Assembly: GCA_950295325.1 (NCBI GenBank)
Contig: OX485808.1
Coordinates: forward strand, 18,062,527 to 18,126,526
Direction: 5' to 3'
Source: Polytrichum commune
Lineage: Eukaryota > Streptophyta > Polytrichopsida > Polytrichales > Polytrichaceae
DNA: 64,000 nucleotides
A model generated the notes under the pieces. That model had not been told where the DNA came from. It saw only the letters and a program-made list of their open reading frames with translations, and searched no databases. This document shows positions 1-64,000 of this stretch, piece after piece; position 1 is the stretch's first letter, and each line of letters starts with the position of its first letter. A program made the translations under genes and the position numbers.

Positions 1-232
1 TCAATCACAATGGTTTCCATCACAATTGAATTTAGCAAAAGGCCTATGATTGACTTTATCTGGGTTTAGATAGTGCAATGGGCTTGCTAATCTTATGGAC
101 GTGTTGACGAGGACGCATTATTTTTTTCTTGACTTTTGTTAAGGTCATGAGGTCATAGTACATGCACTAAATTGGACAGAGAATGCACGAGAGTTTGCAG
201 ACTGATAAATTGGGACGGTGTGGAGGGCACAG

Positions 233-3200
233 CCACATGTGGTGATAAATTGTGCGGCTGTGTCTGTACCTCGTGCTTGTGAGCAAGACCCAGAAGCAGC
301 AATGGCCATCAATGTACCCCATGTGGTAGTCCAATGGCTCAACAGTTTGCATGCTGCTCAACCCCCTCTTCTCATTCATCTTTCTACCGATCAAGGTACA
401 TGATTTCACACCTTTCAATCAACCATAACCCGTTGCTTACATTTGTGTCTGGGTAGAACTTGATTGTTTTTGTTTTCCTGGTTTGGTAGTGTCTTTTGCC
501 TATGATGGGGTGGCTTCAACCCAAGGCCTTAACCTGGATCCCATGGGAATTCCGAGGTTAAGCCCAGTGTCCGGGAATATTCCTGGGTATAACCGGTCAA
601 GATCCTAGTGTTTCTAAGTCCAACCATTCACAAGTTGACATCCTTCAGTTTTTCGTCATTAATTTAAAGTATATTCTACAGATTCCTCTAAAATGATAGG
701 TGATTTTCCTGAAGTCTTGAACTTCAACCAGGTATTTCTCAAACTCAACCGGTTCATCTGTAACTAGCAGTCGGTTCTCCCCGTTCATTGGTTAAGCTGC
801 CTAAGGCTGGAATAGTACTTGGATGGGTGGCTTGCTAGCACTTGATTTCCGGTGCACCCTACCACCTATGGTACACCCAATCATTGGGGGGGGGGGGGGG
901 GGGGATCCAGGTGAATTAAATATTTTCAACCAACCATGTGGGAACCTAGGGGCTTGCCCTTGAGGGACATAGGTGCCAGTTGGCTTGTCTGCGCTTGTTT
1001 AAGGTGTTCACCTTCGAAAGGAGGTAGGAGTCTGTGGGGGTCCTCTAAGTCTTGTAATGCCCGTTTTGGGATTACATACAGACTTAGACCAACTTGAAAA
1101 TGAAGCAACACCATAAATCATGCTGGTGAACACATCAGAGTCGTCTTTCTTTTCTTTTCTTTCTTGGCTATGATTGTCTCAGCACCGGTGTTCATGGCAG
1201 TTTACGAAGGTGTGAAGTCATTTTACAAGGAAGATGATGAAACAAAGCCTGTGAATGTCTATGGCAAGTCGAAGGTGGCATCTGAGAGTTTCATCCAAAC
1301 AAGTTATGTCAACTATGCAATTCTGAGAAGCAGCATCATCTATGGTCCTCAACCCTTTGTGCCCCTACCAAAAACACTTCCACTTCAGGTGCCTCTCTTT
1401 CCTTTGGTTTACAAGGAAGGGAGAGTGAAATTTGTAGGGTAATAAGAGGGGTTCATGCGCTCATTCCCACCACTGAATCCTTGAGAAATTGTACATCATG
1501 GCTGAGAGAATTAGTCTTGTAACAGTAGATCTTTTTAAAACTTGCAGGGCTAAGCCTTGTTTTGAGCTTTCTGTATTCATGACTAATATCAATTTGGTAA
1601 TCAATGTGCCATCATATTGTGAGCAATGGATGGCTGGGTGGTCAAAGGAATGAACTCACCACGTTTGGCCACTTTAATTATTCTGGTTGCGGCCCTCAAT
1701 TTAGAAGACTGCTTTGACTGCAAACTTCTGGGCAATGACGAGTCTGTGTAGGTGTTCTGGACCAAAAATTGACATGGTTATCAATGGCTTAAGGTAGATG
1801 TGCCTAATTTCAACACAAAAATAATCTGTACACCTCTATTTGAGAGGTATATGGGCAGTTGTGGATCTAAGAACGGACACTAAGAAGGCACGTGTTTAAA
1901 AGGGATTGGACTACATGCTCAAAATATGCTAACCATTCTAGGGTCAATGGTCAAAATGACTTGGGGGGCCTATATGACCACTTAATGAGCACGAGAATCT
2001 TCACTTTGATAATAAATAAGATATTCATATGAGCTCCAAAAATTATGAGGCAAATGGCCATGGGCAGAATTTGGATTTGCTCATCATCTTGCACAATTGT
2101 GTGTTTCATATCCTATGAGAAGTGGGTGCAGAGAGGAAAGTATCCACATAACAAGCGTCTACCTTATGTAATGCTTTTGTTTCTGTTTTTGCTCTGCCAG
2201 TGGATTGATGGTGTACTCTCGGGTGGTGCCGTGGGCGAATTCTTCGATGACGAATTCCGCAGTCCAGTTTATGTGAAGGATGTAGTGCATGTGATTGAGC
2301 TCCTCATTGCTAAAAACACCCGGGAGCTGCATCCGATGCACCTGCTTCTCAATTTGGGAGGACCAACCCGTGTATCTCGTGCTGACATGGCGGACACAGT
2401 GGCGGATGTGCAGGGCTATGACAAGGCGCTTGTCAAGCGGGTGTCGTCACTCTCAGTGAGTTCTTTTGTGTCATATTTGTATGTCTTTTGTTGATTCATT
2501 TTCAGTGGGCGTTTAAGGTATGCAGGTGTTATTTCGTTACTTTCTTCATTGGACACCTATATTTGATTGGTGTGTTGTTCGGTGAGGATCGAAGGACAAA
2601 CACCATAAAGACACATGTTTAACCCCTCAATGCTCAAGCCTTCTCATTCTGTTTCCGGGCATTTCCAGCACCAGTGCTGGAAATTTTTGTTATGTAGCAA
2701 AATAGAGACCGTTTTCTTGAAATCCAACTGTACGGATGTGAGCTAGACTACCATATATTCTTGCTGTGAAAATTTGAATTCAATCGGACTACATTTGCAA
2801 GGTCAGATTGACGTTTGAACATGGCCTTCAGCCGGGGGCCGGGTAGAGAGAACTCTGAAATTTTTTCGTTTCATGACCATTGCGGTCATGCCAAAAATTC
2901 TAGAAAGTTGGCAACTTTGTCATAATATCTTATGTGGATGACAAATGAGCTACTCCCAAAAATTTAGATTTTTGGATCAAATATAGATAAAGTCCATCAC
3001 CCTTAGTTGGATGGCCACATGAGGTCATTTTTGGGAGATTTCCTCTTTTTCATGGAGCAAGCAACATGTGCACTAATTAATTCTCCAAATCCATATGGTC
3101 AAGTTGTGCACAACTGTCACCTTGTCCTAAGGGGACAAACCCCACCCAAATTGGGCATCATATTTCAAAGATATTGGCTCCTAAATTTGACTCCTACATT

Positions 3201-4200
3201 TGAGCAACTCATGGGACCACCTTCCAAAACAAGCAATGTCTAACCCAACAAAAAATCCTACATGCTTGGAGCATGAGGTTTTTATATGTTATTTTGGCCC
3301 ACAATGGTAGAGGGCACCACCCTACACTAGTAGATACCTCCATCCACGTAGATTGCCACCTAGTGGGTCACGAATCCAATCATGATATTAGGTGGCGACC
3401 CATTTCGGGTTGCATGAGCGCTTAAGGGTTCAAAGAGATAGGACTACATCTTCAAATTTCATTAACTACTCCACACTTAGTAGTGAACACAAATGGTAGG
3501 ACCTATGTATTCATCTAAGAAATCAACAAACATGCACTTCCGATAACCATAACTAAATTAGGGTAGGTTTGAATTTCAATCTAATTTTTGCTGATGCTTC
3601 ATCATAGATTTGCTAATGCAAAACAAGTTCCACTGTTTAAATCTAATCAGTAGAAGTTGGAGAACATGAAAATGGAACCGATTAACACCCACATACCTAA
3701 GGCTCTGTTTGTTGGTGAGTGCCATTACCAATGCAAGGTAGAGGCTCCTGATTGGGAATGAAAAAGTGGCTGGGCACCCTTAATTCTACCTAATTTCTGT
3801 AATCCTTGGGTACCTCTCCTTGGAAATTTCAACAACCACTGCAAATTCAGTAACTGTTGCAAGTAAGCTCAGAGGCTCTTTTTTGTTTGTGATTGACCAC
3901 TTTTTAGTGTACAGATTGTTTCTCGAATCTTGTGATTGTCGGAGACATTGTACTTATTTACAGGTAAAATTCTGTTCAGTGTCCAACTGGGACTGTAATT
4001 TATTCTACAGAAGCCTGGAGGAAATGTGGGGTACTGATACGCGTCTCTTGTTTTATCCATGGCTTTTGAAGGTGAATCGTGGAGTCGCAAGCCCTCCAGA
4101 CATCTCAATGGACATCAGTAAGATAGTTGCAGAGCTCGGGGTTTCGTTGACAGACTTTGCCACAGGTGTAGCACTTACTTTCAGCTCCAAAGGAAATTAG
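233..4200 (+). CDS. RmlD/MAT2B-like NAD(P)-binding protein, C-terminal part (four exons, 5' end outside window)
   Basis: Exons are 233-395, 1201-1388, 2201-2455 and 4072-4200, and the stop is TAG at 4198-4200. Every junction is GT-AG, and the phases (1, 0, 0) join into 244 uninterrupted codons. The protein reads NCAAVSVPRACEQDP, LIHLSTDQVYEG and NVYGKSK (the YxxxK catalytic pair of extended SDR enzymes), then YVKDVV and LLNLGGP. This is the pattern of plant dTDP-4-dehydrorhamnose reductase-like proteins related to the regulatory beta subunit of methionine adenosyltransferase. The N-terminal GxxGxxG nucleotide-binding loop is absent because it would lie upstream of base 1. The acceptor at 231-232 opens the first visible exon. 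Introns are 805, 812 and 1616 bp and carry repeats. The family is clear, but whether this member is a reductase or a MAT regulator cannot be told. It has no stops or frameshifts and is probably functional. Confidence 0.88.
545..800 (-). repeat. Dispersed repeat copy in intron 1 of the RmlD/MAT2B-like gene
   Basis: Read in reverse complement, this stretch resembles 8690-9200. Shared words include GGAGAACCGACTGCTAGTTA, the ACCAGGTATTT/AACACCTGG segment, and the ending CCGGTCAAGATCCTAGTGTT. A short piece also recurs near 50200-50240. No coding capacity or terminal repeats were seen, so the class is unknown. Confidence 0.6.
2021..2140 (+). repeat. Dispersed repeat at the end of intron 2, also present at 60361-60640
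   Basis: The words TATTCATATGAGCTCCAAA and TGTGTTTCATATCCTA occur here and again at 60370 and 60585, in the same order. The second locus carries about 150 extra bases between them. Class unknown. Confidence 0.55.
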
Positions 4201-7200
4201 AGTTTCTGCACCTTCCCATTCACATTAAGTCAAGACCTTTTGCTCCCTGGAGAAGCCAAATCACTTAGAACCAGTTGAATCACAAGGGTACAAATTGTTG
4301 GTGCAACATTATTATTTTCTCTCCATTGTTTCCAAAATGATCATTATACAGAAAAATTGTTGGTGTAACATTATTGTTTGTTCTCCATTGTGTCCAAAAT
4401 GGTCATTACACAGAAATCTCAGTGCACATTTTATCTCAATTAGTGTTGATAATTGATTAGCATGCACAATGAATTAGAATGGACCACATGAAAGTGAGTA
4501 GCTTGCAGTTGAGGTGGATCACATAGGTTAGATCATACTTGTCATTAGACACAGTTACTCATTGATGCTCACCACTTCCAAGTCAAAATTAAAGACATTG
4601 TTCCCATCGGCAACTCCGCATTCCTGAGTCACTCAGGCATGTCTTCTGTTGTCATCAAGTGCTTGCCTACTGAAGAAATATGTTAATATGGAGGTTGCAC
4701 TTAGAAGTCAACAAAATATGATACATGTTAGTTTGGATACAAGAAAATTAATGTGGTGGACATCCATACACATGAATTATCTCGACAAAGGTATTGGTGA
4801 TGACATGAAATTATAGTGGACAACAGTACACTAAATACGAACACATACACTAAATATCAATAACCCTATGAAAGTAAGTAACATTAAATGTAAACCCAAA
4901 CACTAAATATCAACTATGGTAATATGTGAAAGTTACATGTTTGAATTTAGTGTTAGTAAGGATATGAAAAGAAAAAAAACAATGATAAAGGGAGAATTCC
5001 AACATATCTTTTAGCATATCTTCTAACACTAATTGTCAAAAAATTGGAAATTAGTGTTGAGCAGGGTAGGGTGGTAACAACATTAAATGTAATCAAACAC
5101 TAATATCCTATTTAGTGTAGTTTCATATGCTCTAGAATCAATTTTGTCAACACTAATTGAACCCGATGGTGTATGAGGAGATGCTCATTTGTAGTCATAG
5201 CTCATAAATTTAGTTAGCATAACACATTGAGAAATTCTCCCGATGAAAAAGAAAAGATAGTGGGCTAGGGGCAACCTTGGTGAGAACCTCTAAGAGTAAA
5301 GGAGGCAGTCGGTGAAGTTGGCAATGGCTTCTGCATCAGATTATAACCATGTTCATAGTTTCACTTGGCATGTCAAATTTGTGTAAATTTTAACCCCCCT
5401 TGCCAACTAAAAATTGTCTAAGACAAACACTAGGAAAATGTGTTGGAACACTAGGGCACTTGACATGGGCTTAGTCGGTCATGCTTAGGGTTTGTAATCT
5501 TTCTAGAAGGGAACTCTATCTACCTTACCTTGGAGGGAAGCAACGTTGAGGTAACGAAGTTCAAGACTTGCCTTGCCGGTTACCGTAGTACCTTCACCAC
5601 TTCCGGACAAATTAAATTATTGTTAGAGAACCATTGTTTTTGGAAATTTTCGTTTTAAAAATCTCAGAAAATGATATGGGAAAATACGGTTAATACAAGG
5701 CATTTCAAGTTGCAAATTTATACTGGACTACATCTTTTGCAATCTATTATCTTTGGTTGAAAGTTGGCGTGGGTAAAAAAATGCTATGGCCCATTGTTTT
5801 TTCATGTGAGTTGAAAATTAGTGTGGTTAATAAATGAAAAATGAAAAATGAAAAAATGAAAAAATGAAAAAATATTCATATTTTTAATGACGTTGATATT
5901 ATATCATGTTTATGTAAAAATCATTGATTTCTATATTCCTAGTTTGGAACTTATAATGTTGTGGGCATGTGAATAAAAAATAATAATTACATTGACCAAA
6001 ATTGTTGTGGAATGAAAAAAAGTTATATTGGGCCACAGTAACAATTGTAGAAGGTGTAGCTAGCCTAGTTGGTATGTTATTTATATATATATATATCCTT
6101 TTGGTAATAAAAAATGAGTTATTTGGCAAGGGTTGGCAAGAAGATATTAAGAAGGGTTGCACCCTCCTGCACCTATTCTAATATATGTCATTTGATTTAC
6201 TAATGAGACTAACCGATTTTACATGTGAACAACCACACATGTGCCCTTCAATTTCCCCATCAACCTGTTTGGGCTTTGGCCTTGAATCTGACTCCAGGGC
6301 CATCACGAAAGGCTTTCCAGGTACAAATATGTAAATAATCTTGAGCTTATGGAGCTCATGGAGAGGGTTGAATCATGTTATGTACACCAATGCAATACCA
6401 TTGTTAATTTATGCCTATTTCTCATGCACATAATCAATTTTAGCGACCTTCAATGGACTCCACTTTCCTGCAAATCAATTGTTTCTTTGATAATGTAGCA
6501 AATGGCAGCAGTTTACAATGTTGTGAACACTCGAGTTGGATTGAAGGTGTAGTTGTTATACCAATCAAGAAAACTTGGAATACGTTTTTAATAAGCTTTT
6601 TGATGATATACAATACGTATGCAAATTAAAAGAAAAAAAGTAAGGAACGTCGATGTTTCATTACAATTGACATGTGATGTTCGTTCACCAATCCTTATCC
6701 ATAGGTGCATGGCCATGGGGGCAGGGGTTGGCTTAATGCCTACTTGTGGTAGGTGGATCATGTATAATATGTATGGAAGTAACAATAGTCCACTTAATTT
6801 GCTTATTACGTTCAATATAATATATTGAATATGCTCTTCCCAAGTTGGATATGGATAGAAAGATTCAATAGTGTAGAAATAGCCATCAAAGTTTACTTCA
6901 ATGCCAGAAACCATATACAAGACCATAGGGACCTGGAAAAAGAGAGTGGGGGAGCTCTCTTGGGTGCACATGATGGAAACAAAAAACCCCAAGCAAAGTA
7001 GCAATCTTAACTATGATCTACTAAGGTCACATGAGATGACCTAGTGTTCCACATCATCTTTCTAGTGTTCATCCTATGATAGAGGAGCTCAATGTTGTCC
7101 CGTCTCTTCTCTAAGTTGGGGAGCACATCATCATAGATGACAACCTTGTTGCATCCTTTAGAGCTTTTCCTAGTCGATTCTAGCGTAGTCAAGGAGGTCT

Positions 7201-8689
7201 TGCCAAATGGTTTGATTCACCTTTCTAACACCCTTGACATCTAGTATGGTTGAAGGTGAGGTCGGTTCTTTCAATCCAAATGGTCCATAAAGTGATTGCT
7301 ATAAGGAGGATCCAAATTCTAGAACTTGCTAATGGAGACATGAATTTCTCATGGTGCTAGTAAAAAACTCTCCAAGGTTTTCTTTGATTAGGCTTGGCCT
7401 TTATAGTATTTATAATACTGCTAGCAAAGTCCCAAGCTCTTCTAGCAATCCTACCAACTTTACAAATTTTAGTAATTTTTGGGAGACAACTAAACCTACA
7501 ATGTTCGCAATTTAAGGTTGACATGCTGGGGGGGGGGGGGGTGGGGTTGGAGTCTTCATTGGAAACCTAAATAACGTGCGTGGGTTGCTATGAAATTAGA
7601 CCCCCTATATATAAGAAGTTTATAGATAAAACAAGTGTATATGTATTAACGGCATGCTAGAAAATTGACTCATGTATTTATACTAAGTTTTTCAATATAT
7701 TGTAATAAATGCCTCCACTACATACACAAATTACAAATCTCTAATAAAATAATCATTTATCACATATAAAATTAACCTTTACTTTCCAATAAGAAAGTCA
7801 TTGAATATTTCTTCATCCATAGCATGTAACTCAATGATTGCATCAAGAAAACAAAGACAAGAGCATAATAACTTAGCCACAATCCAAAGAGAAAAACTCA
7901 AGGGAGTCCATGAGCACTCCATGAGCCTTCAGTTGGGAAAAACCCAGAACTCAAATGCAAGGTTCCCTAACAAGAATGGACAAGGTAGTCATTAAGAACT
8001 ATTACCATATGACAACAGTTTTGGATGAGAACGTGAATTATATGGAACTAGCAAATCTATTGTCAAAATTTTCTATAAACCCTAGCCTCCCCCCCCCATA
8101 TCTACCTTTACTTCCACATTCTTAATAGCCTTTTTACATGTATAAACTAGAGAAAAATAATACCTCTCCCTTATGTATACTATATAGGCTAATGCCTCAA
8201 ATAATACCCCTTCTTATAATCACGTTAGTTCATACATGGTATGAAGAGTTCACCCCTAGGTTGACATGAAGCCTGCTTGAAAACTACTAAAGATAACCTT
8301 CCTACCTTTCAATTTTGACAAGATAGATTGCTAAATCCAATTCTAATGCACAAGCAATTGGTCAATCATTTTCCAACTTTTTTTTTTGGTTTTAATGATT
8401 ATTTTAAATAAATAATTCTAGTTGTTGTTGGATTCAAGTGAATTTTTTTTACTGCATTGCCAAAGAACCGTACAAGGCCACCGAGGACCCTTGAAAAGAG
8501 AGTGGGAAAATGCTCTAGGGTGAACACGGGGTATTCCCATGTATGTTAACAATAATTTGAACTCCTAATGAACGAAGTGCCACATTTATGTATTCCAAAC
8601 ATGAGTGTAATGAGCAAGGATTCCTTGTATATGTACTCATAAATAAATTTCAATTTATTGACAAATTAGTCATTAAAAGTATGACACGG
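4201..8689. other. AT-rich intergenic DNA, no gene recognised
   Basis: Only short open frames without recognisable domains occur. The stretch contains poly-G and poly-C runs (7529-7545, 8090-8097), short TA repeats near 6080, and many AACACTAAATAT-like words at 4800-5160. I see no protein family here. Confidence 0.6.
4438..5163. mobile_element. Candidate non-autonomous element with short inverted ends
   Basis: The left end reads TCAATTAGTGTTGATAA, and the right end in reverse complement reads TCAATTAGTGTTGACAA. The first 14 bases match exactly. The interior is AT-rich and repeats the AGTGTT word. I could not find a target-site duplication, so the boundaries and even the element status are tentative. 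Confidence 0.35.
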
Positions 8690-9230
8690 AGGATGACAAA
8701 TGATAAACTGGTTGAGTTTGAGAAACAACTGGCTGAAGTTCAAGACTTCAGAAGCATTACCGACCATTTTTAGAGGAATTTATAGAATATATCTCAAATT
8801 AGTAAAGAAAAACCGAAAGTTGTCAACATATAACTGGTTGGACTTGGAGGAAACACTAGGATCTTGACCAGTTGTGCTCAAAATCCTCCCCGGACATTGA
8901 CTTGAATGTTCAAGAGCACCTCACATAAATCACCTAGAACATAATTCTTGTCATTAGGTACACTTTTGGAGGCTTCAAATCAACGAGTGAGGAGAACCGA
9001 CTGCTAGTTACAGATGAATCGGTTGTATTTTAAAAAAAACACCTGGTTGAGGTTCAAGACTGCATGATAAGTACCGATCGTTTTAGGAGGAATCTTTGGA
9101 ACATGCCTCAAATTAGTAAAAGAAAACCCCAAAGATCACATCATGTAGCTGATTGGCCTTGGAAACAGTAGTATTTTGACCAATTATACCCAAAAATCGT
9201 CCCGGGCACGCGGCGCTTCAAAAAATATAT
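8690..9230 (+). repeat. Dispersed repeat, two diverged units
   Basis: Two related blocks (about 8690-8930 and 8990-9230) share the order CTGGTTGAGGTTCAAGACT, then a GAGGAATYT word, then CAAATTAGTAAA, then a TTTGACCA word. The inverted copy in intron 1 of the first gene matches both. The second block grades into the tandem array that follows. Confidence 0.6.
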
Positions 9231-9665
9231 GGCGTTTCGTGCAGGTGTTGGTGTTTAGATGAGGTCACAGGTGTTACTATAGTTTTGGGTCAAATTTGCA
9301 AAAGAAAAACCCGAAAGATCACATCATGTAACTGATTGGGCTTCAGTTGGAAACAGTAGTATTTTGACCAACTATACCCAAAAATTGTCCCGGGCATGTG
9401 GCACTTCAAAAAATACATGGCGTTTCATGCAGGTGTTGGTGTTTAGATGAGGTCACAGGTGTTACTATAGTTTTGGGTCCAATTAGTACAAGAAAAACCC
9501 GAAAGATCACATCACGCAACCGATTGGGCTTCAGTTGGAAACAGTAGGATTTTGACTGATTATACCCAAAAATCGTCCTGGGCACGTGGCGCTTCAAAAA
9601 GCAAAAAACTGAATGGCGTTTCGTGCAGGTGTTGGTGTTGAGGTGAGGTCACAGGTGTTACTCTA
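9060..9665 (+). repeat. Tandem repeat, about 188-196 bp unit, roughly three copies
   Basis: The word GGCGTTTCGTGCAGGTGTTG and close variants start at 9231, 9419 and 9615, giving periods of 188 and 196 bp. Each unit also carries AAACCCGAAAGATCACATCA, ACAGTAGKATTTTGAC and GTCCYGGGCAYGYGGC in the same order. An incomplete unit begins near 9060. Confidence 0.8.
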
Positions 9666-10431
9666 GTTCCAGTTGTGGGTATGTATGTATGGCCGCCTCC
9701 CAGCTACCTTACCGTACTCCTCCCCAGCCCAAGCATGTGGGCTCCCAAGCATCGGAATGTGCACTCGCTCAGCAGTTGGAATTTGGTTATGAGCCAATTA
9801 TGTATGGCGTCCCCGAGCTTTTTGTCAGGGCGCCGTTGCACCTGCACAAATATAAGATTGTTGTCCCTCGTACTTAAAATTCGAGCAGCACCTGCGGAAG
9901 CCATTCAAGGCCCGGCCCCTACATATTGAAGCCCCATTGGAGTTAAACGTAAGTTTTCACCTGTGCGGAGGTCTCAGCAAACACAATGATTTAGTGGCGC
10001 ATGGAAGTACTTACTCCAAAGCCCCTGCACCTGCCCCTGCGCCTGCCTGCAACCATAGCTAGCTCCCTCTGTGCAAAAGCAGTTTTGGCACTGCCTTGTG
10101 GTGGTACTCCCTCCCTCCCTCCTCCTCTGGAAACAAAGAAGGCTGGGGAAAAAAAATAGAAATTAACAGGGTTTTTGGGGGTGTCGCTTTTTTCGATGTG
10201 CAGGTTTGGCTTGCCCCCCCCCATGAATCGTGGTGTCATGGAGAATGAAGCAGTGGGAACGGCTTCTTGGCGGTAGAGAATTATGAGACACTCATCAAGT
10301 CGACAAACTCTAGTGAACCGCTTTGAAGGTAGGTATGTGGCAGGGTGTTCTTCGCTTCGTTCTCTGTATTCTCCAGCTTCTATTGATGGGATTTACGTGA
10401 GGAAACGTCGTGTTGCGTTGGCAGATGTAGG
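9666..10431. other. Intergenic, no gene recognised
   Basis: Mildly GC-richer than its surroundings, with overlapping short open frames on both strands at 9675-10239. None shows a recognisable motif or a splice-consistent continuation. Nothing is called here. Confidence 0.4.
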
Positions 10432-10545
10432 ATGAAGCATCGACGAACGCCGGAGGATTGAAGATCGGACCTCCCCTGATTTAGTTATGGATGAAGCATT
10501 GACGAACGTTGGAGGATCGAAGATCGGACCTCGGGGGGTTCACTA
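10432..10545 (+). repeat. Tandem duplication of an about 57-bp unit
   Basis: The words GGATGAAGCATCGACGAACG and GGATGAAGCATTGACGAACG start two adjacent units. Each is followed by GGAGGAT(T/C)GAAGATCGGACCTC. A third partial copy (GGATCGGACCTCCC, then GATTTAGTTATGG) sits near 10815-10845. Confidence 0.7.
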
Positions 10546-11709
10546 GCGAAAATCGTAGAACAACGTGCGATAAAAAATAGGGTCCAATATATTCATTGTA
10601 GATAAATTTTGTAAAAAATGTACATGTAAAATAGGGGATTTTAAAATAGTGAAACATGTTTACATGTAAAATACCATCACATATAATATTTTCAGGCTTT
10701 TTACATGTAGAATACCATCACCTTATAATCTTTTCTGCAAGGTAAATAACCCCCCCAATAAATAGGTCCCGAACGCATGTGTATGCAAAATATAAGAGGG
10801 AGTGAACCCCCCGAGGATCGGACCTCCCTTGATTTAGTTATGGTTATCGGAAGTGCATGTTTGTGGATAGCTTGACTTTGCACATGGATCTTCTCAATCG
10901 TGTTCAGTGTTGAGTGTGAGGTAGTTAGTGTTAACTTTGAAGAGGTAGTGCAATCTTTTTTTAGTAAAGGTGTCCAGTTAGGAAAAGTAATTGAATAACA
11001 CCCACACATCTTGCTAAACTTGGGATTGTTGCATGTGAGTGTACCTCTCTTCTATCCATGTTAAAATCGTGCCTCTCCATAGGTGTGTGGTTGATACATC
11101 TCAATTGTGCCTCATGACAAAATGTTACATAGTATGTAGGTTGTCCAAAGGTTAATTTTTTTGTGATTGATCTGACATAAATTTTTATTTTTTTGGCTTG
11201 GGCTCCCACTTCACATGGCCACATCCAACAAAGTGAGGTATCATTGTATTTAAGTAGTCCCTTGCTATGGTATTGGTGTTAAACCATCCCCCTTTGGTAA
11301 GTGTCAACCATATCGCATCGCTTAGAAGTAGTCAAAGTATAATAAGCCTCCAACTCCGCCCTAACGTCCAGTTGTCTCTCATCTATCCAACTGCTAGACA
11401 CACCCATCACATACATCTCCGTATTCAAAACCTCACTAAGGAAAGACAAATGGGGTGCTAAAAAATGCGCACACACCTTCTATTGCCATTAGAACTCCCT
11501 CAATACCACATACACCAAATGGATACATTAAACACAACTTCTCAACCCAAAGAACTTACTATACGACCATAACCTTCTACTCCTCACCAAACTATCGAAC
11601 CATATAAAACCCCAATAATCATGTCATAAACTCCATACTGGCCGGCAATACCCCTAAAAAGCTACATTAAAACATAATACAAAATTGTTCTCATTTCAAA
11701 TGCCACAAA

Positions 11710-11878
11710 CATAACATTATTTAGATCCATATCAATGTTATGTCGGACTGAGAGTATTCCATGTAATATTCCCAGATATTTCCCACATTCAGAGATTGAA
11801 TGTGGGAAATATCCAGGAATATTATGTGGAATACTCTCAGTCCAACATAACATTGATACAAATCTAAATAATGTTATG
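11710..11878. mobile_element. Foldback MITE, family A copy 1 (169 bp)
   Basis: The two halves are near-perfect reverse complements of about 78 bp each. Both ends read CATAACATTATTTAGAT inward, and the centre is CCCACATTCAGAGATTGAATGTGGG. A shorter related copy lies at 28824-28961. I found no clear target-site duplication. Confidence 0.8.
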
Positions 11879-12719
11879 AACACAATACTAAACTTTAAAA
11901 AATAGCTAACCAATGAAATGTTCACTCAACATGGGCCTAAGCTTCTTTGGGATGCATCTCGGATCACAAACACCTAACTCACACAAACCCTTAAATTCCA
12001 TCATGATAAGAACCTTGGAAATAACCGTGGGCAACACACCCTCAAACAAGATATCTCACAACCCTAACCCTAACCTATGCCTACTCAAATAGAACGACGA
12101 CTATCTACACCTCCTCTAATGTTGCACAAATAAACATAAAACAACCTCCACATTGACTGACATAACAAAGCAGTCCACGCAATAGCCAACACACTACAGG
12201 CACACCCTACCATAAGATGCTTCACACTAACAAACGTCGGGAGAACTTAATGAACAAAAATTGGAGAGCACCATATATACCATTATGACTCTTCCCTTGT
12301 TCTTGCTACCTCTCACGCTACAAATGCCCAACACGGCATGTCCTGATATACTATGCATCCTTGGAGCAACACCTACGGCCAAAACCCCATTCACCAAACC
12401 CCAGCCTAAAAGTCCAACTCTTTGAATTCATATGCATATTGTAACGATAGATCCCCTTGGAAGTTGCAACAAGAAAACTTGAGAAATACGCCGTACTCCA
12501 CACTACTCACCCAACAAGGGTGGCAAATCCTCCCACCTATAATCATAACGACCAAAATTCTTGGCACCATTCACACCCCAACCACCAGAAGCCTCAGAAA
12601 CCTAAAAATCCCTATCCAAAAAAATCACAAACTCATGGATACCCTCTCACAAATCTCCATCAAATACTTCACACACATTACCCTCAACAAAAGAAAACTC
12701 GAAAAGAAACAATCCCCAA

Positions 12720-12745
12720 TTCCATTGGACTAATCCCCCCCCCCC
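12720..12745. repeat. Poly-C tract followed by CA repeats
   Basis: A run of C with short interruptions is followed by ACACACACAC. It is simple sequence with no coding meaning. Confidence 0.8.
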
Positions 12746-12970
12746 CCCCCCCCCACACACACACCCTATCTATACCTACTAACGTTTAGTTAACCCATAT
12801 GTACCCACTAACATTAACTATCACATAGTCCACCTACCAAGAATAGGTAATTAAGCCCCCTCCCCCCATCTTCACATGATCATGACTAGGAGAGGGTGAA
12901 CATACATAGCACGCCGGTGTAGAAAGCACCGATGTTCCTTATTATTATTATCATTATTATTATTAGTCGA

Positions 12971-13160
12971 GGTACATTAATTATCCCAATTAGTATGTGT
13001 TACTATACAGAGTTATGCAATGCTATAACTAATTAATGAAAATGTACTATACCACAAAGTAAATTCATTTATGATCTATAATGCCCAAACAACCTATTGA
13101 ACTTTTGTTAGTAACAATTAGAACACTGGAGTAAGCACTAATTGGGATAATCAGTGTACC
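12971..13160. mobile_element. Candidate MITE with about 25-bp inverted ends (190 bp)
   Basis: The left end reads GGTACATTAATTATCCCAAT, and the right end in reverse complement reads GGTACACTGATTATCCCAAT. Both continue with TAGT. The interior is AT-rich. No convincing target-site duplication is visible, so the superfamily is not assigned. Confidence 0.6.
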
Positions 13161-13947
13161 AACACTATAACCCATAATCAAGGTCTCGTTCTTCATAGTT
13201 TCCATTAGAAGTCTTTCATGTGGGTTGACCAGTCATTTGGGGTCTTTGATTGACATTGTATAAATACAATTTTTTTTTTTTGGAAGTGAATGCATTATAC
13301 CAGTTTGCATATATATATATATATAAGTCAAATCTCCATACTTTGCAAGAGAAGGGGCATGGTTCCAAGGTTAGATGTCTTGCTCTTTGAGCTCCAAAAA
13401 TTGGAATCTCCACTTAAATGAATACTTGAGCTTTGTGTATGGGATGAGCATGTGCCTTTGCTTTGAATAAGTAAATAAATAAACCATGAAAATATGGATA
13501 TGAATGAATAAGAATTAGAGTAATATGTTTAACTCCATAAGATTAAACACTATATTCGGTATTTGGAGACTTTTTGTTGATTATGAGACTATATAAGGAT
13601 GCACATTTCAAAATTGGACCAGTAATGACGACTAAAAATCCCATATGTATAATGGTATGCTACTATTATTATACATAAAGGCATGGAAGTGAAAAAAAAT
13701 GTGAGGCATACATGAAAATAGTTGCGTATGAAATGACAACTCGTTATGAATGGAAGGGAAGATGCGAAGAATGAATGGAAGTTGAATGAATTAATTGGGA
13801 TAGAAATACAATTATAATGGAAATACCATCAATGTCTTGAGTAACTTGGAATAGCATAGAAAGTAAGCACTTAAATATGTTCTACACCTAAGCCCATTTA
13901 GGGAGCCCGTCCCACTAGTACGCTTCTAGTCACACTAGTCCGACCCA

Positions 13948-14256
13948 CTATTTTTTTTTTGCGGCTAAGTCCTTTTTTTGGGCGGCCTCCATGGCTCTAA
14001 AAATCTCAGGCCCACGACTGTATCCTTGTGTGTTGCCTGGAAAGGAATATGTGTCGTTCTTGCATGTTTCAGGACGCGCTCCCGAATTGTACGAGGTGGT
14101 ATTATAAGTAGAATACGAGGGCGTTTGCGAAAGGGAACGTCTTGCGCTTCTCCGGAGGGCCAGAGAACGATCGGACTCGGAAGATGCGGCCTTGAGGGCG
14201 TGCCTTGGCACTGACGAAGTCGAGGAGGGTTGGCCACCAAGCGAGCGGGGAGCCAC
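13948..14256 (-). CDS. Exon 6: C-terminal tail
   Basis: This is 103 codons including TAG at 13950-13948, after an 85-bp intron ending TTTTTTGGCAG. The protein is Ser/Arg-rich (VAPRSLGGQPSSTSSV; RSLALRRSARRSLSQ; SYSTYNTTSYNS) and ends AAQKKDLAAKKK, a basic tail. No known domain. Confidence 0.45.
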   Translation of the reverse strand: MAPRSLGGQPSSTSSVPRHALKAASSESDRSLALRRSARRSLSQTPSYSTYNTTSYNSGARPETCKNDTYSFPGNTQGYSRGPEIFRAMEAAQKKDLAAKKK

Positions 14257-14341
14257 CTGCCAAAAAACGCCATAGGAAGATAATAATAAGAACGGAGTGG
14301 GGAAAATGAGGAAGGGCGGTTTGGGATGGGCGCTTGTAAAC

Positions 14342-14917
14342 CTCTTGGCACGCACAGACAAAGAGGAAAGCAACGGTGAATATGGGTTTAGGGACAAAGA
14401 AGGGCACCTTGGATTTGGTGACATCGATCCCGGGGACGATGGGGGCGTCGAGGAGAGCATACGAATCCGGTTGAATTGCGGCACTGTTCAGTAATGTGGG
14501 GGAAGCATGGCAAGGAGGGCCAACGACCGGGGATGGGTTTGCAGGAGGAGGAACGGGGACGACGGGGGAGGGGTCGCACCGGGTTGCTTCCAGGTGGAGA
14601 CGTCGGCTCGGCCCACGACGAGCGATGGCGTCGTCCCTCGAGGGCGACACATGCCCCAAACGAACGAGCGTCCGCTTCTCCTTGGAGAGGGGGGAGGGCG
14701 ACGGGGCGAACGCCCGAGGGACAACCCTGGGGGGCGGGCTGTTGACAACACCGTCGTCGACGTCCCGGGAGTAGTCCACGGCCGAGGCTGCATCCACCGC
14801 CGAGAAGTGGTAGAGTGAGGGGATCACGGAATACGTCACGCCGCGGGAAGGGGAGCCTGGGGACGAGGGGGGACGGGAAAGGCCGTCGAGGACGGGGGCA
14901 TCACATATGGGGGCAAA
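14342..14917 (-). CDS. Exon 5: Pro/Ser-rich region
   Basis: This is 192 codons after a strong pyrimidine-rich acceptor (TTGTTCCCCATAG), reading FAPICDAPVLDGLSRPP. It is disordered and rich in Pro, Ser, Arg and Val, and ends ACQE before the donor GTTTAC. A palindrome copy with one base change (CGAACGAGCGTCCG, 14661-14674) is translated as RTLVR. No known domain. Splicing of this exon to exon 4 is inferred from phase and acceptor quality. Confidence 0.45.
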
Positions 14918-15078
14918 CTATGGGGAACAACAACAATAACAACAACAACACAAACAACAAAGACATCCAAAAACGGATGAAGCGTTAGATATGTGAACCA
15001 AATGATAACACGCACATACATGAAGATATTTCAAATGAGTTTATTAAATTTCACGAGCCTCATGATGCTCTTGTATAC

Positions 15079-15798
15079 ATTATCGCGGGGGCTTAGTCCC
15101 GCATTGCCGATGGGGTTGGACCTAACAAAAAAGGGGATGCTACCGGCGTGGAGGACAAGCCTTCTAAGGTACGGCGCTAGCGTATCGACCAAAAATGCGT
15201 CCTTCCTATCTCCGGTCCACGTGTCGGGAAAGATGACGTTGCCCGGGGGGTTCAAAACGCTCTTGGCGGGGCTGTCGTCGACCAGGAGGGTGTTCTCCGG
15301 AGTAGGCCACCACCCGTGGGGGGTCCCCTGAAGCCGGGGGACGCCGCGCCAAAGTCTGGACCTTAGGACCTTGAGGAACTGTTGCCCTCGGCCTCGGCCG
15401 CCGAACTTGGGAACCGGTAGACCCTTTTCGTTGAGTAGTTCATCGCAGTCCTCTTGCCCGAGGACAAGGCAAGGGCTCGGGAGATCACGGAATAGGAAGT
15501 CGACGATGGGTTCCGTGTTCTCCATGACCATTGAGCTCCACACAATGACGTGGGCGAACTCGACAACCTCGCGAAGGAAGTCGCGCAAGCCGGGACGGGC
15601 GCGGACAGCCTTGCGGTTTATTAGGGTGTCGAGCTCGCCGTCATAGTCCCTTTCGTCGGGGTGACGGAAGGGACGCGTGGGGACCCTCGGGATGTGTTCG
15701 GTGTGACACAACACCCCGTTGAGGTCAAACACGATGAACGACTTGTTTCGGGTCTGAGGTCCACTGGTGGAGGGGTTGCGACCTATCTCCGGGGGGTC
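15079..15798 (-). CDS. Exon 4: FCP1/NIF-like HAD phosphatase domain with altered active site
   Basis: This is 240 codons opening DPPEIGRNPSTSGPQ after the acceptor AATCACAG. The domain begins FIVFDLNGVLCHTEH, continues RPGLRDFLREVVEFAHVIVWSSM, and has NTLLVDDSPAK near its end. This is the FCP1/SCP/TIM50 order: nucleophile motif, Ser/Thr motif, and the DD metal-binding motif. The canonical DxDG(T/V) is DLNG here, so the second Asp (the general acid) is Asn. The domain may bind rather than dephosphorylate its target. The donor AAT-GTATAC at 15078-15073 gives a phase-0 join to exon 5. Without splicing the frame stops at 15031. Confidence 0.75.
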
Positions 15799-16389
15799 CT
15801 GTGATTAACAATTCGACTAGTTTAATGCTATGATCCAATAAAGAATTTAGCAAACATGAAGATGCAGTATGGAAAAAGACGAAGGGCGAGAACAAGGGTA
15901 CATTTGCGAACGATTGTTCGTGAAAGGCCAGCAGTGACCATGCGCACCATTCACGAACGTTCATTTGTGAATGAACCCTATAGTGCATTTACGAACGGGC
16001 GTTCGTGAAGGAGATGGTCGCGGGGTGGCATCCTTTTACGAGCGTCCGTTCGTGAACGAGGCAGAAATGCACAACAGATTTAAACCCGCATGAACATACA
16101 CAAAACAACCAATGCGAGACGACGCGATTCGATGCAAAAAAATGTTTCATTTATATGAATTCCGTGAAAATTTACAGTTTGTCTCAGATGATAATCTATC
16201 GTACAGGTTCCTAGGGCAACAAGATGCCGTGTCCTACAAAACTGGTCGACCTGAGGAAGCACGCAAAAATGGGCTATCGGAGGTCTCGGATGCCGATGTA
16301 TACAACGCGCCAAAAACACAACGCATGTGGTTAGAGATGTTACGAACGCGCGTTCGTAAATGCATGCGGTAGTCTCAAAGATGAGTTAC

Positions 16390-17832
16390 CTCGTCATCGG
16401 AGGGAGGGGCAGCGGCGCTGGATTGAGCGGCAGCTCCCTCCTCAGCGATTAACGAACGCGCGTTCGTCACATCCGCCGCCGCAGGTGCCTCAGTCTCCAT
16501 TACGTCGTCAGCACGCGCCGCCTGAGACGTCTGGGTCTGCTGTATGTCGTCCTCCTCGCCACCCAGGTCGAGAGTCTCCATGTGCACGTCCCCAATGCAT
16601 GCGGGGGGATGTCGGTCTTCCGCAGGGCTGTCCTCGACGTCCATCCTCTGGACGCCTGCGGTGTCACTCGGGCTCCCCTGCGTGTCCTCCACAATGACCA
16701 AGTCAGTGTGTCGCGCAGTATCATCACCCCTTGTCCTATCTAGTAAACTGGGGACGATGGTGAAAGGTGCCGTGTCCGTCTGTGAAGGCAGTCCTACCCT
16801 TGGTGGGGGTGGGGTGAGGACTGTTGGACCTGAAGATTCACGAACGTGCGTTCGTAAATCCTCGTCCTCACGGATAGCCGCCGAGATTGCGTCGTGTATG
16901 TTGGCGGTGTCCGTGGGCATTGTAGGGGGTGGAGGAGTCCCCACCGGCGTTGGGTGGGGCGCTGGCTGGTAGGAATGCCCTCCCGGGAAAGGACCGTGCA
17001 TGGGGTATCCCGTAGGGAATGGGAATGCTGCCTGAGGGGCCACTGCAAAGTTCTGCAGCCTGGTCAGCATCGCCAGTATGGCGTCCGTCTTCTCGTTGGA
17101 GGACTTCAGCTCCTCCTCAATTTTTCTCATTTTCCGGGCATTCTCCTCTGCAGCCGCAGCCATGTCTTCCTTCATCTTCTGCTCGAGCTTTGCGTTAAGC
17201 TCGGCGACGGAAAGGGCCTCCTCCTTGACCCTCTTGTTCTTGTCGAACTCCACCCCAAGCTCGACCATAATGTCAATGTCCCCCTCGTCCTCGTCGGAGA
17301 CCTCGATGATCGCCCCCTCGGGCAACTCCACGTACGGGGTCTTCTTCATCCTCCGTCGCGTGTTGCGGAACAGGTCCAACGTGGGACGGGAGCGTTGGTC
17401 GAGGACATCGAGGGTCTCCATTTTCGGGACCGCCAGCCTTTGCTTGGGGGACACTGACGTCGAACAACCTCCTAGCGTGCCGAAGGGCTCCGCGCCTGAG
17501 GTAAGCGCGGGGAGGACATCCTGGGTGGCACCCGCCGAGGATCCAGTACATCCAGCCGGGGTCCCTTGGTATTCTGAAGGCTCCCCCGATGGGGCCAACA
17601 ACCGGAGAGGAGTGACATCCAAAGCCTGGAGGATGGCATCGACGTTGACGGAGGGGCCAGGCTCGTCGTCGTCTGTTTCCATGGGCGGCATGCCTTCATC
17701 GGCCGGCATGTTGAAGTCCGTTCTGGGCACGTACATGTCAGCTAGGTCCATCGTCGACGCTTTTGTCCTGTGGAACTTGTAATCCTCCTCGTCGACGGCG
17801 TCAATATATGTGTTCACGCACAGCCCCAGCAT
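16390..17832 (-). CDS. Exon 3: acidic, low-complexity protein region with a coiled coil
   Basis: This is 481 codons, uninterrupted, from MLGLCVNTYIDAVDEEDY (completing the methylase-like motif of exon 2) to PPSDDE before the donor GTAACT. Around codons 190-275 is a charged heptad-rich stretch (VAELNAKLEQKMKEDM, ARKMRKIEEELKSS) that should form a coiled coil. Pro-rich and acidic disordered sequence follows. Two palindrome copies are translated in frame, as DLRTHVRES (core 16841-16854) and VTNARSLI (core 16453-16466). No enzymatic domain is seen, and a linker or oligomerisation role is likely. Confidence 0.6.
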
Positions 17833-18020
17833 CTGAGATAAGAAGGCAAAGATTCAGTCATTTACGAACGCGCGTTCGTAAACATGAAGGCTTTGAGCGA
17901 GGAAATAATAAAAAAACAATTCACAAAACAATCATAAGTATCGGCTGCCCATGGTAAATTGTTTGGAGCATGCAGTGTTTACGAACGAGCGTTCGTAAAA
18001 AGTGGTGTGAGATGGCTTAC

Positions 18021-19346
18021 CATGGCCGCGTACATAAATTTGCTGCCTCCAAATACGTTGTAGACAGTCTCGCCAGTCATTGCCAAACCCTGCAATATGG
18101 AGACGTAGAACTCCATCCTCAGCTCCAGCGCCGGGAAGACAGTGTACAGAGTCTCCTGGAAGAGATCCTTTGGAGGTGGGTGAGGGATGCTGTATATCTT
18201 CTTGAATGTGTTGATCGCCTTTATGGGTGCTCGCCCATTCCTAAGCGCATTGTACGTCAAGAAGATGAGGCTCACCGCTCCCACCTGCCTGTTGCCTCTG
18301 GCCTCGTTTACGGCAACAATTCCCTCCGTCTTCGCTGGCACGTATGTGCTGTGGAAGATGTTTTACTCGAACTTGATCTTGTTCTCATACAAATCGATGA
18401 CGACGGATTGCTTCTCCTGCTCCACAATCCACAGCCATACGTGCGGCTCCCTCATGGTCCGAGATTTGTGCTCCATGAATTTCGCCATGAAAGGGTTGTA
18501 AAAAGGCTCCCCCTTCGCGCCCTGTCGCGAGGCACCGGGTATCCCTCTGAAGTCGATGACCGCGAAGGGACAACCCCTTCGATCCTCCCTGACCTCGGAC
18601 CTGCTGAAGGTGCCATCCCACTTGGAAAACGTGGTCCTCTCCAGCCCCGTGGTCACCACACAAAATCTTGCCACGCCCTCGAAAGTGGCGTTCCTCTTCC
18701 TCTCCAAGAAGGAGATGTACCGTTGAATCTCTTCAGGTTCCGTTTCTGTTTTTTTTGCTCTTTTGTTTCCCTTGAGCTTCAGGACGGCGACGTGCTCCTT
18801 CACCAAGCTGCGCATTGAGGCACCGTTGATATTGTACAGCGCCTTGAACTCCTTCCATTTCGCCCAGTTGATATCTTCGTCGGCCTGGAAAATGTGCATC
18901 TCAGGCAATAGGCCGCTAATCTCCCGCATCGCAGCGGTCTTCAGCTTCCTGTGGTCGCACCACTCTTTGATCGAGTACGTGCCGGGCTTGTGCTTTGGTC
19001 TCTTCAAAAATATCTTGGGATAAGGGATGGTCCTTCCGACGGTGTTCCCAAGAACGTGAACCGCACATCGCTGCAACTCTGATTCAGTCAGCCCTTGCAG
19101 GGCCCTAAAAAATTCCCGCAGTAGAGGCGGGGCCTCTCCGCTCTTCTCTTGAGCGTACTTCTCTTCTGTGTCTGGGTTCACCAGATCGCCCGAGCTGTGA
19201 GCGTCGAAGAACTGGGTCCACAACTCCCAGGTGTCTCTGTTGCAGCAAATCAGACGGAGCTCACTTTTGAGCTCCAGAACTGATTTGGTGCTTGTGGACT
19301 TCATGTCGATGGAGGAGAATTTGTCCACCATCGCATCACAGAACGC
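18021..19346 (-). CDS. Exon 2: DNA methyltransferase-like domain
   Basis: This is 442 codons opening AFCDAMVDKFSS after the acceptor TGTTGCAG. The last third reads ELRMEFYVSIL, TGETVYN and VFGGSKFMYAAM, then MLGLCVNTYIDAVDEED across the next junction. This aligns by eye with the C-terminal end of beta-type N6-adenine/N4-cytosine DNA methylases (EL..fi...s..gd.vlDpF.GSGTt..AA..LGR..iGid). The SAM-loop GSGT is GSKF here. The upstream catalytic DPPY/SPPW motif is not obvious; CPFAVIDFRGIPG is in roughly the right place, so the domain may be non-catalytic. A TAA at 18365-18363 interrupts it. Assignment to the Rossmann methylase fold is inference. Confidence 0.5.
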
Positions 19347-19469
19347 CTGCAACATACATACGAGGACGTCAGTGTTCAATACTAAATACGAACGCGCGTT
19401 CGTAAGTTGGAAAATTTAGAAATTGTTTAATGCAACATATGCTTTACGAACGCTCGTTCGTAAACTCAC

Positions 19470-20765
19470 CTTCCACTGTGGAGATTGCGTCTTGGCGTTC
19501 TCCCTTTCTTTTGGCGGGCATCTGTGCTCGACCCACACGTCTCTGGCCGCCACTATATTCGCCGCCCAGGAGGCCTCGAATGCCTTGATCTTGTTTCCGG
19601 AATTCAAAAATGTCGATATTTTGCGGAGCTTGTCCCAGTCGTCAGACCAAACCAAAAACGCCTTCCAGTAGCGCGGGTCCGCCTTGAGCTCGTGCTGGAA
19701 GTTATCATCCTTTAGGATGATCTGTGACGCCTCTAGACTGTGTTGTCCATCGATTATCTAGAACTCTCCATTCTGGATTCTTGGCCAATCCTTCTCAGTG
19801 GGGCGTGACAAAAAACCCTTGGGCATCACGCAGACGGTCTGCCTATCCCACTTCACGTTGTTCATGAGGTTATTAATCTGCCACTTCACCCCTCCGCTTT
19901 CACGAGACCTCACCACCCACTTGTTAGGAGATTTCTCGCACTTGAAACAATCCACGTTGAAAGTGAAGTGGCGTCCCATAGGCCAGCAATCCTTGGAGTA
20001 GTTGTTGAAGTCTCGAAGGATTTTTGTCGCTTTGGCAGCGTCTGGGTTTTCTCCCTTCTTCAAAGGGGTTGGCATCACTGGCGGAGAACTAACCTCAACG
20101 CCTTCCGTCAATCCGGACTTCTCCATCTCGTCCCTCGACCTCTTGGATGGAGTGGATTGTCTGTTGGGCCCTTCTGTCAACCTGCTCCCCGAAGGCACAG
20201 GCCGCGGAGCACTTCTCGATCCTCCTGCCCCCGAAGCAGCTGGTTTTTTCGGATTTTATTTTATTTTATTTGCCTCCGCGGCAACACTGTTGTACTTCGA
20301 AACATTCAAGGTCAGGGCAGTCAACTTCCTCGCCGTCCAGTGTTGACTCAGGGCATATTTGGTGAAGAGAGCATCCAGATTGAAATGTTTCGCATCGGAT
20401 GCGACATTATTGCATGCATAAGCATAAGAGAATGGGTGCAATAGGTAGTTTAAGAGGAGGTTCACATGGTCTTTTTTATTTTTCATATCCAGAATAACAA
20501 AGTCTCCTTGTGCCTCTGCGGATTCTATCTCCCAATTCTTTGTCTGCACCCATTGGTCTGGTTGGTCAGCCCTTGTCTGCAGCTCATAAGTGAATCGCAA
20601 TGCAAACAACCCTTCCTCGGTCTTCGTGGGGATGGCCGTCCACTCAGCCATGAATTCTTCTTTTGGGACATAGTTGTCGTTCCCATTGGTATCCGAGACG
20701 CCCTCTGGAAGGCGCTCCACTGGCACTGCGAACAAGTCGATGGCGTTTCTGCTAGCTTTAGCCAT
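19470..20765 (-). CDS. Exon 1: N-terminal region with ParB/DGQHR-like motif
   Basis: This is 432 codons starting MAKASRNAIDLFAVP. The first part is of unknown fold. A low-complexity Pro/Ser/Arg linker (codons about 170-215) follows the TAA at 20258-20256, which lies in an AAATA microsatellite. Next come GRHFTFNVDCFKCEKSP and, just after the TAG at 19760-19758, IIDGQHSLEASQI. That motif resembles the core of ParB N-terminal and DGQHR/DndB-type domains (I-I-D-G-x-H-R); Ser replaces the usual Arg. The frame stays open for 96 further codons to the donor AAG-GTGAGT. CAG-to-TAG would explain the second stop. The domain assignment rests on one motif plus the methylase-like region downstream. Confidence 0.55.
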
Positions 20766-21279
20766 CTGCATCACACAAGAGCAAATCAGAATTGCTTTTA
20801 CGAACGTTCGTTCGTAAACAACACCGTGCCATGCATATTATTTTCATAGTGTGGTTTTTGGAAATACGAAGTTTTGAATGCTTTATGCATTTCAGGGTGT
20901 TTCTAATGCATTCACATTGGTTCACATCTTTCACGAACGCGCGTTCGTAATATGAGATACATGTTTATTAGTATTTTGTACATAACTATACGAACGCGCG
21001 TTCGTAAAATCATGCGATATTGTGGAACCTACTGAGTTAAATTTAGTGTTGTGATTGGATTTAAGTACTTATATGAATTACAGCATGGATATATCCCTCC
21101 ATTTTGGATTTAGAGTTTCGAACGCACGTTCGTAAACGTAGTCCTTGGGTTCCAAAGAATCTTTACGAACGCGCGTTCGTGAAATGGTATATATTTTGCG
21201 CGGCCTATGCATTTACGAACGCGCGTTCGTAAATGGGTGTATATTGTGCGCGGTAGAGGTATTTACGAACGCTCGTTCG

Positions 21280-22284
21280 TAAATGAGCCTGTTGTTTGTT
21301 TTTATATATATAATTAATAATAACAATATAGTGTCCGTACATATACTGATTCGTATATATACGAATTCGTATACATACGTATGGCAAGGTCTTGCTTGCT
21401 GTGTCTCAGCAAAGCTTGCACTTGTGCCTGCAAGTGTTCGTCAGAAAGGTGAGATTGAAGAAAAACAATACAATCAAAACATATAGACTTGGAATGTGAC
21501 AGAGAATTCAGAACGAGGATCCGAACTTGACTTCCAAAACACATGCCATTCAATAATGAACAAATATAGACTGTGAAGGATTTGAGAAGGGAAGGAATAT
21601 TGTGCTTACTCTGAAATTTTACACACCCAAAAGTTGCTTGCTCCTTTGTTGAAAACCCCAGGAAACCCCACAAAAGCAAGGTGATTTGAAAGTCAAATGC
21701 ACCACTGCACCACTGAAATTGCCTTCACACTAGTTGTTGCATGCTATGTACGAACCCTAACTAAGACTCTGATGTATATGCAATTTCAAATGCAGTATTT
21801 CTCAAGCTGCTACTCTAAAACTTGCAATTATCAAGCTTATAGCTTGAGTATCCTAATCTTAAGCTTCCAACTCTCAAGCTTTAAACTCTACAAACTTTCA
21901 ACTCTCCAACTTTCAACTCTTCTAACTCGAGTTCTCTATTCTTGAGCTGCAACTCTCAAGGGACTGTCAATAACTCTCAACACTTGCCCCTACAAAAGAA
22001 GTGCACCACACAAAACTAAAAAATGCAAGAGCTTCGCCTCTAAACTCTAAACCAACGCGGCGCTCCTCCTCTCTCTGCTCCAAATGAGAATGAGGAAGGA
22101 GAGGAGGGGGCGCGGGGAGGTAGCCCGCGCCTCTAGGGTTTTCCCTCGGGCTGCCACATGGCCGCTTCCCATTGGGGAGGGAAGGGATGGGTCGGGCTAG
22201 GAAGATGAGGGGATGGGATGGGGAGATAGCATGGGGTGTGGGATGGGTGGATGGGGGGGATGGGGGGGATGGGTTGGAATTCAT
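21280..22284. other. 5' region of E1, no gene recognised
   Basis: Contains TATA-rich sequence at 21300-21375, Leu/Ser-biased short open frames, and a GGGATGGG-rich purine strand at 22180-22275. No domain recognised and no further palindrome copies. Confidence 0.4.
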
Positions 22285-22470
22285 TGGGGTTTAGTAATTC
22301 AATGTAATCAAAGCACATAAATATATTCAATGTGACTTAATAAAGTGATTTGCATGGGGGGCACTAACCGATTTGACATAAATCTATGTCATCACAATAA
22401 GAAATGCAACTATATATTACACCATTTGCACTTAGTTTGAGACTTTCCCAACTCTCTAATTAACGAAAAT
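22285..22470. repeat. Terminal arm of E1 (right end), inverted relative to 22942-23120
   Basis: In reverse complement this reads TTCGTTAATTAGAGAGTTGG, GAAAGTCTCAAACTAAGTGC, then CAAATCGGTTAGTG, CATGCAAATCACTTTATT and GTCACATTGAATATATT. The same order occurs at 22942-23120 at roughly three-quarters identity by eye. Similarity ends abruptly at both outer limits. Confidence 0.75.
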
Positions 22471-22941
22471 AATCTAAGTTGGATGTATAAGCAATAAAGG
22501 CACGTTAATTTCAAGCTTTTTAATATGTATATGCCTCCATCACATAAACATAAGGAGTCCAGTACAAAACATGCATTTTAAATGCTACATCCCCTTCATC
22601 TACTTTGGATTCATTGTAGACATCTTCTAGATAAGGAGTATGAATTCAATTTCCACATTGCACATCATGTACTAGGGATTCGATGAAAACCCTACCCCCA
22701 ACGATGTGTATTAATATGGTGTTTTCAAATATATAGTGTTCTCATAATTGAAATATCTTTCAAATTTTTAAATGGTTCCTCAAATAATTTATTATAAGAT
22801 CCATAAAGGTCCCGATTTAAGATTGGTGGGAACGGTTTAGGATTTTCTTACAAGAGGTGCGGGAAAATTCAATTTCAAATACTAGGCTTTCAATTCAGTT
22901 TATTATGTGTGAACTTGAACTACTGCATTAAATTTATTATT

Positions 22942-23120
22942 ATATTTGTTAATCCGAGACTTTGGAAAGTCTCAAAATAAATGCAAATGATTTAATATGT
23001 GGTTCAAATTCTTATTCGGATGAGATGTATTTGTGCCAAATTGGTTAGTGTTGCCCATGCAAATCGCTTTATTGTGTCACATTGAATGTATTCTTGTGTT
23101 TTACTTGTTCTTTATTTGAA
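22942..23120. repeat. Terminal arm of E2 (left end)
   Basis: Matches the E1 right arm in inverted orientation (see 22285-22470). Shared words include CCAAATTGGTTAGTG, CATGCAAATCGCTTTATT and GTCACATTGAATGTATT. The E1 and E2 genes are both transcribed away from these matching ends. Confidence 0.75.
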
Positions 23121-23311
23121 TACCATGTTCTGAAATAGTATCCAAAATCATGAAAATGTCCCCAATTACAGAATATGGTGATCGTTGAAAGTTTGGCTCG
23201 CATCAAATGTAAGCTACAAATAAATTAAGTTAGTGCAATATGGATTTATGAGTAGTGAATATAGTTTGTATGTAAACCCTGTTATATGAATTACTGGACA
23301 TGCACATCCCT

Positions 23312-23336
23312 CACAAACCCTAAACCCTAAACCCCT
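23312..23336. repeat. Interstitial plant-type telomeric repeat (about three units)
   Basis: Reads CAAACCCTAAACCCTAAACC. It is plant CCCTAAA sequence, too short to be a chromosome end, and lies inside E2's 5' region. Confidence 0.8.
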
Positions 23337-23718
23337 AGTTTTTTTTACCATCCGCACTATATGGGGGAATGTTGTGATCCAACCTAATAGTGTTGAGTGC
23401 ATTTTAATTACACAATGCATAAGTGAGACTCCATATAGGTATGGTTTCAATTCATATCATTACACTATCTTATGCACCATTCCAAATTAATTCAACATTT
23501 CCACACAATGTTGAATCAATTCACTATTTGCAAACCTGGAGTTGCATTTGAATTAAGATATAAAGTATATCTAGGCATGGTTTGAATTCATCTCCTTAAT
23601 CTACCTTAGTAGCTTGCATGAATTCACCAGACTTTTTATTGGTGTTCATGCACTTGGTGAGTATTTTCCGCAATAATGTACATAAATGTAATGTAGATAC
23701 ATGTAATGTATATATATG

Positions 23719-23900
23719 TAAAGTATAGATATATGTAAGAAACATATATATATAGATATATAGATATATAGATATATAGATATATAGATATATAGGTATA
23801 TAGATATATATTCACATATATAGATATATATAGATATATATTTACATATATACAAAGATATATATATGTAAATATAAGTAAATATATACATCGATATATA
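23719..23900. repeat. TAGATA/TATATG microsatellite
   Basis: About 180 bp of imperfect TATAGA repeats that grade into TATATGTAAATA. The long Tyr/Ile-rich open frames on the minus strand here (for example ending near 23636) are artefacts of the repeat. Confidence 0.95.
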
Positions 23901-24291
23901 TATAGGAATATACATTTTATTTTTTGGTTCGGGAAACCTTGGTAACACCTAAGGTGTGGAACGGATGAACATATTATCAATGCGTGCATGCCATACATAT
24001 TCAATACAGAAAGTTATTTATGTCCCGCATGAATAGAATGGCATATTGTTAGGTTAAAGTAGGCGGCGGGAATCCGCTTTTCAAAGAGAATCCAAGGGAT
24101 TTTGAACCACGGTAGAGGAGTACTTAAAGCTCTCCCCCCCATTGCAGAGCTCTTTTTTGCGGGAGACACCAAGTGTGCGCTCCAGACACCCGACGGAGGG
24201 CGCTCGAGCCAGTTTCCTGTGCGTGAACCGTACACTCATAGGTGGCAGACAACCTTATCCCGCAAATACCGCCGCAAATACCGGGGGTTTA

Positions 24292-25134
24292 CGAACGCGC
24301 GTTCGTAAACCTGCAGTGCGCGCATGTGTTTGTGGATGAGATATATCGAGGTTGGTTGGATGTTTACGAACGTGCGTTCGTAAATACCGCCTTGGCGTAT
24401 ATTTTACATCCATAAATGTATAGACCCAGATACGATTATGCATAGGCACAGACAATATGAAAGTCATATACGAACGAGCGTTCGTAAATGTACATTTTGA
24501 GCATCCGAAGAACATTGGGAATGTGCAAGAGTTTACGAACGCGCGTTCGTAAATATTGAATGCGTGTAAACGGTGTATGGTACATACTGAAATGACATTA
24601 GAGTTTACGAACGTGCGTTCGTAAGTGACACCGCTTATTTTCAGAATCCATATACTCATGGATATAAGGGGTATGAAGATGTACATACAATACGATAGTA
24701 ATTTACAAACAGAAGGTCGAAAATATCAATGATTTCAGCAGATATACATAAGATGAGCGAGAGTTTACGAACGTGCGTTCGTGATTTCCACCTGGGAGTA
24801 TGTCGATGCATACATCACGCCTCCCTGGGCACGCACACAAATATATATGTATTTACAACAAAATATTAGACATAAATACGAACGTGCGTTCGAATTCATT
24901 CAGGGAATGTATCTGGACATTGACTGCGGGATGTGGGAAAATGCTCCATTTGCTCCACATACACATAGTATGGGCGAGGGATGTGTATTTGGGGCACATG
25001 GAATAATACATTCATATGCGTCAATGACTCTCGGAAGTTTTGTGTAGGCATATAACAGATATCCCTGCACAATTGAAACGGTCCATGTTTTAGTTGACAT
25101 ACAGAATGACGGGGAACATTCGAACGCCCGTTCG
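24292..25134. repeat. Palindromic repeat family, E2 copies upstream of the DUF7869-like gene
   Basis: Intact CGAACG-NN-CGTTCG cores start at 24292, 24367, 24471, 24536, 24608, 24768, 24879 and 25121. The centres are CG, TG, AG, CG, TG, TG, TG and CC. They fill the 1 kb before the ATG at 25303, a position that would suit binding sites for an element-encoded protein. A weak copy, GACGATCGTTC, lies near 25175. Confidence 0.95.
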
Positions 25135-25302
25135 TATATATGCCCAACTCAAACAGAAGCGTGTCTGCATGCAGACGATCGTTCTGTTATTCCCACTGTG
25201 ACTTGTGCTCTATTGTGACTTAGGTTTACTAAAATCTTGTCGTATTTGTGATTGACTTATATATGTTGTGATTCCATGTTCGCGTCATTAGGTGGGTTTG
25301 CG

Positions 25303-28300
25303 ATGGATATGGGAGATAGTGCATTTGAGTTGTCGACGAATGCATCGTTGTCGGATACGGAATGTCGCCTCTCTTCGCCTTCGGAGGATTATATTTGAGG
25401 GGCTAACATCCTGGGTGTGTCTGGGGATACATCCTCCCATGAATCTTTGGAAGGGCAGGAACATTCCCAACATTATGGGGATGATAACGACCACATTCCA
25501 TTGTGTGCCGGTTTCGGGAGGGAGCAGTGGGTGGGCCTTGATGTTGTTCTTCTGAACGAGCATGGTGTCCCTATGGCAAATGGCATTTGTAGAAACTCCG
25601 ATCCCCTTGAATGTATTGATGCCAACCCCCTTGGATTGGATGATGTTGGCGTTTGCATCTTGAATTCTTTACTTCCGTTGGAAGTCCCGTTGACTTGGAG
25701 ATTTTCCTTGCGGCGATGGCCCCTGCGTCGAGTTCTCCATGAAGAAGTAAGCTTGTGGGATCATGGGCGACGGCACAAGCAAACGCAGTCAGCTTTGTTG
25801 GCCGCAAGACGTCCTCGCAAAGGTCTGCGCAAATATGATTCTAGTCGCGTGTCTGGCATACAAAAAGAACGTAGACGGGATTCCATACTTGGAGAGGACT
25901 CTATCCGTCAAGTATCCACAAAGGACTGTTGTGCAAAGAAATGTTGTCAATTCTTTCCGCGTGAAAAAATTAGGTCCCTTCGGCAAAAGATGTGGCTTGC
26001 GGATTTTCGTATGAGGTCGGCAAAAAAACTCGAGGTCCACAGAAATTTGCACGTTGACAGCCATGGCAATAAGGTGGTTACCCTTGAGAAAGTGGAAGTG
26101 TGTTGCACAGCATGGTATTCCATCCATGCAGTCTCCAAGGCTAATTTTTATAGGTTTAGGAAGTATTCTTTGTTGGGACGCCGTTCTCGATTTCATGGCA
26201 ACTCGGGCACCAAGAAACCTAGAGAGGCTACACTCCAAGCCTCCGCGACACTCTCCACCATCATAGTCCCGTTGGCCGATGCAATGCCCCACAAGACGAG
26301 GACATTGTCCTCCGGGGAGAAAGTTGTCCAAATGGTGTTGCCCACGGGCACAAAATGGAAGAACATCTTAACGGACATAAACGAAGTGGGTCGCAAAGCT
26401 GGGTGTGGGCCCATTTCTTTGTCCAAGTTGAGTGTAATTAAAAACCAACAGTTTGCGGAGTACATTTTGAAGAGACCCGGGGACAAGTTTGCCAGGTGTA
26501 CGACGTGTGAAAAGTACAAAGGTCTTCGAGACGCCCATCCTATAGGCACCGAGTCCCATACAAGACACCAAAGAAAATGCATTGAGCATGTCAACAACCA
26601 GGAGGCACACCGTCAAGATTACTACAAGAATCGTGCACTATCCATAATGAGGCCTGCGGAGGTCCTAACTGTCATCCATGATAAAATGGACCATGCCAAA
26701 ACCGCATGCCCTTGTTATGCACGCAAAATTAAAGCCACGGATGGTCTCTTCAAGTTGCCCGTAGCTGTCACAGGTTCGTATGGAATCACAAATGTGTTTG
26801 AAAGGATTTCCAATGTTTTTGGGTTTGTTTGCCATATGTCAAACTTTATCCGTCTGTTTAGTGGTTATACCATATTTTTGTTGTTCATCCATCGTTTTTT
26901 TTTCTCAGGTATGATCGCCCACGGCCATGGGGACGTTAAATATGCCCATTATGGTTTGGATTTTTACCCTGGTGATGCCAACCACACGGTTGGTTCATTT
27001 GCAAAATTCTTGCGCGATCTTGAGAAGCCGCCGATTCACTCTTCCCGTGCGCTTTTTGAAGGTTGTGGAACGACACCCCTTTACGAGGCAGTGCTTCAGG
27101 GGAAGGAGGTTTGTATGTCGGCATTGCCGGAACCACGTGGAGAACCCATTTGTGCAAAACCATTGCCTCCAACTCTCCATGTTCAACTTGATAATTGTGC
27201 TAAAGACAACAAATGTCGATATGTGTTTTGTTTTTGGTCATTGCTTGTGGCAAAAGGCATATTCAAAGAGGTGTTTGTGTCTTTCTTGATGGTGGGGCAC
27301 ACACACGATGACATTGATGCGTCATTTGGACGTTGGAGCATGAAGTTGCATGAAGAGGATTTTCCCACCATACCGCTTCTTATGAAATCATACATGGATT
27401 TGGACAATGTGCCCGTAATCCCGCACATGATTGAGGAAGTACCAAATTTCAAGGCCTTCATCAAGCCATACATGCTGAAGGGAGATGACCGTTTGGTGGG
27501 ACACACGAAAGCACAACAATTCCGCTTCTATATGAGGGATGATGGTGTCCCTGCTATGCAGTTTAAGCTTTTGTGCACATCTCCTAATTGGTGTCCGGAG
27601 GATGGGATACTCGTGTGGCGTCAGAACAAGGATGGAAAATGTTTGCTCCCGGATGGGGATCCAAAGCCTTGTAAACCCGATCCCATGAAGAATGGGCCGG
27701 AAATCATCAAAGGCATATCCGGATTCATTGAATATTGGAAAGAGTTGTGTGAGGAAGACATCACCAAACGTGTTAAGAATACTTATGAACCGTTGATCGC
27801 GTATTGGGATCGCATTCGCTCGGCCTTGATGACACTTGGTGGCGACACACGTATAACTTTGACACAAGGATTTTGGCCACAAAGTCGTTTGACGGTTGTG
27901 GAGTCCGACACCATGTTCTTTGACAATGGAGAGGTCCGTGAAGAGTTCGAAATGGACGAGCATTACGTTGGTCCTGCGCGCAATCGGCCAGCACCGTCGT
28001 TTCGTGTGGGTGTTGATTGCCATGAAGGGTATATGGTCCTCGTACGAGCAGGAGATGAGGAGCATCCCAAGCCAATTTGGTTGGTGAAAGCATTGTCTTC
28101 ACCCAATTTTATCCGAACTAGCCCCAACTTTCATCAAATTGAAGTGGAATATTGCCGTCCTAGCACCAAAGACCAGAACGTTCTCCGGACCTATTTAGGT
28201 TGGGACACCAAAAAGAATTTCAAGTGGACAGTGGATTCAGCATATGGACCGGTTTGGATAAACACGGATACCATACTTTGTGCTTGGAAACCGCGTAAGG

Positions 28301-28434
28301 GCTCTAAATCGGAAACAATGACCATCCCCCAAAAACATATAGATTTTGCCAAAGACAACCTGGCACGTATTGCAGCTGTGGAAAATGAAGCCGAGAATGG
28401 ATATGAAGCGGAATATGGAGACGGGGAAACATAA
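25303..28434 (+). pseudogene. DUF7869-like putative transposase, one in-frame stop and one intron
   Basis: The ATG at 25303 opens MDMGDSAFELSTNASLSD. TGA at 25396-25398 is in the same frame, after which the frame is open to TAA at 28432-28434. A 135-bp intron (26774-26908, ACAG-GTTCGT...TTTCTCAG) removes a hydrophobic read-through and joins LPVAVTG to MIAHGHGD. Visible motifs are a Cys cluster (CCAKKCCQFFP), RCTTCEKYK, DKMDHAKTACPCY, QLDNCAKDNK and VGHTHDDIDASFGRW. The last two are the hallmark of DUF7869 proteins, which look like RNase H-fold transposases with acidic catalytic residues. The length, about 1,000 residues, suits the family. The early stop (CGA or TGG to TGA) means this copy is inactive unless translation starts downstream. 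A transposase role is inferred from the family and context. Confidence 0.75.
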
Positions 28435-28823
28435 CATAAGTTGGATTTAATGGCTCAACGTAGGGGGACTTTATAGACTTGGTATTATTGCAATTATTAT
28501 ATAATAAATTTATAATATTCAAATTTATAAATACGTTTGGGATGTGTCATACAATCCCATAAGACCCTTATATATGGGATGCACACCTTAAACTTTATAA
28601 TGACATAATACTATTTGATTTTGGGATTGGATTGTTTTTTCCACGTGTAGTTCATGTTTATGTTATGATATGAAGACTTACTATTTTTAGTAATGTGAAT
28701 ATTCTTCGCGGGCGAATTTGTAAACCGTCATGTTCCCAAAGTTCCATATGTTCACAATATTGGCATCCCAAACTATGGGCGTATTTTATTTTGAGACTTT
28801 CCAAAGTCTCCGATTAACGAATA

Positions 28824-28961
28824 TAGTGTTATTATTCAGATCCATAACAATGTATCTGTGGGACTGACCATATTCCACAAAATATTTCCCACATTCAGAC
28901 ATAATGTGGGAATATCCAAGAATATTCCATGGACACTATTATGGATCTAAATAATGTTATG
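28824..28961. mobile_element. Foldback MITE, family A copy 2 (about 138 bp)
   Basis: The ends carry TTATTATTCAGATCCATAA and, in reverse complement, CATAACATTATTTAGATCC. The centre CCCACATTCAGACATAATGTGGG matches copy 1 at 11710-11878. It sits exactly at the right edge of E2. Confidence 0.75.
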
Positions 28962-29798
28962 TCGATACTTTGAGACACACTAACCTTAACTTTTGACATC
29001 ATTCAAATAAAATATTTTTTCTTAACAAAATCCAATGATTGTACTCCTAAAAGATGCCAATGCAATTCCATGTTACTTAAGTTAGGGCGGGGTTACACTA
29101 GGGCTCAAGACCAAAGAAATTCTAAAATGAACTGATCTTATTGTTCAATATCAAATTTTTTGTCCCTAAGGTAAGAATCTACACTAAGGTTTGGTTTCAA
29201 GGTATGAAAAAAAAATGAAGTGGCACTAGTATGGCATCAGTTTCTCTCCAAATCTTATCGGTCCCAAACTACAACTCAAGACAATACTCCTCCTTGTTGA
29301 GAAATACATGTCCAAACTTGGATTAAATCTTGTCGGTCCCAAACTTGGAAATTTGTCATACAATTCATCAAAGATAATGTTTTGGTCTGATCTTTTTATC
29401 CAACATACATAATTGTTTTGGTGATACACATACCAATTTGAAACATAATTGATAAAAAATTTCATCCTTTATAAATTATTTCAATTTAGTGCTTGAAAAT
29501 GATATTTAGATCATTTTCAATATTGACAATAGTTCAAGTTTTTGCATGCATAGAAAAAAATATTCCCAAGAGCTCTTCTTTGGAGTTTGAAAACATTCAT
29601 GTTATTGAAAGTTAATAGTTTTCATATATATATCGATTCCATTGGGAAAATTGTTCAACTGCTAAGAGGTTGGCTATTAACTCAATGAAGAATCATAACA
29701 ATATGGCAACCCAAATCCACTTTTGAAAGCATCATCATAAAATATATCTTGCACACTCACCCCAAAAAATATTCTCTTCTCAAGAAGGACCTCCAACC
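28962..29798. other. AT-rich intergenic, nothing recognised
   Basis: Short open frames only, and no repeats or domains that I could recognise. Confidence 0.5.
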
Positions 29799-30315
29799 AT
29801 GCACTTAGAGGGTAGTATCCTCAAGCTCGAGACCAAAATGTGGCCTTGAATAATACTAGGGTTTAAGGGTTAAGGGGCAGTTTTGACCCAAAGTTTACTA
29901 AACCTGGACCTTGATGCAAACCCGCTTGCAACCTGACTCTCCATAATGAGCCAACTTTGGGTCTATGTCATAGGAGTGGATAAATGATATGCACCCAAAA
30001 TGCACTTAGTGGGTAGTACCCCCAAGCTTAAGACCAAAATGTGGTCTTGGATAACATCAAGGCTTAAGGATTAAAGGATATTTTGGACCTCAAGTTTGTT
30101 AGACCCAGACCCTAATTTAAACCTGCCCATGACCCGACTCTCCCCTCAAAACACCAACATTTGTTCCATGTCACATGAGTGGATAAATGAATTGTACCCA
30201 ACTTGTACTTAGAGGGCAGTTCCCTCGAACCCGAGACCTGAATGTGGTCCTAGATAATATGGAGACTTAAGGGTTAAGGGGTATTTTGAATCCCAAGTTT
30301 CTTGGACCTGGACCC
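29799..30315 (+). repeat. Tandem repeat, about 201-203-bp unit, 2.5 copies
   Basis: Units start at 29799 (ATGCACTTAGAGGGTAGT), 30000 (ATGCACTTAGTGGGTAGT) and 30203 (TTGTACTTAGAGGGCAGT). Each continues with GAGACC(A/T)GAATGTGG-like and GGATAAATGA-like words. A diverged fragment (GACCCATGTCACAGGCATGGATAATG) sits near 30770. Confidence 0.8.
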
Positions 30316-31059
30316 AATGTTCAAGACTGAAGTCTTCGATGCCCTTCAAACGCGATTTGCCTCTTCAAAATATACCTCTCTCAAAACAACCCTTCCAAAC
30401 GCAACCCCACATTGAAAACGAAGACGTCACTTGAAGTCCTCAATATAATCCGCCCACCACAAGAACCAACAAGCAGAGGGCACTGTCACTACAAGAAGTG
30501 GAGTCAGATGGTTGATTCCGAATTCTCTTCACATTGTACTCGAAACATGCACCATATAATTCATGCACAAGTTCAATATGAACTTTATATTTCATTTCTA
30601 TATTCTCAGATTCACGTCTTGGAATTTGAACCAACCCTTCAACTGAAGGGCTGATATTTGAGAGCCCTTCAAAATGAAACTCATATGAGGGCTTCAATCT
30701 TGAACACTGCCCGGACCCTAATGTGAAGCCGCCCACGGCAGGAGCCTCCGAAACAAAGGCCTCTTTGGACCCATGTCACAGGCATGGATAATGGAGATGT
30801 GCCCAAAATTCACAAGCCGTGTCAGCCCGGGGGCAGGGGGGGTGGCTATATATTGGAAGTGCAGGGGCACCCATGTAATCAAGCTGCATGTTATACAAAG
30901 AGCCACCACAACTGTGTGCTTGTGACCATGTGCGGATTTGTCTTATTCGAGTGCCCAATTAAGTTGGGTGACAAAGTGGCTCGATCGCATTATTGAGGGG
31001 TGGGTTAAAACGGTCCCGAGAATCTTGGGCAATTGCACCGCTCCTTCCCATGAATGTCA
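30316..31059. other. Intergenic, nothing recognised
   Basis: Contains one CACTACAAGAAGTGG at 30487, resembling a CACTA transposon end. No partner end was found in this window. Confidence 0.4.
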
Positions 31060-31508
31060 AGTGTCTAGAGTAGAGGCACCCATAACCGATCACTTAAGAG
31101 ATTCTGCACCCAATATGGAGAAGTATGAGGTGGTGCAAATTTTCTCCGTGTAGGAAGTTGGAAATCAAGAGGACTGCACTTTTTGGGGTAATTTTATTCC
31201 TTAAAATGAAATCACTGTGAATTTTTTAAAAGCCAGAAGTTGGTCCGGACACATTACTAACGTCTAGAGTCTGCCATGACCGCTCATTTTGAGACGACTT
31301 CCTCCTCACTTTTAGCACTCAAAACTGGGGTCATGTGTCGTGGCACTATTGATTTCCTAGTGATACCATAATCGAAGTTGGAGACTTAGGATTAGTTTCC
31401 ATGTAGGTTGCTCCGCCCACCAGATTCTAGTGGAAATGTAGATTCCACTAGTGGCATCTACATTTCCATTATTATCTGATGGGCGAGCGGCCTACATGGA
31501 AACTAACC
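31060..31508 (+). repeat. Dispersed element, copy 1, containing a 118-bp foldback
   Basis: Bases 31060-31455 match 53573-53965 in inverted orientation. Shared words include ACCGATCACTTAAGAGATTCTG, TTTTAGCACTCAAAAC and GAAGTTGGAGACTTAGG. Within it, 31391-31508 folds back: GGATTAGTTTCCATGTAGG on the left and GGTTAGTTTCCATGTAGG in reverse complement on the right, around TCCACTAGTGG. Confidence 0.75.
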
Positions 31509-31848
31509 ATGAAACATGGAACCTTATTTTTGACCATTCACGAAAATAAATTACCAAAATCAATCCCAACCTTATCAACATTATGACACCCTATAGATTG
31601 CCGATGGTGTCATGATCAAGAATGGGCGCCTATACTCTAGTATCTACAATCACATGAGCAATGGTTTCGGGGTCATTGGTGACCACAATTTTTGAGTTAA
31701 AAGGGCATCTCCACCACCGCCACCATAGCTTCCTCCAACTCCACTTTAGAGGGAGAGGAGTCGTAATGCTCATCACTGCATTCCACCATGTTCTCATGTA
31801 CGCATGTCAAGTTAAAATTAGAGGGATCAAAATGAAGAGGGGGCTCTC

Positions 31849-32138
31849 TGGGGCTCCCTAAATACTCCCGACGAGCGTTGCAGGTGTTAGGTTCGGAGGC
31901 TAGGTTCGGTGGGGTTTATTTTTCCGGCCCTCCCCGTTTTAGCCACTTGGTGACTTTTTTTGGGTTTTTTTGCTAAATTTGGGTCCTGCGGCCCCAAATT
32001 ACCCTAGGAAGCCCCTTATGAGATCAAATAAGGCCCCACCCAATTAAAAAAATAGGGGGCATGTTTTATGCCAACCCAACCACCCCCTCCCGAACCTAGC
32101 CTCCGAGCCACGCTCGTCGGGGGTATTTAGGCAAATCC
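31849..32138. mobile_element. Mutator-like MITE (290 bp) with 9-bp target-site duplication
   Basis: GGGGCTCTC occurs immediately outside both ends (31840-31848 and 32139-32147). The arms share CTAAATACYCCCGACGAGCG and CGGAGGCTAGGTTCGG in inverted orientation over about 55 bp. A 9-bp duplication with long inverted arms is typical of MULE-derived MITEs. No coding capacity. Confidence 0.85.
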
Positions 32139-32149
32139 GGGGCTCTCTT

Positions 32150-33728
32150 TTGATGTAACAATATAAAAGGGTTCTCTATTTTGGTCCTATCTTAGTCAAA
32201 CTTCTTTCACTGCTAGAAAATGCTCTCTTTATAACAATTCATACTTTCTAGTAGTTACTTTCACATAGTTACTTCATTAAATAAACACACACACATTGTG
32301 TCTTACATAGCTTCGCATTATACTATTACGTATATATTATAGGGTAGAATTTGGTATTGTATTTGTGATGCCTCATCACAATAGTTTTCAAGCCCCTCCA
32401 CCTAGTATTGCACATTCTCCTTCGCCATCGTTTGGGAGTAGGAATTGAAGGGAGATATGGGTGGCAATGATGGAGACACCCTAAGGGCATGATAACAAGT
32501 TGTAAACCCGACACTAAGAGCACCTCCATTGCTCCCCTAGTCCAATATAGCTAGCAACACTTGTTCAATGTATGATTAACTTGGGATTATAATTGAATAA
32601 CAGTAGTTGAACATCTGCCCAATGTATTTGTGGGGAGCGGCGGAGGATATCCGAGGACGTTAAACTCCCCGGGCCCACAAACTTTTCCAGTGAGGTAGAT
32701 TCGGGCAGGGGCAGCCGCCCGTCCATAAAATCCATATTTTCTGGACCCAACCGAAAATTGTTGCCCACCCACCCGCCCGACTTCAAAAAAACCATTGCCC
32801 TTGCATTCTTGAAGGTTGCTTATCCACACATCCCATATTAAGTGCACTTCACCTTCAAGGTCCAAAATCCAATATATATGTTCACTTTCATTGAGTAAAT
32901 AAGAAATTAATTGGGATTTCATTTTCAAAGTAAAACTGCTAATAAAACATGTAATTAACTTGGAAACCAAAAATATTACAAAACCCTCATTAGCATTGAG
33001 GTTGTAATTTTTGTGACTTACCATTGAAAGGGTCTTTGTCATTCTAAAATGGAAGTAAAATTAGTGATTTAATTTGAATATGTGAAATATAATATTTTAG
33101 TTAATACCTTCTACTTTCACAAAGTTTTTCATACGCATTTAAACTAATTAAGTGCGATTGAATGTAATTAAGTGTATTTAATCTTGATTAATTCTAGTAA
33201 GTCATTAATTAATCAAGATTAAATAGAATTATTACAAGACTATTATAGGGAAAGGTTGATCCTTTATATTAAAGTAATATGCTAATTCAATGAAAATTTT
33301 GGTGGGGAGCTTGTTGTTTTGCATACAACACTTTCTATGTTTGGTAAGTGTTTGGTGCATGGTTTGAATCAAAATGGAGGTTTGAACAAAGAAACATTCT
33401 ATATCAGTTCATTAAGGGCCAAACTCCTTTTTGACTTATCAAAAAAGTGTTAAAAGTGAGCTTGACAATCATTGAACCGATATAGATTGCACCAGTGTCC
33501 GAAAAGTTTTTGAAGTTATTGAGGTTAATTGCCTACCTCTTTAAAAGGGCATAGGCTATTTCCCTCATGGCATAGGTTGCATCCTACAATATCAAATTTT
33601 TGTAAGTTGAAAACCTTTTGAGTTTTTAAGTTACCCACCAATTGCCTTCAAAACTAATTTTTAGTAGGTTAAAATCCTTCATATCTTTTAATGTTGTAGG
33701 CTTTAAATTCAAAATTTGAGTACTAAGT
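32150..33728. other. AT-rich intergenic, nothing recognised
   Basis: Short open frames lack domains. A small inverted pair (TTAATCTTGATTAATTC with GTCATTAATTAATCAAGATTAA) lies near 33178-33222. Confidence 0.5.
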
Positions 33729-33801
33729 GGTATCCTTGGCAGGAATTGAACCTGGCTAAGCCCTTCACCACGTTTGAAGGCCAAGGATTAACCAACTCTT
33801 T
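33729..33801 (-). repeat. tRNA-like sequence, possible SINE head
   Basis: On the minus strand, a TTGGTTAATCCTTGG segment (A-box-like) is followed 33 bases later by GGTTCAATTCC (a B-box, the tRNA T-arm consensus), ending CCAAGGATACC. The acceptor stem pairs poorly, so a working tRNA is unlikely. A SINE head or tRNA relic is more plausible. Confidence 0.4.
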
Positions 33802-33847
33802 TTTACAGAGTTGATTATAAAGAAAGGTTGCTAAAATTCAAATGAGT

Positions 33848-34201
33848 TTAAGGGTGAAAGTCCTCACCATCTTCTGATTCAACCTCTACTCTTCCTGCAA
33901 GATATTTCTCAGGATTAGTAAACAAGAATCGAAACTTTCTTGAATCCTTCCACAAAGATATAGCTTCCTCCAAAATAAACTCAAAATTTTTGGTTGGTCC
34001 TTCAATCGCCACCCGGATCACACTATCCAAGTGTGTTGTTGTCATTCGATTCATTTTCTTCTGCTTGATGTTATTATGCACAAAGAAAGCTCTCTCACAA
34101 GTAGCGATACTAACACATTGGCATCTTGCAATGTCGGCAAGCGTTAGTAGGTTAGGAAATTTCAGTTTCAAAGAAGGACTCCAACTTATAGATGTCCACA
34201 A
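33848..34201 (-). pseudogene. hAT-family transposase, C-terminal dimerisation fragment
   Basis: The 117-residue open frame includes FPNLLTLADIARCQCVS, ATCERAFFVHNNIKQKKMNR, THLDSVIRVAIEGP and ISLWKDSRKFRFLF. This is the C-terminal dimerisation region of hAT transposases of the ZNF862/DUF4371 group (canonical '...ECERAFS..N.IK...RN.L...hL...mri...GP'). No upstream transposase parts or terminal repeats are visible, so it is a relic. Confidence 0.75.
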
Positions 34202-34689
34202 ATCCTCGATATCCGTCTATGTGCCACCCAAGAGCCCCGAGTATTAGCCTAAAGATATGTACTTAGGTCAACTAATTTCCCAATTTGAAGAAGGATGAAT
34301 GGCTAAAATCCTCTCTTTTAAAAAATTTGTAGGCAAAATTTCCTACATGTTTTTTATCACATAGGTTGATATCCTATGTTTTTAAATTGTCCATAGGCTC
34401 TTTGTCCTACACTTTCAAAATTTTATAGGCTAAGTCACAAATTTTGTAGGCTGCATTTACACTAGCCTTAGGCTCTTGGCGGACATTGCTCCTGACAAGA
34501 GATCTGATTTATTTTTTTTAAATCATAAATGTACGATTGTTTTGGGTTGGTTTTTCTAGAGTAATCTGTCTTGCTTTTCTTTGAAAACCCTAAACTTGCA
34601 CAACTTTAGTGGCATGGAACCTCAAGGTCATTTGACCACCAATGCCCAATGTCATTTGGTTTTATGGTTTCAAACTTTGTACAACCGCT

Positions 34690-35580
34690 AGCCCACAAAT
34701 TTTTTGGGCTACCGACTAACCCAATAGCTAAGAGTTATGGCTGAAAACGGTACTTCAAAAAAATGGGCTAGCCCAGCCATAGTTAGATCGATGCTTGAAA
34801 AAAATTGGCGAGCCCAGCTATAGCTAGTTCAAGGCCTAAAATATATGGGCTAGCCCAGCTAGCTAAATATAGGTCAGGTAGCTCAATTGGCTCAAGCTAA
34901 GGCCCAATCACACCTGACTTTAGGGCATTGTCATTTTAAATGCTAAGATCTAGAGTGCCCTGCTTGGCAGAAGCAACCGCCGCTTTGCTAGCATCCAAGC
35001 CTGGATTAGGTGGGCTAGAATGTGACTTCGGAAATCTAAATGATATCATCACCCCAAAGAGATCATCGCTTGGGGGAGAATTTGCAGAGGCGTCGATGAT
35101 GTTGAAGTTGAATAAGCATCTAATGCCATACGATCTTGGAAAACTGATCTTGCTGGATAATTCCGATTGGAAGAATCAGATTCCAAAACGCCCTATTTTC
35201 AATGAGGAGCTGCAGATTGAGGATGACGACGGTTCATTGGTAGAGAATGGCGAGCAACAAAAATTAGACATCAATGACAATGAGTGATTTCGACTAATAT
35301 GAAATATGATTGTGGTGATGAAACGACGCCTCCTTGAATTCTACATATGAGCTAGTTGAGTTAGCTTTTTAGGTTAGCTAGCCTAGCTATATAATGGCTG
35401 AAAACGATACCTGAGAAAAATGGGCTAGCCCAACTATGGCTAGGTCAAGGCTTGAAAAATATGAGCTAGCCCAACTATGACTAGATCGAGTCCTGAAAAA
35501 TATGGATTAACCCAACTATGGCTAGATCGAGGCCTAAAAATAATGGGCTAGCCCAACTAGCTAATGGGCTATAAAAGGTT
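34690..35580. repeat. Two arrays of an about 40-bp GGGCTAGCCC-containing unit flanking an ORF
   Basis: Units of the form GGGCTAGCCCAACTATGGCT followed by AGATCGAGGCCTGAAAAATA recur at 34760-34860 and 35420-35560. Each array is preceded by ATGGCTGAAAACGRTACYT (34737 and 35393), so the flanks are direct repeats. They may be subterminal repeats of the element whose transposase fragment lies between them. Confidence 0.7.
34940..35287 (+). pseudogene. hAT-like transposase C-terminal fragment
   Basis: The 115-residue frame contains LAEATAALLASKPGLGG, LECDFGNLNDIITPKRSS and FAEASMMLKLNKHLMP. This resembles the final conserved block of some hAT transposases, where a Leu-Leu-Ala...S...E/F...I...KR..L pattern precedes MLxLN. 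An acidic tail (EDDDGSLVENGEQ) follows. It is a fragment only, and the assignment rests on one block. Confidence 0.5.
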
Positions 35581-35589
35581 TGTATGGTT

Positions 35590-36300
35590 CCTTGGAGGTT
35601 AAAAAAATCTATTAATTATTATGATTCACACACCCTTGTGTTCATAATTGTATTTGGAATCTTCAGAGCAAAATTATGCAAAGTAAAATTTGATGTTATA
35701 CTCATGATCAGTAGCTTATTAATTCCAAAGACCCATACATAACAAAGTTCTTTATTCCTTTCTAATTATAAACTATCCCACGGGAAATACAGATGTCGAC
35801 TATGTCAAACAAGATACCATTTGGATTCATCTCTTGAGTCCTTGGCAACAACACCAAATTCTATAAGAAATAAGATTTGTGAAAGAAAAATAAACATAGT
35901 AAACAAGAATAAATTTCTTATAATAAAGCGAATTGTTAAATCCATCACACACTAGTTAAAACAACCACAGTCAATAGGTGTCGACTAGGCTTTTGATTGG
36001 TCATCCTAGTTGGCCAAGCTTATTAATTCCAACATAAAAACACCTTGCTCCTCTTCATGTGTGCGACGAGAAAACAATTTTTGACAAGTCTTGTGATTGC
36101 GCGACATGTCTTTGTGATTGTTTTTCACAAACTACGTGATCGATTTAAGAATTCCCATTATAAAACCCATGTATTATACATATTTAAGGTTTTTGCACCA
36201 CATGCTTTTCAAAGTGTGTAAAATCAAGGACACCATCATAAGCTTCTTGTTCTCCTCCCACCTGGTAGTGTTTTGCATGTAGTGGCTGTGCAAACAAGGC
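35590..36300. other. AT-rich intergenic, nothing recognised
   Basis: No open frame above 60 codons and no recognised repeats. Confidence 0.5.
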
Positions 36301-36998
36301 TCTCATATGCGTTTCCGTATTATTTTATGACAAATCTTTTCGAGTGCAGATTTTACAAATGCTAGTAAATCCTTTACAGGGAGCTGAAGAAGGAGCAAAT
36401 CATAAGCGGAAACTCTGAAGTAGATTTGAGTCAAATGGAAGTTGCCGGTCTCCGATGTCGTACTTGATGATCATATTTTGGTCTCATATGCATTTCCGTA
36501 TTATTTTATGATAAATCTTTTCAAGTGCAGATTTTACAAATGCTAGTAAATCCTTTACAGGGAGCTGAAGAAGGAGCGAATCATAAGCAGAAACTGTGAA
36601 GTAGATTTGAGTCAAATGGTAGTTGCCGGTCTCCGATGTCGTACTTGATGATCATATTTTGGTCTCATATGCATTTCCGTATTATTTTATGATAAATCTT
36701 TTCAAGTGCAGATTTTACAAATGCTAGTAAATCCTTTACAGGGAGCTGAAGAAGGAGCAAATCATAAGCGGAAACTCTGAAGTAGATTTGAGTCAAATGG
36801 AAGTTGCCGGTCTCCGATGTCGTACTTGATGATCATATTTTGGTCTCATGCATTTCCGTATTATTTTATGACAAATCTTTTCGAGTGCAGATTTACAAAT
36901 GCTAAGAACGAACGAATCATAAGTGGAAACTCTGAAGTAGATTTGAGTCAAATGGTAGTTGCTGGTCTCCGATGTAGTACCTGATGATCATATTTTGG
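36301..36998 (+). repeat. Tandem repeat, 181-bp unit, four copies
   Basis: Units start at 36301, 36482, 36663 and 36844 with TCTCATATGC(A/G)TTTCCG. The first three are exactly 181 bp apart and nearly identical. The fourth is 155 bp and lacks an internal segment. All end with CTTGATGATCATATTTTGG or a close variant. Confidence 0.95.
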
Positions 36999-36999
36999 T

Positions 37000-38820
37000 C
37001 TGGCTAAGTTATCTTGTTTGTCTTCTCGAGAAGCCAGGTGAATGACGGTTCCTTCATATCTGATTCACCTTTCCAGGTCAAAGCTCATCTTGACCGGAAG
37101 AGAGAGAGAGAGAGAGACACGGAGTTATCTCTTATACAAGCCTATATACCTCTCTCATCATTCATCCCACACAAAAAAAGCCCTGGAAATTAGCATGCAG
37201 CCCGGAGGTCACTTTTTCTAAGTTGATCTGACACCGGAAGCAGTGCTCGAGACCCCGGATTAGCGCCACTGCACACATGAGACTGAGAGCCCGTGACCAG
37301 TACGCTTCAAGCACTCTCATTGGTGGGAAAGGCGGAGCCAGTCCAAGTTCACTTCACACTACACTCGAGGGCCCGACAGAGTATGTGAGTGCAAGATGGA
37401 TGTGAAGTCTACATGGATTCCTACATGGCATCGAATGGATCATGTTTCATGGTCACTTGGACTATTTTTCAAAAACCGCCTCTTGGAGGTAGGCGTAACC
37501 ACAAAACCGGGAGACTACGCCACTTCGAACGCTCACAACCATTGGTTTAATATTCTACTTTATCATGCGTGAGGACCTGCCCATGGATAGAAATCCATCA
37601 GAATAGCATGTGGTTGAGGGCCCGGTCACACATGACTTCACACTACACTCGAGGGTCCGTGACCACACGACACGATTTCGAAGGTGTCTTGGAACGGCCT
37701 TCGGACACTTTCTTTTGGGCTCTCACAACTTCACAGTCACGGCTCTCAGGCTCGTGTGTGAAGTGGCCCTTCGTGTCGTCCAAGTCATTAGAGATGGACT
37801 CGGCCACAAAAACTACAGAAAGTCACGTTCTTATGTCGGATCGACAAGAGCTATGCTTGTAGGCGACAACTCCCTCTCTTCAACTTGACCAGTCTCGAAA
37901 GAAAAAAAGAAAAGAACAAAGAATCAAAAATCAAAAATCGAGTTCGAGAGCAGCTGAAATCGCGTGTCTGTTCAGGGGTTTCTCTTCTCTTGCAGATTAT
38001 GAACCCTGGGGGCCTGAGGTTCTGACTGGACTGAAGGAAAAGGGAAGGGGGGGCTGGGAGGCCAGGAACATCCCGACTGCCTGCATGCCTGCATGCCGCG
38101 GTGAGCGTGCTCATCATGGCGAAGCATACATGCTGAAATTGTGTGCAACTTACACTTAGGCTCACAGGGTGTCGAGGTAATCGATGGGGAGGGGCCAGAT
38201 AGAGCAGTGACCCAGCTGGGCTCCAAACCCGTGTGACATTTACCATCTTGATGTGCAGGCGCGGTGGATGCTTTCAGCTGCTGCTGGGTTTCCTTCAGTC
38301 CCACCAGGCTCCCCTCTCTCTCTTCCCTTCCCTTCCTGCCTGCCTTTCCTGCCCTTCTGCCCTTCCTGCCTTCCTGCCTTCCTCCCAGAACTTAATTGTA
38401 ACACAGTACCTCTTGTTTGGGATGTTGGCGTGTCTTCGAGTTCCAAGTAGAGTACGTGACCCTGCTGTTGTGTGGGACATGAGCAGGAGCATGAGCATGA
38501 GCAGGTGCGTGCCTGTTACCAGATTGCGGAGACCTGTCATGATTCGCAAGGATTTTTGTAAGGGCCTTATACATACAACCCCCCCCCCCCCCCCTATAAC
38601 GAAGGTTTTGAGGCGCATGCCCATAATTTTTGAATGTATGGGTGCCTCAGCAAACACATGTTGGATGGTGTACTGTTCTCCCTCTTTAGTACGACACGTT
38701 TGGGAAACACGAAGAATTAGTCGTGTTATCAAGGTGTCGTCGTCGTCTCATCGATATGACGAATGGCGTAGAGTTGTCGTGTTGTGGAGGGACTGCAAAA
38801 ACATAAGTAATATGAGGTTG
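37000..38820. other. GC-richer intergenic stretch, no gene assigned
   Basis: Contains a short GA repeat (37099-37118), a CCTGCC-rich pyrimidine stretch (38310-38390) and a poly-C run (38579-38594). Open frames on both strands overlap without recognisable domains. It could hold a UTR or non-coding RNA, but I cannot support one. Confidence 0.4.

Positions 38821-38822
<2 letters not shown>

Positions 38823-38888
<66 letters not shown>
38823..38888. repeat. (TA)n microsatellite
   Basis: About 33 uninterrupted TA units. Long Ile/Tyr open frames across it are artefacts. Confidence 0.98.
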
Positions 38889-38892
<4 letters not shown>

Positions 38893-39435
38893 CGAGTTTG
38901 AGAAGTGTAGATGGTATGAAATGATAACTCGTGACTCCAAAAAAATACAAATGTTTTCAAGAACTCTTGAAATAGGAGTCCAGAGATTTTTGGTTTTGCC
39001 TACCCAAGTTAGCAACTATCGTCTTATTTAAATTCTCTACTATCTCTTGAAAACTAATAATTTCATCAACACCGAACTACAAAAGAGTTCTCTACTAAGA
39101 AACTAGACAACAATGATGCACGACGTTTAGTGACATACTAGGCAGTAGGCCACTCTAACCCTAACCATGTCCATTCTACACTAGTAGTCCTAATTCTCTT
39201 GAAGTTCCCAAGTAGTTCCCAAGTGAAAATGGATGTATTTTAGATGTACATAACATAGATGAAAGGGATTTTAACATTAACTACCTCTTCAATATGACAA
39301 AACGGAGATTCTAAATGTTGCACTATCGAGTGTCGTAGTCGTATGAAAGAGGGAGTTTTGAAATAAAAAGTTTGGTCTCGCAAATTTGTGTCGTAATATC
39401 AAGGGTGTCATATAAACAAGTGTCATATTAACGAG

Positions 39436-39560
39436 GTTAGACTGTAGTCGGTTGGTAAGTGCCTTGGCTTGGAGTTGTGAGGTCTCGACCAATGTTGGAT
39501 CAGTACATGTGCATGTGTATCCCTAGGGGTGCGCCTTCCATTAAAAACCGAAGACTCATG
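39436..39560 (+). repeat. tRNA-like sequence, possible SINE
   Basis: AGTCGGTTGGTAAGTGCCTT resembles a Pol III A-box, followed by GTGAGGTCTCGACCAATG near the B-box position. The 3' part ends GCGCCTTCCATTAAAAACC. The pattern is suggestive only. Confidence 0.3.
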
Positions 39561-39569
39561 TGCATTCGC

Positions 39570-42500
39570 AACATACTCTAAAAACACCTATATACAAGTT
39601 GTTGTTTTTTTGTAAAATTAAAATATCAATGATAAAAATACAAGTGACAATATGTATACATAAAAAAATACATTCATATATAGTCACTCGCATATGTATA
39701 CAAACATACTTTTTGAATGACCATGAATCCGTATCACATGTAAAATGCAAAGCCCTAGCATTCATCGTGAAGTTGTTGAAAACTTCTTTATCCCTCCGAT
39801 GTAACTCATAAGCATCTTAGTCTACAATATATGCCATAGAAGCTAATGCAATTATTTGTTTCAAAAGCTCAGTAAGATCGTATGAAGGTTTCAATCAAAT
39901 GATTAGTAAGATCATAAGTCCACTTGTTGTTGGCCTTTTTTGTACCAGCAACCTATGCCAATCTCCATGTTTGATGTGTGGTCCATCAAGTCAATTGGAT
40001 TCCTATACGCCACCCAACGATTGCCAATTCTCTACGCATCTTATAAACCCTCGCAACAAACCAAACCTTAATTAGAGTTGATGTTTTTGGTGTACCACAT
40101 TTTAGTCTTGTCTTCATGTGTGTTCTTGTCTTGTTTTTCCTTTCTTGCATCTTGTAGTTCTAAATCTCAAAGTATCTTGAACAAAAAAACTTGACTCATT
40201 TTATTTCACTCGTTAATAGGTCTCTACCATGCATGCTTTACTAATAGCCACAACTTAATTAAGAGACGAGACAAGCATTTTGTTCCCCATTCAAAACCAA
40301 GAATTGAATTGATGAAGGAATTTATGTATAAACACCTATTGTTGCCTCCATAATCCAATTCACAAAATCACTAATGTGACGAGCATCCAAAAGGAGGTAG
40401 GGAGGTGTAGTTTTGATTTTGGGAGCCAATGAAGCCAAGTAGGGGTTGGTTTGTTAGGAGACTTTTTGGCCCCGTCGCCACGTGTCAAGGTCCTATGGGA
40501 CACATCACTTCGACAAAAATTGTATTAGTTTTCCCCTACTTTGGATGAGGGACCTGCCAAGTCAGTCATCTTCCTCCATGAGATTTTGATAAGGGTGTGG
40601 CCAAGCTCCCTTTGCCGCTCTAGCAACTTGGTCAATTTTTTTGTTGCTCTATTATGGATTAGGTTGCATTATGGAAGTTGTGGCCATGTCGGAGTAGTTC
40701 ATTCTCCTTAGTAGCATTCTATCCCTACTTGTTGGAGTGAACTTTTGAGCTTGAGTTTGTATATCTACAAAGCTATGGAGATTGAGAGTAGGAACTTAGA
40801 AGGTGCGAGGGGATGAGTTGTGGGTTTGAATGTGATTCTAGTATCCACCTTTAAACCGTATTTTCGCCCTTCTTCCCAAGAAGCAAGGACAGTGTCACCA
40901 ATTCTAGTTGTCTTGCTCAATACTAATTGTAAACCGCAGTATAGTGTCACCAACACTAAATGTTAACCCAAAATTATTTGTCGTTCCTTGTAAAAAATTT
41001 TGGATGATTATGAATTTATAGTGTTGCAATTACTGTCACTTACCACGTGATTTTCCATCCAAATTTCAATCATTCATGACAATATTTCATCACAAGTTGG
41101 TGACAAGAGAAGGTAGGGTTTTGGCCAATGAATGAACTCATCCATCATCCATGACAGTACTTGTAAACTTATTCATAAGAAGTGTTGTCCGAAAAGCTAC
41201 CATAGTGACATAAAATACCACATGACACTAAACATCATACTTAATGTACTTCATCTCTCATTAGGAGTGGTGAGGAAGCCAACATTTCTTAAGTGTGGGA
41301 AATGTAGGAGGCATTGTCTTCCACTTTACATGTGCTATCATATTGTTAATTTCTGTGGGTGCAATTTGTTGAGATTCTTGACTTGCCACTCTTAGAAGAA
41401 CGTAAGCTGCAATTACTATATCCTCTTTGCCTCTTGTGATCGTTCCCATTCTTTCACAATGTACAGAAGATGATAAAAATCTAAAAGAAAGGTTGGAATG
41501 TGCCTCTTTTTCTTTGTCAGTCTATGTCTTGAATGCAATGTGTGTAGATAGTGTTTTTCTCATGTCTCATGCACCTGCGTCACTACTTTGGGGTAATATA
41601 GACTGCAAGTATAGAACTCGTTATGACATTCTAGGATTCAGCCTCACCTGGATCTTTGAAGTTGCATATTGACACAGTCATGAGAGTTTTCTATAAAAAA
41701 AACTTGTACCCTTAGACACTAGGTTTAGGGTACTTTAGTTCCAACATAAGGGTCCTTGAATCTATATTGTGTAATACCAAACACATCCAATCAAAGAATG
41801 AATGTTGCTCTATAGTCTAAAGAACCATTGGTTGATAGGGAATGTAGTTTTTTTTTCTTGTTGTTCCAATAGCAGACTTTCTTGACATGTTTAGTAGAAA
41901 TGGTTAGAATGTATTTGCTCGTCCTTAGAATTTTTTTTTGTTACCAAGTTTTTTTGGGGGGTCCCAATGACCTTGCATTTCTTTGGCAATGAAATAAACC
42001 TTGTTTCATTTGTCAGAAGAAGAAGAAGAAGAAATGCCACATACCTTAAATATGCATTGTATCCCCACAAATTCGGTTGCAACAAAATCTACTTTTAGTG
42101 GATCTACAAACCTTGCTAGCTCCCAAACAAAACATGCACTTAAGGTAGAGGGTGCTAAAATCAACACCCCGCCCAATACAAAACACCCAGAAATCTTACA
42201 TAATAAGTACATATTGATTATAAAAATGTTCGCCTTGTGAACAACACCCCCCCCCCTCCCCTTTATGGTTTTGCGTGACAACACAATTATCACTTCAGAG
42301 TTTTGAATTCATTTCAATATTGGGAAGAAAACAAAACAAAACAAAAACAAAAACACTTGCAATACACACGGTCTCTTTTAATCCTACCTAGGAACAAAGT
42401 TTTCCAGTTCACACGGCTACCACATGTATGCCAAATACCTCAACTTCTTGGGTTGAGGTGCCGCTACCTTAGGCAATGAAATTACTAGGCTAGCGGGAGA

Positions 42501-44580
42501 CAATGCCTAGTAGGAGAGTTATGAAAGTACACACACACTTACTCTTGACTGGCGGGGCGGGGCTGGCCTTACAACATGAAAGCCTCTCGCAAACCTGCTT
42601 GTTAGTAGTAGCAGGCAGGGAAGGTACATGGTGTGAGATAATGTTGAGGGAGAGTAATGGGGCCTTTCACACACTTAGATTTTCTTCCAAGGCCACTGAG
42701 ATTCTAAGTAAGTGATGGCGTGGTGCAGGCGGCGGTGGTGGTGGTGGCCTCATGGGGTGGGTTTGTGCTGAGCCCTGGGCTGACTACTGAGTTTGCTTCT
42801 TTGCAACTGGACCAGATTTTCGGGAACAGGTTGAGGAAGAAAGCGAAGAGCCTATTTACAATGATTCGCTCGCACCCACCCACCCACCCACAGATTGGAG
42901 CCATGATCACACTCTTAGGGAAAACTCCATGATGCATGAAGCTGGGCTCTGGGAATGGCTCATTATACAGTAAGCCTCATTCCACAGAGCATTTGTAGGC
43001 CTTGTAAAGTAATGTGCTCAAACGCTCTGTGAGGGAGCCAGTAGCTAGGAAGTTAACCTTACTTTCCGCTCACTCCCCATATGGACTGCACCACGCGTGA
43101 CACAGGAATGTCGAGGTGTTCTTTTTGTTTCTTTCCTTGCGAGAAAATGAAACGTTTCTTCCCATGGCCCCAAGAACCGTGCATGGTCACCATGATTAGG
43201 AACAGGGAGAGGGGCGACTCTACAAGGGTGGAGAAAACCCCACTTTTTTTCTTGGCCGATGTATTGGGTTTTTGGTTTTAATGCAAAAAACCCAATTTCT
43301 GTAACTTAAAACCATGGTTTTATTCCAGCACTCGGCACTTGGCTGTCGGCATCACCATTGGCGAACATTGGGCCCTCTGTACTGTAATCTTAACTCATCT
43401 GTAATAAAACCGAATGAAACCGGATTTTGTTGGACCTCAGATGATTGGGTTTTGTTTTCAAAACTATGAAGAACCCAATTATAAAAAATAAAAATAAAAC
43501 CGCGTGGTGCCAGTCTTGCAACTCTATGGTGTGCATGTGGTGGGATCACCAACAAGATGACCTAAGAATGATAAGAGGTAAGTATGTGTGACTTGGCTTG
43601 ACCCAAGAACGTGAAGGGTTCTAAGGCAAGTGCAAAACGTAGGGTGAGGATTAGGATTTGTTTCATTGTTGAACGTGGGTGCGTGTTGGCCTTAGCGCTA
43701 GGAATAGATGGACCGGCGACTTTGGGCAATTTGCTTCACAGAACACTATATTTGGTAATTTGAGATATTTTTCATGATTTGGAGACCAACAAAGGACTTG
43801 ATGTCAGATTACATGATACAAAATACAAGAAAGACGAACCAATTACGTGAAAATCGATCACTTACAATCTTAAAACCAAATTAAAATACATCAAATGTTC
43901 GAGATTGCACCTGCGGCATAGCATCCGAATCCAGTTCACAAACACTGAAGACAATAAGGATGCATCCAAATGTACACAATGCAAAACGAATAACATAATA
44001 TGGAGAATGAAATTTAGATATATTTTATACTCAATTCAAGGGGTGGTCTTTAACGAATGATTTGAATGCCAAATTCGCATTTGAATCCACATTATCTATC
44101 TTAGTATTAGGGAGCTTAGTAATTCACTTATTAGTTGCAAAAGCCTTTGCAACCGCCTCTTTTTCTTTTGCTCGTTGTGCCTTGACAACCCTAATAATCA
44201 CTTCTTTACAACTATAACTTTTGGTGCAGACTAGGCCCATTGATCTGAGGGCATTCAAATATTTCCATGGGGAGAGCACACTATGGGAGGATCCGCAACT
44301 TAGTGTAACGTATATTGAGCATTGTGTAAGACTCTGACGAAGCGCAAGAAAATGCTCAGACTTTGATGGGCCATCTTTTGTTGGAGCAAAGACTTGTAAG
44401 GTTCATTCAACACCACACAATACGACATTTAGGATGCGAGTCTGTAACATAGATTTGCTAGTCACTATGAGTAAAGAGCATATCCAACCTACATTTGCTA
44501 GTTTGGGATGCGAGTCCGTGACCTTGGATCGAGGCCAACAAGTTTTGAGAAAATGAAAGCACAATGGAAGTTAGCGAATG
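39570..44580. other. Intergenic, no gene assigned
   Basis: Mostly AT-rich. A locally GC-rich part (42500-43300) has open frames on both strands (for example + 42720-42932 and + 43081-43281) with no domain or splice evidence. I leave it unassigned. Confidence 0.4.
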
Positions 44581-44599
44581 TTTAACTTTTGAAGGCAAT

Positions 44600-45535
44600 T
44601 TCAATAACTAATATGCTAGAAAACAAAATGAAGAGGAAGTGAAAGTGCACCTTGGTTGTGGGTTTATCGGGGTGAAAACATCTATAAGCCAAAACACTGA
44701 AGAGGAATGTCTCCCACTTCGTGAAGGACGAAACATCGGTCAAACTATGATCGGCCAACTGTGGAAGGAACTGATGTAGGAGGGTGTACAATGATGGGAA
44801 ACGGGAGGGGGGGGGGGGGCATCGATGCATGCAAGCTCCCCATTTGGGGGCAAATTTGCAGGACAAGAAATGGGATTGATGGGGATGTTGCACGGTGGAG
44901 CCTCCATGCGGAGATGCTTGTTGGGCTTTTGACAAGCGTTGTTGTCAACCCAAAGACAACTAGGTGTCTTAACGGCGTTCGAGCGCCCATATTTTTTTGC
45001 ACAGGGAAGAGGGCAACGGAGCATATGTGAGGTTGACAACTTTTGCAGGTGAATTGTTCATGACACCATCATAGACCTTGGCATCTTTGGTAGAGTGATT
45101 GGTAGAGTGAGGACAATTGGAAGTTGCTCACACCATGAGATAGGGTACCACGGAAAGACATAGACGTAGAAAAGTTGTGAATGATAAGGAACACATTTTG
45201 AGGGGACAACTATGAGAGCACAAATTCATGCCCAAAAAAGGAATAAACATTAGAACAACAATGTCAAGCACACGTTGTACAAAATCACAAACTTGGAGGA
45301 TTTCTAAAATTAAATTATTGAATTCAAGCCGGCGGATGGTTTCATATACATCACTATTGGGGTACTGATCTATTGCCAATAGGATTTGAGAGGACACAAT
45401 CTAGAATCCTATTAGGGCGGTGTACAAGCCTTCTAAGATAGGGAGCTAGCTCATTTACTAGAAAAATGTGTTTTCTATTGTTGGTCCAAGTGTCAAGGAA
45501 GATGACAATGCCAGGGGGTTTAAAAATGCTCTTTG
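44600..45535 (-). pseudogene. Heavily decayed copy of E1 exons 4-6 (FCP1-like part)
   Basis: Bases 45421-45530 align with the FCP1-like exon at about 15145-15265. ACAAGCCTTCTAAG is shared, GTGTCAAGGAAGATGACAAT corresponds to GTGTCGGGAAAGATGACGTT, and GGGGGTTTAAAAATGCTC corresponds to GGGGGGTTCAAAACGCTC. Bases 44640-45130 align with 14400-14830, including TTTGCAGGA and GGTAGAGTGAGG. Differences are mostly C/G to T/A. All frames are broken. Confidence 0.7.
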
Positions 45536-46244
45536 TGAGGTCATGTAAAGAATCGATTTGATTGTTTAATCAAATAATTCTTATGTAATCATTATTTGGA
45601 TTATTAAGATAATGATATATTTTATTGCAACGTTTTGGTGATAGAAATTAGCTTGGAGAAAGAGAGCCTAAGTAATGGACTCTAATGATTTATTAACGGG
45701 TTATTTAGGGGCCTAAGCTACATTAGATAAAAGACTCAATTGGCTTAAACAAATATGGATAAAAGAATATTCTTTGTATATCCAATGGCCATTCCAAGAG
45801 GACCCGAATGGAGGTATCTATAATGATTGGATGAAACAAGTGGCAAATTGATAGATATAATTAGATTCTTAGTTTGATTTTATATAAATTATCCTAACCA
45901 TAAGATATATTATTGATAAGTATCTTTTGATACTAATAAATCAATGGATATATGAAAATTAATCAAATGAAAGTCTGAGGGATCTAAGACTTTCACAATG
46001 AAATCCAAAGTGAACGAACAGTAAACAATTCTCCACTCAGCCAACCAAGGCCCAAATCAATGAATAGGCTCATCCCCACCCCCTTAAGGCAACCCTTTAA
46101 AAGGGGGTTTAACGTCGACTCTAAAACAATTTTAACATCATTTCTCTTTAATATATATTTTTTTACTTCATCCAACTTTAGCCTTCGGAAGTTTTGGACC
46201 TCTGAAGGCTAGCTCTTTTATTTTATTTCTCTCTACTTTGGTTG

Positions 46245-46500
46245 ACTGCGGAAAATCTTGTCACACCATCATATTTTGGCATTTTTTTCTTCTTTTGAAG
46301 AACAAAATGTACATAATTTCCTCTATCATCCAGGGATGTCTTTTTTTCATTATTTTTAATTCTTTCAGCCATAATTATGGTGAATTTTCTCTTACTAGGG
46401 CTTATGAAGGCACCATTGATATTGTATTCAAGTTTGAAGGCCCTTCCATTGTTCCAAATTATGTCCTGTCAATATTGGCTAGTATTTTTGCAAGACAAAC
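46245..46500 (-). pseudogene. Heavily decayed copy of E1 exon 2 (methylase-like part)
   Basis: AAAATCTTGTCACACC corresponds to AAAATCTTGCCACGCC at 18662, and AAGGCACCATTGATATTGTA corresponds to GAGGCACCGTTGATATTGTA at 18816. The distances between the words are kept. It lies in the same order and strand as the E1 gene and just upstream of the previous remnant, with exon 3 missing. Confidence 0.7.
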
Positions 46501-46559
46501 CTATAGATCGTCATGACAACCATGGTCTTCCACCACTTTTTAATATGGCAAGAAAATAA

Positions 46560-47380
46560 CTTCATGTGCATAAATCGCTTAATCTACAAGTAGAACAATA
46601 ATGTCTTGGGTTTCCCAAACAAAATGTGTTGTTCTGCTCGGTTTGAGGTAAATATATACCTCTGGATTTTCAAGCCAAAGATAAATTTATAAAGATTTTT
46701 TGAATTACAAATTACTTGATTAAGGTGCGAATGTCTTATAAATGAAATAGATCTAGTTAGTCATACTAAATGCCTCAAAGTCTAATTCAAACTTCATTAC
46801 TGTAAAAGAAACAACTTAGATCTTTCTAATGTATCTTAGTAACTACAATGCATCCCAATGTGGTCTAAAATTAATTATGATCGTTTTAAATTATAGTGGA
46901 TTTTATTCATAAATATTAAAACTATAATGTTGGAATTGGTTCAAGGAAACGATTATAATTCCATCTCAAAATTTTAGAATGAAATGAAAGTATTTGAATA
47001 AATTAGATAGCTTTAAAATTAATTTATAGAAATAAACTTCAAAAAAATTGTCCATACAAAAATATGGTAAGGTTTTTAAATCAATTGTTCTAAATATAAT
47101 AATGTCTTACCAAAATATTTAGATTTTCTATTTAAAAATTTTAAACATTTATAAGACAAATTAAATTGAAAAAAATTAAGACCTATTTATTTATATAAAA
47201 TTTGTCAAAAATTAACTTACTATGGATTTGTAGTAAACTTCTAAAATCAGTTATTCCCAACATTATGATTTTTGAAAATGTCTCATGGAAAATACCTATA
47301 AATTTTACAAATATTTTTATATTTTTATTAAAAAATTTGGATGAGTAAAAAAATCAAAAAAATTATAAGAAATAGATGTT
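46560..47380. other. Very AT-rich, nothing recognised
   Basis: Little open frame, many A and T runs, and no repeats identified. Confidence 0.5.
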
Positions 47381-47388
47381 GTGACAAG

Positions 47389-47888
47389 CCCAGGGAGTGC
47401 ACTGTTCAAGTACTGTAAATGTACACGTGCATGCACAAAAGGGGTATTATTTAGAACAAGCATGTACAAAATGTACGTTCAAGAGACATATTGCTATTAA
47501 GCAGGAAGTAGATATACATGAGGCTGGAGATAAGGCTATAGAAAAATATATGTAAAGTACGCGTTTACGCGTTCAAGTCAGACCTGGACCAAGAATCATG
47601 CGTTTTTTCATCCACTAAGTAGCGACTTTATGACTAAAAATCCATGATTTGATATTATACATATAATAGGGCCATATTTTTGCATTTCCAAACATTTGTA
47701 CACATGTTATATACAATTTCTGTATTTGTTTTTGGACCCTTGTGTACGTATGGAAATGTATTTTGAAGCAATGAGATTTGTAAGTATATTGCTTGATTTT
47801 AGCAAAAATAAAATGTATGCAGGGGTATTTTAATAAGGGGCATGCACGCACGTGATGCTTGGTTTTAATGAATAGTGCACTCCCTGAG
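47389..47888. mobile_element. hAT-like non-autonomous element (500 bp), 8-bp target duplication
   Basis: GTGACAAG flanks both ends exactly (47381-47388 and 47889-47896). The ends read CCCAGGGAGTGCACTGTTCA and, in reverse complement, CTCAGGGAGTGCACTATTCA. The 8-bp duplication is the hAT signature. The interior has no transposase. Confidence 0.9.
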
Positions 47889-47896
47889 GTGACAAG

Positions 47897-50800
47897 TCAT
47901 GGTAAGCCTCTAAAGGTAGTTGTCTTCAACGACCAGGATCTTCAAACTACTCTATACAAATACAATATTTTTTATTATTTTTCTTCTAATTCAAGATCTT
48001 CCATCATTCAAATGTCTTATAAAGTTAATTATCATCTCACAACTAGAAAAGATGGTTACAAAAATAAACTAATTTACAAGAAAAATTAATACCCAACAAA
48101 TTTTTTTATTTTAGGTATAGAAATCACAATTATGTCTCTCATAGTAGTATGTTATTTGTCCAAGTTTTTATACCAACTATGTATAGAAGCTCAATACTAC
48201 TACACTCCAATAAACATAAGTAAATTTTTCGCTTAAGGTTGAGAATCGACCAGAAATAAGATGAAGTTGGTAGAAGGAAGCTCCAAGCCTTTTGGAGGTG
48301 AAAGTCGGAAATAAAAGATGATTGAAAATGAAATTAAACCTTATTTTTAAAGGGGTCACCTCAAGTAGTGGGGTGAGAGTCTTCTTTAACTTGTGCTTAT
48401 CTGTCCATGCATTTTGAATATTTATTCCGAAAACTTAGTTTCGTCATCCTTCATCCGATAAATCTTCATCCATTATTGATTTTGTGGTGCCAAAAGACAC
48501 TCGTCTCATAGAATCTTACATCATCGAGGCAAAATCTACTAACTTGAAAGTTAGACTCATTGAATAACTTGTGAAGTCGATTTGCCTCAACTTATTCTAT
48601 TGTCTTGGCATTTTGCCATCTCGGATCTCTTAAAGTTAGCCTTTGAATCTCATATCATCGTCTTTGAACCAATTCACTGTCTTATCCGTTTCTTAATTAT
48701 TTTATGATGTACATTGACTTTAGTTTAGCCCTCTTTAAATATTGTATCAATATTTGTTTTTAATCAATTGCTTAGGCTCTCATCTATCTAAGCTAATTTT
48801 CATATCTAAAATCATCATAATTTTTATTATAACTATTTTCTTTACCCTTAATTCTTATAATAATAAATTTATTCAACCAAAGAGTTAAATAAACCCTTTA
48901 GAATAAGGTACAAAGCTTCTTCCCTTGGCATATTTTTGTAGTTGTGAATGAGCCTCAGTTTGTCAGAGAAGAATCTAATATGCAAACAATGAGTAGACTA
49001 CTAATCATTCTTACCCTTGATTTTGTTCCAAATGTGGTTGCAACAACTTTGTGTAGCCTCAAAGTCCAATTCGATGTATATCCCTTTTTGCACATGTGGT
49101 TGAACCTTGTTGGCGAATTCTCGATTTACAAAATAGATGATCTCATCATCCCTGCAAGATTGCTCCAGATTTTAGAGCTCTAAGCCAGTGTCGAGCAATT
49201 GCACAAAAAAATTCTTTTACAATGGCGGGTTTTTCTCTAAACCCATCACATCTATAACACAATGTAAAATTCTCCCACATGCACGACCACACCATGCATT
49301 ACCACGAAGGAATGTCATCTTCGACAAATGGAGAAAAACAAGAAAATAAACCTAGCACATGCAAGAATAATCCTAATTCAAAAGCATGGAAGAGCGATTT
49401 TGGTAATTTGTTTGGACACAACAAAGATTTCAACACCAAGAACATAAATAAGTGCATAGCATTTTTATCTTCTAAACTTCAAACATGGACGTTTGTGCAG
49501 ACACAAAACAATATAACGCATGCTAGCAACATGACAAATGGAAATGAATACGAAAAATGGACCCCATTGACCATAAAGCAAACATAATCTCACATGCTAT
49601 GAGCATACCTATAACATTGAGGAGATCGCCATAACTAGTTTTGTTGTTGGCGTTGCTATCCACACACTTGTAGTTTGGCGCGCTTGCAAGTTGCTCAGTG
49701 CGAATTCAATTTACTTCAACTGAACATCCTCATAGCAAAAGAAGCTCCAAACCCCATTCATCTAAACTTCTTATCATAACCATGCAAACTAATCCAACAA
49801 TACGCAATTTATGGCATATCAATACTTTAGATGGGCTTAAAAAATGCAATGAAAATCCAAATCTTCACCTCCACCTATTGTTAGGTGTAACAATCAGTTG
49901 GCAAAGTGACCCAGGGCAAGCTGAAGTATCAAATCTGAGGTTACAATCAGTGGACAATAAAGCAAAAAAGAAAAAAGAAAAAAGAAAAAAACTTGACAAA
50001 ATGAGTGCACAATGAGGAGATGAACTCATTAGGTTACAAAGGGAGGAATTGTGAGGTCTGGCAAATGTGGCATGGTGCATAGGGGAGGCGATGGCAAAAT
50101 GATGGAGAGGCATGACGATCGCCAAGGATGATGTTATGGTGGGATGCCATGATGGCAAGATGGCTCTCATGACCTACAAGTCCTAAATTTGAACCAATTA
50201 TTTCTCATCCTCAACCAATCCATTTGTAACTAGCGGTTGTTTATTGCCGTGGGCATCAAAATTGTAACACCATTCAAGTATTGATGCATGGTGGGTATGT
50301 CAAGTGGAGTGAATCTTTATATACCCCGAGTTATTATTCCAATCAATAGCATTCTCGACCATATAGATAGGCTAATTCTTGTATGATGGATAGACATGAA
50401 TGGTAACGAAAATGTCAATAAGAATACCATCAAATACCCATAGCCTAGAGATACCACAAAATGTGGAATCCTCATTATGATACCCGAATGGGTATCAATG
50501 GAAGACGATACCAGGCCAACATTGGTCTCCATGCCCACCCAAATGCCCATGCAAAATCTGCTCTCGTGTTTATTTCACTGCTAAGGCTTGGGTGGCCCCT
50601 TTCTCGAGAACCTCACTCTGAACACCTCGTGGTGCCATTGGCTTGAGCCTTGAGACAAACTTCAAAGCGCATGGGTGCATCAATTTAAGAAGTCCCTTAC
50701 GTTCGCCAGATAAATACAATGGGCGGTGCCTAGTTAACTTATCTTAAAGGCTGTCTGTCGTCACCCTCCCCTCTTGCATATTAACTTCAAAGAATCCTTC

Positions 50801-53570
50801 CCACATCCGCTCCATTTGATTCCAATGCCCAGTAACTCATTTCCTTCCAGTGTGATGGAATATTCCTCTCAGAATAGCAGGTGTCTAGTAAAACAATGCA
50901 TACTAGCTTAGGCCCTAGGATGCATGTTGATGCTTCTTGAACCATAGGAGAGTGAAGACCAAGGTTGGACTTGTATACACTCTAAACTCCGTAGTATCAT
51001 CACACCTGTGGCAACTAAAGTGCGCGTGATATTATGGAGTTTTGTAGTGTTAACATGGATGTGTGATACTATGAAATTAGTGTAGCGTATGATATTAAGG
51101 AATATCACAAAGGAGACGTGAGGATAATTTGAATTTGTTCTCCCGTCACTTACGTTAGTGTGGTCCACTCCACTTGGCCTTCCCGGGTGATGTGGCGGAC
51201 GCATGCACCAAAATTTAACAAGTGGCAGAAGAAGAAGAAGAAGAAGAAGACACTCCACGTGTTGACACATGACGCAATGCGAGGGTGTGGGTTGACTTCT
51301 TGGGTGGTTTGCATTAATGACAAATTTCGTGATATAAGGGAGAGAAATGTGACAATAAGGAGTGAGATTTGAACTACGAGCATCCGTACCTTAGGGTTTC
51401 GGGATATTAGAGAGTGTGTGACATTATGGAGGTTGATATTACGAAGTTTAGGGTGTATATTGCATGAATGCATTGTGTATTAATAGTCAACATCAATGAT
51501 GGTATCACAGATGTTACCCGTGGATATCAAAATTGTAACACTAGTCAAATGTTGATATTTGGTGAGTATGTCAAGTTAAGAGAATCTTTCTATACCCGAG
51601 TGATTATTTAGGTTCAATATCATTCCAAATCATATTCATACTAGGGCAGTTTACCTAGGTATGAAAGTTCTTGCATGATACATAGAACCAAATGGTTTCG
51701 AAACACAAAGACCATCAAATACCCGTACCCAACTTGCATTAAGATTATTTATTAGAAAAAAAAGGTGAAATCATCATTATAGATACCAAGATGTTATCAG
51801 GAAAAAAAAACAAGACCAGTCCAACATTGGTTAAGATGATCCCTCCAATTACCAGGTTTGGGTTTGAAAACCAAATGAAGATTCTTAGATACCCTATACA
51901 CCTTATAGCTTATATGCAGACTACACTCTTTCGACTCCAAAGTACTCCCGTGCATCATTTGCAAACAAAATAAATAAAAAACAAATACTCCCATGGGATG
52001 CATATTTGAGATTGGAATAGCCCCTTCAAGTGTTTGTAGACAACTTCGAACCTTTCCAAATGAGGGTTTGTGCATAATTCTTTGGAATTGAGTCGATCCT
52101 AGACTCTCGTCAATGGCATATCCAAACCCGGTTAAATAAACAACCAAAGGAGGAATTTAGTCCAACTCAAGGGTCATGATAGATGGAAGATGCAGAGTTT
52201 TTTGTTTGTTCTAGAGATCTAGGAATGCGTATTTAAGGATGATGATTCATAGCGTCCTTGCCATGATTCTTGAATAAGTAGTCTGATGAGCCTTGAGGGT
52301 GGGTTGGGGCCGGTTTAAACTACACTATTTATGGCATTTAGTGTCACGTACACTATTTGCAAAGGGCCTAAACTAGATGCCTAAAGTTCTCAAAGTGTCA
52401 CATTCTCTAATTGCTAATATGATACTATCCATCAACAAAAGTAAGTTTTTGAGTGAAACAATATTTTCATTATGACATTTAGTTTTGGGTTATTTGAAAT
52501 GATAGTTTTGCGCTCCAGTATGCAAGGGGAAGATATTATTGAGCATACTAATGGCAAGTGTCATGTGTTCACATTTTAGTAGGCAAGAGGAAGATATTCC
52601 TAAACACATTAATATAGGTCAATGAACATATATGGTCTTGGAAAATAGCCCATAATCGTCATAACAATTTTCACCCACAATCACAACTCAAAGGTTGTTC
52701 TGATTCAAATGCAAGCTTCACACACATTCACCTCTTATAATTTTTTCAATCAATTCGATTTGTAATCATTTAATCACTCTCTCGTAGAAATAAGAGGTAT
52801 AAGCATTTCACTTGCAAGACAATTTGTCGCAATCACACTTGCTTCCATACATGACAAGGGGTCACACACAATCACAATGCAAAAAATGATTTACTCATCA
52901 TCAAGGATTTCACATCTCATACACTTATCTCATACTATGGCTCATATGACATTCACAATACAAATCATGCACTTCTTTGCATAGATGGTCACTCAATTCA
53001 TATCAAACAATTTACCCATCATAAACATAATGTGCAACTACTAAATGGCCATACACAATCTCCACTCATAACTAATCTCATTAGTTTTAGGGTTTCACAC
53101 CCAAATCTCTTGATCACATACTATGGTAATATTCCAATTTTCAATACAAGCTATCCTCTTGTTTCCCAAGGACAAACAAGCCTTCAAGACTACTTGTCAA
53201 CCCGTCCATAATTCAAAAGGCTTTGTTTCATTAACCACGGGCTTCACACGCTAGTGTTCACTCAAACAATAATAAGACTCAAACTTTCAACTCAAATCCT
53301 CTTCTCTCTTCCCGAGAGTCAAGATAATTGTGTAGGCAAATATATCGAGCAAATGGTCACAACCAGATCAAGTTCACAAGAGATCAATTTACTGAAAACA
53401 ATTAGATTGTGGTGTTTGAGTAATTTAAACGACTAAAACAATCCATTCTCTTCCTAAGAGGGATTTCTAGCTCCTATTAATTCTTGAGTTGATTCCGACT
53501 CTCTATTCTGACTATTGCCCACCAAGCTATATGGGGAGGGGAGGCTAGGAGTATTTATGAGTAGTAGTAG
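47897..53570. other. Intergenic, no gene recognised
   Basis: AT-rich, with short open frames only. It includes a GAAGAA triplet run (51226-51250). The longest frames (for example - 50908-51270 and - 51797-52147) show no known domain. Confidence 0.5.
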
Positions 53571-53572
53571 TA

Positions 53573-53965
53573 GGCCAACAAGTGGAATCTATATTTTCAT
53601 TAGAATTTGGTGGGCAAAGCAACCTACGTGGAAACTAACCCTAAGTCTCCAACTTCAATTATGGTATCACCACGGAATCGATGCTGCCATGACACATGTC
53701 CCGGGTTTTGAGTGCTAAAGTGAGGAGGAATTTGTCTCAAAATGAGCAGTTTTGGTAAACTCTAGATGTTGGTAATTTATTTGGCCAACTTTTGGCTTTG
53801 AAAATTCACAATAATTTCATTTTAAGGAATAAAAATACCAAACAATTTGCAGTCCTCTTGAACTCTATCTTCCTACACATGGAAATATTTGCAGCACCTT
53901 ATACTTCTCTAGATTTGGAGCAGAATCTCTTAAGTGATCGGTTATGGGCTCCTCTACTCTAAACC
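53573..53965 (-). repeat. Dispersed element, copy 2 (inverted relative to 31060-31455)
   Basis: It carries GTGGAAACTAACCCTAAGTC, GTTTTGAGTGCTAAAGTGAGG and AGAATCTCTTAAGTGATCGG, the reverse complements of words in copy 1 in the reverse order. Several small indels separate the copies. Confidence 0.75.
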
Positions 53966-54253
53966 TCATGTGGCAACTGTCTATCATTGACTCTGTCTTG
54001 CAAAATGGCAAGGATTGACCAATCTAGGTGAGTGCATATATAACATTAAAGTTATCGAAACAAATTAACCACACTAAATTTGGTCATTGAAGACAAATTA
54101 CTATAGATCAGGATCACATCGGGATTCTGACCATGTGCAATAAACACTCTCCAAAGCATATGGTAAGCAGGCGGTGGGCCTAATTTGGTTGATTATCTTA
54201 ATGGGATCCCGATATTTGAGTGTGTGGTTAGGTACAGTGGATATTATACAAAC

Positions 54254-54665
54254 CATGGGGCGATCACACCCCCTTACATTTCATAGCCACGTGCGATAAA
54301 AGTTTGCTACCCTATATTACATGCCATAGATAAATTTTAAAATTATGAAATTTTTTCTACATACACATAACCATTGATAATATCTTTTGTATATTTTTTT
54401 GAAATTTTTAGTCATCTTCATTTTTGTAGTAATTTGTTTAGTTCAATGTTGCGTCATTCTAGTTAGAAACGGTATGTTTTATAAAAAAAAAAACAAATCA
54501 TCAAATTTGGTTACCAATTTTTACTATGTAATAGATACTATGTATATCTACTCATGAAAAAAAAATCATAAACTTTTGAATCATTTTGGTGATGTTTTAT
54601 GTAAAAAGTAGATTTTGTTTTATCGCACGTGGTGTTCAACTTGACAATGAAGTGCACCCCCCGGG
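54254..54665. mobile_element. hAT-like non-autonomous element (412 bp), 8-bp target duplication
   Basis: ATACAAAC flanks both ends exactly (54246-54253 and 54666-54673). The ends are CATGGGGCGATCAC and, in reverse complement, CCCGGGGGGTGCAC. Both arms carry CACGTGCGATAAAA as an inverted repeat 36-40 bp in from each end. No coding capacity. Confidence 0.85.
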
Positions 54666-54831
54666 ATACAAACACCAAAAAGACATGTGTTTAAGAGATT
54701 GGAGTACATGCTTAAAATTTGTTAATTCATATGCTAGATTAAGTATATAATCAACATAAATGGAGGGTTATGAATTTAGGAAATAGATGCGAGGAATCAT
54801 GGCATAACTTGTAATAGGCACCCAACTTACT

Positions 54832-55244
54832 CCTGGGGAGTGCACTTAAAGTTAAGATTAGGAATACACATGAGTGCGTTTTAATGGCATTACCCCTACA
54901 ATACTTGGCCTTAAAATAGTTTTTAAATTAATAAATTTTAAGTACCAAATCATTACGTATATATCTATCACTTGGTATAAATTTCAGGATGAAAAGTTTT
55001 TAAAAATTATTAAAAAAATGATAGAAGTTTGAACTAAAATGCGTTGTTTTTTGCTTCAAAAATAAATTTAAAAATATTTACAATTGATTATTTTTTGAAA
55101 TCTATACAACAAGAACTTTAGATTGTGTTTAACAACTTCATATTTTTTCTACAATTTTTAGATGATTTTTTAGTACATACATAGGGGGGTCAAAAGTATG
55201 CACTCATGTGATTCCTAGTCTTAACTTTAAGTGCACTCCCCGAG
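54832..55244. mobile_element. hAT-like non-autonomous element (413 bp), 8-bp target duplication
   Basis: AACTTACT flanks both ends exactly (54824-54831 and 55245-55252). The arms share GGGGAGTGCACTTAAAGTTA, then AGAYTAGGAAT and CACATGAGTGC, in inverted orientation over about 45 bp. Its terminus resembles that of the 47389 element (GGGAGTGCAC), so the two are probably one family. Confidence 0.9.
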
Positions 55245-55606
55245 AACTTACTAAACTCTGGTAGCGGCAAGGTAGGGACTAGGTGCCTACTACATCCAAT
55301 GAAAAGGTGCAAGACAACATGTGTTCATTACTAGACGTTAGAGCATCGCCACCCGTGGGCGCCAACGGCCCCAGTGGTCGCCCCCCCTGCCAATGCTTAT
55401 CTTGGCCCCGCCAGCTGGGCCCCGGTCCACCCCCCACCCACAACCGGTCCTCGCCCTCCAACTGGCCCCGAATTGGCCGATTCCGGGCCCGCAGACTGTC
55501 ATGCCCAGCAGACTAGTCGAAGACCAACAACCTCTCTCCCATCTCACATTACAGTATTCAGCACAATTCAAAGTTTAGAGTCCACTTCTTTGTGTGGTGT
55601 TTTGCA

Positions 55607-58177
55607 ATGGAAGCTTGGAGGGCTAGATTAGCAAATGCGTGGGCAACTTTTCTTGAGGATGATGAGGATGATGAGGACGATGAGGTTAGCATTGCTATGG
55701 CTTTGGGTCAGTTAGAGAGCGTAATTCATGCGGAATTATAACCACCAATGGTGTTATTGGAGGGTCAAGTGTAGGGAAGGCCAAGAACATTGAAAGGGCT
55801 AGAGTGATTATGGATGAGTGAATGCACCTAGATTATTTTTGTGATGAGCCGGTGTGGGGTCCTGCATTTTCTCGGCGGCGATTCCGCATGAGGAGATCAT
55901 TGTTTCTCACCATTTTGGAAAGGGTTTGTGTCCGTGACCCTTATTTTGTTCAGAAGAGAGATGCTTGCGGTTTAGTAGGGTTGTCTTCTCACCAGAAGAT
56001 GACGGCAACCCTCCGGATGCTCTCTATGGGTGTTTGTGCTGATGCCATGGATGACTACTGTCGGACAAGTGAATTAACCGCTATGGAGTGCATGAAGCGT
56101 TTTTGTTCAGCTATCCGCCATGAGTTTGGAGAGCACCATCATCGACAACCCACGAGAGCTAACTTTGAGCAACAATTGGTAGTCAATGCGGCTCGCGGTT
56201 TTCCTGGTATGCTTGGGTCATTGGATTGCATGCATTATGAGTGGAAAAATTGTCCGGTGGCATGGCAGGGAGATTTTGGGGATAGGAAGGGAAAGCGGTC
56301 AATTATTTTAGAGGCTGTTGCTGATCAAAATTTGTACATCTGACATATATTTTTTGGGTTGCCGGGGTCAAATAATGACCTCAATGTGTTTGATCGCTCT
56401 TTATTGATCCACAACATGCTCACTAGCGAGGCTAGTGACTTCACCTTCGAGGTGAATGGGAAAGAATACAACCGGTACTACTTGTTGGCGGATGGAATAT
56501 ATCTACAATAGAGTTGTTTTGTTCAAAGCATCCACGAGCCCGGTGATGAGAAACGCAAACACTTTGCAAAAAGACAAGAGGTATGCCACAAAGATGTTGA
56601 GCGTTGTCGTGATGTGGGCCGGCTACTAGTTAGAACTTAGGCATTTTTATATGTTATTGTTATTTTCAAACAGATATTAATATGATGATCTAAGTTAGTT
56701 GTTTAAGTTGACAACTGGTCTTAAATTTAAGATCGGGTGACTTGATAAAAGAATGTAGTAGGTAGGATTTGGGAAGGATAGGATTTACGGGCGGTGGCCG
56801 TTACCTAACTACCTAAAGGATCTAGAAGGCCTAACCTTAAAGTTTCCTATTGGTTAGCCGGATAAGGGTTCTAGAAGCCTTAAACCCAAACGTTCTTATT
56901 GGCTTGCCGGATAAGCCTTTAACCTTAACATTTCTTATTTCTAGCGGGATAAGGGTTCTAGAAGCCTTTAACCCAAAAGTCTCCTATTAGCTAGCCGCTT
57001 AAGGGTTCTAGAGGTCCTTATCCCAAAGGTATCCTATTGGCCGAAGGGGGCAAGGGAGAAGAGTATTTAAGGGGTGTTCAAAGGGGGAAATTAGCATTTG
57101 GAGTTCGTGTTTGTATAGACTTGGAGGAGTTTATAGCATTTTGAAATACATAAGTGTTTACGAAGCTCTATGATACTTGAGGGTGTTGGAGTGAGAATTT
57201 TAAAAGTGAATATGTTACACTAAGTGCACTATTTGTATTGTTTCATTGGTTACTAAATGAGCAAAACTTTGGAGTGAAGAATTTTGTGAATTATGGATGA
57301 TTGACGTGTTCGATTGATATGAAAATTTGAGAAAATGTTTCTTGTGAAATATAAGTGTTGAGGTAAAAATTTGGAAACTTCAATATTTTGTATGAAAAAG
57401 TTGTTAGGAATTGAAGAGAAAGGTGTCTAGAAGTAAAGCCGACTAAGAGAACAAGGTTTAAAAATATGAATATTTTAGAATTTTGTAGCTATGGCTACAA
57501 AAATTTGATATTTCCTTTTGATCTTATCTATCTATTGTGTATAAAAATTTGAGGTTGATTGGACTTAAATGTTAGAAGTTATGAGGGTTTTAGACTTCTA
57601 GTAACCAGATGAGAAAACACAACATTCATGCAAAAATGTAGAGTTAGTAAATCATGCATAATTTTTTGGTTTAAACGCCGTTTGTGCTAAATATTGGTGT
57701 GTGAATTTTTAGTAAAGTACTCAATAAGTGTAGCAAGTGTCACTTGAAGGAGGTGAGTTAGTTGAGAGTTATACTATTCTGATGTATGGTAGGATAACAT
57801 TGAGAGGAATTTTCAACAAGGGTGTAGGAAAAAGAGAAAGTACCACAAAAAATTTAAATACTACCATAAAAGAAGCCCCGTGCTTACCGTATAGTATACA
57901 ATCTTGACAGCGTTGCTTTGGAGTGTTACAAGCTTTTTTTAGCATCATTCGGAATCCATGTCGCCTGTGGAGTATGGACACGGTTTCTGACATCATGTTT
58001 GCATGTTGCATTTTTCACCACATGATTTTGGAGGATGAACGCGATGTACCGGGGTTGGAAAATATTATTTCAAGGCTAATTGATGAAAATGTGCTATTGT
58101 GTAGGGGCTTGTCATTTGAAGCTCTTATGAATGATACAATAGAGATAGAAAATGAGGACTTGCATTATAGTTTGTGA
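55607..58177 (+). pseudogene. PIF/Harbinger DDE transposase, split and with stops
   Basis: The sequence includes MRRSLFLTILERV, AARGFPGMLGSLDCMHYEWK (first catalytic Asp in GSLDC), FFGLPGSNNDLNVFDRS (second Asp), and KDVERC (catalytic Glu), continuing after the insertion as FGVLQAFFSIIRNPCRLW to TGA at 58177. Breaks are a frame change near 55740-55760, TGA at 55819, TGA at 56341 (family Trp, as in IWHxFFG), TAG at 56509 (family Trp) and the 1.3-kb insertion at 56605. The acidic leader (FLEDDEDDEDDE) and the general order match HARBI1-like plant transposases. It is clearly inactive in this copy. Confidence 0.92.
56605..57909. mobile_element. Solo LTR (1,305 bp) inside the Harbinger transposase
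   Basis: The insert begins TGTCGTGATG and ends CAATCTTGACA, the TG...CA termini of an LTR, with a short TGTC/GACA inversion. GCGT flanks both ends (56601-56604 and 57910-57913), and removing insert plus one copy restores the conserved VERCFGVLQ reading frame. No retrotransposon protein is inside. A TATTTAAGG box-like word is near 57064. A 5' part (about 56810-57045) holds four or five diverged units of AAGGGTTCTAGAAGCCTT. Superfamily is undetermined. Confidence 0.85.
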
Positions 58178-58179
58178 GG

Positions 58180-58815
58180 TGATTTGATTGAACATTTATA
58201 GGCTTTGAAAGGCACTAAAACACAAACCTAGAGTTTGTTTTCAATATCTATGCCCATGGAGGCTCAATCCTACATTAACACTACTGTGTGTATCCAAGTG
58301 AATTGTATCTGAAATATCAACTAATTATGACATGTCTTGAGATTGGGAATTCCAATGAGTGGCCCAAGTAGTTGGTTGGTGACTGTCAACATACAATACA
58401 TCATCCCACTCCCCCCCTCTGCCCTCGGCCCCTCACGATTTTGTGCTCTCTCTATTTGGCTTGAAAAATCATGGTGAACAACACCATGATTTTGCCCAAA
58501 GCTTCCAAACCCCGCAGCCCCCCACAGTCTCCCCCCTGCCTCTGTGGAATTCTCTGCAGTTCTGTAGCAGTGAATTGCTGCAGTCTCTGGAGCAGTTCGG
58601 GAGCTTGCATTCTGCTGCAGCAAGTTGGCTGCAGACTCTGCAGCTGTTCGGGAGCAGTTGGTCTGCAACAATTCGGCTGCAGACAGTCGAATTGGCTCCT
58701 CCAGCGATCGCTCCTCTGTCTCTTCCGCTAGCTGGTCTGCCTTGGGCGGGGGCTCCCCGGAGTCTCCCGAACCCTGCACCCCCACCGCTCGCTTCCTGGT
58801 CTTGTTAGCTTCAAA
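58180..58815. other. Region between the two Harbinger genes
   Basis: Contains a Leu/Gln-biased CTGCAG-rich stretch (58540-58690) readable on the minus strand as repeated SRTAAE/LLQ-like units. It is probably the 3' UTR or a degraded Myb-gene extension. Confidence 0.4.
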
Positions 58816-59674
58816 CTAGAGCTTAGCTTGAGCAGCCTCTTCGGCGGCCATCCGCAGCTTCAATTTGCGGAGTTCTTGGACTCTCCGAAGCTGCACGTAC
58901 TCCCTGGCTTCTGCATTGACCAATGCGGAGTCATCTGTTGTCATGAGGAGGAGCAGGTTTTGGTCTGCAAGCCCAACCGCTTTCAGCATCTGTGCCTCAG
59001 CCATCTTATCTGTGGCTGAGGCTTGCGCATATAGCCCTCCCTCGCTCATCTTCGACCTGGAAACCTCATCCTTCGCTGCTTTGGTTCCTCCAGGCCTTCC
59101 CTTAAAAATTCGAGTGCAGTCTGCCACCTCCGAGTCTGGACCGCTTCCCGAACCTGCAGCCGAAGACGCCTGGACATACTCCCGTCAGCTGGCTCCGGCA
59201 GCTCCTGCTCACTGCCTTCTCCCCGCGACCGAGTCGGTGTGGGAGGCTTCTCCTACGCCCAGCCAAGAGCCCATCTGGGATTGTCCCTCACAAGCAACCA
59301 GCAATGCTCATACACAAAATCGCAGCCTTTCGCATCCTTCTGCCGATACAGGTCGTGTGCTCGCTTCAAATTGTCTGCAACTGATGAACCACTTCTAGCT
59401 AGTTTCAGCACCTGGCTGTACACCCCAATCCACTTGCTCACATCGTGCTTCACATTGCCCCACTTCGTTTCCAAGGATCTCTGAGGCCTCAAACCAGCAG
59501 GCCTGTTGTCATCGTAGTGCTCGGAGACGCGCTCCCAGAAGGCTCCAGCTCTCTGCTGGTTACCTACAATTCGATCTTGCGACACATGTAGACCTTCCCC
59601 TTCACTCCTAGACGCACTGGACCACCCTCCTGGGCAACCCTGGGAGTTGGCTTCCTCCTCATTCCTCCCACCAT
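58816..59674 (-). pseudogene. PIF/Harbinger Myb-like / NAM-associated ORF, degraded
   Basis: Starts at ATG 59674 (MVGGMRRKPTPRV). After VKGKVYM the frame shifts and part of the first Myb helix (W...EED..L..AW) is missing. It resumes SQDRIVGNQQRAGAFWERV, EHYDDNRPAG, RSLETKWGNVKHDVSKWIG, then TAG (family-like Gln) near 59253, a frameshift near 59175, and the C-terminal GRPGGTKAAKDE and AREYVQLRRVQELRKLKL ending at 58816. This matches the DNA-binding partner protein encoded by plant PIF/Harbinger elements. Confidence 0.85.
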
Positions 59675-59903
59675 GGCGATGTCAACAAGCCAAAGATTAA
59701 AAAAAAAAAGTCACCACCTGCAGAATCCTAGGCGCCCTGTGTGGACGAGTTCTTCACGGCAACCTGCCGGTCAAGTTGGTAGCGTTGCCGTGGCCTACCT
59801 CGAAGTGACCGTTCAACGGGTCACGGTGGGGAGCTCCTAGAAGCCCGGGCTGCGCTGGGCACCGTTGGCGTCCCCGTTGGCGCCCACGCTGGCGATGCTC
59901 TTA

Positions 59904-60360
59904 TGGTCTTGATGTGCCTCCTCATGTCCAATTAGGAATAGACATGTCATCAAAATTTCTTGGCATGACTATTATAATTGTTCAAGAATAAATTAAAAAT
60001 AAAAATCATTAGACTCACAAAGTCACCATCGTTCGACCTGAGTTTGGACCTACTAAACCATTTTTAAACGAATTATTTTGGAGATGTATTTTACATTACA
60101 AGAATTTGGAGACTAAAAAAATTTAGAATCGAAATCAAATCCCTAGGGAGTCTCAATGGTGAACCCTTCTATGAAAGAAAATCTTTTATAAGTGACCTTG
60201 AAAATGACATTTGAAAGTGCAAGCCGTTTCCAACTCGTATACATGTCATATCAATGGAATCCTCTCAATGCCCTCTTTCCAAGCATAAGATTTAGAAACC
60301 ATCGTTCAGACCGGGAGAGGTTCCACCCCGCGAAAAAAAATACCTTCACTTTGTTAATGA
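59904..60360. other. AT-rich intergenic, nothing recognised
   Basis: Short open frames without domains. Confidence 0.5.
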
Positions 60361-60640
60361 AAATGGTATTCATATGAGCTCCAAATACTTCGAGGAAAAT
60401 GGCTACATTATTAATTTGGCTCATCACACTAATGTGTTTCGACTATGTTAATGTCAACTTATTGAGCACAATAATGTCACAAATATGACACTTTCTCTCA
60501 ATGGAACTTAAGAATGTCACAAAGTTGGCAAACGAATGTGACATTAAATCCACTGAATTCTAGTAATGTCACGTAACAATCGCGTGTTTCATATCCTACG
60601 AGAGCCTGGGATGAATTGGAAAATATACTCATGTAAGTCA
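60361..60640 (+). repeat. Dispersed repeat, second copy of the 2021-2140 sequence with an internal insert
   Basis: Matches 2021-2140 at both ends (TATTCATATGAGCTCCAAA; CGTGTTTCATATCCTACGAG). About 150 bases at 60425-60575, rich in AATGTCAC/GTGACATT words, have no counterpart in the other copy. That insert may be a further small element. Confidence 0.55.
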
Positions 60641-61702
60641 GATCTATCCTAAGCATCAATGCCTGAGTTGGTTATGCACACTAATTACATACTCTGGCTG
60701 CAATGCTTGTACAAATACGTCATTGACACTATATTACAGTTGTCAATGATAAGCTCTTACCGCTCAAGTAAGTTTCATATTCAGAGGAAAAAAGCATTTA
60801 GGTGGTAAAGTTACAAAACTGAGCCCAATGCATCTGGCAATTGCATGCTGGCAAAGCAAGATCAGATCTCAACTTGTTGTAAATTCACGACAGGTGCAAC
60901 CATCTTCAAGAAATTCGCACAATTATACTGATCTAATATTGGCTTTTCTCACAAGCATCTCAATCAGCTTGCTCACAATACAAGGATTAATGCGACTTAT
61001 GCGGTAGCACAAACCTCCAGCTTAAACTACATCATGTTATAGGTTGCGAGTAACTGAGCAATATTTGCTAACTAACACTTTCCCTCTTCTCGCCTCAAAG
61101 TCGTGGACCTGTGTACAAGTCTGTGCAAATGGACTTGAGTTCATAACATCGCTCAACAGAGTAATGCGTATTTTTCTTCCTAATTTGTTTGCCACGTTTT
61201 CTCTCACGAAACTGGGAAGGACAGCACTTTTGTAGGGTACCTTTTGTAGAGCCGGACTCGTGAGAAGTATGCCCTACTGGAGTTAGTTCGTCTTGAAAAC
61301 ATCAAAGAGGAAATCATCAGATGAAATCACATGGCTTTTGAGTTGCATTTCCAATGTAGATGTGACCGTGGCAGTTGCACTTGCGATCATGTTCGCTTTT
61401 CCAGCGACAACTTTTTGTGTTTTTTTTTGTTCTTGTTTTTGTTTTTGTTCTTTTTCTTTTTCTTTTTTTCTCTGAGACAAATGAAACGAGTAGGTTGTTC
61501 CATTGCCCAGAAAACACACTAGGGCACTGGGGCCCAAAAAAGGGAGTCGGGCATGTGACAACTTCGTGACAAGAGGAACCCCAAATAGAGGAGAATGTTC
61601 TTTGCCAAACACCTTCTGTAAGTGGTCATTAGTAGAATCTAAACCCTAAACCAAGGGCAGTGTTTATCTCAAGGCTTCAAAGGTTTGGCGATTCGTATAA
61701 TA

Positions 61703-61853
61703 CACTACCAGCATATGAGTCATAGCAATCATCTCATATTGGTGGATGAACAATACAAATCTTTCATGATAGTAGATTTGCATATTTTTCAATGACGTAG
61801 GACAAGTTTTTAGTGACGCGAGACAATTGCCCATGACTCATATTCTTGTAGTG
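61703..61853. mobile_element. CACTA-like MITE (151 bp), 3-bp target duplication
   Basis: The ends read CACTACCAGCATATGAGTCA and, in reverse complement, CACTACAAGAATATGAGTCA. ATA lies directly outside both (61700-61702 and 61854-61856). CACTA ends with a 3-bp duplication define the superfamily. Confidence 0.88.
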
Positions 61854-61859
61854 ATATTT

Positions 61860-64000
61860 GCTCGGCGGAGAACATTCCACAACATGGGTCTTGGTAAGGA
61901 GTCATATCATACATGCATATATCCATTATCATGACATGTTCTTCTTTAGGTGTATGGAGTGGAACCATACATGACACCTCAACATGATCAACCAAACCAA
62001 CTTTGAGAACTTGAATGATTCAAGAAATCTTAGAGTTCGACCTATAGTGAAGCTTGAAGGGGTTAATGGCTCCCCACAACCTCTCAAAGTCGTCGAAAAC
62101 TTCTTTGTAGATGAAAGGAACCTTGGCCTTTTTTAGAACGGTCTTCACCTACATGATTCTAGCATACTCAAGAAGCCCTTGCCATAGTTTGGTGCACCTT
62201 CCTATTATCCCACCTAGTGTTGTTGAAGGTGTGTGTGTGTGTGTGAACTTAAGGTCATCTCTACAAGTACCTATAATGCCCCCTTCCCATTTGACTTTAG
62301 CTTAGCCTAAAAGTTCATTCTAAAAACACAGTCTTCACACCATCGACACCATCTAGTCCCGAGCCTAGTTGACAAATGATGTGGCATGGTTTAAAAGTGG
62401 AGGTTTTAAGCTCAAACACCGACCTTCCCATCGACACCTAGATGAGGCAAGAATGTAGGACCTTTGAAACTGTTGCCTCTGGCCCTTGTGATTGACTGCT
62501 TTTAGTCTTAGCTATGAGGGCACAAGGAGATCCACTAACAAAAATTGATGGTATGTTAGATGAGTAGTAAGGCATGGGATAGAAACTATCCAACATTCAT
62601 TGCTTGGTAGATAAAACAATGAACATGTGTGAAAACTACGTAACTAAAACCTACTCGAAAATCTCCAAAGCAAGTTCTTGTAAGTGCACTTGGATAACCG
62701 GGTGCCGCCACCACTATAACCAAGAGAGCTTCACCTAGTTTTCAGGAAAAAATTTGACTATTTGGTAAAGTCAGATGGGAAGGGGGCATAAGTCATATTG
62801 TTGAAGAAATACCTTCAGAGTTTTTTTTAAAAAAAAAATACAAATTCGTTTTAAATGAACTTGCTTGTCAAAAGGAGTTACACCTCTTTCCATTACCAAG
62901 GGCTAACTTCCAAATGCTTGTGGAACCCAATTTGGACCCAACATAGTACACACGATACTTTAAAACCTTACAACGTGAATAATAGATTGTGATATAACTT
63001 CTTGGTAGATAACAATAGCTTGTTGTCTTGCAAGACTATTCTTCTTGACATTTGAACACAGAGTAACTTGCAAAGAGTCTCATGAAGATTTCACATCATT
63101 CAGTATAAAGAAGGAACACAAATCAACATGAAACACACCTAGAGCATTTAGGAGTTACAGAAACTTGTGTAGTACTCACATCAAGTCGACGCTTCCACTA
63201 AAGCAAAGTATGTTGCGATTCTCTCTCCCTCACGACTTTTGTATGTTGTTTGTCGACACAACAAAATTTGTTTCATTTGTCTCCAAACAACAACAAAAGA
63301 AACCAAAACCGAAGCAAAGCAAAGCAAAGCAAACCGAACCGTCCGGAGTACTATTCCAGGACGGGACACAGCACAGGAGGTTGTACCCGGGTGGTACTGT
63401 CGCCATGCATCGCTTCTTTCCTTCATGATTTAGGATCACTTCAGTGTCAGATTCAGTGAAGGATTAGACACAGGGGAAAAGATCTGAGCTAATGCTACGC
63501 TCGTGAGCCTGTCTCCAAATTGGCGTTCTCACAAATTAGTTAAATGGCTCGTGAGTCATGAGTGGCCCTTTTTGTTGGGGGTTAACTTAAGCTGGTCTCG
63601 AAGGTAACCAGGGCCAGGAGTAACACAATCATTGCCCCTATAATCAGTAAAAAAAATGAGGGGTCAGTGACTTTCGTACTCACAGTCAGTGACTTTCAAC
63701 TGAATGACTCAGGATCAGACACACAACAGCAGCAGCAGCAGAAGAAGTAAGGTAAGTGAAGTTACTTAATTGTAAGTGTAAGTTATAGGGCTGCCACTGC
63801 TTCCAAAATCTCACAACCCAGAGGAGAGGTGAGAGTTAGAGAGTTAGAGAGAGAGAGGGAGAGAGAGGAGTAGGTAGCTAGGTACGACTTGCTTACATTT
63901 ATTACTTTCTACGCTTTGGGCTGGAGATTTGAAGGCATCCCACGTTAATCTTGGCCCCACATTAACTGCTAACTCTGCACCCTGACTCACAGTAGGGCCA
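61860..64000. other. Intergenic to the right edge, no gene recognised
   Basis: AT-rich to 63300, then moderately GC-richer. A purine-rich GA repeat lies at 63825-63871. No protein family recognised. A promoter or UTR of a gene beyond the window cannot be excluded. Confidence 0.45.
63825..63871. repeat. GA-rich microsatellite
   Basis: Imperfect GAGAGA repeat with GTTAGA interruptions. Confidence 0.85.

Follow-up and report, generated by a model that had tools for sequence, protein, structure and literature searches.

Conserved spaced dyads in a moss DNA transposon and their counterparts in related families

A DNA transposon with two divergent gene blocks

The window, a stretch of 64,000 nucleotides (64 kb) of the Polytrichum commune genome, contains one DNA transposon of 15.3 kb (13546..28830, without strand), which has inverted termini, an E2 gene and a divergent E1 gene block. 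Homology with another copy of the element (copy C, L025-L026) stops at 13545. The left terminal inverted repeat, AACACTATATTCG, occupies 13546..13558 on the plus strand and the right one, likewise AACACTATATTCG, occupies 28818..28830 on the minus strand; this terminal sequence is common to the copies of L026, L024, L021 and L018, and copy A (L019-L020) is without this terminus. ATTA stands at 13542..13545 (plus strand) and again at 28831-28834, a possible 4-bp target duplication that is seen in one insertion only. A self-complementary MITE-like sequence lies outside the element at 11709-11878, with a partial copy at 28870-28962, just past the right end. Inside the element there is an inverted repeat at 22310-23102 with 164-nt arms (80%), the inner part of which is similar to 28785-28825 in the right terminal region (41 nt, 95%) and which may be a nested non-autonomous relative; a short telomere-like run, AAACCCTAAACCCTAAACCCC, is found at 23315-23335.

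The E2 gene (25399..28434, plus strand) encodes a DUF7869 protein (Pfam PF25273, 1.1e-39) and probably has an intron at about 26774-26908. Its relatives in the match list come from Ceratodon purpureus and Physcomitrium patens (39-48% identity) and from the liverwort Riccia (24%). In its predicted structure, E2 looks like an RNase H-like integrase/transposase-type core followed by a C-terminal chromo/PWWP-like barrel. Foldseek gave no match to the model at E<0.001, and we read E2 as a putative integrase because of a second structural aligner and the order of strands and acids.

The E1 block is on the minus strand. It begins with E1 exon 1 (19470..20771, counted from the first ATG), which holds an IIDGQHS motif and two in-frame stops, and continues with exon 2 (18021..19346), which holds one in-frame stop, and exon 3 (16375..17832), which is acidic and proline-rich and for which a sub-threshold match suggests a coiled coil. 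A NIF (CTD-phosphatase-like) gene (15031..15804; PF03031, 2e-14) and LEFT, a further ORF kept in other copies (14102..14917), are on the same strand. The in-frame stops of the window E1, at 20256, 19758 and 18363, occur though the dyads described below are intact, a combination that recent decay of the window copy would explain; an open E1 exon-2 part exists in other copies. A first look at the genome gave 1078 candidates for this exon. As an alternative, we considered a genetic code in which TAA and TAG specify Gln. E1 is open under table 6, but the homologues that span the three stops are without Gln there, and E2 also opposes such a code, with 1011 codons free of these stops. The other residues at these places in the homologues, together with the open E2, therefore indicate that the window copy of E1 has decayed.

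Position and conservation of the dyads

A pattern search of the 64 kb for CGAACG-NN-CGTTCG found 23 exact dyads and 27 when up to two mismatches were accepted, while at the same tolerance the average over 100 dinucleotide shuffles of the window was 0.54 and no shuffle had more than 2. All 27 lie between 14661 and 25134, and the rest of the window is without any. The sequence-only reading had given just these counts and this confinement, and both stand; what did not hold is its assignment of the dyads to two elements, which are the two divergent halves of the one transposon at 13546-28830. The complete conserved unit comprises 22 bp, TTTACGAACG-NN-CGTTCGTAAA. Over 166 sites from 10 stretches, the outer positions are conserved at 84-96% and the core positions at 96-100%, the latter values being somewhat high since only sites with up to two core mismatches were admitted. 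In contrast to the half-sites, the spacer takes nearly every form, as 15 of the 16 possible dinucleotides were found among the 166 sites.

Fifteen of the 23 exact dyads are upstream of genes, seven of them upstream of E1 (20801..21279) and eight upstream of E2 (24292..25134). E1 intron 1 (19347-19469) and intron 2 (17833-18020) hold two exact dyads each, at 19389..19460 and 17865..17995, respectively, and two more are in the coding sequence of E1 exon 3, at 16453-16466 and 16841-16854 (16453..16854). The DNA that separates exon 3 of E1 from the NIF gene holds, at 15907..16356, two exact dyads (15992 and 16343) and three imperfect ones (15907, 15954 and 16039). The sites in introns and coding exons had escaped the sequence-only reading, as had the different dyads of related elements described below. 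The site that was listed first in the earlier reading, 14661-14674, is a less certain case: all of its 14 letters are identical in three other copies compared, but it may not belong to the dyad set because it has one core mismatch and seven of its eight outer bases are off. Its halves are mixed, one being of the CGAACG type and the other of the CGGACG type, and it is read as KRTLVR in the LEFT ORF; it may represent an additional coding site or a case of plain protein conservation.

This distribution bears on two other explanations of the dyads. They could be sites at which a transposase or accessory protein brings the ends of the element together, as happens at the repeats near the termini of En/Spm or Ac, an idea that draws on the many dyads per element, their position near both gene promoters and the resemblance of E2 to an integrase-type protein. 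However, the element has no exact dyad closer than 2446 bp to its left end or 3696 bp to its right end, dyads also occur in introns and exons, and the compared parts of E2 retain 61-81% identity between families with different dyads, so that we find this explanation unlikely. With internal dyads 2.4 and 3.7 kb from the ends and in upstream regions, introns and exons, a marking of the whole element fits better than end pairing. Alternatively, the dyads could form intron RNA hairpins that aid splicing or transcript regulation, and in the window each E1 intron does have two dyads, one of which is close to the donor. We hold this to be highly improbable, as a loop of 2 nt cannot close and yet the bases flanking the spacer are conserved like the rest of the core, and as most exact sites are upstream of genes (15/23) and two are in coding sequence.

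The assembly amounts to 408 Mb and includes seven long contigs of 42-78 Mb. CGAACG-NN-CGTTCG is present 6137 times versus 26 times for the reversed control, which is about 236 times as many, whereas the same dyad with a 3-bp spacer is present 2 times versus 18 for its reversed control. The exact sites have a 2-bp spacer because the pattern prescribes it, but a 3-bp one is almost absent from the genome, in support of the proposed 2-bp spacer that is free in sequence. The first 100 sites listed form five clusters, and the stretches fetched for them encode parts of the element in five cases out of five. Of 20 stretches, 16 were obtained (four contigs were too short), nine by site position and seven as 10-kb controls by coordinate; the controls contain no CGAACG dyads, and one of them, L028, holds a diverged E1. 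A genome-wide count was one of the checks that the sequence-only reading had asked for, and it supports that reading: the sites whose surroundings were fetched cluster with the element. In viral and prokaryotic collections, seven viral and two genome stretches had one dyad each, which we took as chance. One copy of the element has 33 exact dyads in about 5.4 kb (L018 2648-8082; C1:640648-646082), many of them in arrays with steps of 33-93 bp.

Conservation of the half-sites was measured in the E1 introns, for which 12 copies were tried and 10 introns 1 and 7 introns 2 could be delimited (intron 1 of L039 was shortened by the acceptor pattern, and W/L036 and L040/L043 are nearly identical pairs). 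In pairwise comparison, half-sites differ at 4.4% in intron 1 and 0% in intron 2, spacers at 38% and 14%, and the remaining intron at 46% and 38%; a perfect core in a single copy was enough for its columns to be marked, a choice that somewhat favours half-sites and for which the spacer between the same columns serves as the control. Half-sites thus differ far less than the spacer and far less than the intron around them, in agreement with the earlier proposal of a selected dyad rather than a neutral duplication. The same holds in coding sequence. The dyads of exon 3 are translated as LRTxVRE and TNARS, and where two copies encode the same residue, their codons are unlike in 2 of 77 cases within the two coding dyads versus 575 of 1754 elsewhere in exon 3 (four copies), with both differences falling in one codon outside the core. 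Among 29 homologues, of which 8 and 9 do not cover the two coding sites, RTxVR is kept in 19 of the 21 that cover the place and TN(A/E/D)RS in 17 of 20. Moreover, the reading-frame shadow of the dyad is present in the ends of all nine retrieved E1 exon-1/2 homologues, whose ends run into introns or upstream DNA. A neutral repeat, spread by duplication or gene conversion, would agree with the tandem units that multiply sites in L018 and in the third family described below, but it is hardly credible given that half-sites are kept while spacer, intron sequence and synonymous sites diverge, and that a 3-bp spacer is found at 2 places only. What the analysis shows is the transposon itself, the conservation of the half-sites against spacer and surroundings, the 2-bp spacing and the family-specific dyads of the next section.

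Family-specific dyads and the proteins that change with them

Related elements of the same genome carry different dyads, each specific to its family. In one relative, termed X (L028 and its neighbour L034), TTTACGGACG-NN-CGTCCGTAAA stands at places corresponding to those in the window element, namely upstream of E1, in intron 1, in intron 2, in exon 3 and after exon 3; the exceptions are an AACG-type dyad upstream and a site with unlike halves in an intron. In exon 3, the peptide TNARS becomes ADARP exactly as the half-site AACG becomes GACG. Genome-wide, CGGACG-NN-CGTCCG was found 1648 times versus 7 times for the control. The 50 listed places of the X dyad form five clusters, and four of these are within 10 kb of an E1 match, taken from the 123 that were scored of 1076 candidates, while the fifth (25.98 Mb) is not. 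The X relatives at 73-75% have GGCCG dyads and those at 84-86% have mixed GGCCG/GGACG dyads, and several dyads with unlike halves occur in the X element and its relatives. Taking distinct sites of the first two dyad types together, the halves match in 118 of 134 and are unlike in 16, a count in which lineages are mixed and which does not represent independent events.

A third relative, located next to copy C, has GTTTGGGTCG-NN-CGACCCAAAC in the region upstream, in its intron 1 and at two places in an open frame that follows the exon-2 homology; the third-family copy beside copy C is damaged by stops. The third dyad, TTTGGGTCG-NN-CGACCCAAA (GGGTCG type), was found 9731 times genome-wide versus 0 for the control, with a pattern that is longer than the others (18 fixed bases). 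Together, the three dyad types have 17,516 exact sites in the genome. Further introns of the third class, from 10 loci fetched of 150 scored, have 3-5 dyads each in 10 cases out of 10. The association of the third dyad with E1 was seen in L026/L035 and in these 10 introns, and one of the listed clusters, at C1:616-626 kb, lies beside the E1 match at C1:623044. In this family, new sites arise through tandem repetition of units of about 47-57 bp. At C1:616089-617338 (G000), a row of 17 third-family dyads, about 78 bp apart, adjoins an E2 gene.

Dyads read by a host protein, for example those of a borrowed insulator or activator, would fit any selected dyad. Nevertheless, this seems very unlikely to us, since related elements of one genome have three dyads, each with its own E1 lineage, and since the sites with fetched surroundings cluster with the element. 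The different dyads at corresponding places suggest that every family has a protein of its own for reading its dyad.

As to which protein this might be, E1 identity between window and X is 46% for exon 1, 52% for exon 2 and 34% for exon 3; in the third family, exon 1 has 24-39% identity to the window and the part of exon 2 compared has 44%. E2 was present at both of the two places predicted from dyad clusters, and over roughly its N-terminal half, the part compared, it is 77-81% identical to the window protein in X and 61-63% in the third family. The E2 of the X family was identified beside another X copy; the 8 kb beyond the X element of L028/L034 contained no E2, and an ORF there is retroelement-like by eye. 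With E2 at 61-81% and the E1 exons at 24-52%, it is the more rapidly diverging E1 block whose changes accompany those of the dyad, a correlation over three lineages. E1 is not the sole candidate binder, because NIF, at 61% identity to the window in X and 45% in the third family, and LEFT, which belong to the same block, have diverged too.

Candidate function and comparison with known systems

Judged from the sequence comparisons, we favour element-encoded self-recognition of the dyads for expression or anti-silencing, with a probability of about 0.62. The dyads would be the sites of a dimeric, sequence-specific DNA-binding protein encoded by the transposon, most likely the E1 product rather than that of NIF or LEFT, with one subunit per half-site and the 2-bp spacer only setting the distance. 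Such a protein may mark its own element over much of its length, because the dyads are upstream of both blocks, in introns, between genes and in coding sequence. By analogy with VANC for VANDAL, the likely purpose would be continued expression of the element or its escape from host silencing, and protein and dyad would diverge together, a diverged E1 going with a different dyad at corresponding positions. That the binder acts as a dimer is our inference, and activation or anti-silencing is the putative outcome.

Profile searches with E1 recognised no DNA-binding domain: nothing was above the curated cut-off in Pfam and NCBIfam, nothing was found in PADLOC, and the profile had no match in the PDB at E up to 10. 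The predicted E1 model, with a pLDDT of 34, was unusable. Sub-threshold matches were to HAUS-augmin3 (0.0027, exon 3), DUF6551 (0.12), phrog_21482 (0.0077) and others of unknown function. The DGQHS motif is invariant in E1, and over this stretch exon 1 of the X family weakly matched the phage ParB-like phrog_1033 (E 0.0097), as the one protein out of seven. This raises the idea of E1 as a clamp that, like ParB at parS, loads at the dyads and spreads over the element. We consider it improbable, because Pfam gave no ParB match in E1, the six other proteins did not match phrog_1033, and in the same scan an equally good score (0.0077) went to a PHROG of unknown function. ParB recognises a palindromic site, parS, with a fixed centre; the dyads share the palindromic form and E1 is possibly a distant relative of ParB-like proteins, as the weak match would have it, but the host here is a eukaryotic transposon. 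Similarly doubtful is a fuller version, in which a ParB-like E1 clamp loads only at the dyad of its own family, spreads and excludes silencing, families arise by symmetric switches in both halves of dozens of sites together with E1 change, and the genome keeps a readable recognition code made up of several natural pairs.

The proposed self-recognition by E1 would have a counterpart in the VANDAL transposons of Arabidopsis, which are MULE-type elements. In the available text of two reports, a variable element-encoded protein, VANC, goes with a short motif that is repeated upstream and in introns and differs by family, motif sites multiply in tandem and the transposase is more conserved (PMC5735166, PMC10398659); the former gives VANA as much more conserved than VANC and the motifs (PMC5735166). 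According to the same text, VANC carries DUF1985 and DUF287, the printed VANC6 motifs are 8-bp strings, and the sites are in non-coding DNA (PMC5735166, PMC10398659). The moss element is alike in its family-specific short motif in upstream regions and introns, in the tandem multiplication of sites and in a putative transposase, here E2, that is more conserved than the variable protein. It is unlike VANC in that Pfam gave no DUF1985 or DUF287 match in the E1 exon proteins, whether from the window, from six homologues or from the X and Y relatives, in that its sites are spaced dyads rather than 8-bp strings and in that they are also in coding exons; furthermore, E2 is a DUF7869 protein, and anti-silencing was shown for VANC whereas here we infer it.

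In En/Spm, a CACTA element, the element-encoded TnpA binds many short subterminal sites and affects the methylation state of the element. The moss transposon likewise has many short sites for a putative element-encoded binder, but its dyads are internal whereas the TnpA sites are subterminal. Its termini read AACACTA, and the ATTA flanks of one insertion suggest a 4-bp duplication, compared with the CACTA termini and 3-bp duplication of that group. A CACTA transposase (Transposase_21/TnpD) was not found, E2 matching only DUF7869 in Pfam.

A literature search of titles and abstract starts, with most subscription papers outside it, returned no description of this element and no use of the term DUF7869, and among transposon systems against silencing whose target motifs change, it found VANC alone. 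VANC already exemplifies this kind of system; the one described here has a protein without a VANC domain, dyads with a 2-bp spacing, coding sites and at least three E1-dyad pairs in one genome. If the reading of E1 as a self-recognition protein is true, this would be a second system of self-recognition with changing motifs and would suggest that such recognition has evolved more than once, and at least three E1-dyad pairs with 17,516 sites would offer natural material for reading how proteins recognise DNA. The family also makes it testable how the dispersed sites of an element, some 20 in number, change jointly. Finally, the observed/expected ratio of CpG is 0.86 in the window element versus 0.42 and 0.54 in its flanks, a high value that fits low methylation and that young age alone may also explain.
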